In this document: one piece after another, positions 1 through 64,000 of the stretch | How the letters are laid out: the number at the start of each line of letters is the position of its first letter | How positions within the stretch are numbered: position 1 is the stretch's first letter | Source: an uncultured bacterium | GTDB taxonomy: Bacteria; Verrucomicrobiota; Lentisphaeria; Victivallales; UBA1829 | Length of the DNA: 64,000 bases | Direction: 5' to 3' | Assembly: GCA_902778895.1 (NCBI GenBank) | Contig: CACYZF010000001.1 | Coordinates: forward strand, 186,001-250,000 | The notes under the pieces: model-generated | What the model was told of the DNA's origin: nothing | The model's input: only the letters and a program-made list of their open reading frames with translations | Database searches by the model: none | Translations under genes and position numbers: made by a program

Positions 1-828
1 GCATCTGCAAATCGGATGGTTTATGGTTTTACTCAGCAAAAGCCGTTTTCTTTTAAGCAGCCTCCAATCTTTATAGATGGATTAGAAAAGGCCGCGATTG
101 AGCCAGCCCCCATTGTTTCCGATTGCCTGTTTATATGCGTTGATCCCAGCATTGGATTCGACAAATATGTGAAATGGATGCGTGGGTTCTGCAAAGAGAT
201 TATCGCGAAAGAATTCTGGGGACGCATCTGTTTCCTGTCTTCCGGCAGCATATGCAGATCCAGATGTGACGAACCTATTTCAGAAGATACCATTGTTTCT
301 CCTCGCACAGAAATGGATTTATCACTCGCTACCGCAGAGAACCTGCTTGAGGTCATGCGTAACAACCAACGGAACATGGCTGAAGTTACAGTCGTTCGAA
401 TCGGAGTCCCATATGGCAACGAAATAGACGCTGATGATTCCCTCGTTTTTGTAAATCAGGCTGTCAAAAAGGCTATCACCGGGGAGACAATAGAGCTTCC
501 TGCCCATCAGACAAAGCGGTCTTTTATGCACATTTCCGATATTTGCGATTCAATTATCAAGGTTATGTCTTTGAAATTCTGTCCGGAGTTAGTCAATATT
601 CCCGGAGAAGTTCTAACGATTCGTGACCTGGTCAATGTGCTTTCTGAATCATTCGACGTGAAGAGGGAATTCACATACGATTTCTATAATGACCAGGATT
701 TCTTCCTCGGAGATCAGCATTTGTCGGGTGAGCTGTTTTATCAGACTGTCAGTTACAACAGAAAATATACTTTGAAAAAGTGGCTGAATGGGTTGAAGAA
801 ACACCAGCAATGTGGAGAGCTTGTCTGA
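1..828 (+). CDS. NAD-dependent epimerase/dehydratase-like protein (5' partial)
   Basis: The frame is open to the window edge, so the N-terminus, including any Rossmann GxxGxxG, is missing; the first ATG seen is at 16. The body reads like an extended SDR sugar epimerase: an SSGS stretch (residues 75-78 from that ATG), then VVRIGVPYG (126-134) and KRSFMHISDICDSI, the usual sugar-epimerase order. The catalytic YxxxK is not there: the aligned position reads MDLSL (100-104). It may therefore be a non-catalytic or divergent relative. It lies at the head of a polysaccharide locus and ends one base before the next start codon, so the two genes are probably co-translated. Family placement is fairly safe; substrate unknown. 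Confidence 0.7.
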   Translation, partial: ASANRMVYGFTQQKPFSFKQPPIFIDGLEKAAIEPAPIVSDCLFICVDPSIGFDKYVKWMRGFCKEIIAKEFWGRICFLSSGSICRSRCDEPISEDTIVSPRTEMDLSLATAENLLEVMRNNQRNMAEVTVVRIGVPYGNEIDADDSLVFVNQAVKKAITGETIELPAHQTKRSFMHISDICDSIIKVMSLKFCPELVNIPGEVLTIRDLVNVLSESFDVKREFTYDFYNDQDFFLGDQHLSGELFYQTVSYNRKYTLKKWLNGLKKHQQCGELV

Positions 829-829
829 A

Positions 830-1363
830 ATGTCGCATTTCCTTCAGTACAGTGATCGCGCTTGGGGTCTGATCCGCACGACAGGCAAGAGCGAACAATA
901 TGCCTTTTCGTATTTCACTGGATACAATATACCTTGCTATTTACCTCATATACGAAAAGTCATATCAAAGTACAAATCGGTTCGCCGAATCATGTTTCCC
1001 TGCTACCTTTTTGTCGCATGGGGAGATCAAGATATTGCAATCATGAAGAATTGTTATCACATCTCGCATCGGATACAATCTGAGGTTAATGCGGATAATG
1101 ATATCATAGAACAAATGGAAGATATCTACAGGATCGAACAGCTTTCCGAAATCGGAGATTTTCCATTAACAAAAACCGCTTCATATCAATCAAAGCTTAT
1201 CAAACTCCATTCTGGCCCGCTGAAGGGAATGAAAGGCCATTGGGTCAATTCAACGAATGGCCAATGTCAATTCAATGTTTGCCTGAATATCGTCGGAACG
1301 CACTACGAAATCGCATTCAACAAAGAATTTGTCTATCAAAGTGTGGATGCAATCGCTGTTTGA
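830..1363 (+). CDS. NusG-family specialised transcription antiterminator (UpxY/LoaP/RfaH-like)
   Basis: A 177-aa protein with an N-terminal NGN domain (WGLIRTTGKSEQYA near residue 12, then a gene-typical P-C-Y-L-F-V-A-W segment) and a C-terminal KOW-like stretch (HSGPLKGMKGHW). Specialised NusG paralogues of this size bind RNA polymerase and stop premature termination within one long polysaccharide operon. A GTG at 812 is also in frame, but the ATG at 830 sits about 10 nt after GGAGAG and directly follows the upstream stop, so 830 is preferred. The gene lies upstream of roughly 25 kb of same-strand polysaccharide genes, as UpxY does in Bacteroides capsule loci. It is too divergent to name the exact subfamily. 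Confidence 0.8.
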   Translation: MSHFLQYSDRAWGLIRTTGKSEQYAFSYFTGYNIPCYLPHIRKVISKYKSVRRIMFPCYLFVAWGDQDIAIMKNCYHISHRIQSEVNADNDIIEQMEDIYRIEQLSEIGDFPLTKTASYQSKLIKLHSGPLKGMKGHWVNSTNGQCQFNVCLNIVGTHYEIAFNKEFVYQSVDAIAV

Positions 1364-1405
1364 GTTTTAACTCTATCTTATATTTTATAACTTCTTTCAC
1401 TGTTT

Positions 1406-2470
1406 ATGAACCGTATCATTGTCACTGGCGGAGCCGGATTCATCGGGTCGGCAGTTGCTCGACACATCATTAACGACACGCAGGATGCCGTGTGCGTGGT
1501 GGACAAGCTCACCTATGCCGGAAATCTGGAAAACCTCACGCCGGTCGCGAAATCCGACCGTTTCCGGTTCGAGAAGGTCGACATCTGCGACCGGAACGCA
1601 CTGGACCGGGTTTTTGCCGAGTTCAAACCGACACACGTGATGCACCTCGCCGCGGAATCTCATGTGGACCGTTCCATTGACGGTCCCGGCGAGTTCATCC
1701 AAACCAATATCGTCGGCACCTACACGCTGCTGGAAGCCGCGAGAAAGTATTATCACGGGCTGGATGACGCAGGAAAAGCCAAGTTCAAGTTCCACCATAT
1801 TTCGACCGATGAAGTCTACGGCGACCTGAACGGTCCCGAAGATTTCTTCCGGGAGACCACGCCCTATGCGCCGAGTTCGCCGTACAGCGCCAGCAAGGCG
1901 TCGAGCGACCACCTGGTCCGTGCATGGAAACGCACATTCGGGCTTCCGACTGTGGTCACGAACTGCTCGAACAACTACGGGCCGTACCATTTCCCGGAGA
2001 AGCTCATCCCGCTGGTCATCCTGCACGCTTTGGACGGCAAGGAGCTCCCCGTGTATGGCGAAGGCTTGCAAATCCGCGACTGGCTCTATGTCGAGGATCA
2101 CGCCCGCGCGCTGTATCTGGTCGCGACGAAGGGCGTCCCCGGCGAGACCTACAATATCGGCGGACACAACGAGAAGAAGAACATTGAGGTCGTGAAGACG
2201 ATTTGCGCATTGCTTGACAAGCTCAGACCACGTGCTGACGGCAAATCCTATGCCGAACAGATCGTCCATGTGAAGGACCGTCCCGGTCACGATCTGCGCT
2301 ACGCGATCGACCCGTCGAAGATCGCCCGCGAGCTTGGCTGGAAGCCACAGGAAACGTTCGAGAGCGGCATCCGCAAGACGGTGCTGTGGTACCTCGAACA
2401 CAAGGACGACTGGTGCGCGCACGTGCTCAGCGGCTCGTACAAAATGGAACGCCTCGGAACAGGAGATTGA
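1406..2470 (+). CDS. rfbB: dTDP-glucose 4,6-dehydratase
   Basis: Converts dTDP-D-glucose to dTDP-4-keto-6-deoxy-D-glucose in the cytoplasm, the second step of dTDP-rhamnose-type sugar synthesis. The 354-aa product has TGGAGFIG (7-14) for NAD binding, the STDEVYG active-site segment with T134-D135-E136, and catalytic Y160xxxK164. Length is normal for RmlB. rfbA follows after 6 bp. The rfbC and rfbD partners are absent from the window, so the keto sugar may go to a product other than rhamnose, or those genes lie elsewhere. GC content is clearly higher than in the transferase genes downstream. Confidence 0.95.
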
Positions 2471-2476
2471 TCGAAC

Positions 2477-3346
2477 ATGAAAGGCATTGTTTTGGCAGGC
2501 GGCGCGGGAACGCGTCTTCACCCGATCACACGCGGAGTCTCGAAGCAGCTCCTCGGCGTGTACGACAAACCGATGGTGTACTACCCGATCAGCGTGCTCA
2601 TGCTGGCCAGCATCCGCGACATTCTGATCATCACCACGCCCGAAGACCAGGCGAGCTTCCAGCGGTTGCTCGGCGACGGCTCGCGTTTCGGCGTGAATTT
2701 CAGCTACGCCGTCCAGCCGAAACCCGAAGGCCTCGCGCAGGCATTCCTGATAGGCGAGGAGTTCATCGGCAATGACCGCGTGGCGCTCGTGCTCGGAGAC
2801 AACATCTTCTACGGAGCCAAGCTCAGCAAACTTCTGCACAACGCCGCCGACCGCGAAGTCGGCGCGACGGTGTTCGGGTACCACGTCTGCGCCCCGGAGC
2901 GTTTCGGCGTGGTCGAGTTCGATGCCGAGGGGAAGGCGATCTCCATTGAGGAGAAGCCCGCCCACCCGAAATCGAACTACGCCGTGACCGGGCTGTATTT
3001 CTACGACAACGACGTCGTCTCCATCGCGAAAAGCATCAAACCGTCGCCTCGCGGCGAGCTTGAGATCACCACCGTCAACAACGAATACCTCCGGCGCGGC
3101 CAACTCCACGTCGAGATATTCAAGCGCGGCTACGCCTGGCTGGACACTGGCACGCACGACAGCATGCTCGATGCCGCGAACTTCATCCGCACGGTCGAGA
3201 CGCGCCAGGGCCTCCAGATCGCCTGCCTGCAGGAGATCGCCTACGAAAACGGCTGGATGACGAAGGACGACATCCGCGCAAGCGTGCAGGATATGCTCAA
3301 AACCGAATACGGACAATACTTACTGAGGCTGATCGAAAACCGATAA
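2477..3346 (+). CDS. rfbA: Glucose-1-phosphate thymidylyltransferase
   Basis: Makes dTDP-glucose from dTTP and glucose 1-phosphate and so feeds RfbB next door. The 289-aa product has the nucleotidyltransferase signature GGAGTRL (8-14), [16 protein letters not shown] (22-37) and the metal-binding GDN at 107-109, with the normal RmlA length. In E. coli-type clusters rfbA usually follows rfbD. Here it sits directly behind rfbB, with 6 bp between the two reading frames, so they are almost certainly one transcription unit. Confidence 0.95.
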
Positions 3347-3366
3347 AACATAATAATGGAGAAACT

Positions 3367-4086
3367 ATGAAAATCGTAGCTCTTCTTACTGGACGCGGCA
3401 ATAACACACTGAAAGACAAAAACATTCTTCCGGTTGCAGGCCATCCCCTTCTTTATTATCCGGCAATGGCGGCAAAAGCCTGTCCGGCGATTTCGGATTT
3501 CTACGTCAGCAGCGACTGTCCGAAAATCCTTCAGGCCGCAGCGGATTGCGGCTACAAAAAAATTGTTCGCCCGGATGAACTGGCGCTTCCGACTGCCCAG
3601 CATGTCGATGCAATTATTCATGCTCTCGGAGTTATGAAGGATGACGGTGTCGAACCGGACATACTTGTTGTCCTCCTGGCCAATTCGGCGATCGTGAAGA
3701 AAGAATGGATCCAGGAATCGATCGATTGTATCCTTGCCAATCCCGATATATCCGCCGCGTGCCCCGTTGAAATGGATCAGGATCACCACCCGTTCAGGGC
3801 AAAAAAACTTCGGGCGGATGGATGTCTTGATACATTCTTTGATTTCACGGGTCAAAAGGTCTCCACGAACCGTCAGGATCTCTGCGAATGCTTCTTTCTG
3901 TGCCACAATTTCTGGACATTGAATCTTAAACAGTCCATATATTCAAATATCCCGGGACAGCCCCCCTGGAGTTTTATGGGGAACAATATCAAACCGATCA
4001 TTGTGGAAGATTGCTTCGATGTCCACGATATGGATGACATCAAAAAATCCGAAACATGGATCGAAAACAATCATATTGCGTACTGA
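3367..4086 (+). CDS. CMP-sugar synthetase-like cytidylyltransferase (NeuA/PseF family)
   Basis: A 239-aa protein with the N-terminal signature of acylneuraminate cytidylyltransferases: GRGNNTLKDKNI (9-20) in place of the usual ARGGSKGIPRKNI, then LPVAGHPLLYY. Known members join CTP to a nonulosonic acid or similar sugar acid to give the CMP-activated donor. The first loop departs from consensus (GRGNN instead of ARGGS), so the substrate may differ from sialic acid. No NeuB-type synthase was seen in the window. A GGAGAAACT Shine-Dalgarno precedes the ATG. It ends two bases before the flippase start. Confidence 0.7.
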   Translation: MKIVALLTGRGNNTLKDKNILPVAGHPLLYYPAMAAKACPAISDFYVSSDCPKILQAAADCGYKKIVRPDELALPTAQHVDAIIHALGVMKDDGVEPDILVVLLANSAIVKKEWIQESIDCILANPDISAACPVEMDQDHHPFRAKKLRADGCLDTFFDFTGQKVSTNRQDLCECFFLCHNFWTLNLKQSIYSNIPGQPPWSFMGNNIKPIIVEDCFDVHDMDDIKKSETWIENNHIAY

Positions 4087-4088
4087 TC

Positions 4089-5555
4089 ATGATAAGTTTT
4101 ATAAAAAGTATTATCAGAAAGATTCCTGACAAGTATTTGCATTTAGGAAAAAATGTTTGCTTTGTTCTAATGGGGAACATTGGAACGAGGTTACTTGGCT
4201 TTATAATGCTTCCATTTTATACTAGGATTCTGACATCCAGTGATTATGGTACTATGGATCTTATCTCGACGTACGCAACGATGCTGTTAGGTGTTGTAAC
4301 TCTTCAGATTCAGGATTCCGTATTCGTTTTTTCCTCTGGGAAAGATTTTCGGTCAAAATCAGTATACTTTTCAGGAGGATTATTCTTTTGTCTTGTTTCC
4401 TTTTTGATCTGGGCAGGGATTTTTAAGGGAATCATGCTTTTATGTCCCCGTGATTCTTTTTGGTACAAAAACGCGTGGTATATTTTTTCGTATTTAATAG
4501 GTCTTTCGTTTGTAAATTATATTCAGAGTTTTTGCAGATCAATTGATAAAATGTTTATATGTGCTTTATCGGGTATCGTTTCAGGATTGGCAATTGTTAC
4601 TCTTGCGGTTACCTATCTGCTTAAGTATCCAAGCGGAAATACAATGATTCTGATACAAATTGCTGGAAGTCTCACTGGCGGAACGTTTGTTGCCATATCA
4701 ATAAAAGCCTGGAAATATATTACATGTCGCTTTGATTACATAAAAGTATGCAAAGAAATGATAAAGTACGGTCTTCCAATTGTCCCTGCTCCGATTATGT
4801 GCTGGGTGTTATCAAGTTTTAATCGACCGTTGCTTGAAAAGTATTGTTCGCTAGATGCAGTTGGTTTTTTTGCCGTTGCAATGAAGTTTCCAAGCATAAT
4901 TGTTATGGTTTGGGGAATAGTCGGCAGCGCTTGGCAAATATCAGTGATGGAAGAGTATTTCAAAAACAGTTTTGAGGACTTTTATAATAAAATGTTTTAT
5001 TTGCTTGTTGATGGATTATGCGTTCTAGCTTTCATCTTTTCTGTTTTTGCACCTTTCTACATGAAATATATTGTTGATCCATCTTATTATGAATGCAATA
5101 ATTTTATTCCGATCTTATCTGTTGGATCAAGTTTTTATGTTTTAGGCGCAATGATTGGGACAATCTATCTGCCGCCTAAAAAGAGTAAATATTTCTTGTA
5201 TTCATCTGTTATAACATTTATAGTAGCTTTTGTTGCAAATATAACAATGGTTCCAACATGGGGGATGTATGGTGCATGTTTTTCGTATTCGGCTGGAATG
5301 CTTGTCGAATTTCTCGTCAGGATGAGGTTCTCGCAAAAACTAGTCAAAATCCGAATTCATATAACAGACAGTGTTATTGTCATTGCAACAATCCTTGCAT
5401 TAATTGTTTTTTATTGTGCTCAAGGAACAGTTTTACAAAAAGCTTGTCATGGCATTTTAGGTATCACAATTTTATTCCTTGTATATAAAAAAATTCGTAG
5501 CTCATTTCATTTGACGTGGAGTTTTCGCCCAATCAAACGAGATATGAAACACTAA
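4089..5555 (+). CDS. Wzx-type polysaccharide flippase
   Basis: A 488-aa protein that is almost entirely membrane-spanning, opening with FVLMGNIGTRLLGFIMLPFY, the N-terminal pattern of the oligosaccharide flippase (MOP/Wzx) family. It would move undecaprenyl-linked repeat units across the inner membrane. An upstream in-frame ATG at 4056 would overlap the preceding gene by 31 bp; the ATG at 4089, immediately after that gene's stop, is preferred although no clear Shine-Dalgarno is visible. The sequence is markedly AT-rich compared with rfbBA. It pairs functionally with the Wzy-like polymerase at 7771. Confidence 0.85.
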   Translation: MISFIKSIIRKIPDKYLHLGKNVCFVLMGNIGTRLLGFIMLPFYTRILTSSDYGTMDLISTYATMLLGVVTLQIQDSVFVFSSGKDFRSKSVYFSGGLFFCLVSFLIWAGIFKGIMLLCPRDSFWYKNAWYIFSYLIGLSFVNYIQSFCRSIDKMFICALSGIVSGLAIVTLAVTYLLKYPSGNTMILIQIAGSLTGGTFVAISIKAWKYITCRFDYIKVCKEMIKYGLPIVPAPIMCWVLSSFNRPLLEKYCSLDAVGFFAVAMKFPSIIVMVWGIVGSAWQISVMEEYFKNSFEDFYNKMFYLLVDGLCVLAFIFSVFAPFYMKYIVDPSYYECNNFIPILSVGSSFYVLGAMIGTIYLPPKKSKYFLYSSVITFIVAFVANITMVPTWGMYGACFSYSAGMLVEFLVRMRFSQKLVKIRIHITDSVIVIATILALIVFYCAQGTVLQKACHGILGITILFLVYKKIRSSFHLTWSFRPIKRDMKH

Positions 5556-5591
5556 TATGATTCTCCAACTCACCAAAAAAAGTAAAGAACA

Positions 5592-6572
5592 ATGACAATC
5601 GAGACCTTAAAAAGATTGGTAGTTTCAAGAGATGCAGTGGAAAGATTTTTGAAAAGCCTACTAATATTACCCTATAATTATGTTTTGTCTTTAATTGGCA
5701 AGCATGTTATGTGGACACAATGGAATACATTGTTATCTTTAAAGTTCCGAATCAACCCGTTGCTGAATCATCAATGTAGTTATTATGGGCTTGGAAAAAT
5801 TGCAAAAAAGTATGGTATAAACAATCTTTTCCGTTGTTGCATTGAGCATGGGGTTATTTTCTCATACGAAGATGATACGTTAAGAAAGAGAATGCAACCC
5901 AAAAACATGTGGATGCCAATTCTTGATTATTGCGTGTTCAGCAAGAAAGACAAGGAGTCGATGACTCAGATTTTGAATAATCCACGTTATTCCCGTAAAG
6001 CAAGGGTTCATTCTATCGGCCCATACATTTTATTGGCAGATCATTTTTGCTCAAAAAGAAAATTAAAAAAACTCAAACAAAAATTCGGAAGAGTTCTGCT
6101 GGTTTTTCCGATGCATTCTACTGAATTTTTTGACTGTAAGATTGATGCGGATCTTTTAATAAATAAGACAGAAGAAATAAAAAAGGACTTTGATACAATT
6201 CTCATTTGTTTTTACTGGCATGATCTTATTCTGGGGCGCGAAAAAAATTATCATGAAAGAAATTATAAAGTTGTTTGTTGCGGACGAAGGGAGGATCCAT
6301 TCTTCTTGTCGAGACAGAAGGATTTATTCTATTTAGCTGATATGACTTTAACGAATGGACCTGGCACTCATGTTGGATATTCAATCGCTATGGGGGTTCC
6401 ATGTTGTATTCTCAAACATGATTTCGAGATGCATCCACGCAAGGGACACATTGAGAACAACCCCAGCGCCGTATTTATGCAAGAAGGTTTTTATAAGGTA
6501 TTTACAAATTATTCTTTCGAGATTACGTCTGAACAAAAAGAATTAGTAAAAAAATGGTGGGGGGATTTTTAA
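5592..6572 (+). CDS. Putative glycosyltransferase, family not recognised
   Basis: A 326-aa soluble protein I cannot assign to a named family. Two segments look like the donor-binding half of a GT-B enzyme: FGRVLLVFPMHSTEFF in the middle and TNGPGTHVGYSIAMGVP near residue 255, a pattern seen in proteins of surface-carbohydrate loci that choose a nucleotide-sugar donor. There is no signal peptide and no convincing membrane helix. It lies between the flippase and a GT2 gene, in the same orientation and with the same AT-rich base use, so a role in repeat-unit assembly is the simplest reading. Confidence 0.55.
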   Translation: MTIETLKRLVVSRDAVERFLKSLLILPYNYVLSLIGKHVMWTQWNTLLSLKFRINPLLNHQCSYYGLGKIAKKYGINNLFRCCIEHGVIFSYEDDTLRKRMQPKNMWMPILDYCVFSKKDKESMTQILNNPRYSRKARVHSIGPYILLADHFCSKRKLKKLKQKFGRVLLVFPMHSTEFFDCKIDADLLINKTEEIKKDFDTILICFYWHDLILGREKNYHERNYKVVCCGRREDPFFLSRQKDLFYLADMTLTNGPGTHVGYSIAMGVPCCILKHDFEMHPRKGHIENNPSAVFMQEGFYKVFTNYSFEITSEQKELVKKWWGDF

Positions 6573-6679
6573 TATGATATTGATTAGGTCATTCAATCTT
6601 GGATCAATGTTTGCTCTATTAACCAAGTACACTTGATTTTGACTACCAGCCACCTTTTTTTTCCAAAGGAGCAATAATC

Positions 6680-7654
6680 ATGGGGTTACTTTTATCTATT
6701 GTCGTTCCTGTATATAATATACAAGATTATATTACCTGTTGTCTTGACAGCTGTCTGAATCAGGATCTTCCACCGACTGACTATGAGATAATCGCGGTGG
6801 ATGATGGCTCGACGGATCATTCTGCGGAAATCATTCATCAGTATATGGACAAATATCCGAATCTCCGGTATGTCTACCAAGAGAATCAAGGACTTTCCGG
6901 CGCTCGCAATACAGGAATAGTCCATGCACAGGGAGAGTATATTTGGTTTGTTGATGGAGATGACCAAATTCGAAATAACTGCTTACATGAATTGTCGGTC
7001 CTATCTTCAAAAAACAATTGTGATATTTTAACGTTTGACTTTAGTACAAATGGAGACCCAGGCTATCACGCTGCCGTCAACTTTGCCGATTCAGTTATTA
7101 GCGGGCTTGACTTCATCAATTATTACAAATGCACAATTTCCGCCTGGCGGCATTTGTATAAAAGAAACTTCCTATTATCAAAAGGACTGGTTTTTACCAA
7201 AGGTTTGCTCCATGAAGATGGAGAATTCAATTTGCGCGCCTTTTCTCTTGCTAACCGGGTACTATATCATCCTCATGCATACTATTATTATGACACCACA
7301 AGATCTGGTTCGATTACGCATGGCAAATATAATGCCCGCATGGACTCAATGATTCAGATTGTCGTTTTGATTGACACATTTTTTCACCAGCAGAATATTC
7401 CATTAGAATATTCGAGTGTGTTTTCGCTAATTCTGTTCAAAAACTGTTTGCTGCCTGCATTTCGTATGCTCGGACATCCAGGAGTATCTTTCTACTCAAT
7501 TCAAAATAATTATAAGCTGATTCGCCGGACAGTTTGGGATGTACACGGATACAACCAATGGAAATGCATCCTTCTATTCCCATCCACAATTTTTTGTGTT
7601 TTTCTAAAAACGGCATATTGTATTTATTCCTTAGCAAAGAGGATAAAGGCTTAA
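6680..7654 (+). CDS. Family 2 glycosyltransferase (GT-A)
   Basis: A 324-aa GT2 enzyme: SIVVPVYNIQDYI at the N-terminus, the nucleotide-binding AVDDGSTD (39-46), QGLSGARNTGI (70-80) and the metal-binding DxD as DGD (92-94). The C-terminus is hydrophobic (ILLFPSTIFCVFLKTAYCIYS), suggesting membrane attachment. An AAAGGAGC Shine-Dalgarno sits a few bases ahead of the ATG. It would add one sugar to the lipid-linked repeat unit; donor and acceptor cannot be told from sequence. Confidence 0.88.
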   Translation: MGLLLSIVVPVYNIQDYITCCLDSCLNQDLPPTDYEIIAVDDGSTDHSAEIIHQYMDKYPNLRYVYQENQGLSGARNTGIVHAQGEYIWFVDGDDQIRNNCLHELSVLSSKNNCDILTFDFSTNGDPGYHAAVNFADSVISGLDFINYYKCTISAWRHLYKRNFLLSKGLVFTKGLLHEDGEFNLRAFSLANRVLYHPHAYYYYDTTRSGSITHGKYNARMDSMIQIVVLIDTFFHQQNIPLEYSSVFSLILFKNCLLPAFRMLGHPGVSFYSIQNNYKLIRRTVWDVHGYNQWKCILLFPSTIFCVFLKTAYCIYSLAKRIKA

Positions 7655-7770
7655 CAATCCTTCTTTTTTTGACTCTCCGAACAAGTTAGCGTTTTTGCAA
7701 CTGTCCATGCAGCATTTTCAAGTTTGCATTCGGGGCTTACCACACACAGCAACGCTATTCGATTATAATC

Positions 7771-9024
7771 ATGGTTAAGATTGCTTTTTTCCTGATTTCT
7801 CTGTTAATTTGTCTAACAATAGCCGTTGATCTTCGTTGTGGCGGAGGTGTTTCAGTGTTTTACAGTAGAGATGATCTCGTCACATCCGGCTATCCTCGTC
7901 TCATTGAAGTAGAGGGATTGCTATGTTCCTGTTTTATATTTTTTTATTTATTATTTTTTAAAAACTGTCTTCATCAAAAGTGTGATCATGAATTAAAAAG
8001 CATTTTGTCAGTATTCATATGGATCTTTCTTCTGATGAGTTTTTTTGCGTTATTTAAGCCTTATTATCAGATAATATATAGAACAAGTTGTCTGATTCCT
8101 TTTTTTGTTTTTCTTTCCATTGTTCTATTTCTCACGAGTTATAAAAACGATGAATTAAAAAAGAAAATGGTTGACTTCTTGTTCCTTTTTTTCTATATCG
8201 TGATAACCTTGAGCGCATTAGTCGTTGTTCTTTCTGTGTTTATTGACTTGGGGGGAAAATATATTGATACTTATGAGGGAGACAATACATTGCGACTCTG
8301 TGGATGGGGCCAAGACGTTAGTTATCAAAGCTGCTACTGTTTGTGGGGCATTTGTTTTGGTTTATACTATATGGAAAAAAAGGGAACTGGTATTGCAGGA
8401 AGAATTATCAACATCTCAGCCATTATGCTAAATATCTGTGCAACTCTTCTAACTGGCGCAAAAACGGGATATTTTGTTTTATTGTTTCTATGTTTTTTGA
8501 ACATTAGAAAGATATGGAAAACGCTTTTACTCATGGGGATAGTATTATTGATTTACCTATCCTGTTTTGAGAACACTCTTTGGGATAGCATTATTAATCT
8601 TTTTGTTGCGCGCACAACAACAACGGGCATGTCTCTGCGTAACGAAGTTTGGTCGGATGATATGAGTATTTTTCTATCATCTCCCATATGGGGAGTAAAT
8701 AGTTACGAAGAAGCAGCAAAGGGGTTAGGCATACATCTATTGGCACATTCTCAGAGTTCTTATTTCGAGCTATTGTTCTGGGGGGGGATTCCGTTACTTG
8801 TTTTTGAGATTATCTTCTACATCAAATCATGGAAAATGATTCTTCTTAAGAAGAACGACATATCAAAAGATGCTTCATCATTTTTTTTAGTCTTTTTGTT
8901 TTTTTCCATGACCGAAATTCTTTTTTTTAGTGTTCAATGTTACTATTCTTTTTTGGTTATATTGGCTTTAATGTTGACATATCCCAGTACAGAAGCATCG
9001 ACACCTGAGGAGAAAACTTTATGA
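7771..9024 (+). CDS. Wzy-like O-antigen/capsule polymerase
   Basis: A 417-aa protein with about ten hydrophobic segments and one large loop, between the helix at about residue 280 and the last helices, containing SLRNEVWSDDM and HSQSSYFELLFWGG. This layout and the H-(S/N)-Q/S motif in the large periplasmic loop are typical of Wzy polymerases and O-antigen ligases. Given its place inside the transferase cluster together with a Wzx flippase, polymerase is the likelier role. The stop overlaps the next start by ATGA. Very AT-rich. Sequence conservation in this family is low, so the call rests mainly on topology and context. Confidence 0.75.
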   Translation: MVKIAFFLISLLICLTIAVDLRCGGGVSVFYSRDDLVTSGYPRLIEVEGLLCSCFIFFYLLFFKNCLHQKCDHELKSILSVFIWIFLLMSFFALFKPYYQIIYRTSCLIPFFVFLSIVLFLTSYKNDELKKKMVDFLFLFFYIVITLSALVVVLSVFIDLGGKYIDTYEGDNTLRLCGWGQDVSYQSCYCLWGICFGLYYMEKKGTGIAGRIINISAIMLNICATLLTGAKTGYFVLLFLCFLNIRKIWKTLLLMGIVLLIYLSCFENTLWDSIINLFVARTTTTGMSLRNEVWSDDMSIFLSSPIWGVNSYEEAAKGLGIHLLAHSQSSYFELLFWGGIPLLVFEIIFYIKSWKMILLKKNDISKDASSFFLVFLFFSMTEILFFSVQCYYSFLVILALMLTYPSTEASTPEEKTL

Positions 9025-9866
9025 AGAAAAGGATTATTTTTTCGGGGGGATTAGGGAATCAAATGTTTGAATATGCATTGTATCGAGAATTATGTTATAA
9101 AGGAATGGATGTTGAAATTGATTTATCTCTGTACGACTATGTAAAAATGCATAATGGATATGAACTTGACAGGATTTTTCAAATCGATCATACCAATGAA
9201 ACAAGGATTTCAAACAGACAATTGCACATTCTTTTTTTACGTATCTTGTTAAAATTCAAACCGTCATTTACTATTTTTGATGAAAACTCAACCTTTCACG
9301 AATTGAAGAGACTAGAACAATATCCAGGTCGTTATTTCCATGGTTACTGGCAGTCTGAATCGTATTTTCCCAATGTCATCGATGAAATACGGAAGTTGTT
9401 TGTTTTTCAAAACATAGACTATAAAAATCAACAGAAAACAATACAGATACAGCGGAACAACAGCGTATCTTTGCATATACGCAGAGGTGATTACGTCGGG
9501 CATGACCTTTATGCAAACTGTTGTACCGAAGAGTATTACAAAAAAGCTATTCAGCATATAATTGAACATGTAAAAGATCCGTTTTTTTATATTTTTTCAA
9601 ATGATCCGCCTTGGGCAGAAAAGTTCATAAAATCATTTCATGTAAAGCATGAGGTCGTTGTTTTTAATCAGGGTGAAAAAAGTTATCAAGATATGTTCCT
9701 GATGAGCAAATGTAAACATAATATTATAGCAAATAGTTCTTTCAGTTGGTGGGGAGCTTGGCTGAACAGTCATCCATTCAAAATTGTAATCGCTCCCCGG
9801 AAATGGTATCAGGATCAAACAATAGATTATTCTCATATCGTTCCTGATTCATGGATAAAAATGTAA
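9021..9866 (+). CDS. Alpha-1,2-fucosyltransferase (GT11)
   Basis: A 281-aa GT11 enzyme that transfers L-fucose from GDP-fucose. It shows the family's N-terminal GGLGNQMFEYA (9-19) and the GDP-fucose-binding HIRRGDY (152-158), then SSFSWWGAWL near the C-terminus. The start overlaps the polymerase stop by ATGA, indicating translational coupling. Its donor would be made by gmd and fcl 6-8 kb downstream in the same locus, so at least one fucose residue is expected in the repeat unit. Recognition is secure at family level; acceptor unknown. Confidence 0.92.
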   Translation: MKKRIIFSGGLGNQMFEYALYRELCYKGMDVEIDLSLYDYVKMHNGYELDRIFQIDHTNETRISNRQLHILFLRILLKFKPSFTIFDENSTFHELKRLEQYPGRYFHGYWQSESYFPNVIDEIRKLFVFQNIDYKNQQKTIQIQRNNSVSLHIRRGDYVGHDLYANCCTEEYYKKAIQHIIEHVKDPFFYIFSNDPPWAEKFIKSFHVKHEVVVFNQGEKSYQDMFLMSKCKHNIIANSSFSWWGAWLNSHPFKIVIAPRKWYQDQTIDYSHIVPDSWIKM

Positions 9867-9877
9867 AGGATAAATCA

Positions 9878-10876
9878 ATGAAGCCCGTATTTACAGTTGT
9901 TGTTCCTATATATAATGTTGCGAAGTATATGGAACGATGTGCCATTTCCTTATTTGAGCAGACCTTTCAGGGGGAGATCGAATACCTTTTTGTAGATGAT
10001 GCTTCCCCTGATTGCAGTATCGAGATACTAAAAAGTATAGTTGAGCGATATCCTGATCACAAGAGAATGGTAAAAATACTCCGTCATGAGAAAAATCAGG
10101 GGCTTGCCGCAGCACGATTGACGGGACTCATGTCTGCATCTGGGGATTTTATCATTCATGTTGACAGCGATGACTGGATTGACATTCATTTCGTGGAAAA
10201 AATGTATGCAAAACAACAAGAATTCAATGCGGATGCGGTTTTATGTGATGCAATGTATGTATATCCTGACGATTGTTTTGTCATGTCGCGCCGTTTTGAT
10301 TCCGATCACACAGAATATATCAGGAAGCTTATCCGCGGTAATGTCCCTGTCGCCATCTGGGGAATCATGGTACGCAGAGAATGTGCTCTCAAAGAAAATG
10401 CGCTTCCTATTCCCGGTTTGAATTTTGGAGAAGATGCGGCAACAACCCCACGCATCCTCTATTATGCTAAAACAATAGCATATCTTCCTGAAGCGTTGTA
10501 TTATTATGAAAACAGTAACCCATCCAGCTACTCCAACAACATTACCCAAGAAATCATATTACAGCAAAAGCAGGTTTCCCAGGTGTTGCACGCTTTTTTT
10601 CAAGATAAAGAACGCTTTCATGAAGCATTGATGACTCATGATATGCTTTGCCGTTGCACACTACTGGGACAGATGGATCATATGGGATGTGACAAAACCG
10701 TCTTTCTGAACATTATTCAAACATTCCCATTGGTTAATCTACGGCAATGTCGTCTTAATAGAATTAATTTCTTTATTCTTACAACATCTAGAATCCCTTC
10801 GCTGCCTTTATGGCGATACGGTGTCAGACTGAAACGTCTTGTGAACAGGGTGCGATATCGTCATAAGGTAAAATGA
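9878..10876 (+). CDS. Family 2 glycosyltransferase
   Basis: A 332-aa GT2 enzyme with FTVVVPIYNVAKYM (5-18), FVDDASPD (38-45), QGLAAARLTGL (74-84) and the DxD metal site DSD (96-98). An in-frame ATG at 9851 would overlap the fucosyltransferase end by 16 bp; the ATG at 9878, preceded by AAAGGA with 7 nt spacing, is the better start. The stop overlaps the next start by ATGA. C-terminal Arg/Lys-rich tail (RLKRLVNRVRYRHKVK) suggests peripheral membrane binding. Confidence 0.88.
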   Translation: MKPVFTVVVPIYNVAKYMERCAISLFEQTFQGEIEYLFVDDASPDCSIEILKSIVERYPDHKRMVKILRHEKNQGLAAARLTGLMSASGDFIIHVDSDDWIDIHFVEKMYAKQQEFNADAVLCDAMYVYPDDCFVMSRRFDSDHTEYIRKLIRGNVPVAIWGIMVRRECALKENALPIPGLNFGEDAATTPRILYYAKTIAYLPEALYYYENSNPSSYSNNITQEIILQQKQVSQVLHAFFQDKERFHEALMTHDMLCRCTLLGQMDHMGCDKTVFLNIIQTFPLVNLRQCRLNRINFFILTTSRIPSLPLWRYGVRLKRLVNRVRYRHKVK

Positions 10877-11688
10877 TTATCCGGCAACGGTCTCCCATTA
10901 TTCTACGCGTGTCAGATCAATTGAATATCATGTCTCGTTCTCTCAGAATCTTTTCCAACAAGTATATGATTCTTGGCTTTTGTCTGCTGATAGGAGTTAT
11001 ATTTCGTTTGTATGCAATATCAAATCAAGGAATGTTTTCCCGGGACAGCTACACATATATTTCCGAAACACAGGATGGGCTGATGCATCCTGATCATTTA
11101 TTTGACCCACAAAAAGGCAGCACCACTCCGCCTCTTTTTCTGATTTTGATGCATAATATTTCAAGATTTTTCGGTTCCGTAGAGCGAGGTGGGTTGGTTC
11201 TGAATTTTTTAGCGGGGATTGCCCTGATTGGAGTCTGTTTTTTTGGAGGAATGCTGGTAACGGAAAATGTTTTTTATAGCGGTTGTTTTTCTTTCCTTGT
11301 TGCAGTCAATCCTGTTCTGGTTAAACTTTCTGTTCAGATACAGAGAGATTCCTGCTATCTCTTATGTGCCGTGGGGGCGTTTTTCCTTTTTATTTCCAGC
11401 ATCAAACAAACAACACTATGGGGAAAAATAGTATTGTTTTTTCTCTGCGGCGCTCTGAGTGCCGCTTCCATGTTGATTCGATTTGAAGGATGTGAATTTT
11501 TTTTGCTATTTACTGGAAGCATCTTCCTAATCGGAATATATCAAAAAAAACCTTGGTATCGTATGTTGTATTATTCGCTGTTACTTGGTATTGGTGGTTT
11601 GTGTTTTATCGTGCTCCTAATACTGTTCAGTGATTGCAGCTGGGAGTATTTGCGGACAATTTTCATGTGGAAATATCATTCAATATGA
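10873..11688 (+). CDS. GT39/ArnT-like membrane glycosyltransferase, N-terminal part
   Basis: A 271-aa integral membrane protein. After the first helix it carries SRDSYTYISETQDG, matching the first periplasmic loop of GT-C enzymes (GT39/GT83), where an Asp is catalytic, followed by several further helices. It ends inside what would be the middle of such a protein, and the next frame takes up with more helices and a soluble tail. The stop overlaps the following ATG as ATGA at 11685-11688. So this is either a gene split by a one-base frameshift or a coupled two-subunit arrangement. Start overlaps the upstream stop by ATGA. Confidence 0.7.
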   Translation: MIIRQRSPIILRVSDQLNIMSRSLRIFSNKYMILGFCLLIGVIFRLYAISNQGMFSRDSYTYISETQDGLMHPDHLFDPQKGSTTPPLFLILMHNISRFFGSVERGGLVLNFLAGIALIGVCFFGGMLVTENVFYSGCFSFLVAVNPVLVKLSVQIQRDSCYLLCAVGAFFLFISSIKQTTLWGKIVLFFLCGALSAASMLIRFEGCEFFLLFTGSIFLIGIYQKKPWYRMLYYSLLLGIGGLCFIVLLILFSDCSWEYLRTIFMWKYHSI

Positions 11689-12986
11689 ATTCTTTTTTGG
11701 GTCTTTTCAAGCATTTAGAGCACTGCTGTTATTTACCTTTTCTGTTGCTAGCTCTGGTTGGTTTGTTTGTATGCATGTTCTGTCGAAAATACAAGCGGGA
11801 TTTCCCGATTCCTGTTATGTGGTTTTATTTTCTAATCGCCCTGTTTGTCTGGCTGTTATTTTCGCGGAGTTTATTTCTACAGGTAATCTCTTCCCGCTAT
11901 ATAGTTATGGTTATAGTCCCGATCTTCTTTATGGGGGCCGCGGGATTGACAACCATCAGAACTATCCGTTATGGGAAGAGAATTGTTTGGGGAATCCTGT
12001 TTTTTTTAGCTCTTATCAGTTTTTTTAAAATTAAAAAAACACAAGAAAATAAGGAACGGGAGAATTCTTTGATTCAATGTTGCATGGATGTGAAAAAATA
12101 TCAAGAGGCAAATACGGATAAGGTTATTGGATTGGCGAATTATTCAAAATATGGACCTTTTCTACACACTATTGCAGAAGATTTGAATCTTAACGGTCCC
12201 TTTTGGTCAATTGCTGAGTTAGACAATTCAGATCGATTTGTTTATGAATTGAATATAATGAAAAACCAATGTGAAGGTTTTTGTCTGTTCGTATCTGCTA
12301 CTGATGAACACGCACTGCATTCACTGTGGATGCAAAACAAAGAATGGGGTGAATGGCAGTTTTTATTTCAAACGCAGTGGGGAAATATATACTTTATCCC
12401 GAATCTTTCTTCACAATTCGGCAAGGTTTGTCAACCATCGGACGTACAGCCTTATACAGGGGAAAAAAAACTTGAGTTTTATCCCGCAAAAAAAAAATAT
12501 CCGCCGGATGAAAAGGAGACGTGGAGGAATGCATTCAAAGAGAAAGGATTAAAAACAACGGGAGTCACGCAACTCCCAGGCATTTTCTATTTGAATGCGG
12601 AGCGTGCAGGGGAAAAAAATACTACTAACTTAAAAATACAGATGATAGAAGGAATGGACGGAGAATCGGCTTTCTTGTCATTATCCAGTCCAGATTTTGT
12701 TTCATTCCTTTTTTACAAAGAAACGATTAACTCAAAGTCGGAAATGCATTTTCGGTTGGTTTTTTCCGGACAACCAAATTCTTTTGTTATAATGAAAGGA
12801 TATTGTTATAAAAATGGAACATTTGTTCCACTCCCTGATTTTGCTGTTTTCCGCTGTATTAAAGAAAATGATTGGCGTTTAGGAGAGGCAAAAGTCCTTG
12901 ATTTAGACCAGCAGTGTGATAAGATTGTTTTATTCCTTGAGTTTTTTGGGAAAGAGATCAGGATTCAGATGCTGGAAGTTTTTTGA
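11685..12986 (+). CDS. GT39/ArnT-like membrane glycosyltransferase, C-terminal part
   Basis: A 433-aa protein, counted from the ATG overlapping the preceding stop (the frame is open from 11634). It begins with about four hydrophobic segments up to residue 120 and continues as a largely soluble, presumably periplasmic domain of about 300 residues, the order expected for the second half of a GT-C transferase. Together with the preceding frame it would make a protein of about 700 residues. It is AT-rich with several A-runs (for example A9 near 12490), which favour slippage. Whether it works as a separate subunit cannot be decided from sequence. Confidence 0.65.
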   Translation: MNSFLGLFKHLEHCCYLPFLLLALVGLFVCMFCRKYKRDFPIPVMWFYFLIALFVWLLFSRSLFLQVISSRYIVMVIVPIFFMGAAGLTTIRTIRYGKRIVWGILFFLALISFFKIKKTQENKERENSLIQCCMDVKKYQEANTDKVIGLANYSKYGPFLHTIAEDLNLNGPFWSIAELDNSDRFVYELNIMKNQCEGFCLFVSATDEHALHSLWMQNKEWGEWQFLFQTQWGNIYFIPNLSSQFGKVCQPSDVQPYTGEKKLEFYPAKKKYPPDEKETWRNAFKEKGLKTTGVTQLPGIFYLNAERAGEKNTTNLKIQMIEGMDGESAFLSLSSPDFVSFLFYKETINSKSEMHFRLVFSGQPNSFVIMKGYCYKNGTFVPLPDFAVFRCIKENDWRLGEAKVLDLDQQCDKIVLFLEFFGKEIRIQMLEVF

Positions 12987-13383
12987 TGAGTTTTTTTCTT
13001 TTAAAAACATGTGCACTGAATTTCATATTGTTGCTCTATAAGAACGCCCCATTATTCATTTTGAAAAGCCCCGCAGGAATGTAGTAGCCCAGGCAATTAA
13101 AACATATTACACATCGTAAAAAAACACAAATGATTTCTGGACAGTGTCCTGATTTATGCGCACATTTGAAAAGGTGGATTATTCGACTGTTCGTAAGAGG
13201 GGACAGAACTTACAAAGCATTTCAACCAAAATGACTTTCTCTCGCAACGTAGTATTGTTTTCCTGTGCATGTATCTTAAGATAGTTGTTTTCTTCGAACT
13301 CTTCGCAGACACCTTGCGATATCGGGAATTCAAAGATTATTATATATAATTTACATCTTTTTGTTTTATTACAGACAAATAAT
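12987..13383 (+). other. Intergenic, about 400 bp, no gene recognised
   Basis: AT-rich spacer between the split GT39-like gene and a GT4 gene. Short open stretches exist but none has a start, a Shine-Dalgarno and family features together. A partial palindrome GGACAGTGTCC occurs near 13139. A weak promoter-like pair (TTGCGA near 13314 and an AT-rich box near 13333-13340) could serve the next gene. The spacer separates two otherwise tightly packed runs of transferase genes and may mark an insertion junction. Confidence 0.4.
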
Positions 13384-14601
13384 ATGCGATTACTTCAAAT
13401 TAATGTCTCAGCAAATAGCGGATCAACAGGTCGAATAGCAGAAGGAATTGGAATAGCCGCTCAAAAAGCCGGTTTCAGCTCATGGATTGCATATGGTCGA
13501 CATGCAAACAATTCATCTTCAAACTTAATTAAGATTGGCTCAAACCTTGATCATTATGAACATGCATTTGAAACTCGTTTGCTCGACAATCATGGGCTTG
13601 CTTCAAAAAAAGCTACATTTTCTTTTCTAAAAGAAATAGATAAGATCAAACCCGATGTAATTCACCTTCATAATATCCACGGATATTTTATTAACTTTAG
13701 GATTCTTTTTTCCTATCTCAAGAAAAAAGATATTCCTATCGTTTGGACGCTTCATGATTGCTGGCCTTTCACAGGACATTGCGCTCATTTCTCTTTTTGC
13801 AAATGTAATAGATGGATAAAAGGATGTCATGATTGTCCCCAAAAAGAAATATATCCCAGAAGCCTACTTATCGATCAATCACAGGTTAACTACAGAATAA
13901 AAAAAATATTCTTTAACAATATCTCAAAATTAACAATTATTTCTGTTTCTCGTTGGCTTGACAATCTTGTTTCCCTGTCATTTCTTAATAGACATGACCA
14001 TTTATTTATTTACAATGGAGTCGATACGGATCTTTTTTCTCCGCATTCCAATACTAATGCCATTAGAACAAAACATAACATTCAAAAAGATGAAACAATG
14101 CTTCTAGGTGTTGCAAATGTTTGGAACAAACGAAAAGGTTTATATGACTTTATTGAACTCAGCAAGCTTCTTTCTCCCCAAGAGAAAATTGTTCTTTTGG
14201 GCCTTACAAGAAAACAAATAAATATACTTCCCCAAAACGTAATTGGATTAGAACGGACTGAATCAACCGAGCAACTTGCAGAGTATTACTCTGCAGCTGA
14301 TATTGTGTTAAATTTATCACAAGAAGAATCATTTGGGTTAACAACTATTGAAGGTTTTTCTTGCGGCACACCTGGAATTGGGTATAATTGCACTGCAACA
14401 CCGGAATTATTCACACCAGATACAGGTTATATCGTTTCTCCAGCAGATTTTTCCCGCCTACTTGAATGCATAAGAACCATAAAAAAGAATGGAAAACTGT
14501 TTTATTCCAACGCATGTCGAAAACATGTACTCGACCATTTCCGGGCAGAGGATCATTTCCAAGACTATATTAATCTTTATAACAACATTTTAAGCAAATA
14601 G
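13384..14601 (+). CDS. Family 4 glycosyltransferase
   Basis: A 405-aa GT-B enzyme. It has NSGSTGRIAEGI near residues 11-22, HLHNIHGYFIN (94-104), TLHDCWPFTGHCAHF (122-136), NGVDTDLF (211-218) and the retaining-GT4 EX7E motif with E315 and E323 inside EESFGLTTIEGF. A CxxCxxH-like Cys cluster (C139, C141, C148, C151) is seen in WcaC-type relatives. The longer frame starts at 13285, but family homology begins at the ATG at 13384. It would transfer a hexose in repeat-unit assembly. Confidence 0.9.
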   Translation: MRLLQINVSANSGSTGRIAEGIGIAAQKAGFSSWIAYGRHANNSSSNLIKIGSNLDHYEHAFETRLLDNHGLASKKATFSFLKEIDKIKPDVIHLHNIHGYFINFRILFSYLKKKDIPIVWTLHDCWPFTGHCAHFSFCKCNRWIKGCHDCPQKEIYPRSLLIDQSQVNYRIKKIFFNNISKLTIISVSRWLDNLVSLSFLNRHDHLFIYNGVDTDLFSPHSNTNAIRTKHNIQKDETMLLGVANVWNKRKGLYDFIELSKLLSPQEKIVLLGLTRKQINILPQNVIGLERTESTEQLAEYYSAADIVLNLSQEESFGLTTIEGFSCGTPGIGYNCTATPELFTPDTGYIVSPADFSRLLECIRTIKKNGKLFYSNACRKHVLDHFRAEDHFQDYINLYNNILSK

Positions 14602-14634
14602 TTTTTGAATAAAAAAACTCAAGGAGAAATATCC

Positions 14635-15777
14635 ATGTCATTAAAAGTCTTTGTTTCCGGATGTTATGACATGCTTCACAGTGGACATGTTGCCTTTTTT
14701 GAGGAGGCAGCATCCTACGGCGATCTGTATGTCGGCATTGGGTCAGACCAGAACATCTGGGACTTAAAAGGTCGCAAAACATTTAACAACGAACGAGAAC
14801 GGCTTTATATGGTAAAGTCAATTCGTTATGTAAAGGACGCCTGGATCAATACTGGCAGTGGAATCATGGATTTTGAGAAAGAAATTCGTGAATTGAAGCC
14901 CGATATCTTTTTTGTTAATTTAGATGGCTATACTCAGGAAAAAGAAGATCTCTGCAATGAACTTGGTATTAAACTTGTTGTCAGCAAACGCATCCCCAGC
15001 GAAGGGTTGCCTGCCAGATCCACAACTACGCTTCGTCAAGAATGTCATATCCCATATCGTGTGGAACTAAGCGGCGGCTGGCTGGATCAGCCCTGTGTCA
15101 ACACCCTGATTCCCGGTTCCGTTATTGTCATGTCGATCGAGCCGACGATTGAATTCAATGACAGAAGCGGCATGGCGACCAGCTCGCGAAAAAAGGCGAT
15201 TGGGCTTTGGCAGACGCAAATCCCTGCGGGCAATCGCGAACAGTTGGCAAAGCTAATTTTCTGCGTTGAAAACCCGCCTGGGACGAAAGCAATCAGCGGT
15301 TCTCAGGATCAGCTCGGAATTCTTATGCCTGGGTTAAACAAACTAAATTATAACAATGGCTTCTGGCCTGTTTCCATAGACAGCATTACAGATGATGACA
15401 CATTGAATTTTGTTTCAGAACATCTTTATTTGATTCAACTCCCTCGAAGAAAACAAGGGTATGATGTTCTTGCCAAAACCAATATTAATTTGGAAAGTGC
15501 GAAAAAGCTTGCCGAAACAACGGAACGCGTTTGGGCAGCGATTAAAGCTCGCGATGTAGACGAGTGGGGAAGAGCTACAACAGAAGACTTTGAAGCCCAA
15601 GTTGAAATGTTTCCAGCGATGTTGTCAGCAGAAATGCAAGTAGCTATTGATAAATATCGGGACCATGTTTGTGGATGGAAAGTCACGGGCTGCGGAGGCG
15701 GCGGTTATTTGTTTCTAATATCTAAAACTACGATTAAAAACGCTATCAAAGTCATTCCCTGCCATTCAAACAATTAA
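14635..15777 (+). CDS. Bifunctional nucleotidyltransferase / GHMP sugar kinase
   Basis: A 380-aa fusion. Residues 1-135 are a cytidylyltransferase-like domain with the HxGH motif HSGH (15-18) and the ARSTTTLR signature (127-134). Residues 138-380 are a GHMP kinase-like domain with PYRVELSGGWLD (140-151), SGSQDQLG (221-228) and the Gly-rich GCGGGGY (352-358), resembling the heptose-7-phosphate/L-fucose kinase branch. One chain could phosphorylate a sugar and then activate it to an NDP-sugar, functionally like HldE or Fkp but from different parts and in the opposite domain order. A TTG at 14605 is in frame, but AAGGAG sits ahead of the ATG at 14635. It is followed by gmd. The exact sugar is unknown. 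Confidence 0.8.
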   Translation: MSLKVFVSGCYDMLHSGHVAFFEEAASYGDLYVGIGSDQNIWDLKGRKTFNNERERLYMVKSIRYVKDAWINTGSGIMDFEKEIRELKPDIFFVNLDGYTQEKEDLCNELGIKLVVSKRIPSEGLPARSTTTLRQECHIPYRVELSGGWLDQPCVNTLIPGSVIVMSIEPTIEFNDRSGMATSSRKKAIGLWQTQIPAGNREQLAKLIFCVENPPGTKAISGSQDQLGILMPGLNKLNYNNGFWPVSIDSITDDDTLNFVSEHLYLIQLPRRKQGYDVLAKTNINLESAKKLAETTERVWAAIKARDVDEWGRATTEDFEAQVEMFPAMLSAEMQVAIDKYRDHVCGWKVTGCGGGGYLFLISKTTIKNAIKVIPCHSNN

Positions 15778-15806
15778 CTTTCAAATACAAGGTACTATAA
15801 AACAAA

Positions 15807-16859
15807 ATGAAACGAGCATTAATCACTGGAATCACCGGACAGGACGGATCTTACTTGACTGAACTTCTTCTCGAAAAAGGGTATGAAGTCCACGGCATCA
15901 TCCGCCGCGCCAGTACATTCAACACCAAACGAATTGATCATCTTTACAACGATCCGCATCTTGACAATGTCCGGCTGTTTCTACATTACGGCGATCTGAC
16001 CGATGGCACCAATATCGCACGCATCATTGAAAAATATCAACCAGAGGAGATCTATAATCTCGGTGCTCAAAGCCACGTTCAAGTCAGCTTCGAAGCTCCG
16101 GAATATTCTGCTGACACAGATGCACTCGGTGTGCTCCGTCTGTTGGATGCAATCAAGGATAGTAAGGTCAAGACACGGTTTTATCAGGCATCGACATCCG
16201 AACTATTCGGTAAGGTTCAGGAAGTCCCTCAGTCCGAGACGACTCCGTTCTATCCGCGCAGCCCATATGCCGTTGCGAAACAGTACGGTTTCTGGATCAC
16301 GAAAAACTACCGCGAGGCATACGGTCTCCATGCCAGCAACGGCATCCTGTTCAACCACGAATCGCCCCGCCGCGGTGAAACCTTCGTCACGCGGAAGATC
16401 ACAATGGCGGTTGCCCGCATCCACCGAGGATTACAGGATTGCCTGTACATGGGGAACATTGATTCTCTGCGCGACTGGGGCTACGCAAAGGATTATGTCC
16501 GCATGATGTGGATGATGCTCCAGCAGGACCAGCCCGATGATTATGTGGTTGCGACAGGCGAGATGCACTCCGTTCGTGAGTTCATTGAAAAATCTTTCGG
16601 TCACCTCGGACACACCATCGTCTGGAAAGGCAAAGGGGTCGACGAGGTTGGAATCGACAAAGACTCCAACAAGGTCGTGGTGCGGATCGATCCGCGTTAT
16701 TTCCGTCCAGCCGAGGTCGAACAGCTCCTCGGCAACCCGGCGAAAGCAAAACGCGTTCTCGGCTGGGAACCGGAAGTAAAATTTGAACAACTTGTCAAGC
16801 TCATGACCGAAGGTGATATTCGTCTGCTTGACAATCCAAATTACGAAATCGGTTTCTGA
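15807..16859 (+). CDS. gmd: GDP-mannose 4,6-dehydratase
   Basis: Converts GDP-D-mannose to GDP-4-keto-6-deoxy-D-mannose, first step to GDP-L-fucose. The 350-aa product has [10 protein letters not shown] (8-17), [12 protein letters not shown] (84-95), and catalytic Y154xxxK158; ASTSELFG (128-135) holds the active-site Ser/Glu pair. Length and order are normal for GMD. It stands directly before fcl and upstream sequence-wise shares the higher GC of the sugar-nucleotide genes, unlike the flanking AT-rich transferases. Confidence 0.96.
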
Positions 16860-16870
16860 GGTTTTGAACA

Positions 16871-17797
16871 ATGATTGATAAAAACGCAAAAATCTTTATC
16901 TGCGGTCATCGCGGTATGGTCGGCAGCGCCTGTGTCCGCAAGTTCGAAAAAGAAGGCTATACCAACATCCTGAAACGGACGCACGCCGAACTTGATTTAC
17001 GTAACCAGCAAGCCGTTAAGGATTTCTTTGACAAAGAACAACCGGACTACGTGATTCTCGCCGGCGCAAAAGTCGGCGGAATCATGGCGAACAAAACGCA
17101 TTGTGCTGAATTTCTGCTGGAAAACCTCGAAATCCAGAACAACGTGATCATGCAGAGTTTTCTGCATAAGGTCAAAAAGTTCTGCTTCCTCGGATCCAGC
17201 TGCATCTATCCGTGCCAGGCACCACAGCCAATCAAGGAAGAGTACCTTCTGACTGGGCCACTGGAGCCCACCAACGAAGGCTATGCTTTGGCTAAGATTT
17301 CCGGCTACAAGCTTTGCCTTTATCTCAGCAAGCAGTACGGCTGGGACACGATTAGCCTCATGCCCTGCAATCTCTACGGAACGAATGACACCTACGACCT
17401 CGTGAATGGACATGTGTTCCCGACGTTGATCCGGCGTTTTGTGGAAGCTGCAAGGGAAAACCGGCCGGAGGAAATCCTCTGGGGCACGGGCAAACCACTC
17501 CGCGAATTCCTCCATGTTGATGATGTCGCAAATGCGGTTTGCTATTTCATGCAGAACCGCAGCGAACCGGAAGTCATCAATATCGGCTACGGCTCCGATA
17601 TCACGATCAAAGAGCTCGCCGAAAAGATTGCCGCTGCAGCCGGATTCAAAGGCAAGATCAGCTGGGATCCATCCAAACCGGACGGAATGTACCGCAAACT
17701 CATGGATTCCTCCCGCGCACATTCCCTTGGTTGGAAGCCGGAGATCACACTGGATGAGGGAATCAAAAGAACAGTAAAAGAATTCTGTGAAAAGTAA
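16871..17797 (+). CDS. fcl: GDP-L-fucose synthase
   Basis: NADPH-dependent epimerase-reductase that turns GDP-4-keto-6-deoxymannose into GDP-L-fucose. The 308-aa product has GHRGMVGSA (12-20), LGSSCIYP with the active-site Cys region (107-114) and Y138xxxK142, the normal WcaG/Fcl layout. It follows gmd after 11 bp and provides the donor for the GT11 fucosyltransferase at 9021. Confidence 0.96.
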   Translation: MIDKNAKIFICGHRGMVGSACVRKFEKEGYTNILKRTHAELDLRNQQAVKDFFDKEQPDYVILAGAKVGGIMANKTHCAEFLLENLEIQNNVIMQSFLHKVKKFCFLGSSCIYPCQAPQPIKEEYLLTGPLEPTNEGYALAKISGYKLCLYLSKQYGWDTISLMPCNLYGTNDTYDLVNGHVFPTLIRRFVEAARENRPEEILWGTGKPLREFLHVDDVANAVCYFMQNRSEPEVINIGYGSDITIKELAEKIAAAAGFKGKISWDPSKPDGMYRKLMDSSRAHSLGWKPEITLDEGIKRTVKEFCEK

Positions 17798-17893
17798 TCT
17801 TTTGTTCGGAAGAATTATTCCGGCTATTAGCTTATGAAAGAGTACTTCTCTTTTTCTTTGTAGAACAAACACTAAATCAACATTGCATCTATC

Positions 17894-18649
17894 ATGAGAA
17901 TCTCGTTAGTTACAGTTACATATCAAGCTGCCGCCACAATTGAAGACACAATTAAAAGCGTTCTGATGCAGGATTACCCCGATATAGAGTATATCGTTAT
18001 TGATGGTGGAAGCAAGGATAATACCGTTAATATTTTAAAGCATTATGAAAAAGAGTTTAAGGGAAAAATGCGTTGGGTCAGTGAACATGATAACGGGTTA
18101 TATGATGCAATGAATAAGGGAATCAAAATGGCAACGGGTGAAGTAGTTGGAATCATCAATGCTGATGACTTTTATCACCATGCAAATGCTATCTCAAAGG
18201 TTGCTGAACAGTTTGAAAATGATGATATTGATGCTGTATATGCAGATGTGGTCTTTGTAAGACCTAACAACTTAAATAAAATTGTAAGATATTATTCGTC
18301 TCGTAGTTTTAAACTCTCAAAATTTCGTTTTGGCTTCATGCCTGCTCATCCGACTTTTTTCACAAAAAGAAAGTTTTTTGAGGAATATGGATACTACAAG
18401 ACAGGTTATGGTATTTCAGCAGATTATGAATTATTAATTCGTTTTCTCTATTCTCACAGATTAAGATCAAAATATATTCCTATGGATTTGCTCACCATGA
18501 GGATGGGAGGAAAGAGTTCTGCATCCATTTACAGCCACTTGCTTTTAACATATGAATGTATACGGGCTGCCAAGACAAATGGCATTTATACGAACATGTT
18601 TTTGCTCATGTTAAAATACCCTATAAAGGTTTTAGAATACTTGAGGTAA
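17894..18649 (+). CDS. Family 2 glycosyltransferase (WcaA/WbbD-like)
   Basis: A 251-aa GT2 enzyme: SLVTVTYQAAATIEDTI at the start, EYIVIDGGSKDNT around residues 31-43, NGLYDAMNKGI and the DxD-type site NADD (about 90-93), then AHPTFFTKRKFFEEYG, typical of small colanic-acid-type transferases. It falls in an AT-rich stretch that starts abruptly after fcl. The next gene begins 3 bp after its stop. Confidence 0.88.
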   Translation: MRISLVTVTYQAAATIEDTIKSVLMQDYPDIEYIVIDGGSKDNTVNILKHYEKEFKGKMRWVSEHDNGLYDAMNKGIKMATGEVVGIINADDFYHHANAISKVAEQFENDDIDAVYADVVFVRPNNLNKIVRYYSSRSFKLSKFRFGFMPAHPTFFTKRKFFEEYGYYKTGYGISADYELLIRFLYSHRLRSKYIPMDLLTMRMGGKSSASIYSHLLLTYECIRAAKTNGIYTNMFLLMLKYPIKVLEYLR

Positions 18650-18652
18650 AAA

Positions 18653-19657
18653 ATGAGTAATGAAATAATTGTTGTGACTGGTGCAGGTGGTTTTATTGCA
18701 CAGAAGCTTATTCATGCTTTGAAAGAGAATAATCCTCAATGCATTATTCGTGGAATAGATATTATTCCTGGATCATATTCAGGATGCGATGAATCCATAG
18801 TGTGCGATCTCTCTGAAGAAATTAAAGAAGATTCTGTTCTACACAAAGCATTAGTCAATGCAGATGTCGTATATCATTTAGCAGGAAAAGTCCACTCTCT
18901 TTCCGAAGTGCGTGGAGATGATGATGAATACTGGAGAATTAATGTAACAGGCTCAAAAAACCTGTTGGAAGCATCGCGTCAGAACAATATAAAGAGATTT
19001 GTGTTTTTCAGCTCTGTTAAGGTTTTCGGAGAACGTCAGATGAATTCGGGCTTAAAACCTCTTTCAGAAACAGATGACGCTATTCCGGATACTCCGTACG
19101 GAAAGACCAAGTTGGAATTTGAACGAATTCTTTGTCAAGAATGTGGAACTATTACTCCTGTCATTTTAAGGTTATCAATGGTTTATGGCCCCAATTCAAA
19201 AGGCAATCTGAAGAGAATGATTTCAGCCGTGAAAAAAGGAATTCCAATTCCTCTTCCGGAATTTCACAACAAGCGTTCAATGGTGGACGTTCGAGACGTA
19301 ATTCGCGTTGCTGTTCTTGTGGGACAAACAGAGTCATCAGCTAAGGGATTATATCAAGTCACTGATGGAAATGTATACACAACAAGGCAAACTTTGGATT
19401 ATATTCGTGAAGCATGTGGAAAACCTCCCCTTTTCTTTGCTATCCCAAAGCCATTTTTCATTATTCCAGCAAAAATAGGAGACATGATCGGAAAAATTTT
19501 GGGAAAACGATTCTTCTTTGATTCAGATTCTCTGAATAAACTTGCAGGAAATGCATGGTTTTCTTCAGATAAAATCAAGCAAGATCTATGCTTTGTTCCA
19601 AAATGGGATCTGCACAAATCACTTTTATCAGAATATAATAAGGGAACAAACAAATAA
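18653..19657 (+). CDS. NAD-dependent epimerase/dehydratase, likely UDP-HexNAc 4-epimerase type
   Basis: A 334-aa extended SDR with TGAGGFIAQKLI near the N-terminus, YHLAGKVHSL, FFSSVKVFGE and catalytic YGKTK. The C-terminal half is hydrophobic (FFIIPAKIGDMIGKILGKRF), as in the WbpV/Gne-like epimerases and reductases found next to initiating transferases. The following PglC-like gene starts at the next base after its stop. That pairing suggests it prepares the UDP-sugar used to start the chain; this is inference. Confidence 0.8.
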   Translation: MSNEIIVVTGAGGFIAQKLIHALKENNPQCIIRGIDIIPGSYSGCDESIVCDLSEEIKEDSVLHKALVNADVVYHLAGKVHSLSEVRGDDDEYWRINVTGSKNLLEASRQNNIKRFVFFSSVKVFGERQMNSGLKPLSETDDAIPDTPYGKTKLEFERILCQECGTITPVILRLSMVYGPNSKGNLKRMISAVKKGIPIPLPEFHNKRSMVDVRDVIRVAVLVGQTESSAKGLYQVTDGNVYTTRQTLDYIREACGKPPLFFAIPKPFFIIPAKIGDMIGKILGKRFFFDSDSLNKLAGNAWFSSDKIKQDLCFVPKWDLHKSLLSEYNKGTNK

Positions 19658-20320
19658 ATGAAACGTTTTTTTGACATGATTCTGTCAGGCTTGGCAATCT
19701 TAGTTTTCTCTCCTCTCCTAATTCCTGTTATTATTATCTTGAAACTGACTGGAGAGCATTATATTTTTTATACTCAGGAACGAATGGGGAAAGGAGGAAA
19801 GACCTTTGGTCTTTTGAAATTTGCGACCATGTTGAAAGATTCTCCCAATTTGGGATCCGGAGATATCACAGAGAAAAATGATCCCCGTGTTCTTCCTTTC
19901 GGAAGATTTCTGCGTAAAACAAAAATCAATGAACTGCCGCAGCTGTTCAATATCTTTCTCGGAGACATGAGTATCATCGGTCCGCGGCCGCTGACCCCCA
20001 AGAATTTTTCTTATTACCCTGAAGAAATACAAAAAACCATTCATGAATTGAGCCCGGGATTAAGCGGAATCGGATCTGTCATATTTCGAGATGAAGAATC
20101 TATTATGGCAAAATCGAACATGAATTATACCGAATGCTACCAAACAAGAATTGCCCCATACAAAGGGGCATTGGAGTGTTGGTATTCAAAACATAACAAT
20201 CTTTGGACGGATTTCAGAATCATTTATTTGACCGTTTGGGTTATTCTTTTTCCAGGAAGTCAATTGCCCTATAAATGGTTCAAGGATCTTCCGGAAAAAC
20301 CATCATGGATGGAGAAATAA
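19658..20320 (+). CDS. Undecaprenyl-phosphate sugar-1-phosphate transferase (PglC/WcaJ C-terminal type)
   Basis: A 220-aa monotopic phosphoglycosyltransferase that puts the first sugar phosphate on undecaprenyl phosphate and so starts each repeat unit. It has the single N-terminal re-entrant hydrophobic helix after MKRFFDMILSG, the QERMGKGGKTFGLLKF segment, ELPQLFNIFLGDMSIIGPRP near residues 97-116 and the LSPGLSGIGS loop. It lacks the four-helix N-terminal part of WbaP, so it is of the small PglC size. Start is immediately after the epimerase stop. Confidence 0.92.
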   Translation: MKRFFDMILSGLAILVFSPLLIPVIIILKLTGEHYIFYTQERMGKGGKTFGLLKFATMLKDSPNLGSGDITEKNDPRVLPFGRFLRKTKINELPQLFNIFLGDMSIIGPRPLTPKNFSYYPEEIQKTIHELSPGLSGIGSVIFRDEESIMAKSNMNYTECYQTRIAPYKGALECWYSKHNNLWTDFRIIYLTVWVILFPGSQLPYKWFKDLPEKPSWMEK

Positions 20321-20322
20321 TT

Positions 20323-21531
20323 ATGTTCAATGTCGCTCATTTTATCGGAGAAAACATCACCGGCCGCACGACCTCCATGTTTCTGGCGGATATTGAGGCC
20401 AACCGACAGGAACTCACAAGATTTGTAGAAGGGAAAAAAGTTCTGGTCATTGGCGGAGCGGGAACAATCGGTTCGTCTTTCATCCGAGCGATTCTTTCGT
20501 TCCATCCAGCTCAATTATTTGTAGTCGATATCAGCGAGAATGGTCTGACCGAGCTGACCCGTGACCTGCGGTCCACTTACGGGATGTATGTCCCAGATGA
20601 TTACAAAACCTATCCTCTGAATTTTGCCGATCCCATTTTTGAAAAAATATTTAGACAGAACAAGGGTTTTGACATTGTTGCCAACTTTTCCGCACACAAA
20701 CATGTCCGAAGTGAAAAAGACCGTTGGAGTGTACAGGGGCTGCTTGAGAACAACGTACTCAAAGCACGTAAGCTTCTTGATCTTCTGACCGTAATTCCAC
20801 CAGAACACTTCTTCTGTGTTTCCACTGATAAAGCCGCAAATCCGGTGAATATCATGGGAGCCAGCAAGCGGGTCATGGAGGATATGATCATGTCATATTC
20901 CGATAAGTTCAAAGTCACGACTGCCCGTTTTGCAAACGTTGCCTTTTCAAACGGGAGCCTCCTTGCCGGATTCATCGAACGTATGATGAAGCATCAGCCG
21001 CTTTCATCCCCCAATGACGTGAAACGCTACTTCGTTTCGCCGGAAGAATCCGGTCAGATATGCATGCTGGCATGCCTGCTCGGGCATAACCGTGAAATCT
21101 TTTTTCCAAAACTCAGTGAAGAACAGATGATGACGTTCAGCTCTATCGCTGACAAATTCCTTCATGCTCTTGGGTATGAGATCAAATACTGCACGAGTGA
21201 GGATGAAGCGCGGAAATACGCGGCGGAAATGCCGACAGACAGCAATGTCTATCCGGTCTATTACTTCAAATCCGATACGACCGGCGAAAAAGGATACGAG
21301 GAGTTTTATGTTCCCGGCGAGCATCTTGATCTCGAACGATTCATTTCTCTTGGTGTAATTGATTCCGTAAAGCCGCAATCGAAAGACGAACTGGATTCTT
21401 TCCTGACGGATTTGAATGCGACTCTTCAAAAAGAATCGACTTCAAAAGCGGAAATTGTATCTGTCTTGAAAACCTACCTCCCGAACTTCAACCATGAAGA
21501 AAAAGGGAAGAACTTAGACCAGAAGATGTAA
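20323..21531 (+). CDS. CapD/PseB-like UDP-sugar 4,6-dehydratase or epimerase
   Basis: A 402-aa soluble member of the polysaccharide-biosynthesis SDR family (FlaA1/PseB/CapD). It shows VIGGAGTIGSSFIRA for NAD binding, NFSAHKHVRSEKD, and STDKAANPVNIMGASKRVMED, in which Met replaces the usual catalytic Tyr as in PseB-type 4,6-dehydratases. The N-terminal membrane helices of CapD are absent. The frame is open from 20275, but GGAGAAATAATT lies ahead of the ATG at 20323, two bases after the previous stop. Substrate is probably UDP-GlcNAc or a derivative. Confidence 0.82.
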   Translation: MFNVAHFIGENITGRTTSMFLADIEANRQELTRFVEGKKVLVIGGAGTIGSSFIRAILSFHPAQLFVVDISENGLTELTRDLRSTYGMYVPDDYKTYPLNFADPIFEKIFRQNKGFDIVANFSAHKHVRSEKDRWSVQGLLENNVLKARKLLDLLTVIPPEHFFCVSTDKAANPVNIMGASKRVMEDMIMSYSDKFKVTTARFANVAFSNGSLLAGFIERMMKHQPLSSPNDVKRYFVSPEESGQICMLACLLGHNREIFFPKLSEEQMMTFSSIADKFLHALGYEIKYCTSEDEARKYAAEMPTDSNVYPVYYFKSDTTGEKGYEEFYVPGEHLDLERFISLGVIDSVKPQSKDELDSFLTDLNATLQKESTSKAEIVSVLKTYLPNFNHEEKGKNLDQKM

Positions 21532-21585
21532 GACATATCAACAACCTAACTAACAGTCATTATTTTGTTGGAGGAGAAACAAAAA

Positions 21586-22920
21586 ATGAAAAATAATATT
21601 TTAGCTGGCAAAAAAAAAGGATTCTTTTGGAACAATACTTTCTTTGCAAGAAATCTATTGGGCATGGGTACAGTTTCATTTGTATTGTTTTGTCTATTAT
21701 TGGGGCAACCATCTAAAGGGAAGGGAGCTGACAGTAATGATTCTTGTGATGTCTTACTTGATCAGTATGTTCAAACGAAAGGATCAAACATCATTTCCTT
21801 TGATGCAAAGAATATCAAACAATTCTGGATAGACAATTCTGTTATAAGCCAAAAGGATTCTTTTGCAATTCTCTTAAATGCCGCTCAGAACACTAGTGGT
21901 CCCTTAAAAATCCAACTCGCGAATGTAAGCGAAACTATGGATTGTATTATAGAGGTTATTTCCGATACCGATGATTTCAGTTTCTCTGTCCTGAATGACA
22001 GCTCAAAAATTGTTTCAACATCTTCCCAGAAAGATGATTTTTTGAATTACAGGGTTGCTTCTACTATTCTGCATTTGGATGATACGACAAATCTGTCTTT
22101 TAGTCTCAAATTCGCATCAAAGGGGCTTATCTCTCTCAACATTAAAAGAATCATTCTATCTTTTTCTGACAATAAAAACTATCTGTTTTCTCCTGGCAAG
22201 ATTACCATTTTACGAAAAGATACAAATGCAGGCTGTGCACAAGATAACGATGATTCCTTGTTCAGCATAACAGGAATAGAAAGTACTATTATGGCTACAA
22301 AAAAAATAGTTACAACAAATAATTTAATCACATCATCCGCAACAATAAGTAATATTGGTGAAACAGCAACAAGGGTTTTTTGGGGATTTGCACTTTATAC
22401 CAAAAATCATGTGAAGCTTGATTTAAGACACTTTCCTTTTAATGAAAGATGCAAAGTCTTAAAGGTTATTTCATCAGTTGATGGAAGTGACAAAATAATT
22501 GTTGACAACTATTCTGAATGGGGTAAGGGGTGTTATCTTGCTCTAAATGCAAAAGATGATATGTCAGACATTCCAAACAACACTTTTCCAGAAGGCCAAA
22601 TTGTTGAAATAAATAAAACGGATGATGGTCATGCGGAAATAACTCTAAGCAAACCACTTAAAACAGCATTAAAGCAAGGCGCTTCTGTTAGAGTCCATGG
22701 CTATCCTGCATTATATCTTTATACGGATGCACATGTGCTTAAACCTAAAGAGACTAGAGTTTTTACATCAAAAATCAAAAAAGATGATAATTATTTAAAA
22801 TTCGCTTCAGAAGCATTCCCGAGAGGCACATATTATGTCATTCCAATTATTCTTTCCTTTTCTGTAGATTCTAACGAAGAAAATACGATTTTAATCAATG
22901 ACTTTACAGTTTCTTATTAA
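21586..22920 (+). CDS. Exported/membrane-anchored protein of unknown function
   Basis: A 444-aa protein I do not recognise. One hydrophobic segment near residues 25-45 (GMGTVSFVLFCLLLG) serves as signal or anchor, followed by a Ser/Asn/Asp-rich, beta-strand-like body with no cysteine clusters. A strong GGAGGAG precedes the ATG. It is the last intact gene before about 800 bp of debris and shares the AT-rich composition of the transferases. A role in polymer handling at the cell surface is possible from position only. Confidence 0.6.
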   Translation: MKNNILAGKKKGFFWNNTFFARNLLGMGTVSFVLFCLLLGQPSKGKGADSNDSCDVLLDQYVQTKGSNIISFDAKNIKQFWIDNSVISQKDSFAILLNAAQNTSGPLKIQLANVSETMDCIIEVISDTDDFSFSVLNDSSKIVSTSSQKDDFLNYRVASTILHLDDTTNLSFSLKFASKGLISLNIKRIILSFSDNKNYLFSPGKITILRKDTNAGCAQDNDDSLFSITGIESTIMATKKIVTTNNLITSSATISNIGETATRVFWGFALYTKNHVKLDLRHFPFNERCKVLKVISSVDGSDKIIVDNYSEWGKGCYLALNAKDDMSDIPNNTFPEGQIVEINKTDDGHAEITLSKPLKTALKQGASVRVHGYPALYLYTDAHVLKPKETRVFTSKIKKDDNYLKFASEAFPRGTYYVIPIILSFSVDSNEENTILINDFTVSY

Positions 22921-23220
22921 GTTGAGATTATTTCTTTGTATCTTTTTTTGGCAAGAAACTGTCAACAAAACACTATTCACCAGACATTTATCACAAGCTA
23001 TATTCTATGGTACAAGACTCATGGCTTGCTCAAAATTTGAGCAAGCACACTTGAACGGAGTGCGACAGTGTATGGAAATTGGTTTATATATAGTGTCCCA
23101 GAAATGGGGAACGGAAGGTTCCGGAAACCAGTAATCCGATTAAAACAGACGAACAATCCAGATACGATACAGGATTAAACGGTACAAATACAGTACCACA
23201 TAAAGAAAAACAACTCAAAA
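22921..23220 (+). other. Intergenic debris, no intact gene
   Basis: This 300-bp AT-rich stretch follows the unknown exported protein. Frames are broken by frequent stops. One short open piece near 23180-23250 could encode GTNTVPHKEKQLKNGRKG but has no start or recognised family. With the AlgJ-like fragment immediately after it, the whole stretch looks like the remains of one or more lost polysaccharide-modification genes. Confidence 0.4.
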
Positions 23221-23394
23221 ATGGCCGTAAGGGCGTATGGCATCCTCTCATTCTATAGTACGAACCTCTACCGCAAGGCCGCGAAAACACCCGACTGGAT
23301 CAAGGGCAAGAAGGTTGTCATCTGGTGCTTCTCCGCACGCGAGTTCACAGAGTCCACTTCCGGCTGGGGCGTCGTCCCCGTGATGAAAAAGTAA
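23221..23394 (+). pseudogene. C-terminal remnant of an AlgJ/AlgX-like O-acetyltransferase
   Basis: An open 57-codon stretch ending in TAA contains YRKAAKTPDWIKGKKVVIW and then CFSAREFTEST-GW before the stop. This resembles the C-terminal end of AlgJ/AlgX-type SGNH proteins that acetylate exopolysaccharides together with an MBOAT protein (remembered family pattern, not a search). No upstream SGNH core or MBOAT partner is seen. The GC content of the fragment is higher than in the sequence before it, as if the break lies near 23220. Confidence 0.5.
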
Positions 23395-23431
23395 CAGTTC
23401 GCTCCCAAAGCTTATTCATAGCTCATCATCC

Positions 23432-23470
23432 GCCCTCGGAGCCCAAACCGGTTCCGGGGGCTGTTTGTTT
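23432..23470 (+). terminator. Rho-independent terminator (copy 1 of a near-identical pair)
   Basis: Left arm GCCCTCGGAGCC (23432-23443), 6-nt loop, right arm GGTTCCGGGGGC (23450-23461), then TGTTTGTTT. The 12-bp stem includes G-U pairs. The same stem occurs at 26996-27026. Confidence 0.85.
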
Positions 23471-23519
23471 CATATTCAAGGCATCCCCCCGGATAACCGA
23501 AAAAAGTTTTGAACAGTGC

Positions 23520-23548
23520 TTGACTTCACACATGAACGAGTATATTTT
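23520..23548 (+). promoter_or_regulatory. Candidate sigma-70 promoter for ugd operon
   Basis: TTGACT (23520-23525), 17-bp spacer, TATTTT (23543-23548); an overlapping TATATT gives 15 bp. It lies downstream of a terminator and about 170 bp before ugd, leaving a long leader in which nothing further was recognised. Confidence 0.5.
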
Positions 23549-23720
23549 ATATAGTAAAACAATGCTGAACGAATCTCTGTCGCACAAACTATTAAAAGGC
23601 TCTCGAATCGGGAACCGTCGAGTTGACTCGACATACATTGTCATTGTTTTTCTGTGATCAAACACATCTTTGATAATTTTTGATATATTCAACCTCAACG
23701 AATAAACATATCAGACAAAC

Positions 23721-24905
23721 ATGAAAATTGCAGTCGCAGGAACCGGTTATGTCGGGCTTTCCATGGCCGTATTGCTTTCTCAGCATAATACGGTCATGGC
23801 TGTTGACCTCGTTCAGGAAAAAGTGGACATGATCAATGCCGGCAAATCACCGATCATTGACAAAGAGATACAGGAGTACCTCTCCACCAAGGAACTTGAT
23901 CTGAAGGCCACAACAGACGGAAACAGTGCATATCGGGATGCTGAGTTTGTCATCATTTCCACTCCGACCAATTACGATCCGAAGCTCAACTATTTCGACA
24001 CCTCAAGCGTCGAATCCGTGATTCAGCAGGTCATAGCAGTCAACCCCGATGCTGTAATGATCATCAAAAGCACGGTCCCGGTCGGCTTTACGGAAAGTGT
24101 CCGCGAAAGGTTTTGTTGCGACAATATCCTGTTCAGCCCGGAGTTTCTCCGCGAGGGACGTGCTCTTTATGACAACCTGTATCCGAGCAGGATTATAGTT
24201 GGCACGCCAGTTCGCAATGCCAGACTCCACAAAGCGGGCGAAGCTTTTGCGAATCTTCTGAAAGACGCGGCCATCAAGGAAAACATCGAGATCCGCATCA
24301 TGAATCCGACCGAGGCGGAAGCTGTGAAGCTTTTTGCCAACACCTATCTTGCCTTACGCGTGAGTTTCTTTAACGAGCTTGACACTTATGCGGCAGTCCG
24401 CGGCCTGGATTCCCGTTCGATCATTGAGGGCGTATGCCTGGATCCCCGAATCGGTGACCACTACAACAACCCCTCTTACGGGTATGGCGGGTATTGCCTG
24501 CCGAAAGACACGAAACAGCTCCTGGCAAACTATAGCAATGTCCCACAGAACATCATTTCCGCGATCGTGGCGGCGAACAGCACAAGAAAAGATTTTATCG
24601 CAGAACAGATTTTGGACAAGAATCCGAAAGTCGTCGGTATCTATCGGCTGACGATGAAGGCCGGTTCCGACAATTTCAGACAGTCATCCATTCAGGGCGT
24701 CATGAAGCGCCTGAAAGCCAAAGGAATCGAGCTGATCATTTACGAACCGAGCATGAGGGAGGATTCCTTCTTCAACAGCCGCGTCGTACGCGATTTGAAT
24801 TCCTTCAAAGAGCAAAGCGACATCATTCTGGCAAACCGCTGGAGCGAAGACCTGAAAGATGTCGCGGAAAGAGTTTATACGCGTGATCTGTTCCGGGTTG
24901 ATTGA
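23721..24905 (+). CDS. ugd: UDP-glucose 6-dehydrogenase
   Basis: Oxidises UDP-glucose to UDP-glucuronate with two NAD+. The 394-aa product has GTGYVGLS (7-14), STPTNYD (80-86), KSTVPVGFT (116-124), SPEFLREG (139-146) and the catalytic Cys C259 within [12 protein letters not shown]. Length is normal for the short bacterial Ugd class. It opens a three-gene unit with a glucuronokinase-like gene and a UDP-glucuronate 4-epimerase, set off by terminators on both sides. Confidence 0.95.
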
Positions 24906-24917
24906 AAGGAAATAAAA

Positions 24918-25919
24918 ATGATTATCCATGAAAAAGCCTATCCTCGCGCCGCGCTCATCGGCAATCCGTCCGACGGCTATTTCGGCAAAACGATCGCATT
25001 CGTGTTCCGCAACTACAGCGCCGAGGTCACTCTGTATGAATCGCCCAGCCTCGAGATCCTGCCGTCCGTGCTGGATTACAACACCTACGAGAACATGGCC
25101 GACCTCACGAGCAGCGTCACGAAGTTCGGCTACTACGGCGGCATTCGCCTGCTCAAAGCGTGCGTGAAGACATTCTACACCTACTGCATGAAGGAGCACA
25201 TCGTGCTCAGCAACGATAATTTCACGCTGCGCTACCAGTCGGACATCCCGAACCGCCTCGGCATGGCCGGTTCCTCCGCGATCATCACGGCCACCATGCG
25301 TGCCATGATCCGCTTCTTCCAGATTGAGATCCCGAAGCCGATCCTTGCTAATCTCGTACTCTCTGTCGAACTCGATGAACTCGGCATCAAGGCCGGACTT
25401 CAGGACCGCGTCGCTCAAGTCTATGAGACACCCGTATATATGGACTTCAACAAGGATCACATGGAAAAGTTCGGTTACGGCATCTACGAGCCGATTGACA
25501 TCCCGGACGATCTCCCGCTCTTCATCGCCTATCGTACCGACCTCGCAGAGGGCTCCGAAATCCTCCACAGCCGTCTCGCGCTTGATTACGAGGCTGGCGT
25601 ACCGGAGGTCCATGCCGCCGTCCACGAATGGGCGGAACTGACCGACGAAGTCCGCAAAGCCCTCGCTTTGCATCAGTACGATCTTTTGCCCATGCTGCTC
25701 GATCGCAACTTCGATCTGCGTTGCGAAGTCTGCGGCTCATCCGTGAGTGAAAAAAATCGCCGCATGGTGCAGATCGCGCGTCAGTTCGGCGCTTCCGCCA
25801 AGTTCACCGGTTCCGGAGGCGCCATCATCGGCACCTGCCGCGCCGACACGTTTGACGACATGCGCCGCGAACTGAAGAAATACGATGTCGAGGTCATCAA
25901 GCCGGAAATCGTCCGGTAA
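24918..25919 (+). CDS. GHMP kinase resembling glucuronokinase
   Basis: A 333-aa GHMP kinase with RAALIGNPSDGYFGKT (10-25), the ATP-binding PNRLGMAGSSAI (111-122), and a third motif TGSGGA near residue 293. The N-terminal IGNPSDGYFGKT pattern is that of plant glucuronokinases, which make glucuronate 1-phosphate for salvage to UDP-glucuronate. Its place between ugd and a UDP-glucuronate 4-epimerase supports a uronate substrate. No UDP-sugar pyrophosphorylase was seen, so the route would need one from elsewhere. A different sugar substrate is possible. Confidence 0.75.
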   Translation: MIIHEKAYPRAALIGNPSDGYFGKTIAFVFRNYSAEVTLYESPSLEILPSVLDYNTYENMADLTSSVTKFGYYGGIRLLKACVKTFYTYCMKEHIVLSNDNFTLRYQSDIPNRLGMAGSSAIITATMRAMIRFFQIEIPKPILANLVLSVELDELGIKAGLQDRVAQVYETPVYMDFNKDHMEKFGYGIYEPIDIPDDLPLFIAYRTDLAEGSEILHSRLALDYEAGVPEVHAAVHEWAELTDEVRKALALHQYDLLPMLLDRNFDLRCEVCGSSVSEKNRRMVQIARQFGASAKFTGSGGAIIGTCRADTFDDMRRELKKYDVEVIKPEIVR

Positions 25920-25961
25920 GACTCAGATCACACATCACAACCGAACCGAAGAGGCATTAAA

Positions 25962-26963
25962 ATGAAGATTCTTGTAACAGGTACGGCTGGTTTTATCGGG
26001 TTTCATACGTTTCTGGCGCTCCGTGCGGCAGGGCACGATGTCCTTGGCATCGACAACCTCAACTCCTACAACGATGTAAGATTGAAGCTGGCTCGCCTCC
26101 GCGTGAGCGGATTCGATGTCGATGAGATCCTGCTGGATCAGGTCATCGAGAGCAAACAGGGCGGCCGTTTCGCGAAATTAGACCTCGCCGACCGAGACGA
26201 ACTCCAGAAGATATTCAAAAACGAGAAATTCGATGCGGTATGCCATCTGGCGGCCCAGCCCGGCGTTCGTTATAGCCTCGAAAACCCGTACGCCTACATC
26301 GACTCGAACATCGTGGCATTCCTGAACGTTCTCGAATGTTGCCGTCATTACGGTGTTCCGCACCTCGTCTACGCCTCGAGTTCGAGCGTATACGGCAACA
26401 CGAAGCGTGTGCCTTTCACCACCGACGATCCGGTCAACAGACCGATCAGCCTTTATGCCGCGACAAAGAAGAGCGACGAGCTGATGGCGTACTGTTACGG
26501 ACATCTTTATCGGTTCGCCACGACCGGCCTGCGGTTCTTCACTGTCTACGGCCCGTGGGGGCGCGTCGACATGGCCATGTTCAAGTTCACGAAGGCGATC
26601 CTGGAGGGGAAACCGATTGACGTATACAATCACGGCAATCTGTCCCGTGACTTCACATACATCGACGACATCGTGGAAGGCATCTGCCGTATCGTCGGCA
26701 AAACGCCGGACAAACCCGAATACCGCCTCTACAACATCGGACATGGCAGCCCCGTTCAGCTGATGGATTTCATCCGCGCTATCGAAAAAGTCACCGGAAA
26801 GAAAGCCATTCTGAACATGAAGGAAATGCAAAAGGGCGACGTCGTCACGACCTGGGCGGACACCACAGCACTTGAGCGGGATTACGGATACTGCCCGAAG
26901 ATCGGCATTGAGGAAGGCGTCGAAAAGTTCGTGAAGTGGTACCGCGAGTTCTACGGTTGCTGA
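25962..26963 (+). CDS. UDP-glucuronate 4-epimerase-like
   Basis: A 333-aa extended SDR with GTAGFIG (7-13), HLAAQPGVRYSLENPYAY (105-122 region), SSSSVYG and catalytic Y165xxxK169; FFTVYGPWGRVDMA is the pattern of the CapI/LspL UDP-glucuronate epimerases that yield UDP-galacturonate. Context with ugd fits. A strong terminator follows 32 bp after its stop, closing the polysaccharide locus. Confidence 0.88.
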   Translation: MKILVTGTAGFIGFHTFLALRAAGHDVLGIDNLNSYNDVRLKLARLRVSGFDVDEILLDQVIESKQGGRFAKLDLADRDELQKIFKNEKFDAVCHLAAQPGVRYSLENPYAYIDSNIVAFLNVLECCRHYGVPHLVYASSSSVYGNTKRVPFTTDDPVNRPISLYAATKKSDELMAYCYGHLYRFATTGLRFFTVYGPWGRVDMAMFKFTKAILEGKPIDVYNHGNLSRDFTYIDDIVEGICRIVGKTPDKPEYRLYNIGHGSPVQLMDFIRAIEKVTGKKAILNMKEMQKGDVVTTWADTTALERDYGYCPKIGIEEGVEKFVKWYREFYGC

Positions 26964-26995
26964 CCATTCATCGCATAAACAGAAGTTTATCATCC

Positions 26996-27034
26996 GCCCT
27001 CGGAGCCAAAACAAGGTTCCGGGGGCTTGTTTTA
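26996..27034 (+). terminator. Rho-independent terminator (copy 2)
   Basis: GCCCTCGGAGCC (26996-27007), loop AAAACAA, GGTTCCGGGGGC (27015-27026), then TTGTTTTA. Arms are identical to the terminator at 23432, and TCATCC precedes both. Confidence 0.9.
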
Positions 27035-27081
27035 TATATCTCTGAATTGTACAGAATCTTTCTCTTTGAACCCTTTTCTTT

Positions 27082-27585
27082 TCAGCTCAGGACCTGGCGG
27101 CAGAGCTTTCCGATTTCCCATACGCACCGGCCATAGATCGTATTCGGATACTGCGCATTCAGTTCGTCCGCGAGAGACTCCGCGGTTGTCGGCAGAGTTT
27201 TTGCCATGTTGTCAAGTTCAGCAAAGACTAACTTTGACTTCAGACTGCATGATCTCGCCATCTGCTCAAAATGAGCTCGTTTGATCATCCCCATCCGTTT
27301 TTCTCCGCCAATGGACATGGCAAAGCGTTTGGCAATGTTGTCGTAAACCATGGTCGACAGCAGATCGTAGGCGGGGGAGAAGGACGGTTTGCCGTTGTGA
27401 TACAGCACGGCGTAATTCTTTGCATGAGCGTCGCAGTTCCCGATCAGAAAGTTGAAAAGAACCGTGCGAATGAAGTTCAGGCGACCGGCTGCGGGCAGAT
27501 GGATTTCCGCCAAACGGCGCATGCAGTCCTCAATCCCTGGTCCGCCGTCCTCCTGATACTTGAGCATGGGCGGGACATTTAGCAA
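27082..27585 (-). pseudogene. HipA-like kinase, C-terminal fragment
   Basis: A 167-codon frame matching the C-terminal third of HipA-family Ser/Thr kinases. FLIGNCDAHAKNYAVL carries the catalytic-loop Asp and Asn, and SPAYDLLST carries the metal-binding Asp region. HipA proteins are about 400-440 aa; the N-terminal lobe with the P-loop-like region and the HipB antitoxin are missing, and upstream sequence is broken by stops and a tandem repeat. The fragment therefore looks like a decayed toxin-antitoxin locus rather than a working kinase. Confidence 0.8.
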
Positions 27586-28046
27586 CTGGCATAATGGACG
27601 TTGGACAACTTATTCTTTGAACGACCATCCTGAAACCCAAGACAATATGTTTTCTTCCATTGGCACCACCAAAGCAGACACCACCAAAGCAGACACCACC
27701 AAAGCTACACCCGAGTTCATGGACGAAGGCTTGACTTCCCACATACCATTGCGTTTCCCGTTTTTGCGGACAAGCAACCCTTTTCTCCTGAAGAGTTTTG
27801 GTCAGACGGAACAATGAAACGATTTATTTCTGACGAAGAAAAAATGCGAATGGTTCGCCTGGTCAAAAGGTAAGATTTTCGGTGATTACCCTCAGGTAGT
27901 CACGCTCTAATCTTTCTGCATTGGTCTTTTGCCCATACGCTGAAAATCCATCCGATCGATTTTTCAGAGATACCCTGAAAACGTTGAAGATGCAAAAAAG
28001 ACCGTTATACTGCCTGACTGATTTCATGGAATAAAATGTCGATGGC
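27586..28046. other. Intergenic stretch with tandem repeat and an orphan reading-frame tail
   Basis: Between the HipA fragment and the next + strand promoter no intact gene is seen. On the + strand an open stretch ends in TAA at 27871-27873 and encodes KQPFSPEEFWSDGTMKRF and a basic end, with no start or recognised family; it looks like a coding remnant. Three 15-bp tandem units lie at 27665-27709. Confidence 0.4.
27665..27709. repeat. 15-bp tandem repeat, three units
   Basis: ACCACCAAAGCAGAC at 27665-27679 and 27680-27694, then a third unit differing at its end. The period is a multiple of three and the surrounding frame reads TTKAD repeats, but no gene can be supported. Confidence 0.8.
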
Positions 28047-28074
28047 TTGAAAAAAAAGGAAAACGGATTATATT
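28047..28074 (+). promoter_or_regulatory. Sigma-70-type promoter
   Basis: TTGAAA (28047-28052), 16-bp spacer, TATATT (28069-28074). The transcript would start near 28081, where a nine-codon mini-frame (ATG 28081 to TAA 28110) precedes the gene at 28119. Confidence 0.6.
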
Positions 28075-28118
28075 GATAATATGAAAACGAATTCAAATAT
28101 CAACTTCTAAAAGCATCC

Positions 28119-28838
28119 ATGGCCGGAAAAATGAGCCAGCATTCTGAATTGTCGGAGAATCCGGAACCTTCCTCACGGAAGGGTTTTGTGTCCGGGGATG
28201 AGCCGTCTTCTGTTGATTCCGGTTCTGCGGTTGTGCAGTCGAAGCTCAAAAGGATGCTGTCAGCAGTGAATGCGTTCCTTGAGTCTCTGGATGTGGAAGA
28301 CGAACCAGAGCCGCCGCCTCCGCCGGAAAAACCGCTGAAGGAAACCATTCAGGAATTCTTCGAACGTTGCCGTGACCGTGAAAAACGCATCGTGATACTG
28401 AAGAATTTCGGCGAATGGTGCTGGACGATGTTTTTCCGCGGCACAGTGTTTTTCTTCCTGTTCGTACTGACGATCTGGGGTACGATCTGGGCTCTGGAAT
28501 TCAGCGAAAACCATCGCATCAAGTTTTTCCCGCCGGATGAGGTCGTGGAATACCTTGCGGCGGAACATGAACAACTGGAGGCGAAGGCCTATCGGATGAC
28601 GCCGCTGACCGGAAAAGATGATAATATTCCGTTTGACCACTTCGATAAGAAGCTCATTGAGACCGTCAAACCGATCAGGATATACAGTGACGAATATGGC
28701 ATCTACTTTATGACCAGCAAGGACTGGTACAATGGCGAACACGGCATCTTCATCGCGAAGGACGAAGAGAACATGCCGCCGGATATCAACTGGGGGTTGA
28801 TCGAAGGCCGGATTTATACGTATGCGATTTACGACTGA
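28119..28838 (+). CDS. Single-pass membrane protein of unknown function
   Basis: A 239-aa protein with a cytoplasmic, acidic, Pro-rich N-terminal part (EPEPPPPPEKP near residue 65), one strong transmembrane helix (FFRGTVFFFLFVLTIWGTIW, about 104-124) and a C-terminal domain of about 110 residues that would face the periplasm. No family recognised. The Shine-Dalgarno is weak. A promoter lies 45 bp upstream. The dehydrogenase pseudogene follows 38 bp later on the same strand, which may be accidental. Confidence 0.65.
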   Translation: MAGKMSQHSELSENPEPSSRKGFVSGDEPSSVDSGSAVVQSKLKRMLSAVNAFLESLDVEDEPEPPPPPEKPLKETIQEFFERCRDREKRIVILKNFGEWCWTMFFRGTVFFFLFVLTIWGTIWALEFSENHRIKFFPPDEVVEYLAAEHEQLEAKAYRMTPLTGKDDNIPFDHFDKKLIETVKPIRIYSDEYGIYFMTSKDWYNGEHGIFIAKDEENMPPDINWGLIEGRIYTYAIYD

Positions 28839-28876
28839 TCCACCCGAAAAACGAACAAGACTGAATTGAGGATATT

Positions 28877-30200
28877 ATGACGAAGGATCTTTACAAGCAG
28901 CTGGTGGACCGGGAGACGAAACTGTCTCTGATCGGCCTGGGCTACGTCGGCATGCCGATCGCGGTCGCGTTCGCAGAAAAAGTCGGCGTCATCGGATTTG
29001 ATCTCAATGCGGAAAAGATCGCGCTCTACAAACAGGGGGTTGATCCGACTCGCGAAGAGGGAGACGAGGTTATCAGCCGGACGACCGTGGATTTTACGTC
29101 CGATCCCGCACGGCTCCGCGAGGCGAAATTCCACATCGTTGCTGTCCCGACTCCGGTTAATCCGGACCATACGCCCGACCTGGAGCCGTTGAAAAGCGCA
29201 TCTCGCCTGCTTGGATGCAACCTGACGCCGGGGTCCGTCGTGGTCTTCGAATCCACCGTATATCCGGGTGTAACGGAAGACATCTGCGTCCCGATCCTCG
29301 AACAGGAATCCGGGCTGGTCAGCGGACGGGATTTCAAGGTCGGCTACAGCCCGGAACGCATCAACCCCGGCGATAAGGAGCACCGCCTGGCAAAGATCAG
29401 AAAGGTCGTGTCCGGTATGGATGCGGACACGCTCGACTGCGTGGCGCGTGTCTATGAACTGATCGTGGAAGCGGGCGTCCACCGCGCGGAGAGCATCCGC
29501 GTGGCGGAGGCTGCCAAAGTCATTGAGAACTGCCAGCGGGACATCAACATCGCGTTCATGAACGAGCTTTCGATCATCTTCAACCGGATGGGGATCGACA
29601 CGAAGTCGGTCCTGGAGGCCGCCGGGACCAAATGGAATTTCCTCAAGTTCCAGCCTGGACTCGTGGGGGGGGCATTGCATTGGCGTTGATCCATACTACC
29701 TGACATACAAGGCAGAGGTGCTTGGCTACCACAGCCAGATCATCCTCGCCGGTCGTCGCATCAACGACGACATGGGGAAGTATGTGGCGGAAAATTGCGT
29801 GAAATGCCTCATCGCAGCAGGCAGAAACGTGCAGGATGCGCGCGTCGCGATCCTGGGGTTTACGTTCAAGGAGAACTGCCCGGACACGCGGAATACCCGG
29901 GTCATCGACATTGTGAATGAGCTTCGGGAGTACTTTATCGCCCCTGTCATCGCCGATCCCGCCGCGGATGCTGACGAGGCGAAACGCCTGTACGGGATCG
30001 AATTCGTCAATCCGGATGATATCCGGAATATGGACGCCGTGATCCTCGCCGTCGCGCACGATACGTTCAAATCCCTCACGCCTGCTGATTTGAACAAGTT
30101 CTTTGCTCCACTGTCAAACCATGCAAAAATCCCGATTAGGCTGACTGATACCCCATGCCGGCCTGTTTTCAAACCGTTTTCCCGGTTTTTGCCCGTTTGA
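28877..30200 (+). pseudogene. UDP-HexNAc/HexNAcA-type nucleotide-sugar 6-dehydrogenase, frameshifted
   Basis: Two frames together make a WbpO/TviB-like dehydrogenase. The first (28877-29689) has [26 protein letters not shown] and [17 protein letters not shown]. It breaks at the catalytic segment, where family members read [12 protein letters not shown]. The second frame resumes with that [15 protein letters not shown] and runs to 30200. Seven G would keep the frame; the sequence has eight (29665-29672). The C-terminus also lacks the usual final 25-30 residues, running into IPIRLTDTPCRPVF. Two lesions favour a true pseudogene, though a phase-variable G tract or a sequencing error could explain the first. 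Confidence 0.85.
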
Positions 30201-30305
30201 CTTTGGGGAGAACGGTGCTATATTTCTCTTGTCGGAGTAACATCCCACCCTGAACTTTTCCCGGACAGTATGGTCTTTTCTGTTCAAAACGAAGGAGCAT
30301 TCTCC

Positions 30306-30923
30306 ATGGAAAGAAAACAAATCGCCGGAATCGCCCTGATCGGAGTGGTCTTAGTAGCGATTCTCGGGTTCGCCACGTTCAAAACAATGCAATCAAGACA
30401 GGTCCCGCCCTCGAACGCCGAGGCGGATCGGGCAGGGGAGGAAGATGCTCCGCCGAAGGTCCGCCGTCACGGCCCGAAGGTCAAGAAGAAAGTCGACCTC
30501 GCCTCGACGTTCTCCGATTTCGGCGCCTCCAACCAGAGTTGGGGCGATCAGCCGGCGGAACAGCCTCAGGAGCCGCAGAAGGAGTTCCACAAGCAGACCC
30601 CGGAAGAAGCCGTGGAAACTGTGTGGCAGGGACTCGACACCTATCGCGAAATGTCGCCGGAAGATCAGGCGAGGACGCGGATGATGATGACGTTCATGAC
30701 AAGCATGATCAACATGATGGGCAATACCGCCGACAACTGGATGGGGAACATGACGCCCGAACAGAAGGAAGAAGCGGTCGCGAACGCCGCGAACATGCTG
30801 AACAACGTCGAGGCCATCGAACTGGAGATCGGCCCGGATATGACGGATGAGGAACGCGCCATGCTCGAACCGACGCTGGATTCCATCCGGAATCTGGGCG
30901 CAATCATGCTGGACCGAGGGTAA
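30306..30923 (+). CDS. Membrane-anchored Met-rich protein of unknown function
   Basis: A 205-aa protein. Residues 5-26 are a transmembrane anchor (IAGIALIGVVLVAILGFATF), followed by a charged linker (RRHGPKVKKKVD), a Gln/Pro-rich part and a Met-rich helical C-terminus with the clusters RMMMTFMTSMINMMG and MTPEQKEEA. The ATG at 30306 has AAGGAG about 8 nt upstream and is preferred to the longer frame from 30270. The next gene follows after 34 bp. No family recognised. Confidence 0.65.
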   Translation: MERKQIAGIALIGVVLVAILGFATFKTMQSRQVPPSNAEADRAGEEDAPPKVRRHGPKVKKKVDLASTFSDFGASNQSWGDQPAEQPQEPQKEFHKQTPEEAVETVWQGLDTYREMSPEDQARTRMMMTFMTSMINMMGNTADNWMGNMTPEQKEEAVANAANMLNNVEAIELEIGPDMTDEERAMLEPTLDSIRNLGAIMLDRG

Positions 30924-30957
30924 CGTCCCTATAACGCAACAAAGGAGAAATGCCGAT

Positions 30958-31827
30958 ATGAACAATCCCGCGGAAGACTCGATCAGGATCGCAAGGGCGT
31001 ACATGGATTCTCTGCAGGTGGAGAGCCGTCTGCTCGGAGCGGAGGAACCTTCATCGGCATTTGAATTCCTGGGGGAGACGTTTTCCACCCCCATCATGAC
31101 CGCCGCCCTCAGCCACATCGACCTGAAAGGCATGGCCGAGGGCGCGGTTCTGGCAGGCGCGGCCGTGTCGGTCGGCATGGGCGACAATGAGACGTTGAAA
31201 GGTGTCCTTGGAACGGGCGCGATGGTCATGAAGATCGTGAAGCCGTATGCGAACCGCGATGATATCCTTGACAGGATCCGTTTTGCCGAGGCGAACGGAG
31301 CGATTGCCGTGGGGATCGATATCGAACACTCCATCCATGCGGACGATCCGGAGCCCGACAACGTATTCGGACTTCAGATGAAGCTGCCCTCGCTCGGCGA
31401 GCTGCGGGAGTTCATTCGATCCACGAAGCTGCCGTTTTTTATCAAAGGCGCGTTGAGCTTGCAGGATGCCGTCAGGTGCGTGGAGCTCGGCTGTGCGGGC
31501 GTGATCCTGAGCCATCACAATGGTATCATGCGCTGTGCCGTGCCGCCGGTCAGATTGCTTCCGAAGATCCGGGAGGCCGTTGGGCACAAGCTGATCCTCA
31601 TCGCGGACGGCGGGATGGAGAGCGGATTCGACGCGTTCAAGGCGCTGGCGCTTGGCGCGGACGCCGTAACGGTCGGGCGCCCCCTGATGGAACCGTTGAA
31701 GGAAAAAGGCGCAGCCGGAGTCAGAGACGTCCTGGAATCCATGACCAAACAGCTTCAGGTCATGATGTACCGGACAGCCTCAAAAGATTTGAAGCACATC
31801 GACCCCTCCGTGATCTGGGAGAGATAA
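30958..31827 (+). CDS. FMN-dependent alpha-hydroxy-acid oxidase/dehydrogenase family protein
   Basis: A 289-aa TIM-barrel flavoenzyme of the lactate/glycolate oxidase family. Recognisable parts are PFFIKGALSLQDAV with the FMN-binding Lys, SHHNGIMRC in place of the usual SNHGGR substrate loop, and the C-terminal flavin-phosphate site IADGGMESGFDAFKALALGA followed by VTVGRP. At 289 aa it is shorter than typical members (about 350-380), mainly at the N-terminus. The catalytic His-Gly pair is altered (HHNG), so the substrate cannot be given. AAAGGAG lies ahead of the chosen ATG. Confidence 0.82.
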   Translation: MNNPAEDSIRIARAYMDSLQVESRLLGAEEPSSAFEFLGETFSTPIMTAALSHIDLKGMAEGAVLAGAAVSVGMGDNETLKGVLGTGAMVMKIVKPYANRDDILDRIRFAEANGAIAVGIDIEHSIHADDPEPDNVFGLQMKLPSLGELREFIRSTKLPFFIKGALSLQDAVRCVELGCAGVILSHHNGIMRCAVPPVRLLPKIREAVGHKLILIADGGMESGFDAFKALALGADAVTVGRPLMEPLKEKGAAGVRDVLESMTKQLQVMMYRTASKDLKHIDPSVIWER

Positions 31828-31864
31828 GGATACCTCCTCGAAAAGAAGGCCGATATGCGATGTG

Positions 31865-32566
31865 TCAGCCTTTCTTCTTCCACGGACGCGTGCTTTCCGT
31901 CCAGCCTTTTTCCTTCCAGTAGGCGGCGTCGCTTTTGCTTACGAACCCCTTTCGCTGGACCAAGTGCATGATGTAGAAAAAGGCTCTGGTCTTCAGCCCC
32001 GGCGTGACCTTCCCGTTTCGGCGCACGAGCTTTCCGGCCAGCTTGGTCGTCGTCCTGTCGATCGCTTTCCTTTTCTTCTCCCGGACGCCCTCCCAGTTCG
32101 CCGCGGCTACGGCGATCCCATACCTGTAGATTTTTGCGACGCCCCAGAAAAACAGGCTGTCCGCCATGTCTTTCAACGCGGACTTCGCGCCTGCGCCGGC
32201 TGTGGTGCAGATGCACACGCCCTGTTTCCGGAACATGGAGCCCTCCGGCCTGTGAACCATCCACCGGTGTCCGTAATGGTCCAGAAACGCTTTCATCGCG
32301 CCTGTGGCATGGAACACGTAGACGGGACTGGCAAGAATGATGACATCCGCGGCATCCATCGCGACTGTGATCGGCGCGAGCCTGTCGGCATGGGGGCAGT
32401 CCGCCTCGCTCCCGTAAAAACAGGTGTTGCATCCCGTGCAGAACTCGCCGAAATCCCGGGGCAGGAAGAATTCCGTAATCTCTCCGCCGGTCTTTTCCGC
32501 CAGTTCGTGCGCCACGTGGTATGTGGAGCCTTTGTGGCTCTGTCCATGTATGATGACGATTTTCAT
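31865..32566 (-). CDS. Flavodoxin-family NAD(P)H-dependent FMN reductase
   Basis: A 233-aa flavodoxin-fold protein: MKIVIIHGQSHKGSTYHV with the FMN-phosphate loop, the cysteine cluster CTGCNTCF..CPHAD (about 45-63), and ILASPVYVFHATGAMKAFLD for flavin binding. Such proteins reduce flavins, quinones or iron centres. The C-terminal basic extension of about 80 residues is longer than usual. A start 24 bp upstream is in frame but the flavodoxin strand begins at this ATG. Convergent with the oxidase gene, 37 bp apart. Confidence 0.85.
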   Translation of the reverse strand: MKIVIIHGQSHKGSTYHVAHELAEKTGGEITEFFLPRDFGEFCTGCNTCFYGSEADCPHADRLAPITVAMDAADVIILASPVYVFHATGAMKAFLDHYGHRWMVHRPEGSMFRKQGVCICTTAGAGAKSALKDMADSLFFWGVAKIYRYGIAVAAANWEGVREKKRKAIDRTTTKLAGKLVRRNGKVTPGLKTRAFFYIMHLVQRKGFVSKSDAAYWKEKGWTESTRPWKKKG

Positions 32567-32650
32567 GTCGATGATCCTGTTCTGTCCCAAAATCCGATTT
32601 CACGATAAGAACATCTGTCAATCTGCCGGGGCCAGCTTTTTTCTTTGTTC

Positions 32651-33010
32651 TTAATCTGAATTGTTAGCTCTCTTCAGATCTGCCGGAGTAGACATCTGTT
32701 CAATCTTCGGACTAATTGTAAGAAATTGCTTAACTGCTCTTTTTGTCGGAATAGGAATATGATTGGGTCTCGTAGTACCAAACACATTTTTTGTAGGAGT
32801 ATATTCTGCAGAATCAGGATTGATAACATCCATTTTTGATGACAATGGAGTTGTGCTATGTCTGCGATACATGCTGACTTTCGGAAGAGGTTCTTCATAC
32901 TGGAACCACGGATTGAATTCTTCATCCAATAGAACTGAATCCGTTTTCCTTTTAGCTTCAACAGTAAGAGCAAGAGCAAGGAAAGAAATCAAAACAAATA
33001 CCTTTTTCAT
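32651..33010 (-). CDS. Small exported protein of unknown function
   Basis: A 119-aa protein with a clear Sec signal peptide (MKKVFVLISFLALALTVEA) and a hydrophilic Pro/Thr-rich body without cysteines. A longer frame starts at 33034, but the signal peptide begins here. Base composition is more AT-rich than in the neighbours on either side. No family recognised. It belongs to a run of minus-strand genes for exported low-complexity proteins. Confidence 0.55.
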   Translation of the reverse strand: MKKVFVLISFLALALTVEAKRKTDSVLLDEEFNPWFQYEEPLPKVSMYRRHSTTPLSSKMDVINPDSAEYTPTKNVFGTTRPNHIPIPTKRAVKQFLTISPKIEQMSTPADLKRANNSD

Positions 33011-33107
33011 AATACTTTTCCTGCTTTCATACATAGCTGAAGTTTTTCCGAAAAAAATGTCTGAACCATTTGCTTAAAGTCACCCGAATCAAGCTTTGTC
33101 CACTTGT

Positions 33108-33884
33108 TTACGGATTGTAGATCAGCGGACCGTTGCCTTCGCCGCCGGTCATGCCGGGGACGCCGTAGGTCCATTTGGAACTGCGTTTGGTCTTGGAATT
33201 TTTGCTGTTGCCTTCGTTTGCGGATTGCGGTGTGATGATGATCGGTTCGTTCAATATCTCCTGCATCGACTGGGGCAACTGCTGCGCGGCCTGTTCGACC
33301 TGCTGCGTGACCGGCCCCTGAAGCTGACGCGCCATTTCCTGGATATCCTCGGCGCTGGGCATGTTCTGCATGGCCTGTTCGACCTGCTGCGAGACCGGCC
33401 CCTGAAGCTGACGCGCCATTTCCTGGATATCCTCGGCGCTGGGCATGTTCTGCATGACCTGATCGAGCAGCGGCTGAAGTTCCTGCGCGGCCTGTTGAAC
33501 CTGGCCGATGTTCACCTCGAAACCGTCGGTGTAATAGACCACGCCGACGGCTTCGGCAGGACGGGGGTTCGGCCCCGGTTTCGGATTGGGACCCGGAGGC
33601 GGTTTCGAATTGGATCCTGGATTCGGCTTCGAGTTGGGACCCTGATTCGGCTTCGTGGCGGGGGTCGTGGACATGGTGCCGCTGTTCAAACGGGTCGCGG
33701 GTTTCTGTTGAGGCTGGGATTTCTGTTTCGGCTGGGGCGCGGGTTTCACGATCGCTTTATCGACTACGGGGATACTCTCCCCTGCGAATAATCTCGTTCC
33801 ACCGCCGGATCCGGCGAACGCCGTGGTGATTCCGAGTGCCGCAATCAGGGTTGTCGCCGCAAATCGTATCAGAGGTCTGTTCAT
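33108..33884 (-). CDS. Exported Pro/Gln-rich protein with internal 28-residue duplication
   Basis: A 258-aa protein with a signal peptide (MNRPLIRFAATTLIAALGITTAFA) and a long Pro/Lys/Asn-rich stretch (PNPGSNSKPPPGPNPKPGP). A helical segment repeats twice in tandem, QNMPSAEDIQEMARQLQGPV, matching an 84-bp DNA duplication (33297-33380 and 33381-33464). The Pro-rich stretch could span the envelope or cell wall and the helices could be protein-binding; both are guesses. No family recognised. Confidence 0.65.
   Translation of the reverse strand: MNRPLIRFAATTLIAALGITTAFAGSGGGTRLFAGESIPVVDKAIVKPAPQPKQKSQPQQKPATRLNSGTMSTTPATKPNQGPNSKPNPGSNSKPPPGPNPKPGPNPRPAEAVGVVYYTDGFEVNIGQVQQAAQELQPLLDQVMQNMPSAEDIQEMARQLQGPVSQQVEQAMQNMPSAEDIQEMARQLQGPVTQQVEQAAQQLPQSMQEILNEPIIITPQSANEGNSKNSKTKRSSKWTYGVPGMTGGEGNGPLIYNP
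33297..33464. repeat. 84-bp tandem duplication inside the exported-protein gene
   Basis: Two near-identical 84-bp units, 33297-33380 and 33381-33464, in frame (28 codons). A few substitutions at the unit ends only, so the duplication is recent or kept alike by conversion. Confidence 0.85.
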
Positions 33885-34044
33885 GTCGTTTTCTCCTCCT
33901 TGCATGCCGGGGATTTCCGTCGCGCGTTACTAGCTGATTCTATTGGAATTGAACCGTCACCCATAATATACCATGTCTCGCAGGAAAAAGCAAATTCATA
34001 AAACGGCAAAACGATCCGTTTAACATGCATAGCATGATTCCTGT

Positions 34045-34083
34045 AAAAAAGCAGGACGCCTCCAACTCCGGGAGACGTCCTGC
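34045..34083 (-). terminator. Rho-independent terminator
   Basis: On the minus strand GCAGGACGTCTCCCGG, a short loop, and a complementary arm ending CGTCCTGC, followed by TTTTTT (34050-34045). It lies just after the stop of the repeat-rich gene at 34104. Confidence 0.85.
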
Positions 34084-34103
34084 ATCGTCGTTTGTACTTG
34101 GGA

Positions 34104-34738
34104 TCAGAAGTTGCCGAAGCCTGCACCATTGGTATCGACGTTGTTTCCATCGGTATTCGGTATTTGATTGAACCCATTGAAGCCGTTGGCATCCGTCGTC
34201 GGCATCGCGCCGAAGCCGGGGAAGCCGTTGGCATCCGTCGTCGCACCGAAAGCGGGGAAGCCGTTGGCATCCGTCGTCGGCATCGCGCCGAAGCCGGGGA
34301 AGCCGTCGGTATCCATCGTCGGCATCGTGCCAAAACCGGGGAAGCCTCCGAAGGGCGGCATAGGCATCATTCCGAAGCCGCCGGCAAAGGGTGTTTGCAT
34401 CGTGCCGAAATCGGTGTTCTGCATGCCGTTTCCGTTGAAGCCGGTGCCGACGACTTCGACCGTCACTTCGGGTTCGGCCGCGACGTTTTCGGCCTCGGCC
34501 TTTGCCTTGCGGCCTTCCTTGCGCCGGGCGCGCCGTTCGGCGGCCGTAAGTTCCGCGGCTGCTTCATCTGCTTCTGCCGTCAGGACTGTCGTCCCGGCTG
34601 TGCTGGGCTGAGCCCGGAGGACCTGCACAAAGCCGAAAAGACCAATGGGCAGCACGGTTAAGAAGACGGCGATGTAGGTCGCAACCGTGATCAGCGGGTT
34701 AGTTGCCTGCGCAACTCCAATAGCGTTTTTCGTGACAT
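34104..34738 (-). CDS. Membrane-anchored Gly/Phe/Asn-repeat protein, probable N-terminal frameshift
   Basis: The frame from GTG 34655 encodes 183 aa, but coding continues upstream: in the same frame read ITVATYIAVFLTVLPIGLFG, a transmembrane helix. A perfect start (AGGAGG, 9 nt, ATG at 34738) lies one base out of frame with it. Adding one A to the A5 run (minus strand, 34726-34730) would join them to give about 211 aa. After the helix come a Lys/Arg/Ala-rich linker (AAERRARRKEGRKAKAEAE) and tandem repeats of the type GFPGFGAMPTTDAN (four to five copies). The repeats suggest an extracellular or self-associating segment. No family recognised. Confidence 0.6.
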
Positions 34739-35057
34739 TCTTAATAGCCTCCTGACTGCGAGTTGTTGTCTTTGTCCTGATGCTCTCGCTTCCGTCTCAA
34801 ATAACGTTGCGGAAAAAAGATTTATTGTGCCGGATATCTTTTTTCCGGTTTGTCCGGAGGCCTGTTTCCCGTCTTTGATGAACGGAACGTACCGTGTGTC
34901 GCCTTGTCGCCGATGCCTTGCCGGATCGTCTCCGTATTCACTCGTTCCGGTTCTGATGTCTTTGGCGGACCGTTGATTTCTGTATGGCTTCGCTTGATTT
35001 TGTCTGTGTTCATGCTATAGTATATCGAATGGAATAAACTTTGGAAAAGGAACAGCG
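34739..35057. other. Intergenic region between divergent genes
   Basis: A 319-bp spacer between the minus-strand repeat protein and the plus-strand kinase-like gene. It contains the + strand promoter at 34994-35021. A minus-strand frame of 63 codons starting at 35013 has no Shine-Dalgarno and overlaps this promoter, so it was not accepted as a gene. Confidence 0.5.
34994..35021 (+). promoter_or_regulatory. Sigma-70-type promoter
   Basis: TTGATT (34994-34999), 16-bp spacer, TATAGT (35016-35021), 36 bp before the start of the gene at 35058. Confidence 0.6.
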
Positions 35058-35678
35058 ATGGCGATCCCGTACAGACAGGAAGTTCTCCGCAAAATGGTGC
35101 ATCTGAGCTCACTCTGGATGCCTTTCTCTCTCTTTTATCTCCCGCGGATGTTCAATGTGATCATGTTCGGCACGTTCGCCGTGCTGAACGTGCTGATCGA
35201 GATCGCCGTGTTCCGGCAGGTCCCGTATGTGACGCCGCTCTACAAGAAACTATTCGGCAAGATGGCGCGCGAGAGCAAACCGGGCGAGTTCCGGTTCAGC
35301 GGGGCGCCGCCGATGTATGCGTCGGCCTGCCTGACCGCGCTGTGTTTTTCCAACCGTGTGGCATCATGTGCGTTTGCGATCCTGATCCTGAGCGACACGG
35401 CTGCGGCGCTGATCGGGCGGAAATGGGGGCGTCATCGCTTCTTCAACGGCAAATCGCTGGAAGGTTCGCTGGCGTTCCTGCTGAGCGGCTGGATCATCGC
35501 GGCGGGGTTCTGCTTCGTCGGCGGTCTGTCCGGCGCGACGCTTGCCGTCTGGCTGTCCGGCGTGGCCGTTTCCTGCATCGCCGAATTCTTCAACGAACAA
35601 ATCCACCTGGACGACAATTTCACGATCCCTCTGCTGTTCGGCGCGGTCGCGGAGTTCCTGCCCCGGCTGCTGTCGTAA
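35058..35678 (+). CDS. Polyprenol/dolichol-kinase-like (CTP-dependent) membrane enzyme
   Basis: A 206-aa membrane protein of the dolichol kinase/phytol kinase/CDP-diglyceride synthase superfamily. The N-terminus has the family RKMVHLSS element, and AILILSDTAAALIGRKWG followed by FNGKSLEGSLAF is the conserved nucleotide-binding core (DxxAxxxGR and KSxEG). Members phosphorylate a lipid alcohol, using CTP, or transfer CMP to a lipid. Several hydrophobic helices are present. The PHP gene follows 19 bp later on the same strand. Confidence 0.82.
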   Translation: MAIPYRQEVLRKMVHLSSLWMPFSLFYLPRMFNVIMFGTFAVLNVLIEIAVFRQVPYVTPLYKKLFGKMARESKPGEFRFSGAPPMYASACLTALCFSNRVASCAFAILILSDTAAALIGRKWGRHRFFNGKSLEGSLAFLLSGWIIAAGFCFVGGLSGATLAVWLSGVAVSCIAEFFNEQIHLDDNFTIPLLFGAVAEFLPRLLS

Positions 35679-35697
35679 AAAAGGAGCTGCATTCAAT

Positions 35698-36402
35698 ATG
35701 AGCGAACCGAGACTTTACCGTTACGATACGCATGTTCACACTTCGGAGGGGAGCAAGTGCGCAAAATCCTCCGGCCGCGAGGTCGCCGAGGCCTATCACG
35801 CACGCGGATACGACGGCATCATCATCACGGACCATTTCTTCAACGGGAACAGTACCGTGCCGCGCGATCTGCCGTGGCGGGAGCGCGTCGAACTTTTTAC
35901 GGCGGGCTACCGTGCGGCGAAGGAATACGGCGACAAAGTCGGCATGCAGGTGTTTTTCGCCTGGGAGGATTCCTCGGAAGGAAACGATTTCCTGACCTAC
36001 GGACTGGACGAGAACTGGCTTGCGGATCATCCGTTCATCGACCGGCTTCCGCTGGTCGACTACCTGAAGTATATCCGTGCCGAGGGCGGCACGATCGTTC
36101 ACGCGCATCCGTTCCGGCAGGATTATTACATCCCGATGATCCGTCTGCTCCCGGACCGGGTCGATGCGGTCGAGATCCTGAACGGTCACCGCAAGGACGA
36201 GGAGAACCGCCGCGCGAAATGGTATGCGGACAGCTACGGACTGCCCTGGACGGCCGGTTCGGACAACCATGATGTGATGAACGGTTTCGCGGAAACGGGC
36301 GTACTGCTGGACGAACGTCTCAACGGGACGGCGCATTATGCTCGGCTCGTCCTCGAACGCAAGATCCGCGGCTGCTTCCCGCATCTTGAAGGCTGTTCCT
36401 GA
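35698..36402 (+). CDS. PHP-domain phosphoesterase
   Basis: A 234-aa PHP-domain protein with metal ligands in DTHVHTSEGS (residues 9-18), IIITDHFFNGNS, HAHPFRQDYY (about 134-143) and the C-terminal AGSDNHDV. It most likely hydrolyses a phosphomonoester or phosphodiester in the cytoplasm; known relatives include histidinol-phosphatase-like and nucleotide phosphatases. A longer frame from 35542 overlaps the preceding gene, but AAAGGAGC lies ahead of the ATG at 35698. Substrate not determinable. Confidence 0.88.
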   Translation: MSEPRLYRYDTHVHTSEGSKCAKSSGREVAEAYHARGYDGIIITDHFFNGNSTVPRDLPWRERVELFTAGYRAAKEYGDKVGMQVFFAWEDSSEGNDFLTYGLDENWLADHPFIDRLPLVDYLKYIRAEGGTIVHAHPFRQDYYIPMIRLLPDRVDAVEILNGHRKDEENRRAKWYADSYGLPWTAGSDNHDVMNGFAETGVLLDERLNGTAHYARLVLERKIRGCFPHLEGCS

Positions 36403-36424
36403 TCCGTTTCCCCTTTATGAAAAA

Positions 36425-36466
36425 GCCGTGCATTGCCTCTGACGCAGTGCACGGCCGAATTGTTTT
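36425..36466. terminator. Bidirectional terminator between convergent genes
   Basis: GCCGTGCATTGC (36425-36436), 7-nt loop, GCAGTGCACGGC (36444-36455). A-run before and T-run (TTGTTTTT) after, so it can serve both the PHP gene and the minus-strand LptG-like gene. Confidence 0.88.
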
Positions 36467-36486
36467 TAACGAGTGCCGGAGATGAC

Positions 36487-37659
36487 TCAGCCGGCTTTTT
36501 TCAGCAGGTAGATGCCGTACGCACCGAAGACGATGGTCGGGGTAAGTCCGGCGAGGAACGGCGGCATGTAGCCGCTCTTCCCGGCGACCATGAAGACTTC
36601 GTTGAGCACCTGATAGAGCACGGCGATGCCGACGGCGGTGGCGATGGCCGTGAAGATGCCGGAGCGTTCGTTTTTCGTGGCAAGCGGGAACGCGAAGAAC
36701 GCGCAGAGGAAGCACGCCCACGGGAACGCCAGACGGTTGTAGAAGATCGTCCGGTAAATGCGGCGGAGATTCTCCGCCATGTTGGGATTGTCCCTTAGAA
36801 TGAAAAAGATTTCAAGGGAGGAAAGGGCTTCCGGTTCGATGACGGACTTGACGATCACGGACGGCTTGTCCGGGATTTCCTCCTCGGAAAAGACCAGCGG
36901 ATCAGCACCCGTGAACGAGGTGTCGCCGGGGAGGCCGTCTTCGGAGTATTCATGGATTTCCGGCTTGTAGAATTCCCAGCCGACGCCGGGGACGAAACGT
37001 GTCTTTTCCGCTTCGATCGTGCGAACCAGAATACGCTGTCTGGGCTTTTCGGGATTCTTCTTGAAAATCTTGAGCTTGACGTTCTTCTGGAAATCGTCGT
37101 CGTCGAACTGGCCAAAATACCAGCTGCGGAGGCGATCGCCGCTGTGATACTGGAGACGGGCGTTGCTTTCCTCCACGAATTTCTCGTTGTTCACCGTCTT
37201 TCTGACAATTTCCGCCTGACGCGTCGTTTCCGGGACAAGCTCTTCATTGAAGTAGAAATTGACCAGCATCACGCAGAATCCGACTGCGAAAATCGGGAAA
37301 CCGCATCGGCTGAGCGAGATCCCGGACGCCCGGATGGCCGTGAGTTCGCGGCTGCGTCCGAGATTCGCGAGCGCATACATGCAGGCGAGGAGGACTGTGA
37401 TGGGAAGGATGAACCGGATGTTCCCCGGGATTTTGAGAATGAAGTATTCGATGGAGACGGAGACGGACGCCTTGTTGTCGAGGAAGTCGCTGACGTCGTT
37501 GTACATATCCATGATGATGAACAGCAGCGTGAAGGCGAAGAGCAGGATGAAAAACGGCACCAGGAACGAGCGCAGGATGTACCCGTCGAGCGTCGGCATC
37601 CAGGAGAATTTGCGCGGCACGCCGTATTTGGATATTACATTGGAGGAGGAATCGGACAT
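36487..37659 (-). CDS. LptF/LptG-family permease (YjgP/YjgQ)
   Basis: A 390-aa inner-membrane protein of the lipopolysaccharide-transport permease family: LDGYILRSFLVPFFILLFAF near residue 24, LPITVLLACMYALANLGRSRELTAIRASGIS with the conserved E-(L/I)-xAxRxxG segment, then a beta-jellyroll periplasmic domain and three C-terminal helices (FPWACFLCAFFAFPL). LptF and LptG with LptB pull LPS out of the inner membrane. Only one family member is present here, so F versus G is not decided. It is the third gene of a sigma factor-rpsU-permease run. Confidence 0.88.
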   Translation of the reverse strand: MSDSSSNVISKYGVPRKFSWMPTLDGYILRSFLVPFFILLFAFTLLFIIMDMYNDVSDFLDNKASVSVSIEYFILKIPGNIRFILPITVLLACMYALANLGRSRELTAIRASGISLSRCGFPIFAVGFCVMLVNFYFNEELVPETTRQAEIVRKTVNNEKFVEESNARLQYHSGDRLRSWYFGQFDDDDFQKNVKLKIFKKNPEKPRQRILVRTIEAEKTRFVPGVGWEFYKPEIHEYSEDGLPGDTSFTGADPLVFSEEEIPDKPSVIVKSVIEPEALSSLEIFFILRDNPNMAENLRRIYRTIFYNRLAFPWACFLCAFFAFPLATKNERSGIFTAIATAVGIAVLYQVLNEVFMVAGKSGYMPPFLAGLTPTIVFGAYGIYLLKKAG

Positions 37660-37750
37660 GAAAACGATGAGAAAAAGATTCTGGTGCGTCCGCTCCGGAA
37701 ACGTCGCGGGGGGCGTCCCGGAGCGGGGTTATGGTCGGAAAAGAGAGCCG

Positions 37751-37918
37751 TCAGCCTCTGCGGCGCTGCGTGCGGCGTTTCTTTTCGCTCGGCTTTTCGT
37801 AGTGTCTCCGGTTGCGGAGTTCCTTGAGCGTGCCTTCCTTGTCGAGTTTCTTTTTCAGACGGCGGAGTGCGCGTTCGATCGAGTCGCCTTTCTTGAGTTT
37901 GACTTCCGTTGCTTCCAT
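37751..37918 (-). CDS. rpsU: 30S ribosomal protein bS21
   Basis: A 55-codon gene, too short for many gene finders. The product starts [20 protein letters not shown] and ends in a very basic tail ([10 protein letters not shown]), the pattern and length of bS21, which sits by the 30S platform and helps initiation. A strong AGGGGGTGA Shine-Dalgarno precedes the ATG. It lies 76 bp behind the sigma-factor gene; in E. coli rpsU leads the rpsU-dnaG-rpoD operon, so the association is kept but the order is different and dnaG is absent here. Confidence 0.92.
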
Positions 37919-37994
37919 GTTAATTCACCCCCTTTCCTGAACAATCTGTTGCATCGTATTTCATCGGTAAAACCTCTTGAATCCGGGTTGTCGG

Positions 37995-39749
37995 TTATTC
38001 GGAGAATCCCGCCTCGTCTGCGAGCATGGCGCGGAGCTTGGCGAGCGCCTGGTTCTGGATCTGGCGGACGCGTTCGCGTGTACGGCGGATTTCCTGGCTG
38101 ACTTCTTCCAGCGTTTTCGGACGTTTGCCGTCGAGCCCGAAACGGAGCTGAAGGATCAGACGTTCGCGTTCGTCGAGCTGGGAGAGCAGCGAGAGCAGGC
38201 GGTGGACGGATTCCTCGTCGCCGAGGATGCGGTCGGGGGACATCGCGCCCTGGTCGGGGATGATGTCCTGGAATTCGCCGTCTTCACCCTGCTGGATGGG
38301 GTCGTGCAGGGAGAACGTGCGGAGGTCGGCGAGACGCAGGCCGGTTACGGTGCGTCCGCTGAATCCGAGGTTGGCGGCGATTTCTTCGTCGGTCGGTTCG
38401 CGGCCGAGCTGTTCCGCAAGTTTCATCTTGACGGATTTGATCTTGTTGATCTTGCCCGCGGACTGAACCGGAATGCGGATCACGCGGGACTGGTTGGCGA
38501 GGGCGCGGCGCATGGACTGTTTGATCCACCATGCGGCGTAGGAACTGAACTTCGCGCCCTTGGACGGGTCGAATTTTTCCACGGCGCGCATGAGGCCGAT
38601 GTTGCCCTCGGAAATGAGGTCGAGAAGCGGGAGGCCGAGTCCCTTGAAATCGTGCGCGATCTTCACGACCAGACGCAGGTTCGCTTCGATGAGCGTGGCG
38701 CGCGCCTCGTCGTGCGAGTCGTGGTTCTTGCCGTGGATCTGGGCCGCCAGCGTGACTTCCTGATCTTTGGAGACCAGCGAAATCTGACCGATATCGTGCA
38801 TGTACACCTTCATCGAGTCGTTTTTCGTGACGGGGCCGTTCTTCGCCGCGGCCTTCGCATTCTTCTTGTCCATCCCGGGATCTTTCGACCCCGCCATGAA
38901 CTTGGAAAGATCGATCTCGGAGGCGTCTTCGACGTCTTCCAGCACGACCGGAACGCCGTTCGCGTCTACCGCGCCGGCGGCCGCTGTCTTCTTGACAGGA
39001 GCGACGACTTCCGCCGATTCAACTTTGACATTGAGCTTGGCTTTCTTCGGCGCCGAGGAAAAAACGGATTTTTTCGCGGAAGCCTTCTTCGTTTCCGGTT
39101 TCACCCGGACTTCGACTTCCGTTTTTTTCGTTTCAGCTTTCGCCTTAGCCTTTGCCGGAGCCTTTTTCCCCGTTTCGGGTTTGGAGTCGTTTTTTTTCGC
39201 AGGGGCGGTCTTGACTTCGACCTTGACGGCCGGTTTCTTGACGGCGATCCTGATCGGACTTTTCTTCGCGGAAGCCTTCTTCGTTTCCGGCTTTGCCTTG
39301 GCTTTTGCCTCCGTTTTTGCCGGAGCGGCTTTCGCGGCGGCTTTCTTCGCCGGTTCGAGTTTGACCGCGGCTTTGAATTTAGCTTTGGAAGACGCTTTTT
39401 TCACCCCCTCGTCAAACAGGACCTCGGGCTTAAAAGCTTTTTTCTTCGCCGGAGCGGCTTTCTTTGCCGGAACGGTCTTGACCGCTGTCTTCGCGGGGGC
39501 TTTCTTCGCTTCGACCTTCGCGGGAGCTTTCTTTGCCGGTGTGGTTTTCGCGACAACCTGCGATTTCTTCGCGGGAGCAGAAGCTTTTTTCGGGGATGCG
39601 GAAACGCGGACGGGTTTGACCGCAACGGCAGTCTTTGCGGCTTTCACCTTCCCGGAGGCGACTTCCACCTGCTTGCCGGAAGCAGACTTTTTCGCGTTTT
39701 TCCCGGCGGCGGATACCGCAATCCGTTTTTGTTTCGCATCATTTTTCAT
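37995..39749 (-). CDS. rpoD: Sigma-70 family factor with long Ala/Lys-rich histone-H1-like N-terminal extension
   Basis: A 584-aa sigma factor. Residues 1 to about 300 are low-complexity Ala/Lys/Pro (repeats such as [17 protein letters not shown] and [12 protein letters not shown]), like bacterial histone-H1 (Hc1/AlgP) tails. The rest is a standard primary-type sigma: region 1.2 ([19 protein letters not shown]), region 2 ([40 protein letters not shown]), region 3 ([12 protein letters not shown]) and region 4 ([31 protein letters not shown]). Region 1.1 is replaced by the tail. The -35 and -10 recognition helices look normal, in line with the E. coli-type promoters seen nearby. Primary (rpoD) versus stationary (rpoS-like) role is inferred from linkage with rpsU. 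Confidence 0.88.
39063..39293. repeat. Repeated segment in the sigma-factor tail
   Basis: The same block, encoding [12 protein letters not shown] on the minus strand, occurs near 39067-39098 and 39257-39290 with about 25 identical bases. It shows that the Lys/Ala tail grew at least partly by internal duplication. Confidence 0.65.
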
Positions 39750-39931
39750 CGAAAAAAAGACCTCGGCGATTTGTTTTCCTGCGTTGAGCTGTTATATTGA
39801 TAGTCGCAACCGTTTTTGATTCCGGCATCTGCAGCAGCTTGTCAGCATTCGTATGTCATGGGGCTCAGCCCTATATTTTAAAAAACAATTGCATATAATG
39901 TACATTCTAAAGAGAAAAAGGCAAGAGTGAA

Positions 39932-42900
39932 ATGAGAAAAAGAGGTTGGAAAAGCATATTTTTTAATTTAATCTCTAAAGTGAATGGCGGTTCCGGACGC
40001 ATCGGCCCGGTCGAGTCCGATATGATGCCGATCGCTTTGCTCAGCCTCGTTTCCGATGGTTCGAAGACATCTGCCGCGAAGACCGCGTCCGCGTCGCAAA
40101 AGAAGAAGGAAAAGAACGGCGTGCCGGGCAGGAAACGGACTTTTTTCTACGTCGCGGCGTCGCAGTCCCGGGCGGAACAGTGCCGTGACGACCTGACCGC
40201 TTGGGCGGAGGTCGCCGGAAAAAAACTTTCCGTCCATGCTCTGCCGGACGGTTCGACGCGGCGTCAGAGCCTGCTTCAGTCGGATTCCCCGCGCGCCGAA
40301 GCGCTGCACCGGCTTCTGGAGAATCCGCCGGACGTGTTTTTCGGGTCCGTGACAAGCCTGACCTCGCCCGCGCCCGTGCCGCGTCTGATGCGCGAGAGCG
40401 AGCTTGTTCTGAAAGTCGGCGACGAGGTCGTTTTGAAGGACCTCGCGGAACGCCTGGTCGAGATGGGTTACGACGATGAAATCGAGGTCGGCATGCCCGG
40501 CGAGTTCGCGCGACGCGGCGGCCTGATCGATATTTTCTCCTCCTCGGAGACGTCGCCCGCGCGCATTGAGTTTTTCGGCGACACCATCGACAGCATCCGT
40601 CTGTTCCGCCCGGACACGCAGACTTCGACGGGCAGGGCGGATTCCTACCGCGTGATCCTGCGGTCGGGGTCAGGCGGCGACGGCACGGTCGTGAACGGCG
40701 CGGAATACGCCTCCGCTCCGGCATTCGAATATCTGCTGGAAAATGAATCCGTTCTGGTCGAGGAGGCTCCCGGCGAGATCAGGACGCATCTGGCGCGTTA
40801 CGGCACGCCGGAGGAGTCGGAACAGTGGGCGGCGTTTGAAGAGAAAATGAGGTCGGAAGGCCGTCTTGTCTCGCTGGAAGACGCCGCGGGTGCGGCCATG
40901 CCGGACGGCAGACCGTGCGAGGCATTTCCGTGTTATTCTACCGGACGCGACGCGATGGCGTCGGCCGCGGGGCATGAGTTCGCCGTGGACGCCGATGCGG
41001 ACGGCAAGTCGCTGGACCAGGCTTTTTCCGTGCTGGCGCAGCAGCTGACCGCGAGCCGGATCCATCAGTGGATCGAGGAAAAAACGCATGTGACGCTGCT
41101 CGTCGGGCCGGATTCCGACCCGCATCAGGTGCGTCGCTGGATCCTGGACCACGATCTCTGCGAAAACGACCTGCTGAGCGTGGAGGAGGGGAGTGTGCCG
41201 TGCGGATTCTTCCTGCCGAAGGAGAAACTGGCGGTCCTGACGATCCGCGAGCTTTTCGCGCTGCCGTACCGCCGCCGGAGCATGGCGCACGAGCTTCAGG
41301 TCGAGGACGACACGCCCCGGACCGAACCGGTTTCGCGCGAGGATGCCGCGGGCGTGATCTCGGCCGGTGATCTGGAGGAGGGCGACTATGCGGTCCACCT
41401 CAACTTCGGCATCTGCCGTTACCTCGGGCTGGATATCGCGGAAGCCGCCGGGGCGCGCTCGGAGATGATCGTGCTGGAATTCGGCGACGACCAGGTGGTG
41501 CGGATCCCGGTGCGGCAGGCGCATCTTGTCACGCGATATGTCGGGTCGAAGAATACCCGGATCACGCTCAGCCGGCTGAACTCCGGCCGTTGGAACAAGG
41601 CGTGCGACGAGGCGCGGCACTCCGTGCAGAGCCTGGCGTTCGAGATGCTCAAAATCCAAGCCGTGCGCATGAAAAAGGCCGGGATGGCGTTCCCGAAGGA
41701 CGATCCCGAACAGGAGCTGTTCGAACAGGCGTTCCCGTTCAAGGAGACCCCGGACCAGCTGCGCGCCGCCGCCGAGATCAAGTCGGACATGGAGTCGCCG
41801 CGCCCGATGGACCGTCTGCTGTGCGGCGATGTGGGCTACGGTAAGACCGAGCTCGCGATGCGGGCGGCCTGCAAATGCGCGCTCGCGGGGCGTCAGGTCG
41901 CCATGCTGGTGCCGACGACCGTGCTGGCGCAGCAGCATTATATGACCTTCAAGGAACGTTTCGCGGGGACCGGGATCGTGATCGAACAGCTCTCACGGTT
42001 CCGCACGAAACCGGAACAGCAGCGGATCATCGAACGCCTGAGAAGCGGCGCGATCGACATCGTGATCGGCACGCACCGTTTGGTGCAGAACGACGTCGGG
42101 TTCAGGGACCTCGGGCTCGTGATCATCGACGAGGAACAGCGGTTCGGCGTGCTGCACAAGGACCGACTGAAACGCCTCCGCGCGACCGTGGACGTGCTGA
42201 CCATGACCGCCACGCCCATCCCGCGCACGCTGCATATGTCGCTCTCCGGCATCCGCGACCTCAGCACGCTCATGAACGCGCCGGTGAACCGCCTGCCGAT
42301 CCGCACGGTCTTCGCGCAGTACGACCAGAACGTGGTGCGCGTGGCGATCGAACGCGAACTGAACCGCGGCGGCCAGGTATACTATCTGCACAACCGGGTG
42401 AAATCGATCGACAAGGTCGCGCTTGAGATCGGGGCGATGTTCCCGGACGTCCCGCTTGGCGTCGCGCACGGCCAGATGGACAAGAGCGAGCTGGAAGTGG
42501 TGATGTCGTCGTTCATCGAGGGGAAAACGAAAATCCTGGTCTGCACCTCGATCATCGAATCCGGCATCGACATCCCGAACGCGAACACGATCATCATCGA
42601 ACGCGCCGACCGGTTCGGCCTTGCCGAACTCTACCAGCTGCGCGGCCGCGTGGGACGTTGGGTGCGGCAGGCGTACGCGTACCTTTTCCTGCCGAAGGAC
42701 GGCATCCTGACCGGAGACGCCCGCAAGCGCATGGCGGCGATCCGACGCTACACGCACCTCGGCGCGGGGTTCCAGCTGGCCATGAGCGACCTGGAGATAC
42801 GCGGCGCGGGCAACATCCTGGGCGAGGAGCAGAGCGGTCAGATCAATGCTGTCGGATTCCACCTGTACTGCGAACTCCTGCGCGACTGCGTGGCGATGTT

Positions 42901-43357
42901 CAAGGGCGAGAAACTGCCGACCGCGCCGGATTGCGAGCTTTACCTCGATTTCCTGAGTTTCGCGGTCGAACCGCCGCCGGGTATGATCGCCGCGGGCATC
43001 CCGCCAAGCTACGTTGAGTCGCCGCGCGTGCGCCTGCACTGCTACAGACGGCTGGCGATGTTCACCTCGGAACACGACCTCGACGCGTTTGCAGACGAGC
43101 TGCGCGACCGGTTCGGGCCGATTCCGGAGGAGGTCGACCATTTCCTGATGACCTGCCGGATCCGCCTCGCCGCCGCGGACGCCGGGATCACGAACGTGAC
43201 CTCCCGGGGCAATCTGGTGTATCTGGAGAAGAACAAGCGCATGCTCCGGCGCGACGGCCTGATCCCGGCGATCCTGGCCAGCGCGAAGCCCGCGCAGAAG
43301 TTGAAACTGGTCCTGCGTACCGTGCGCGAATTCATCCCGCGCGCGGAACAGGATTGA
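39932..43357 (+). CDS. mfd: Transcription-repair coupling factor
   Basis: A 1141-aa Mfd: the ATPase that removes stalled RNA polymerase and recruits UvrA. A UvrB-like N-terminal module ([15 protein letters not shown] near residue 190) is followed by the polymerase-interacting domain near 486 ([16 protein letters not shown]), the RecG-like helicase with Walker [10 protein letters not shown] (about 631-639), DEEQRFG (about 730) and the translocation motif region, then the C-terminal TRCF domain. Length matches E. coli Mfd (1148). The first 60 residues hold a Lys/Ser-rich insert ([16 protein letters not shown]). Divergent from the sigma gene. Confidence 0.96.
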
Positions 43358-43377
43358 CGATTGAGGAGATACGCACC

Positions 43378-43884
43378 ATGAAAATGACCGCAGTCCTGAG
43401 CGATATCACGAAACTCCGCGTCGACGCGATCGTGAACGCCGCGAACTGTTCCCTGCTGGGCGGAGGCGGCGTTGACGGCGCCATTCACCACGCCGCGGGC
43501 CGCCAGCTCTACGAAGCCTGCCTCAAGTTCGGCGGCTGCAGCACAGGCGAAGCGCGCATCACGCCCGGATTTAACCTGCCGGCTCGCTACGTAATCCACA
43601 CGCCCGGCCCGGTTTGGCGCGGCGGTACGCACGGCGAACCCGAACTGCTGCGTTCGTGCTACCGGAACTCGCTGACGCTGGCGGAGGAAAACGCCTGTCG
43701 CGTGGTGGCGTTTCCGGGCATCAGCATCGGCGTGTATCATTATCCGCTCGAAGCGGCGACGAAGATCGCCGTGGACGCGGTCGGCACGTGGATGGGGAAA
43801 CTGCCGGAAGAGGTCGTGTTCTGCGCGTTTTCCGAAAACGTTCTTGATGCGTACCAACGCGCGCTGGACGAGTTCCAGACCTGA
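43378..43884 (+). CDS. Macrodomain protein (O-acetyl-ADP-ribose deacetylase-like)
   Basis: A 168-aa stand-alone macrodomain of the YmdB/MacroD type that binds ADP-ribose and removes acyl or ADP-ribosyl groups. It has [20 protein letters not shown] (18-37), AIHHAAG, the substrate-loop segment [17 protein letters not shown], and [14 protein letters not shown] near the end. GAGGAGA precedes the ATG at 43378; an earlier in-frame start at 43354 overlaps mfd. Probably co-transcribed with mfd. Confidence 0.92.
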
Positions 43885-43923
43885 CGATTTGAGCAGAAAA
43901 AGGGGAGTGCGAAAAGACGAACT

Positions 43924-44089
43924 GTGCGCAAGCGAAGCTGAGCGCACTACCGCAGTTGAGTCTTTGCCTCACGTGCCGTTGCGAAGCAAGGCACTTCTGC
44001 AGTGAAGGGCTTGCCCTTCGTGCGCAAACGAAGCTGAGCGCACTGCTTCAGTGGAGGACTTGTCCTCCTCAGTAGAGAGCTTGCCCTCC
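43924..44089. repeat. Cluster of double-hairpin repeat elements (three units plus a partial)
   Basis: Each unit is one hairpin of type GTGCgc-n-GAAGC-n-gcGCAC, then about 10 nt (TnCnGCAGT), then a second hairpin such as GAAGGGC-TT-GCCCTTC. Units: first hairpins at 43924-43947, 43973-43994 and 44020-44043; second hairpins at 44004-44019 and 44053-44068, with degenerate ones at about 43957-43970 and 44073-44089. They fill the gap between the convergent macrodomain and methyltransferase genes. Related copies lie at 45874 and 63962. Confidence 0.8.
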
Positions 44090-44845
44090 GCGGCGGACGT
44101 ACTCGAAGAGGATGACCGTGGCGGCTTGCGCCACGTTCAGGGATTCGGCGTCGCCGGGCATCGGGATGTTCAGTCCGCGCGAGTTCTCGAGTTCCGCCAC
44201 GCCGGTGGCCTCGCAGCCGAGGATGATCGCGCTGCGATCGAAGAGGTCCGGCTCCAGAAAGACGTTGCCGCCGCTCGCCGGAAGCGTCCGGTAGCAGGTC
44301 TTCACGCCGAGTTTGCGCAGGTCCGCGGCGAGTTCAGTCAGGTCGCCGCCATAACGGATCTTGAGGAAGAACTGCGCGCCGGACGCGGACCGGACGACTT
44401 TGTCCGAGAACGGGTCGGCTGTGCCACGGGTGAGCCAGACTTCATGCAGCCCGACGGCGCGCGCCGTGCGCAGGATGGTGCCGAAATTGCCTGGGTCGCC
44501 GACGCGGTCGAGCACGAGCGCGAAGGGGTCGGCCATGGGCTGGTCGAGCGGGACGGGTTCCGGGCGGCGCGACAGCACGAGGATGCCCTGCGAATGCACC
44601 GTGGGCGCGATGCGGTCGAATTCGGACTGAGGGAGAATGACCGGTTCGACGGGCGAGGGGAAGGGCAGAGCGGTGCCTTCGCGGAGGATGACGAGTTCAA
44701 CGAGGCCCGGCGCGAGCGTGACGACTTCACGGGAGGCGCGGAGCCCGTCGCAGAAACAGTATTCGGAATCGCGGCGGCCGTGGCGCGTGCGGAGCGCGCG
44801 GAGCAGCGATTCGGTGCGTCTGGTGAGGCCGCCGGATTCGGACAT
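44069..44845 (-). CDS. TrmH/SpoU-family RNA 2'-O-methyltransferase
   Basis: A 258-aa SPOUT enzyme that methylates 2'-OH of a tRNA or rRNA nucleotide with SAM. It shows motif 1 DRVGDPGNFGTILRTA (about 112-127) with the catalytic Arg, motif 2 AIILGCEATGV and motif 3 MPGDAESLNVAQAATVILFE. The N-terminal 90 residues form the substrate-binding extension of the RlmB/TrmH type. Exact RNA target unknown. It follows the YfgM-like gene after 18 bp in one minus-strand operon. Confidence 0.93.
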   Translation of the reverse strand: MSESGGLTRRTESLLRALRTRHGRRDSEYCFCDGLRASREVVTLAPGLVELVILREGTALPFPSPVEPVILPQSEFDRIAPTVHSQGILVLSRRPEPVPLDQPMADPFALVLDRVGDPGNFGTILRTARAVGLHEVWLTRGTADPFSDKVVRSASGAQFFLKIRYGGDLTELAADLRKLGVKTCYRTLPASGGNVFLEPDLFDRSAIILGCEATGVAELENSRGLNIPMPGDAESLNVAQAATVILFEYVRRGGQALY

Positions 44846-44863
44846 CCGAAGGAGCCCCGTTAC

Positions 44864-45679
44864 TTATGCGGCGGGCGTTTCAGCCGCGGCTGCCGGAGCG
44901 TCGGCGGGCTTGGCTTCGGCGGGCTTTTCGGCCGGAGCGGAGACGGATGCCGCGGCCTGCGGATGGATTTTCTCGTCGAGCTGCTTGGCGAGGGAGGCCC
45001 AGTAGCCATAGACGGCAGAGGCATCGGCGGCTGCTGCCGTGAAGTTGATCTTCTTCAGCGCGGCGTCGGCCTTCATCATCTGGTCGAGGCCGGAGAAGAT
45101 GCGCGCGGCGGAATAGGCCGCTTCCACGCCGAGGTCGCGGGGAGTCTGGGAGAGACCGGCGATGCGCTCGAATTCGGTCGCGGCGTCCTCTTTCTTGCCG
45201 AGCTGTTCGAGGAGGTAGGCGGCGTCGAGCGCGGACCGCATCTTGATGAACGTTTCGGACTTGGAGGAGGAGGCGACGGCGAGGAGCTGTTCGCGGGCCT
45301 TTTCCATGTCGCCGGGTTGATTCGCGGTGATGAGTTCGCCGGCGAGGCGGAGACGCGCGAAATCCGCGGCCTTGTTGCCCGGATGCTTCGCGATGGCGGC
45401 TTCGAGTTCGGCGATGCTGCCCGCGTTGGCGAGTTCGCGGCGGGCTTCGAGTTCGGCACGCTGGATCGCGCCCTGGATGATGATGATGACGGAGACAAGC
45501 ACGGCGAACGCGCAGACGCCGATGATGGCCTTCTTCCAGTTCACAGCCATCCACATTTCGAATTCGTCCAGCATCGTGGAAATGGCGGGTTCCTCCTGCG
45601 GAGCGGCGGGACGCTTGTGCTGCTGGGCGGCGGCGAGCTGTTCGAAGGACTCGATTTTTTTCTTATTTTTGTTGGCCAT
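44864..45679 (-). CDS. YfgM-like single-pass membrane protein with TPR-type helices
   Basis: A 271-aa protein. A Lys/Gln-rich cytoplasmic N-terminus is followed by one transmembrane helix (KAIIGVCAFAVLVSVIIIIQG, about 49-69), then a helical periplasmic part like TPR repeats (SIAELEAAIAKHPGNKAADF, AYLLEQLGKKEDAATEFERI) and an Ala/Pro-rich tail. YfgM proteins accompany the SecYEG translocon with PpiD. Homology is by layout and the helical repeat pattern, not by a hard motif. It is the first gene behind the promoter at 45728-45756. Confidence 0.7.
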   Translation of the reverse strand: MANKNKKKIESFEQLAAAQQHKRPAAPQEEPAISTMLDEFEMWMAVNWKKAIIGVCAFAVLVSVIIIIQGAIQRAELEARRELANAGSIAELEAAIAKHPGNKAADFARLRLAGELITANQPGDMEKAREQLLAVASSSKSETFIKMRSALDAAYLLEQLGKKEDAATEFERIAGLSQTPRDLGVEAAYSAARIFSGLDQMMKADAALKKINFTAAAADASAVYGYWASLAKQLDEKIHPQAAASVSAPAEKPAEAKPADAPAAAAETPAA

Positions 45680-45727
45680 GGTTCAATATGTCCTGAAAAA
45701 GAGTTGACGTTACAAAATGATTCTTAT

Positions 45728-45756
45728 AATATAGCGCATCCCGCGCGCAAAATCAA
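45728..45756 (-). promoter_or_regulatory. Sigma-70-type promoter
   Basis: On the minus strand TTGATT (45756-45751), 17-bp spacer, TATATT (45733-45728). It drives the YfgM-like gene and the methyltransferase. A small CCCC-TTCG-GGGG hairpin with a T run (45776-45766) lies just upstream and can end guaA transcripts. Confidence 0.7.
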
Positions 45757-45873
45757 CTCGAAAACCCCCGAAGGGGAACGTTTTTTCGCGATTTGACTTT
45801 GTTTTGACAGAAAAAGTGCCCGTACCGGAACTGATTGCAGTACGGACGTATGATTTGCGGAAACATTCTTTTC

Positions 45874-45920
45874 GTGCCCGAGCGGAGCCGGGCACTACTG
45901 CCGTTAAGGCGATAGCCTTA
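45874..45920. repeat. Double-hairpin repeat element at the guaA 3' end
   Basis: GTGCCCG (45874-45880) pairs with CGGGCAC (45889-45895) around GCGGAGC, then TACTGCCGT, then TAAGGC-GATA-GCCTTA (45905-45920). Same plan as the units at 43924-44089. The second hairpin includes the guaA stop codon. Confidence 0.8.
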
Positions 45921-47477
45921 CTCCCATTCGATGGTTCCCGGGGGCTTGGACGTGATGTCGTAGACCACGCGGTTCACGCCGTTGACCTCGTTGATGATAC
46001 GGTTGGAGATGCGCGCGAGGAGGGGGTAGGGGAGGCGGACCCAGTCGGCGGTCATGCCGTCGCGGCTTTCGACCGCGCGGATGGCGATGGCATCCTCGTA
46101 GGTGCGTTCGTCGCCCATGACGCCGACGGAGCGCACGGGGAGGAAGACGGCGAAAGTCTGCCAGATCTTGTAGTAGAGGTTGGCCTTCTTCATCTCGTCG
46201 ACGATGATCTTGTCGGCGCCGCGCAGGACGGCGAGCTTGCCTGGGGTGACTTCGCCGACGCAGCGGACGGCGAGTCCGGGGCCGGGGAAGGGCTGGCGCA
46301 TGACCATTTCCTCAGGGAGGCCGAGCTGACGGCCCACTTCGCGCACCTCGTCCTTGAAGAGGCGGCTGAGGGGTTCGAGCAGCTTGAATTTCATGTGGTC
46401 CGGGAGGCCGCCGACGTTATGGTGGCTCTTGATGACGGCGCTCGGGTTGCCGTCGATGGAGATGCTTTCGATGACATCCGGGTAGGTGGTGCCCTGCGCG
46501 AGGAAGGTCACGTCGGGGATGTTCGCGCAGGCGTCGCTGAAGACCTGGATGAACTCGCCGCCGATGATCTTGCGCTTGCGTTCGGGCTCGTTGACGCCGG
46601 CGAGCTTCGAGAGGAAACGGTCGGTCGCGTCGACGTACACGAGCGACATCTTGAACGTGCCGCCGAAGAGCTCGCGGACGCGTTCCGGCTCGTCCTTGCG
46701 GAGCAGGCCGTTGTTCACGAAGACGCAGGTGAGCTGGTCGCCGATCGCCTTGTGGATGAGTGCGGCGGCCACGGAGGAATCGACGCCGCCGGAGAGGCCG
46801 AGGATCACGTTCGCGGAGCCGACGATCTCGCGGATCTCCGCCACGGAGCGTTCGATGAAGTCGGACATGGTCCAGTTCGCGGAGCAGCCGCAGATGCCGA
46901 GGCAGAAATTCTCGATGACGAGCGGGCCCATCGGAGAGTGGACGACCTCGGGGTGGAACTGGATGCCGAAGAGGCGGCGGTCCAGGTCCTGCACGGCCGC
47001 GAACTCGGTGTTGTCGGTCTTCGCGCAGGTCTTGAAGCCTTCGGGCAGGCGCGTGACCTTGTCGCCGTGGGACATCCACATCTGGGTCTCGGCGGGGACG
47101 TCCTCGAAGAGCGGGGACGCGGCGGTCGTGGAGACGATCGCCTTGCCGTATTCGCGGGCGTCGCCGTGCGCCACCTCGCCGCCGAGTGTTTCGACCATGA
47201 GCTGAAGGCCGTAGCAGATGCCCAGCACCGGGATGCCGAGTTCGAAGATGGCCGGGTCGCATTTCGGGGCGTTGGCCTGGTATACGCTCGCGGGGCCGCC
47301 GCTCAGGATGATGCCCGCGGGCGCGGCGGCGCGGATCTCCTCCGCCGGGGTCTTCCAGGAGACGATCCGGCTGTAGACGTGGAGCTCGCGGACGCGGCGT
47401 GCGATGAGCTGGCTGTACTGGGATCCGAAATCCAGCACGAGAATGGTTTCAGGATGATTCATAACATTGTTTCTCAT
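45918..47477 (-). CDS. guaA: GMP synthase (glutamine-hydrolysing)
   Basis: Converts XMP to GMP. The 519-aa product has the class I glutamine amidotransferase triad C88 ([12 protein letters not shown]), H175 and E177 (QFHPEVVH), the ATP-pyrophosphatase P-loop LSGGVDSS (228-235) and the C-terminal dimer domain ending [17 protein letters not shown]. Length is normal. A second possible start lies at 47462. A 21-bp palindrome sits 18 bp upstream of the first start and could regulate it. Confidence 0.96.
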
Positions 47478-47494
47478 GGGGGTCAGAAAAGAAG

Positions 47495-47515
47495 AGTATC
47501 ATATAATATGATACT
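47495..47515. promoter_or_regulatory. 21-bp perfect palindrome upstream of guaA (candidate operator)
   Basis: Two 10-bp arms AGTATCATAT and ATATGATACT around a single central base, 18-38 bp ahead of guaA. On the minus strand it contains TATTAT/TATATG, possible -10 boxes. An operator overlapping the promoter is the simplest idea; no repressor family can be named. Confidence 0.5.
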
Positions 47516-47652
47516 GAAACGATAAAAAATCCAGTCCAAAACGGTAGATTTTATCAAAAAAGTCCGCCGCCGCGGCGGTTCCGCGGTTTCGGAAAAACAT
47601 GCCGTAGTCGAGGTACGCCTGGCGTATGAACCTGTATGGAAACTACAGAAAA

Positions 47653-47703
47653 CTGTATTTTTCATACAGATACTCTTGACTTTCGGCGGGCGCAAACTAT
47701 AGT
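47653..47703 (+). promoter_or_regulatory. Promoter with adjacent inverted repeat
   Basis: TTGACT (47676-47681), 16-bp spacer, TATAGT (47698-47703). Just upstream, CTGTAT-5 nt-ATACAG (47653-47669) forms an inverted repeat that could be an operator for the gene at 47733. Confidence 0.65.
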
Positions 47704-47732
47704 ATCTTGTAACCGAAAAACGAGGATTTGAG

Positions 47733-48476
47733 ATGTTTCTTCCCCTTCTTTACCTTCCGGCGCTGCTGTTTTTCACCTGGCTGTTCCGGCGGGAACCATG
47801 CGACTATCCGTGGTCTCGGATACGGAAAGTCCTGTTCGCCTGCCTGCTGCTCCTCACGCAGGTGTCGCTGGTCGCGGGATTCATGGGACTTGCGTCGTTC
47901 GAGGTGAACATGAAAGCGCGCGGGACTGCGCAGGGATATGTCCGCGACGTTCAGGCTGCGCTCGGCGAGGGGAAGCTTTCCACACGGGAAATCGCCGTCG
48001 GGATCGGGGAAAAACACTTTCCGGCGTGGGACCAGGCGGAATGGAGCGCGATCAAAAGAACGCTGGTTGTCCGCTTTGTCCTCGTGCTCATCGGGTGGTT
48101 TCTGATGCTCGGCGTCCTGGCCGCGGATGTCCGGTTCAAGTTCAAAACGCTCCCGTTCCTGCTGCTGTTCTACGGCTGCGCGGCGTGCAACTGCGTCGCG
48201 GACTTCTATCTCGGGAAAAGCGACTCGGATTTGGGGTGGCGGCAGTTCAAATGCGGGACGTTCCGGGAATTCCACAACGCCGTGTGCGAGCGGATCATTC
48301 CGAGCAACGACCGCCTCGCGCTGCGGCTTGCGTTCGAAGACGTTTACGATGCCCATGTCTGGCGCGGAATGGAAACGGACGATCCCGATGCCTGCGACAG
48401 GATGTGCGACAAACTCCTGACCGTGCTGGACGAATCCCTGAAGAAGCACGAACAAAAGCCGACGTCTTCCCCCTGA
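47733..48476 (+). CDS. Multi-pass membrane protein of unknown function
   Basis: A 247-aa protein with about four hydrophobic segments: residues 1-18, about 31-51, about 111-131 and about 140-160. Between the second and third lies a soluble stretch of about 60 residues, and after the fourth a soluble tail rich in charged residues. The last part (CDKLLTVLDESLKKHEQK) looks helical. No family recognised. It stands alone on the plus strand with its own strong promoter, convergent with the lipoprotein gene at 48486. Confidence 0.7.
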   Translation: MFLPLLYLPALLFFTWLFRREPCDYPWSRIRKVLFACLLLLTQVSLVAGFMGLASFEVNMKARGTAQGYVRDVQAALGEGKLSTREIAVGIGEKHFPAWDQAEWSAIKRTLVVRFVLVLIGWFLMLGVLAADVRFKFKTLPFLLLFYGCAACNCVADFYLGKSDSDLGWRQFKCGTFREFHNAVCERIIPSNDRLALRLAFEDVYDAHVWRGMETDDPDACDRMCDKLLTVLDESLKKHEQKPTSSP

Positions 48477-48485
48477 ATTTGGGCG

Positions 48486-49427
48486 TCAGAACCCGGTTTT
48501 CGATTCCCGGTCGCGTTCGAACGCGACCTTTTTGACGCTGTAGTTGAAGAACGGGAAGACCGGGAGGAATCCGTTCGGGTTGATGTTCAGCAGACCGATC
48601 TGGAACGGGCTGCCGTCGAAGGTGGTGTTGAAGAGCCCGATCTGAACCGGATTCCCGTCCGCGGTGTTATTGATCACGCCGACCTGAAATCCCTCCGTCA
48701 AATCGAGGTTCATAACGCCCAAATTCAGGCATTTCCCGAGCGAATCCCCGCGGTCATGCCCCGGATATACCCCCGGATTGTATGTGATCGCCCCGATCTG
48801 CGCGCCGCGAACACCCGAACGCAGGAGCCCCCCGATCTGGCACCCGACTATTCTGCTCTCGTTGTTCGTGGAACAATCCAGTCCGATCACCTGCAGCCCG
48901 ATTCCTCTTGTCCCGTAAAGATTGAAAAGGCAAACGTCAATTCCGTTGAAGTCCTTGCTCAGCGTAGAGGCTTCGACGGAAAGCCCGTTCGTTTTGCTTC
49001 CGGTTTCAAACGGAAAAACGGAAATGCCGTTCTGAGTCCCGGAACCCGGGCCGTATCCTATAAAATCCTTATAATACAGAAGCCCAGTTGAAATCCCGTT
49101 GAAGCTTGACTCCCGGCCATTTATTCCAAATGCAAGGCCGGCTGATATTCCATAGTTTGTTCCGGCAAACCCCGATCCCAAGACCGAGGCAAAGATCCCG
49201 CGTGAGTCCGTGTCCATTGTCGCCAATCCCGTGGAAAGGCCGTAGGTGGTGACATTTTCCTCCCCGAAGGGAATCAGCAGCGGACCGATCTGGAGCGGCG
49301 TGATCACCGCGCTGACCGTTTCGCCGTCGGCATCGAGCACATCATGCCTGCATCCCGCGCCGAGGAACACAAGAAGGGCGGCGGCGACGGCGGCAAACAA
49401 TCTGTAAATCAAGCGTGCGGATGACAT
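48486..49427 (-). CDS. Lipoprotein with LA_2272-type surface repeats
   Basis: A 313-aa lipoprotein: signal peptide with lipobox LGAGC (Cys about 26), then many short repeats with an IG(L/V)-x-N core, for example VQIGLFNTTFDG and FQIGLLNINPNG, ending in FLPVFPFFNYS. This repeat pattern is that of the LA_2272-type surface proteins first noted in Leptospira (recognised from memory). It is probably a beta-solenoid or barrel at the outer membrane. The frame opens with a TTG at 49454, but AAAGG stands ahead of the ATG at 49427, where the signal peptide begins. A paralogue lies at 54754. Confidence 0.75.
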   Translation of the reverse strand: MSSARLIYRLFAAVAAALLVFLGAGCRHDVLDADGETVSAVITPLQIGPLLIPFGEENVTTYGLSTGLATMDTDSRGIFASVLGSGFAGTNYGISAGLAFGINGRESSFNGISTGLLYYKDFIGYGPGSGTQNGISVFPFETGSKTNGLSVEASTLSKDFNGIDVCLFNLYGTRGIGLQVIGLDCSTNNESRIVGCQIGGLLRSGVRGAQIGAITYNPGVYPGHDRGDSLGKCLNLGVMNLDLTEGFQVGVINNTADGNPVQIGLFNTTFDGSPFQIGLLNINPNGFLPVFPFFNYSVKKVAFERDRESKTGF

Positions 49428-49450
49428 GGGGCAAGACCTTTCCAGTCTGT

Positions 49451-52400
49451 TCAATTATCCTCAAAATACATAGAGATGCGGTATTCGGCGCGGGATGCCT
49501 CGCTGTCGTTGATGAAGAGTTCCAGCTTGTCCTGCGTGTAGTTCAACCGGATCTCGCTGCGGCCGTTCATCTCGACGACTTTCGTTTTGGAGTAGTCCGG
49601 GGTGAAATCCAGCTTGAACGGGAGGTTGAGGTTGTCCCATGTGACGCCGTTGATCCTGATATAGTCCGGGTAATCGAACGTCGAATGCTTGTATGTGACC
49701 TTGTTCCCGCTGAACGTGAAGAGCCCGGCGCCGTCGATCTTCCCCTCAAAGACGATCGACTTCTTCCGTTTTTCGACCGATTCTCCGTTCATCGTTTCCG
49801 GGTCGAAGGGAACGGAGTTCACGCGTTTCGGGTTGAGTCCGCCGATCACCTGCTGCGCGTGCTTCTGGGGCTGGGGCGCCGGGGGAAGGGCGTTCGAACC
49901 GAACAGGACGGCGAACGCCATCTTCGCACGGTCGAATTCATATTCGGGGCAGATCAGCAGTTCCGCACGCTTGTCCCCGTCGCAGAACGCCTGCGTGCTC
50001 CATTTCGATACGCCCCGGAGAAGCATGGAGAAGCCGTGCGAGAGATCGGGCTTGAACGGAAGACGGAACGGCTTCGACAGGTTGGTCCACGGTTTCCCGT
50101 TGACGGTCACGGCGGACGGCAGCGGGGCGTACTGGAACGGCTCGATGGTCAGGGCATCGCCGTTGAGATTGAAGATGAAATTGTGGATGGATTCGTATTC
50201 GATCACCAGCAGGTCCCTGTTGGAGGACTTTGCGGCTTTTGCGACCATTGCATAATCGATCCGCGGCGAATCGTATTCCACCTCGATCGTCTCTCCCGGG
50301 GCGGTATCGTCCATGACGTATTTCCAGTATTTTTTCGCCTCGGCAGCGATCATCCTGCGGATCTGTTCGAGCTTGGACCGGTTCGAAGCGTCCAGCGTGA
50401 CTCCGGCGTAATACATGGCGCGGAGAAAGAAATGCGGCACAGCCCCGACATCATAGCCGTGATCGAAGAAGAACCGGATGCGGTCCTCATTGGCGATGAA
50501 ACACGCGCATTCCCACGCGGGGGCGGAATGGTTTTGGTTCGTCTTGTAATTCGCGCCTGCCTGTTCGGGTTCGCCCCACGCGGCGGCGAGGTCGATCAGG
50601 GAGTTCCGGATGGACGGATCGGATTTCGCCTCGTCGGTTTCCGCCAGCGAAAGCAACTGACGGCGCGCGACCGCGGGCGGGATCTTTTCCGTCACGAAAT
50701 TGAGCTCGATCCTGCGGAGGATCGGCGCGACGGCGCTTCGCCTGAGATCGAACGCCGCTTTCGGGTCCTCGTAGATCGGGACGACGGGATAATTGGTCTG
50801 GAATTTCAGCACGCTGTTGTCGTACAGGAATTTGTCGAGCTCCTTCCCCTTGTACGTGATCTTGTCGAATGCCTTGAGCGCATCCTCGTAGCGGAGACTG
50901 TTCAGGTAGAACAGCGCCTGTTCGAAGCGGATCACGTTCTGGTAGTACGCGTCCTTGCTCCTCTTCAGCGCCTGCGCGAAGAGGCGTTCGCCGCAATCCT
51001 GCACGACCGGATCCATGTAGAACGAGCGGAACGTGAGCGGCACGAATTCATTGTTGAACATGTCGAGGTTGATGTAGTTGAATGACACGAGAGGGATGCG
51101 GGATTTGTTTTCATCCAGTTTCATGCCTTCCAGGAGTATCTGCTTCATCTCATGGCGGGACCCGCCCCAGCGGGGCAGGAGCGCGGTCAGAAGGTATCCC
51201 AGATGCGAACCGTCTTCCGGCGCGATTGCGATGCCTTTCCTGAAGTTATCCAATTCCTGCGCCGAGGTCCCGTGACCCATGGCGGTCGTGATCTTTTCGC
51301 AGTATGCGAAGTAGTTGTCGGGATTGAGCTTGATGGAACGGTCCAGATGGCGGTCGGCGTCATTCAGGTATTTCCTGAACTTATCCCAGCCTTCGTCGGT
51401 AACGGTCGAAGCCGTGCCTTTGCCGCGCGCTTCCCATGCCATCTGAATGGAGGTCCAGCCGCGCAGATATTCCGTCACCCATTCCGGCGCACCGTTTTTT
51501 GCGAGGGTGTCGATCAGTTCCATCCGGTCGTAGACCTTCGGATTCGGCGGATAGCTCGACCAGAGATCGATGATAAGGTCGGCGTTGTCGTCCGTGACCT
51601 TTGCCTTTTTGAGCCAGGAAACCAGCAGCTGGTCCTGGAAGCTTGCTTTATACTTCTGGTAACGCCCCCAAACAAACCTGCCGAGCACCGCCTTGCTCAC
51701 GATCAAGCGGCTGAGCGTACCCCATTCCTCCGCCTGTTCCGCCTGGTTCGCCTCGGGGAAGACTGCGTTCGGATCGTTGACGAAATAGAAATCGCGGAGC
51801 TTGGCGGCAAGCTGGTCGAGGCGGGAATCCTCGTTGAACTTCATTTGCTTCACATCCTCCGGGAACAGGTCGTCCTGATCGTAGAGGAAACGCGCCACTT
51901 CGTAGGAGACATGCCGGTCCTCCGTCTTCAGTATCTCCCATAGAGCCCTGTATTCCTTTTCCTTGACGCCTTTTCTGGTGAGCGGCGCTTTAACAATGTT
52001 GTCGTAGATGCCGGCGAACCTGTTTTCGTCTTCATCGTCGAACGCCACACCCATCAGGCGCAGCGTCTTGCCCATGGATTTCTTTTCCTCGACGGTCGCT
52101 GGCGGCAGGAGCGTCGTGACCTCCTTCCGGATCAGCCATTTGCCGTCCTTTCGGACCAGTTCGACATGCTTTGCGGCGCGACCATGGAGAGCATCATAGA
52201 ACGCAACGTCCAGCGAGGCGTCGTCGCCCTCGACCTTGCGGCTGTCCGGGACTACGGACATGGTCTGCAGCATCATTTTCCCCTCCGATCTGTTTTGTTT
52301 TCGGTAATGCTCCATTACGAACTCTTCCACCTCGCTTCCCGCGAGCGACTTCAGGTAATCCGAAAATGCCGTCCAGCCGGTCCCGGCATCGGCGTGTTCG

Positions 52401-53305
52401 ATCTCGGACCGGAAAAACTCGTAGAGCGAATCGCCTTTGAGTCCCTGTCCCTGTTTGATATATTCGGCTTTCGTCCTCCGGACCGCGTTGACATCGACCT
52501 TAATGTAATCGTCGGCGAGGAAAGTCCGCACCTCGTCAACATCCAGCTTCGATTCGGCGGTCCAGAAATCCACGAGCGCCTGTTCCGGGGAACCGGCATC
52601 GTATTTTTTCTTCGCCATTGTTTTCGCATATACAAGTTCGACTTCGGAGGGGGCTTCCCGCCCCGCCGTCAGCCGGCGTTCCAGCGAGGAAAGACGCCAT
52701 TCCTTTCCGTTCTTTCGGAAGACGGCTTCAAAGGGCTCCTCCGCGGATGTGAGCTGAAGCCGTACAAGGTCCTTCGAGGCCTCGAGAAACTCCCGGTCTT
52801 CGGAGAGGGTAAGCACGAACATCTTCAGCTGGAACGCATCGACTTCGCGCAGGAAACGGCAGATACTCGGGAGCTGGTCGGTGATCTTTTTCCGCGAAGC
52901 GGCGGGGAGCGTGGCGAGAGATTCCCGGATTCCCGTGAATTCCTCGCTGCTGTCCGGGATATCCGCCAGAATATCGAGCGCTTTTTTCAGGTTCTTGCCT
53001 TTGCTCAGGAGGTCTTCCGCTTCGGTATATGCTTCGCAGTTCCAGACACTCAGCAGCAGGGGATCGGCTGTCGCCAGGTCGATGGTTCCGGTCGCTTTTG
53101 TCCAGTCCTCCGCTTTGACCGCTTCGCAGAATTCGTTCAGGCACAGCTCCGCTCCTTCCTTCGGCGGCAGGGAGCCGTCCGAGCAGGCGACGAGCCAAAG
53201 GATCGCGGAAAGGCATGCCAGCGTCAGCGCTATGATTTTCGAGGGGTTTTTTTGAATTGAGGAAGCTTTTTCCGTAACGGACCGATTCCTGCTGGATGTT
53301 GTCAT
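49451..53305 (-). CDS. Large lipoprotein (1284 aa) with duplicated C-terminal module
   Basis: A protein I cannot assign. A signal peptide near residues 24-41 ends in the lipobox LVAC, so it is probably lipid-anchored. A long helical middle follows with TPR-like parts (for example DRHLDRSIKLNPDNYFAYCE). The last 200 residues hold two copies of an about 90-residue beta-rich module with the shared core NG-x-x-W-x-N-L-x-x-P-F-(K/R)-L-x-F-x-P-D (VNGKPWTNLSKPFRLPFKPD and INGVTWDNLNLPFKLDFTPD). Such modules may bind carbohydrate or protein; not known. Promoter at 53375-53402. The lipoprotein gene at 48486 follows. Confidence 0.7.
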   Translation of the reverse strand: MTTSSRNRSVTEKASSIQKNPSKIIALTLACLSAILWLVACSDGSLPPKEGAELCLNEFCEAVKAEDWTKATGTIDLATADPLLLSVWNCEAYTEAEDLLSKGKNLKKALDILADIPDSSEEFTGIRESLATLPAASRKKITDQLPSICRFLREVDAFQLKMFVLTLSEDREFLEASKDLVRLQLTSAEEPFEAVFRKNGKEWRLSSLERRLTAGREAPSEVELVYAKTMAKKKYDAGSPEQALVDFWTAESKLDVDEVRTFLADDYIKVDVNAVRRTKAEYIKQGQGLKGDSLYEFFRSEIEHADAGTGWTAFSDYLKSLAGSEVEEFVMEHYRKQNRSEGKMMLQTMSVVPDSRKVEGDDASLDVAFYDALHGRAAKHVELVRKDGKWLIRKEVTTLLPPATVEEKKSMGKTLRLMGVAFDDEDENRFAGIYDNIVKAPLTRKGVKEKEYRALWEILKTEDRHVSYEVARFLYDQDDLFPEDVKQMKFNEDSRLDQLAAKLRDFYFVNDPNAVFPEANQAEQAEEWGTLSRLIVSKAVLGRFVWGRYQKYKASFQDQLLVSWLKKAKVTDDNADLIIDLWSSYPPNPKVYDRMELIDTLAKNGAPEWVTEYLRGWTSIQMAWEARGKGTASTVTDEGWDKFRKYLNDADRHLDRSIKLNPDNYFAYCEKITTAMGHGTSAQELDNFRKGIAIAPEDGSHLGYLLTALLPRWGGSRHEMKQILLEGMKLDENKSRIPLVSFNYINLDMFNNEFVPLTFRSFYMDPVVQDCGERLFAQALKRSKDAYYQNVIRFEQALFYLNSLRYEDALKAFDKITYKGKELDKFLYDNSVLKFQTNYPVVPIYEDPKAAFDLRRSAVAPILRRIELNFVTEKIPPAVARRQLLSLAETDEAKSDPSIRNSLIDLAAAWGEPEQAGANYKTNQNHSAPAWECACFIANEDRIRFFFDHGYDVGAVPHFFLRAMYYAGVTLDASNRSKLEQIRRMIAAEAKKYWKYVMDDTAPGETIEVEYDSPRIDYAMVAKAAKSSNRDLLVIEYESIHNFIFNLNGDALTIEPFQYAPLPSAVTVNGKPWTNLSKPFRLPFKPDLSHGFSMLLRGVSKWSTQAFCDGDKRAELLICPEYEFDRAKMAFAVLFGSNALPPAPQPQKHAQQVIGGLNPKRVNSVPFDPETMNGESVEKRKKSIVFEGKIDGAGLFTFSGNKVTYKHSTFDYPDYIRINGVTWDNLNLPFKLDFTPDYSKTKVVEMNGRSEIRLNYTQDKLELFINDSEASRAEYRISMYFEDN

Positions 53306-53374
53306 GGTCTGCTCCTTGTAGAAAATAAGGGAAAAATCGTCTGCCGCGGTCAGGCGGGGATTGTTTTTTGTGAT

Positions 53375-53402
53375 ACTATAGCATGTTTTGACCGGATGTC
53401 AA
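53375..53402 (-). promoter_or_regulatory. Sigma-70-type promoter
   Basis: Minus strand TTGACA (53402-53397), 16-bp spacer, TATAGT (53380-53375), about 70 bp before the 1284-aa lipoprotein gene. Confidence 0.75.
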
Positions 53403-53500
53403 ATTTTTACAAAAAAAGTTTTTTTATGATGTTTTATTTATGACATTCCAAAATGGAACGAGGCGGAATATTAGAGACGAAGACGGACAGATGAAACGGC

Positions 53501-54574
53501 TTATTTCGCCGCTTTCTTTTCCTTCAGATCGGACTGCTTCTCCTCATCCTTCTGTTCGGCGGGCTTCGTTTCTTCCTTTTGTTCGGTGGGCTTTGCCTCT
53601 TCCTTCTGCTCGACCGGCGGCTTCCAATTCATGTACGTTTCGCAGTATTGAAGGACGGCCTTGCGGAAGGCGACCGTGCTGTCCGGGTCGTCCCAGAGCA
53701 TGTGGTTGGAGTTCGGGAAGTCGACGCGGACGTTCGGAACGTGATGCGCTTCCAGCGCCTTCGCGAGCTCGTCGCGGTGAATTGGCTTGACCAGATCGTC
53801 CTTCCCGCCGTAGGCGAAGACGGTCGGCACGGACTTGGGGCCGATGAAGTGAAGCGGGGAAAGGCTGTCCGCCGCCGCCTTCATCTCGGGCGTGTCGAGC
53901 TTCTTCGGGTCGACCTGGATGTGCGCACCGTACCCGATCAGCGCGGCGGAGATGTCGGCGCCCCAGAATTCCTTGTGGAACGACACCGGGCCGACTTTGT
54001 CGAACACGAACGCGACCGGGATGGCGGATTCCGAGGCGCGGGAATAAGCGTACAGCAGCGCCAGGTGTCCGCCCGCGGAGAAGCCGCCGAAGGCGAGTTT
54101 CGGGGCGTGATACCCCTCCTTCTCCAGGCGTTTCTTGAGCGCCGCGATGCACGCCGTGATCTCGTCGAGCATGGTCTTCACCGTGACGTCGGGGTTCTTC
54201 TGCGAGATCAGCGAATAATCCATGGTGGCCGTGATGCAGCCGTTCTTCGCGTAGTATTTGCAGGCGTACGCCATGTCGCCGCGTTTTCCCTCGGTCCAGG
54301 AACCGCCGTGGATCAGCAGCAGGAGGGGCGCGTCCGCCTTCGGGTCGAGGTTTTTCGGCAGATACAGGTCGTATTTGTTCGCCTTTTCCTTGCCGTAAGA
54401 GAGGCCGGAGAGCACGCGGCCGTCGTCCGCGCTCCACGACTCCGTGTAGCCGCCCTGTTTCAGGTTTCTCTGCAGGACGAGCCCGGTGAGGCCGCAGCCC
54501 GCGCAGAGTACGAGGTTGAACGCGACCAGAGACCAGATCAGAATCCGCCGTATTTTCCTGCCTGACAACTTCAT
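53501..54574 (-). CDS. Exported alpha/beta-hydrolase (esterase, BD-FAE-like)
   Basis: A 357-aa esterase. The N-terminal hydrophobic segment ends in LCAGC, a possible lipobox, so it is exported and perhaps lipid-anchored. The oxyanion motif LLIHGGSW is followed by the nucleophile elbow FGGFSAGGHLAL (GxSxG) and the Asp/His region YGGKDDLVKPIHRDEL..NSNHMLWDD. The last 45 residues are Lys/Glu-rich repeats (EEAKPTEQKEETKPAEQKDE) that may tether it. AAAGG stands ahead of the ATG at 54574; the longer frame from 54631 lacks this. Substrate could be an acylated polysaccharide, by analogy only. Confidence 0.85.
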   Translation of the reverse strand: MKLSGRKIRRILIWSLVAFNLVLCAGCGLTGLVLQRNLKQGGYTESWSADDGRVLSGLSYGKEKANKYDLYLPKNLDPKADAPLLLLIHGGSWTEGKRGDMAYACKYYAKNGCITATMDYSLISQKNPDVTVKTMLDEITACIAALKKRLEKEGYHAPKLAFGGFSAGGHLALLYAYSRASESAIPVAFVFDKVGPVSFHKEFWGADISAALIGYGAHIQVDPKKLDTPEMKAAADSLSPLHFIGPKSVPTVFAYGGKDDLVKPIHRDELAKALEAHHVPNVRVDFPNSNHMLWDDPDSTVAFRKAVLQYCETYMNWKPPVEQKEEAKPTEQKEETKPAEQKDEEKQSDLKEKKAAK

Positions 54575-54753
54575 AGTGGAGCCTTTCGTGTTGAAGTCAT
54601 GGAACAATGGACCGCTGTCCGCGATCGTCAAACTAATTTACTGCGAGTGCAGAGAAAAAGCAAGCGAAAAAGATGTTATTCTTTTTTGAAAAAAGCTGTG
54701 CGACAGGTATGGTGTTACGGATAAAAAGATTCGAGGTGTTTTCCGAATATGCC

Positions 54754-55524
54754 CTACCATGTTGCATTCAGGAGGGGGAGTCCCCACCAGCGGCCGTTGT
54801 AATTCCACAAGCCGATTTGCAGGGAAAAGCTCTTTTCCGTTTCGCCGGACGACTCGTCGTTTGCGTTGTCGGCCAGGTTGAACAGCCCGAATTGCAGATA
54901 CGGATCGCTTTTCACCCGGTCTCCTTCCCGTCTGCTGTCATTGAAAACACCGATCTGAAAACGGTTTGTCTCAAGCGCTCTGTTGAAAACGCCGATTTGC
55001 GCGATGCCGTTGTCCTTCTGACCGGAATAGATCCGTCCCCAGGCTCCGCGCCAGTTCACAATGCCGATTTGAACGCTGTTCCCGTCGAAACATCCATTGG
55101 CGGGCGCGACGCTCAAACCGTTCAGATACTCCGAGAACGACAAAAGAGGGGAAAGCACGAGACCGTTGAATTTCGCGCCGACGCAAACCGGAGCGACGGC
55201 AACCCCGTTTGCGCCGCCGCTGACGTCATAAAGGGATAAAAGGAGACCATTCACGCCGCCGTCGCGTCCGGGCGATTCATCATCGCCGAAATCCACCCAG
55301 AACGGAAACCCGATTCGCAGCCACGGCCGGTTCTCCCGTTCTCCCGGCACATGTTCGAGATATTCAGCATACCCCAAGTAATACCCGATTTGGGCATATT
55401 TCGTGTCAATCGCAAGGCGAAACTCCGGCTCCCCTGTCGAGCTGCACCCGGCAAACGCCGCGACAGCCAAAACGACCGCGACGACGGCAAGGAAGATATT
55501 TCGGGTGGTTTTCGTGTTCGACAT
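54754..55524 (-). CDS. Lipoprotein with LA_2272-type surface repeats (paralogue)
   Basis: A 256-aa lipoprotein with lipobox FAGC and repeats built on IG(I/V)-x-N (VQIGIVNWRGAWG, AQIGVFNRALE, FQIGVFNDSR, LQIGLWNYNGRWWG), ending in GLPLLNATW. It shares this plan with the gene at 48486. An ATG at 55536 overlaps the upstream stop by ATGA, but the ATG at 55524 starts the same MSNTKT-RNI leader as the upstream neighbour and is preferred. Probably co-transcribed with that neighbour. Confidence 0.7.
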   Translation of the reverse strand: MSNTKTTRNIFLAVVAVVLAVAAFAGCSSTGEPEFRLAIDTKYAQIGYYLGYAEYLEHVPGERENRPWLRIGFPFWVDFGDDESPGRDGGVNGLLLSLYDVSGGANGVAVAPVCVGAKFNGLVLSPLLSFSEYLNGLSVAPANGCFDGNSVQIGIVNWRGAWGRIYSGQKDNGIAQIGVFNRALETNRFQIGVFNDSRREGDRVKSDPYLQFGLFNLADNANDESSGETEKSFSLQIGLWNYNGRWWGLPLLNATW

Positions 55525-55532
55525 GCTTTCAC

Positions 55533-56336
55533 TCATCGAATGGGGTATTCCTGTTTCAGTTTTTCCGCGATCTTCCTTCGGATTTCTTTTCTTTCCTTGA
55601 TGGACGACGTGTCGTGGTAGTATTGATGTTTCAAATCTTCGATCATTTGAAGAGCTTCCTGAACCTCCTCCTGTGTGAAGGTTCTGGTCTCTTCCGGGAG
55701 ATTGATGTATTCCTTGACACTGGTATCGGGATGGAACCAGCCGTAAATCATATAATGCCAAAGTCTGAACGGTGTTCCATCGTTCAGGCACGGATTGAAT
55801 TGTTCATCGATATCCCAAAAAGATACCCAAAGCTGTTCCCCGTCATAAAAGAATTGGATCCCGTGCATATCTCCCTTATCCCAAAAACCATCCGGATAAC
55901 GTAATCCGATTTTATATTCACGAGTTTCCTTAACGGTTATTTCATCTTCATCGTATATTACTACTCTACACGTCAGCTCCTGATTTCTGTCAAGCCTATA
56001 AAGGGTCCTGGTAGTTTGAGAGCGGATTGCACAATATGGTCCAAGAGGCATACCCCTCTGGAATTTTTTATCACTTTTCTTTAACTCAAAATCGATTTCT
56101 CCTTTTGTTGCGTCAGTCCGGTCGATAATATTCGGAATCATGATCTCTATTCTTTCATCCGATAGGTTTTGAAAACCGTAGGACAGGGCACTTGGACCAT
56201 ACAAAGCGTTAGATGCGGTCCAATCGTGGTAAGAAAGACATCCATTCAAGAAAAAGACGGATGCCAGGATCAGACAAAAAGTCAGACCTGCGGAAATTGC
56301 GAAGAGGATGTTTCGTCTTGTTTTCGTGTTCGACAT
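55533..56336 (-). CDS. Putative lipoprotein of unknown function
   Basis: A 267-aa protein with a signal peptide ending in a lipobox (FLNGC, Cys about 33) and a soluble body; a Glu/Lys-rich helix ends it (EVQEALQMIEDLKHQYYHD..KERKEIRRKIAEKLKQE). The first ten residues match those of the following lipoprotein almost exactly, so the two signal regions share a recent origin. No family recognised. Lower GC than the genes further upstream. Confidence 0.65.
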   Translation of the reverse strand: MSNTKTRRNILFAISAGLTFCLILASVFFLNGCLSYHDWTASNALYGPSALSYGFQNLSDERIEIMIPNIIDRTDATKGEIDFELKKSDKKFQRGMPLGPYCAIRSQTTRTLYRLDRNQELTCRVVIYDEDEITVKETREYKIGLRYPDGFWDKGDMHGIQFFYDGEQLWVSFWDIDEQFNPCLNDGTPFRLWHYMIYGWFHPDTSVKEYINLPEETRTFTQEEVQEALQMIEDLKHQYYHDTSSIKERKEIRRKIAEKLKQEYPIR

Positions 56337-56393
56337 GGTATGTTTTCTTGTCTTTTTTGTCCTGATCGAAGAGGCACCGTCACACCAGTTGGA

Positions 56394-56864
56394 TTATTGC
56401 TGACAGAAATATAGAGTGTGTCCAGAATGAGTGCATTTCAGAATAGTTTTAAACTCTTTTACAAATACTCTTGCTGATATCTGTTTTATCGTCCGACAAG
56501 AAGGAATGCTACAATGCCGGTTCATAACAATATATGTCTCTTTATATAGATTGAAAGGTGTTATGTTTTTGAGAAACCAGCGAATCGTACATTCTAATTG
56601 AACAGCTGCATGTTCAAAATCTCGACCTTTTAGTTCTATAAACAAAAAGTCATTGTTCTTATAGTCCCAAATGCACCAATCACACTTGTTTGGTGTAACT
56701 TCATTTAATGCCCCGTCAATTTTGACTTTTCTACATAGGCGTGTGTTGACATCAATACATACCGTGTTGTGTGTTCCCGGATCATTTAAGGAAAACAACC
56801 GTTTATTTTCTTCCTCGGAACAATCAATCAGGCGCGGCAGATAATTGCATGTAGGATTCGGCAT
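56394..56864 (-). CDS. Small protein with PD-(D/E)XK-like motif, partner of the ATPase
   Basis: A 156-aa protein with a short nuclease-like core: CDWCIWDYKNNDFLFIELKG near residues 59-78. A strand with Asp, then about 12-13 residues on, E-L-K, matches the D-x(n)-(E/D)-x-K arrangement of PD-(D/E)XK enzymes, and the following helix (EHAAVQLECTIRWFLKN) fits the fold. Six or more cysteines are present. It starts two bases after the ATPase stop, so the two are translated together. The sequence is AT-rich, unlike its surroundings. Nuclease activity is inference. Confidence 0.55.
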   Translation of the reverse strand: MPNPTCNYLPRLIDCSEEENKRLFSLNDPGTHNTVCIDVNTRLCRKVKIDGALNEVTPNKCDWCIWDYKNNDFLFIELKGRDFEHAAVQLECTIRWFLKNITPFNLYKETYIVMNRHCSIPSCRTIKQISARVFVKEFKTILKCTHSGHTLYFCQQ

Positions 56865-56866
56865 AA

Positions 56867-58114
56867 TTATTTCTCCGTTGCTTCGAGGGAAAGCAAATCC
56901 GAGAACTTTTCATCTGTTTTTTCCGATATTTCATCAAGTTTTTGTGCATTAATCATTCCTGACCCTATATCGACAATGGATTCAATTCTTCCATCATTAA
57001 AATAATAGGCAGACAAATCGCCAAGAGCAATTCTCTCATTTGCCTTGTATATTTTGTCTAACTTTGCAAGTGCGGATTTGTTGTTTTGTTGCTTGAACTT
57101 GTTTTCGAGAATGCCTGCATATGCCAAGTTGTTTGCTGTTGTAAGAACATACGGGCTATGTGTCGTGAACAAGAATGCTTTTTGGCAGGAGTTAACAATC
57201 TGTGTTGAAACAATATAACGAATGATTTCACTTTGCGAAGATGAGAATATATGGGTTTCCGGTTCTTCTATCAGGATTAACCCATGCTGCTTACGGAACA
57301 GCATAAACAAAACAGGGAGAAGTTCCTGTTGTCCGGAGGAAGCATCCCGTGCTTCGATTTCAAGACCTGCTTTGGTGTTTTTAATATAATCTTTCTGTTG
57401 CTTTTGAAGGTATGTTCCCCCGATGAATCTTTTGCAAACGGAAGAAAAAGAGTTGCTCTTTTCTGAATTGTCTTGAGAAAAACGTGTCAGTAAAGTTTTA
57501 GAATGTTGATACATCATTCCAAATTCTTTCAGAAAATAGTCAATATGTATATTGTTTGATAAGAATGAAAAGACGTTGTTTTCAAGACAGGCAAAAAAAG
57601 ATCTCCCTGCGGGAATAAAGACACTGCTTCCCGCCCCCGTAATAAACCCCCAATCTGATGAGCGTATCATGGTTTCAATTTTGATATAACAATCAATATT
57701 GTCTCTGCCCAAATCCTTGGCGGATGGTTCTTTTGATGAAAAAGAAAAAATATTGTCAATGATCTTTTTGTAATATTCGGAAAAACCAAGACTTAATGAT
57801 TTGTTTCCCTCATGGTTAAAAGTGATTTTCCCTTTGTCTGTTTTGAAACAGATATTAAAATTTTTTTCATTCCATGCATACTGAGGAAAAACTTCACTAA
57901 AAACATTTATAATAGTTTCATTTAACTTCCGTCTTTTTCCTCTACTAAAAGCTGTATCTAATACATATTCGGGAAGATGATAAAAAATGTAAAGCAATTT
58001 TGCAACAATACTTTTCCCCGAGGCCTGAGGACCAATAAAAAAAGTGAACTTTGTAATGTCAATAGAGGCAGTATCTATTGTTAAAAAATTTTTGATTTCA
58101 ATCGTGTTCTTCAT
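56867..58114 (-). CDS. ABC/OLD-like AAA ATPase
   Basis: A 415-aa ATPase: N-terminal strand (IEIKNFLTIDTASIDI) and Walker A GPQASGKS (28-35), a variable middle, then signature-like SSGQQELLP (about 259-267), Walker B LILIEEPETHIF (about 279-290) and the switch TTHSPYVL. This is the architecture of AAA_15/AAA_21 proteins common in phage-defence modules, where they pair with a nuclease effector. No Toprim domain is fused, so it is not a full OLD nuclease. It has its own promoter at 58191-58218. AT-rich. Function in defence is inferred from architecture and partner. Confidence 0.8.
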   Translation of the reverse strand: MKNTIEIKNFLTIDTASIDITKFTFFIGPQASGKSIVAKLLYIFYHLPEYVLDTAFSRGKRRKLNETIINVFSEVFPQYAWNEKNFNICFKTDKGKITFNHEGNKSLSLGFSEYYKKIIDNIFSFSSKEPSAKDLGRDNIDCYIKIETMIRSSDWGFITGAGSSVFIPAGRSFFACLENNVFSFLSNNIHIDYFLKEFGMMYQHSKTLLTRFSQDNSEKSNSFSSVCKRFIGGTYLQKQQKDYIKNTKAGLEIEARDASSGQQELLPVLFMLFRKQHGLILIEEPETHIFSSSQSEIIRYIVSTQIVNSCQKAFLFTTHSPYVLTTANNLAYAGILENKFKQQNNKSALAKLDKIYKANERIALGDLSAYYFNDGRIESIVDIGSGMINAQKLDEISEKTDEKFSDLLSLEATEK

Positions 58115-58190
58115 AATAACCTCATCCTGTTGTTTTATAGTGTGTATTCCGACTGGGGATTGTTTTGTAGAGACAGAGAAATATTAAATT

Positions 58191-58218
58191 AATATAACGG
58201 TTTTAAGATAGATTTCAA
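58191..58218 (-). promoter_or_regulatory. Sigma-70-type promoter of the ATPase pair
   Basis: Minus strand TTGAAA (58218-58213), 16-bp spacer, TATATT (58196-58191), leaving a leader of about 70 nt with AGGATGAGG just ahead of the ATPase start. Confidence 0.65.
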
Positions 58219-58303
58219 GTGTATCGGGATTCCTTTTTTGTATTTCGTGAGGCATGAGCCTTGTGTTGTTATCATGTGGATATGTTTCTCTGATTGCCGG
58301 TGG

Positions 58304-59869
58304 TCATTCTCTTGGGCGGATGATGCGGTAGGCGGGGAGGCCGGGGACGTCGAACGCCTTCATGAGCGCGGCGGTCTCGGGCGCGGAGGGCTTGTCGGCG
58401 TGGACTTTCAGGAAGATCATGCCGTCCATGGCGGCCTTGACCTCGGGATCCTGGAAGGTGGAAAGCTCCATCGCTTTGCAGTTCTTGCACCAGGCGGCGG
58501 TGAAGTCGAGGAGGACGGGGCGACCGGTGGCGGCGGATTCCTTCAGCGCGGCGTTGATCTCCGCGGCGGCGCCGGCGGTCTCCTGCGCGGATGCCATGCC
58601 CGCGGCTTCGGCGCGTCCGTCGGCGAAGAGAGTCCAGGCGGTCCAGCCGTAATACGCGGCGAGACCGAGGATGAACACGCCGAGGAGCTGTTTCACGCGC
58701 ATCATCCAGCGGCCGGGCTTCGGGAAAAGCCCGATCCCGGCGGCGGCGACGGGCCACGGGAGCGCCATGCCGAATCCGAGCGCGAAGGGCAGGGCGAGGC
58801 CGTAATAATCGCCGTGCGCGACCATTTTCGCGGCCTGCACGAGGGCGGCGGCGAGGACCGGGGCGACGCACGCGCCCGCGAGCACGGCGGACAGCGCGCC
58901 CATCAGGAAGATGCCGCCGAAATGGGCGGATTCGGGCATGCGGACGGACGCGCCGAACCGGGAGAAGTCGATGGAGAAGAGGTCGAACATGGCGAGCGCG
59001 AGCACGACGAAGATCACTGCGACGGCGGCGTTGAAGATCCAGCTGGAGTCGATGCCGCCGAACGTGGTGCCCATCAGGACGGAGATCACGCCGAGCAGGC
59101 CGTAGGTGATCATGATGCCAGCGCCGTACGCCATGCCGTGCCACACGCGCGTGAACTTGCCGTTGCCCGACGCCTGGCCCGCGCCGATCATGGCGAGGTT
59201 GACCGGGAGCAGTGGCAGTACGCACGGCGTGAGGTTGAGCGCGATGCCGCCGAGGATGGCGAGCAGGAGCATCATCAGGAAGCCTTTGCCCGCGAACGTG
59301 AATGCGGAATACTTCGATTCGTCCCCGGTGAGGAACCCGAGGAACTTTTCGGCGGGGAGATAGCCGTCGGCGGAACGCACCAGTTCGAATGGCAGAAGCT
59401 CGACCGCAGCGGCGGATTCGTTTGTTTCGGTAATGGATGAAGTCGCGTTTTCGCTTTTGTTCTCAACGTTCGAGGGGGCCGCGCCGGGGACGGCGAGTTC
59501 GGCGGAACCGGGCATGTAGCACATTTCGCCGACGCAGACCTGCCATTTGACCTTCAGCTTACCGTCGACCGCGGCGGCCTGCGGCAGGACCCACGTGATG
59601 ACGCCCGGTCCGACGTAGAACGAATCAAGTTCACCGGTCACGGCATCCTTTTCCTGTTTCGGGGCAGGGGCGGAGACCGGCGCGACGCCGTCGGGCAGGA
59701 CGGGGCCGGTCGAGGCTTCGTAGGCGTGTGCGTTGTCGGGCAGGGTGAGCGAGAGTGCGAGGCCGTCCCCCTGCGCGGCGAGAGCCCACGAATCCTCGTT
59801 GACGGGCGGCGCGGCGAAAAGTCCGGCAGCGAAAGCGAAAAGGCAGAAGAAAACGGAAAAAAGCTTCAT
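58304..59869 (-). CDS. DsbD-like thiol:disulfide interchange protein
   Basis: A 521-aa protein with signal peptide, periplasmic DsbD-alpha-like domain (WQVCVGEMCYMPG with its Cys pair), eight-helix DsbD-beta domain with LNLTPCVLPLLPVNL and AGACVAPVL cysteines, and a C-terminal thioredoxin domain with the active site AWCKNCK. It carries electrons from cytoplasmic thioredoxin across the inner membrane to periplasmic proteins. Length is close to E. coli DsbD. Last gene of the minus-strand run from 63805. Confidence 0.92.
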   Translation of the reverse strand: MKLFSVFFCLFAFAAGLFAAPPVNEDSWALAAQGDGLALSLTLPDNAHAYEASTGPVLPDGVAPVSAPAPKQEKDAVTGELDSFYVGPGVITWVLPQAAAVDGKLKVKWQVCVGEMCYMPGSAELAVPGAAPSNVENKSENATSSITETNESAAAVELLPFELVRSADGYLPAEKFLGFLTGDESKYSAFTFAGKGFLMMLLLAILGGIALNLTPCVLPLLPVNLAMIGAGQASGNGKFTRVWHGMAYGAGIMITYGLLGVISVLMGTTFGGIDSSWIFNAAVAVIFVVLALAMFDLFSIDFSRFGASVRMPESAHFGGIFLMGALSAVLAGACVAPVLAAALVQAAKMVAHGDYYGLALPFALGFGMALPWPVAAAGIGLFPKPGRWMMRVKQLLGVFILGLAAYYGWTAWTLFADGRAEAAGMASAQETAGAAAEINAALKESAATGRPVLLDFTAAWCKNCKAMELSTFQDPEVKAAMDGMIFLKVHADKPSAPETAALMKAFDVPGLPAYRIIRPRE

Positions 59870-59887
59870 GGAATACGGTCTTTCAAT

Positions 59888-61588
59888 TCAAGGTTCATCG
59901 GTTGCGTCCGCGTCGCCGGAAACGACGTCCGCGCCGGACAGAGGCAGATCAAGTTCATCAGACAGCGCGGAAGCGTCGTCTGTTCCGGCGTCGTCCGGTT
60001 CGGATTCCGCATCCGCATCCTCGCCGATGAGGCGGACGGAGAGCGGATCGGAGGAGAATTCGGGGGCGGTGAAGCGTTCGGGGAACTTCTGGTCCTTCTT
60101 GGCCGGGACGCCGAGCGCCTTGAGCTTTTCGGCGGACCCGAGGAGGCCCTGCCGACCGCTGAGCGCCTTCACTGCGGCCTCATACTTCTTTCCGGTCGAT
60201 TCGAGCTGGCGGCCGACGTCGTCGAACGCGGCGAAGAAGCGCTGGACGCGCGCGAGGAGAGTTTCGGCGGTCTTCACGATCTCCTGCTGGTTGCGTTCCT
60301 GCGCCATGCGGTTCCACGCGACCTTGATGATGTAGAGGAGCGTCATCAGGTTGAACGGGTTCACGATGAGGATGCGCTTCTCGAACGCGCGGTTCCAGAG
60401 GCCGGAATCGCCCTGGAGCGCAGCCTGGTACGACGGGTCGTTCGGGATGAACATGACCACGAAATCGACGGAATCGCCCTTGCGGAGGTACGCGGAGTAG
60501 TCCTTCTTCACGAGCTCGTCGACGTGCGCCTGCACGCTGCGGATGTGGCGCTGGAGGGCGTCCTCGCGTTTCTTCGGGTCGTCGGCCGCGACGTAGTCCG
60601 TGTAGGCGGTGAGGCTGACCTTGCTGTCGATGATGACGGCCTTTCCGTCGGGGTAATTCACGATCACGTCGGGGCGCATGATGTGGTCGGACGCGCTCTT
60701 CAACGTCTTGCCCGCATCGTCGCGGATGGTGTCCTGCGTGCGGTAGTGGACGCCCTTCACGAGGCCGGAATTGCGGAGGATGGTCTCGAGGATCATTTCT
60801 CCCCAGTCGCCCTGCGTCTTGCTCTGGCCCTTCAGCGCGTTCGCGAGGTTGTTCGCGTCCGTGCCGATCTTCTCGGTCATTTTGACCATGGATTCGTACT
60901 GGTGCTTCAGGGATTCATTGAGCTTGACGCCGTTTTCGCGGACGTCGTCCATGGCCTTCTTGTAGACGGCGAGCTGTTCGCGGAGCGGGGCGAGGATGGC
61001 GGCGAGCTGTTCTTTGTTCGCGGTCTGGAGGTTTTCGGTGCGCTCCTTCAGGATCGTTTCGCTGAGGACCTTGAATTCCTGACGGAGGTTTTCGGTGCGT
61101 TCTTTCGTGACCTTTTCGAGCTGTGCCTGGGCTTCGCGGACGGCCGTGAGTTCGGACTGCGCCTTGCGTTTTTCCGCCTCAAGTTCGGCGGCGGCGCGTC
61201 GTTTCTCGGCGTCGAGCAGTGCGGCGGACTTGCTTTGTTCCGCCTCAAGCTCGGACTGTGCGCGGCGTTTCTCCGCGTCGAGCGCGGCGGCGGCCTGACT
61301 CCGGGCGGACGTAAGCTCGGCCTCGTGCGCCTGTGCCACGGCGTCCGCTTTCGCCTGCGCAGCCTGCTGAGCGAATTCGAGTTCGCGCTGCGAGGAGAGC
61401 TTGAACTGTTCGAGCGCGCTTTCCGCGCGGACCCTGTCGGCGACGGCCAGATCGAACGCGGCCGTGCGGGCTTCGAGTTCGGCGATGCGTGCGGCGTCGG
61501 TGCGCGATTTCGCCCTCATCCACAGGAACAGGATGAGCGCGCCGAGGATAAAACCGGTAACTCCTCCGATGACTGCATATAAAATCAT
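59888..61588 (-). CDS. rmuC: DNA recombination protein RmuC
   Basis: A 566-aa RmuC-family protein: an N-terminal transmembrane helix (YAVIGGVTGFILGALILFLW), a long Ala/Glu-rich coiled coil (about 30-200; repeats such as EAEKRKAQSEL), then the RmuC domain (QGDWGEMILETILRNSGL, VNYPDGKAVIIDSKVSLTAY with a PD-(D/E)XK-like core, FMTLLYIIKVAWN) and an acidic tail. RmuC limits DNA inversions at short repeats; biochemical role is not settled. It follows an NTF2-like gene and precedes dsbD by 18 bp. Confidence 0.95.
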   Translation of the reverse strand: MILYAVIGGVTGFILGALILFLWMRAKSRTDAARIAELEARTAAFDLAVADRVRAESALEQFKLSSQRELEFAQQAAQAKADAVAQAHEAELTSARSQAAAALDAEKRRAQSELEAEQSKSAALLDAEKRRAAAELEAEKRKAQSELTAVREAQAQLEKVTKERTENLRQEFKVLSETILKERTENLQTANKEQLAAILAPLREQLAVYKKAMDDVRENGVKLNESLKHQYESMVKMTEKIGTDANNLANALKGQSKTQGDWGEMILETILRNSGLVKGVHYRTQDTIRDDAGKTLKSASDHIMRPDVIVNYPDGKAVIIDSKVSLTAYTDYVAADDPKKREDALQRHIRSVQAHVDELVKKDYSAYLRKGDSVDFVVMFIPNDPSYQAALQGDSGLWNRAFEKRILIVNPFNLMTLLYIIKVAWNRMAQERNQQEIVKTAETLLARVQRFFAAFDDVGRQLESTGKKYEAAVKALSGRQGLLGSAEKLKALGVPAKKDQKFPERFTAPEFSSDPLSVRLIGEDADAESEPDDAGTDDASALSDELDLPLSGADVVSGDADATDEP

Positions 61589-61621
61589 AGGAAATCAAAA
61601 TCCTTTCAAAAAACTGGAAAC

Positions 61622-62170
61622 TCAATCGAAGCTGACGACTGGATCCGCCCGGAGCGAACGGAACCGCCATTCGCCGTCGTCATGGACCATTTCGGCGGAA
61701 ATCAGGCGGCCTTCGCGGAAGAAATCGCCGTTCTGCGTTGTGCCTGTCGCCATCGCTGAGCATTTGACCGTGGCGGCATCGTGATTGTCATTCAGGAATT
61801 TGACCTCGATTTCCGCGAGGCTGACCGAGAGCGAGGTGATCAGCGGACGCAGCAGGAAATACGAGGAAATGACCTGCGCGCGCGTCTCGGCGGACAGCGT
61901 GTAAGTCTGGCCGCGCGATTCGCCGGAGATGCTGACGTCGGTCTCCGCGGTGAAGAACTCGCCGAGGGCGTGCGCCGCGCCCGCGGCCTGAAGATTGAGG
62001 CCGGAGCCTTTGGGCTGTTTTTCGGCGAACTCGACGGCTTCGCGGAGGCGTTTTTTGACCGCGGTCGTGTCGTCCGTGCGGAAATAGAAGAACCAGACTG
62101 CGGCCGCCGTGGCTAAAACGACCGCGGCGAGCGCGAACCATTTTTGTCTGCTGAGGTGGAACCCGGCCAT
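61622..62170 (-). CDS. Membrane-anchored NTF2-like protein
   Basis: A 182-aa protein with an N-terminal anchor (KWFALAAVVLATAAAVWFFYF, about 10-30) and a small domain of about 120 residues. The end (NDNHDAATVKCSAMATGT..FFREGRLISAEMVHDDGEWRFRSL) is typical of NTF2-like folds, with the W-x-F strand at the tail. No catalytic residues can be named. It follows lepB after 7 bp, so it may act in the envelope together with secretion genes. Confidence 0.7.
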   Translation of the reverse strand: MAGFHLSRQKWFALAAVVLATAAAVWFFYFRTDDTTAVKKRLREAVEFAEKQPKGSGLNLQAAGAAHALGEFFTAETDVSISGESRGQTYTLSAETRAQVISSYFLLRPLITSLSVSLAEIEVKFLNDNHDAATVKCSAMATGTTQNGDFFREGRLISAEMVHDDGEWRFRSLRADPVVSFD

Positions 62171-62177
62171 GACGCGC

Positions 62178-62705
62178 TCACCAGATCGGGACGCCTGCGA
62201 GACGGCTCTGGTCGATCAGGCCGCCCATGTGGTTGTGCATGGGCATGGACCGGTTGTCGCCGAGGACGAAGATTTTGCCTTTCGGCACCTCGCGGCTGGC
62301 CATATTCCAGTTGCATCCGTTTTTCACGTACGGCTCGTCAAGCGCCTTGCCGTTCACATACAGGACGCCGTTGCGCATCTCGACCGTCTCGCCGGAGAAC
62401 GCGAGCACGCGTTTGAGGAGGAAGGTGTTGAATCCGGCGTGCTTGAGGATGACGATCTGCTGCCGTTGCGGGGCGTAGAGCTTGAAATAGGGCAGGAATG
62501 CGAACGTGAAGCCGCGGCTGGAATAGGTTGGCATCATGCTTTCGCCGTTGATGACCATCGGGCGGAGCACGAAAAGGCAGATCAGGACGGTCGCACTGGC
62601 GATGACGCCGATGCGGAGACAAATGATCCGCCAATCCTTCTTTTTCGGCGGACGTACGAATGTACTGGACTCCTCCTGAGGAGCCTCATCTTTTTTGTCA
62701 GTCAT
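62178..62705 (-). CDS. lepB: Signal peptidase I
   Basis: A 175-aa type I leader peptidase, short like those with one membrane helix (31-50). Catalytic Ser S56 in NGESMMPT and Lys K98 in FLLKRVLAFSGE are both present. The family box E reads GDNRSMPM (149-156) in place of GDNRxxSxDSR; this variant also occurs in short peptidases of PVC-type bacteria (from memory). It cleaves signal peptides on the outer face of the inner membrane. Start overlaps the upstream stop by ATGA. Confidence 0.93.
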   Translation of the reverse strand: MTDKKDEAPQEESSTFVRPPKKKDWRIICLRIGVIASATVLICLFVLRPMVINGESMMPTYSSRGFTFAFLPYFKLYAPQRQQIVILKHAGFNTFLLKRVLAFSGETVEMRNGVLYVNGKALDEPYVKNGCNWNMASREVPKGKIFVLGDNRSMPMHNHMGGLIDQSRLAGVPIW

Positions 62706-63388
62706 GCGGACGTGTCCTCCCCGAAGTGCGAGAAATGCTCCGTGAAGGCCGCGAATGCGCGTTCATAGCGTTCCTTCGCGATCTTCGGCAGGGCTTTCTG
62801 ACAATCCGAACGGATCTTGTCCAGCGCAGGCGAATCAAGGGCGAGGCTGTCGAGCGCGAACTGACGGATACGGCCTTCCGACGCCGTGAACACGGCTTCC
62901 GCATCGGCGAGCATCTCCTGGAACGGGGCGGGGAAGAGCGGTGACGGGAACCACCGGGCGTCCGCGGCGAGTTCGACGCCGGAGCGTGCGGCCATTGCGA
63001 TCTGCATCACGAGGCGGAGCAGGAACCGCACGAACGCGAGATAGACGGAAACGTCCAAAGGGATTTCCTCCGCTTTCTCGAAGACATGGTGGATGGAGGC
63101 GAGATTCTCCTCCGATTCCTGCAGGAGCGTCCGCACCACGCGCCAGTATTCCAGGCGGACCATGGGGGCGGGCGCGGAGGGGCCGGGCGGCGTCGATTCC
63201 TGAATCAGACGGACCGCCCGGTCGAAGGACGCGTCGGCACGGGCCAGCCACGGCGGGACATTGATCGCGGAGAGGGAACCGAATTCCTTCGCGCTGTCGT
63301 CGCCGAATCCGTCAGGAGAGGTCATCCGGAGCATGTTGCGCCGGACTTTTTCCAGACGTTGACTGCCGCTGCCTTTCGCGTCAGGCAT
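62702..63388 (-). CDS. Cytoplasmic helical protein of unknown function
   Basis: A 228-aa protein with no signal peptide, rich in Ala, Arg and Glu, predicted mostly helical (WRVVRTLLQESEENLASIHHV, AYLAFVRFLLRLVMQIAMAAR-like stretches). No motif recognised. Its stop overlaps the lepB start by ATGA, and it follows the small lipoprotein gene after 21 bp, so it is translated within the lepB operon. Confidence 0.65.
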   Translation of the reverse strand: MPDAKGSGSQRLEKVRRNMLRMTSPDGFGDDSAKEFGSLSAINVPPWLARADASFDRAVRLIQESTPPGPSAPAPMVRLEYWRVVRTLLQESEENLASIHHVFEKAEEIPLDVSVYLAFVRFLLRLVMQIAMAARSGVELAADARWFPSPLFPAPFQEMLADAEAVFTASEGRIRQFALDSLALDSPALDKIRSDCQKALPKIAKERYERAFAAFTEHFSHFGEDTSA

Positions 63389-63409
63389 AGGAGAGCAGAC
63401 CTCCCCGGG

Positions 63410-63805
63410 TCACTTCAGGACGGTGCCGGAGACCTGGATGTCGCGGTAGAAGAAGAAAACGGTGGGGACGAGCCAGCCGGTGGTGCGTTCGCTGGTGACG
63501 TCGACGATGGTGTTGGCGTTGAGCTTCTTCTGCGCGTTGTGGGTCAGGAAGGAGATCGCGTTGCTGGTGTCGACCGTGTCGCTGAAGACGACGCATTTGC
63601 CGGGTTCGACCGAGCTGCCGGAGATCACGGGCAGACCGAAGACGTAGACGCCCCAGATGTCGGCGTTGACGTGGCCGAGGGTCTCGGCTTCGCCTGCCGT
63701 GAACTTCACGTTGTTGGTGTTCGTGGCCATTTCGAAGGAGGAGCAGGCGGAGAGCGCGAATGCGGCAACAGCACAGGCTGCGAGGCAGGCAAGTTTTTTC
63801 ATCAT
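63410..63805 (-). CDS. Small lipoprotein of unknown function
   Basis: A 131-aa protein with a lipoprotein signal peptide (MMKKLACLAACAVAAFALSAC, Cys 21) and a single domain of about 110 residues (NADIWGVYVFGLPVISGS, ERTTGWLVPTVFFFYRDIQVSGTVLK) resembling small bacterial outer-membrane lipoproteins with an SLP-like beta fold. No assigned family. First gene of the lepB-rmuC-dsbD run. Confidence 0.75.
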   Translation of the reverse strand: MMKKLACLAACAVAAFALSACSSFEMATNTNNVKFTAGEAETLGHVNADIWGVYVFGLPVISGSSVEPGKCVVFSDTVDTSNAISFLTHNAQKKLNANTIVDVTSERTTGWLVPTVFFFYRDIQVSGTVLK

Positions 63806-63961
63806 GATGAGAAATCCTTGTTTTTAAGTTTTGATTTCAGTTGGTTGTATGTGAAAAATGATAATCTCTCACTATACTGTAGCCTCGCGAACGAAAAATT
63901 CAAGGCATGTTTCGGGAGTTTCCGCTGTTTTTTTTCGATTTTATAGAAAACGCGCGAAGAG

Positions 63962-64000
63962 GGAGGCGGGACCTCCGCCGCGGTTGTGCCGCGCTTCGCG
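63962..64000. repeat. Inverted, truncated copy of the double-hairpin repeat
   Basis: Read on the + strand: GGAGG (63962-63966) and CCTCC (63972-63976) as the second hairpin, then GTGCC (63986-63990) and GCGCTTCGCG, where the matching GGCAC would lie just beyond the window. It is the reverse-complement order of the units at 43924 and 45874. Confidence 0.5.

Follow-up and report, generated by a model that had tools for sequence, protein, structure and literature searches.

A REP-like family of paired hairpins at gene ends in a genus of rumen Lentisphaeria

The repeated double hairpins described here are probably REP/BIME-like mobile elements that are non-autonomous, about 47 nt long, and move as one block. 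They are called REP-like in this work, as candidate rather than established members of REP. Judged from the genomes compared, the family is restricted to one genus of rumen Lentisphaeria with a diverged relative in a second genus. The initial annotation had likened the repeats to REP/BIME or RAYT-mobilised elements. The likeness to a dispersed, modular, and mobile paired-hairpin family of REP type is retained, but mobilisation by RAYT is not.

The window is the whole stretch of 64,000 nucleotides that was analysed (C1:186001-250000), taken from a genome of 3.24 Mb in 20 contigs. Three full units are arranged head to tail on the plus strand between 43924 and 44068. Unit 1 (43924-43971, 53.5 bits) consists of hairpin H1 (43924-43947), a linker (43948-43956), and hairpin H2 (43957-43971, with one mismatch). 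Unit 2 (43973-44019, 63.9 bits) consists of H1 (43973-43994), linker (43995-44003), and H2 (44004-44019), and both of its hairpins are predicted as DNA and as RNA. Unit 3 (44020-44068, 62.1 bits) consists of H1 (44020-44043), linker (44044-44052), and H2 (44053-44068), where H2 abuts the stop codon of a minus-strand gene (44069-44845) that is RNA methyltransferase-like by eye from the sequence and whose 3' end is an insertion hotspot. The tandem tract had been annotated as three units at 43924-44089; the three units stand, whereas 44069-44089 is a decayed remnant of H2 and linker on the minus strand that now supplies the 3' end of the methyltransferase-like coding sequence (GGQALY plus the stop codon). 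On the H1 side lies a convergent plus-strand gene (43354-43884, macro-domain-like by eye) whose stop is 39 nt before unit 1.

The single unit annotated at 45874-45920 (plus strand, 57.6 bits) was confirmed, with H1 (45874-45895, GGA loop), linker (45896-45904), and H2 (45905-45920). Its H2 stem includes the stop codon (45918-45920) of a minus-strand gene (45918-47477) read from the sequence as guaA (C-terminus PGTIEWE), so the second hairpin does span the guaA stop as had been noted. The inverted copy at the window end (63961-64000, minus strand) is real but degenerate (26.2 bits, E 5e-4); it is cut by the window end and its full span is C1:249961-250007, which extends 7 nt beyond the window.

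The family is dispersed well beyond these copies, as the initial annotation had supposed. A loose sequence pattern gave 56 matches in the whole genome against 27 for the reversed pattern used as control. A covariance model was built from 32 units (two of the 34 parsed units remained unaligned, and rows with a shorter H2 were retained despite H2 misalignment), and the genome-wide unit counts are lower bounds. In the source genome (G000), at least 151 matches were found at E <= 0.05, at least 99 of them above 43 bits (E < 1e-8). The 99 strong units form 77 arrays, 66 of which are single, and units in one array mostly share the same orientation. Twelve of the 13 genomes of the genus are carriers, the other 11 with at least 79-146 matches each. 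The covariance model gave no match in the congener G020 (94% complete) and none in 22 of the 23 genomes of other genera of the same family (nine genera). G002, from another genus, has at least 12 matches at E <= 0.001 and at least 18 at E <= 0.05. A public-sequence scan with one H1 variant returned 83 stretches, all but one in MAGs labelled Lentisphaeria, Lentisphaerae, or Victivallales or in RUG records (which we take to be rumen uncultured genomes), several of the latter labelled merely 'uncultured bacterium'. A match in a planctomycete MAG (L216, Planctomycetota) shows H1 alone with no linker or H2 seen and was set aside as chance or unrelated. No match to one H1 pattern was found in viral contigs.

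The units are 46-49 nt long and consist of H1, linker, and H2 in that order. H1 is an imperfect hairpin of 22-24 nt that has a 7-bp stem starting with GTG, a 1-nt bulge, a GC/GC upper stem of 2 bp, and a GNA or GNNA loop of 3-4 nt (GC-GNA-GC tip). The parser fits this layout to 97 of the 99 strong units (two unfit), and H2 was parsed in 88. The spacing between the hairpins, given earlier as about 10 nt, is refined to 9 nt, without exception among the 34 units examined. H2 is a GC-rich hairpin with a short loop and stem variants that arise via compensating changes. The GAAGC core proposed initially is too narrow and the core is GCGNAGC, since GAA loops are present together with GTA, GGA, GCA, and GNNA loops. 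The last loop base is A in 97/97 parsed units and the first is G in 90/97, while the middle is free.

Pair counting for covariation was performed on H1 alone. The stem cells of the 97 parsed units comprise 659 Watson-Crick, 6 G-T, 4 A-C, and 10 other combinations. In the covariation count, 97.6% of cells are paired compared to 82.4% in shuffles. Two-sided changes occur in 41 cells against a shuffled mean of 11.0, so the arms co-vary between copies. For the three units tested, two hairpins each are predicted on either strand, for DNA as well as RNA. Read on the complement of the H1-linker-H2 strand, the foot of H1 carries the tag GTAG (42), GCAG (21), GTTG (10), or GAAG (5) among 90 parsed units (9 of the 99 unparsed), with the last G paired inside the stem. 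The G..A loop edges are constant on the element strand, and arrays occur in both orientations relative to genes. DNA minihairpins of the d(GCGNAGC) type have special stability; the predicted DNA energies, computed as a check of this idea for the GNA/GNNA loops, show no preference for the G..A-loop strand, and a minihairpin role is kept as a suggestion. In the 64-kb window, no Rfam covariance model reached its gathering threshold.

The arrays are located mainly at gene 3' ends, in agreement with the initial annotation. With gene calls from a simple codon-usage script, in which single cases may err, four of the 77 arrays are inside called genes and 73 are intergenic. Of the intergenic arrays, 28 have a gene end on either side, 41 adjoin a single gene end, 3 have a gene start on either side, and 1 has an unknown flank (69/73 adjoin at least one gene end), and the background gaps comprise 34, 120, and 15 for the first three categories. 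Among the cases in which an element end faces a stop codon, H2 falls within -4 to +2 nt of that codon in 20/46 and H1 in 0/56 (Fisher 7e-9). This contact is the most unusual feature of the family and may reflect targeting, selection, or chance tolerance. A pyrimidine lies immediately 5' of H1 in 72 of the 75 arrays evaluated (the two arrays with mixed orientation were excluded from the flank statistics), and an A5 run precedes H1 in 2/75. No replication-strand bias of the units was seen by local GC skew, which is a weak test.

Comparisons between sister species exhibit filled and empty sites. At C11:15494, a 46-nt unit lies between GAATCC and TGGGG, and a sister contig (L204) joins GAATCC to GGGG with no unit. 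Seven species were compared at the 3' end of the methyltransferase-like gene. G025 and G029 end in RRMF-stop and have no unit at the stop. G030 and G027 have a unit that begins directly after TGA (partly decayed in G027), and G028 has one that starts a few bases after TGA. G021 has a complete unit between CGCCGC and ATGTTC, so that its protein ends in RRGGQVLH and the former codons ATGTTC now lie downstream of the inserted unit. G000 has a decayed form of the G021-type insertion (RRGGQALY) and the three tandem units. The unit positions differ among species, which indicates insertion at two or more positions of this one gene end, and, as read from the aligned sequences, one insertion replaced the C-terminus of the protein.

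At C4:96043, G027 and G022 join TGA to ACCGG, and G029, G021, G028, and G026 have similar short joints (near-identical in G029). In G000, TGA is followed at once by a unit and an extra module. G031 and G030 have apparent decayed copies, G023, G025, and G024 have unrelated spacers, and G020 is not alignable. The guaA 3' end carries one to many units, with changing stem sequences, in 10 of the 11 orthologues compared and none in G028 (a comparable orthologue was not obtained from G020 or G031). The loci L225 and L232 are distinguished by a single 47-nt unit, an exact tandem copy. These differences fit block insertion without target duplication that is followed by tandem growth and decay, a reaction which is itself only inferred. 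Some of the presence/absence differences may be losses; clean single-unit empty sites are few, and several hotspots are too divergent to order insertion and loss. The recent spread suggested initially from the tandem units is supported, as is tandem growth.

RAYT enzymes are the usual explanation for REP-like repeats. Two models were used to look for them. NF047646, run across the family, gave no hit above its curated cut-off in the 13 congeners, while the same run did detect G002; a RAYT was rejected as the enzyme that moves the units in this genus at present. The PF01797 search (Y1 domain; own genome, genus, and family) found IS200-like genes or fragments in 4 of the 12 carriers, i.e., three fragments and one intact gene. 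One fragment is a 5'-truncated Y1 transposase of 75 aa in G000 (contig C7, L047 1528-1755), and the others are in G025 and G028. The intact gene, from G023, is the sole such copy in the genus; its end hairpins are unlike H1, and IS200/IS605 was rejected as the source of the units. The reverse transcriptase PF00078 is patchy (7/13 congeners, and other genera too) with no link to the units and was also rejected. G002 has a RAYT gene (L335, G002:C202:1000-4391, minus strand; 81.2 bits against the cut-off of 80) that has inverted GTAG palindromes, different from H1-H2, on either side. The same genome has 18 H1-H2-like units of the same layout, 12 beside the GTAG palindrome or its remnant and 6 alone. 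Judging by this association, H1-H2 units and RAYT REPs may be able to spread together, yet the H1-H2 family peaks in abundance in genomes where a RAYT was not found.

BIMEs and REPINs pair two REPs, which are inverted in REPINs. The present units resemble them as a hairpin composite that moves or grows as a block and forms tandem arrays, but H2 is unrelated to H1 in sequence, the linker length is fixed, and units in an array are mostly co-oriented. IS200/IS605 elements insert without target duplication, and precise filled/empty pairs of this kind were found for the present units. A full element sharing the unit ends was not found; the ends and miniature derivatives of IS200/IS605 are comparable as hairpins of 20-25 nt recognised in ssDNA, according to PMC6006769. 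The CGTC REPs, as outlined in PMC3733652, are likewise abundant palindromes without a dedicated transposase, but they have their own tag, their stems and loops differ from those of the present unit, and they have no H2. Mitochondrial double-hairpin elements are also mobile hairpin pairs but organellar. None of the open-licence papers retrieved describes such a repeat in Lentisphaeria in its title or the opening of its abstract. The 12 sister genomes combine REP-like repeats, presence/absence differences among close species, and no recognisable RAYT. Set beside a repeat-free congener and another genus in which a related repeat occurs along with a RAYT, they form a natural setting to find other palindrome movers, and also to ask why one element end meets stop codons and how gene ends change.

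Intrinsic terminators combine a GC-rich hairpin with a direct T-run, and a T5 run within 12 nt after H2 was found in only 10/75 arrays (background 4.6% of 12-mers). A hairpin with a T-run is still present beyond the guaA unit in G000 and G027, and species without the unit at C5:194251 have their own T-tailed hairpin. The terminator use proposed initially could explain few arrays, the other 65 having no such T-run; such a role is occasional at best, and an effect of the units on mRNA ends is possible. At C5:194251 and its orthologues (L127/L279-L286), H1 of G000, G026, and G029 has no GCGNAGC core and is preceded by an A-run, as if an ordinary terminator hairpin had been fused to a unit's linker and H2.

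A narrower form of the REP-like mobility explanation is that the units are classical GTAG REPs or BIMEs whose RAYT was recently lost or acts in trans, and we entertain it as a tentative possibility. GTAG REPs are described in PMC3733652 as short imperfect palindromes in many copies, mostly downstream of genes and partly clustered, with a GTAG/GYAG tag near the hairpin foot and families with compensatory stem variants. H1 is likewise a short imperfect palindrome, mostly extragenic, at gene 3' ends, and partly clustered, with compensatory stem variants, and its size and copy number fall within the range of 20-40 nt and many extragenic copies. A basal stem, a bulge, and a short upper stem also characterise the long REPs in PMC6006769, and the 1-nt bulge and small loop of H1 in 97/99 units agree with the layout that allows a bulge of 1-3 nt. 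The GYAG-like foot tag and the co-occurrence in G002 point in the same direction. Nevertheless, the unit joins two unlike hairpins 9 nt apart, the G[TC]AG tag is present in 63 of 90 parsed units and its final G overlaps the stem by one base, and the RAYT of G002 is flanked by a different palindrome while a third of the H1-H2 units there stand alone (6/18). A RAYT gene above the cut-off and flanked by the repeats was not found in the 13 congeners, 12 of which have the repeats.

It is rather unlikely that the units are host 3'-end devices, i.e., bidirectional terminators or mRNA-stabilising double hairpins that are selected per gene end and reshuffled by recombination, with mobility incidental. 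The preference for gene ends, the H2 contact with stop codons, the constant place of the guaA units in 10/11 orthologues though the stems change, and the T-runs above background would all suit such devices. They are at odds with the majority of arrays that have no T-run, the separate T-tailed hairpins, and the absence of units from G020 and nearly all genomes of other genera. The loop edges are also fixed by element strand while arrays face genes either way, which, by inference, fits a mobility constraint better than a transcript constraint. Far less probable still are immobile ancestral palindromes that expanded by slippage alone and were homogenised by template-switch repair and gene conversion. 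The exact tandem duplication and the wholesale stem changes at shared sites such as guaA could be produced in this way, but not readily the isolated single units where a sister species is cleanly empty, the unit inside an ORF end with displaced codons kept downstream (G021), or the constant H1 bulge, which perfect-palindrome repair should erase.

For the preferred reading of REP-like mobile elements, the comparisons show filled/empty sites that run precisely from GTGC at the start of H1 to the end of H2, without target duplication and with a pyrimidine directly 5' of H1. They also show that whole units duplicate in tandem and that a single gene end can be hit at more than one position. H1 may be a recognition hairpin that is read in ssDNA by an ssDNA endonuclease or transposase, because of its constant bulge, its loop that is fixed at the G..A edges but free in between, and the G[T/C]AG-like tag at the opposite-strand foot. 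The mobilising enzyme, with no RAYT now encoded here, may have been lost, may be supplied in trans, or may belong to an unrecognised family. The concentration at gene 3' ends would result from the removal of insertions at other places, and the host may have co-opted some units as terminators or 3'-end hairpins. Some of the empty sites could instead stem from precise deletion, and template-switch repair of palindromes could also yield covariation. The lack of RAYT above cut-off, the patchy Y1 transposase and reverse transcriptase, and the lack of a visible replication-strand bias count against mobility. A more specific proposal can be offered, again tentatively, that the units are RAYT-independent 47-nt mobile double hairpins that insert by their H2 end beside stop codons and after a pyrimidine on the H1 side, via an unrecognised ssDNA recombinase that reads the GNA-loop DNA minihairpin, and that they reshape 3' UTRs and protein C-termini across the genus.

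Other repeats were also observed. A 106-nt duplication with a tRNA gene-like sequence, seen by eye, distinguishes L167 (5213) from L181 in one sister genome. A second unit type forms tandem arrays with a period of about 43 nt in L250 (G025:C52) and L045 (G000:C17:19965-20117). It consists of H1, a linker (TGTATCAG, TTTATCGG, or TGCTCGG), and a CAC..GTG hairpin, and some of its arrays run counter to the main-type units found at the same gene end. A strict regular expression (linker TGTATCAG, H2 CACCGC-TT-GCGGTG) found one, a clear undercount as others are visible by eye. L033 (G000:C7:169118-169325) has three 80-nt repeats that each consist of a main-type unit and a common flank (ATGAAAGAT-like), which suggests a composite amplified together with its surroundings.
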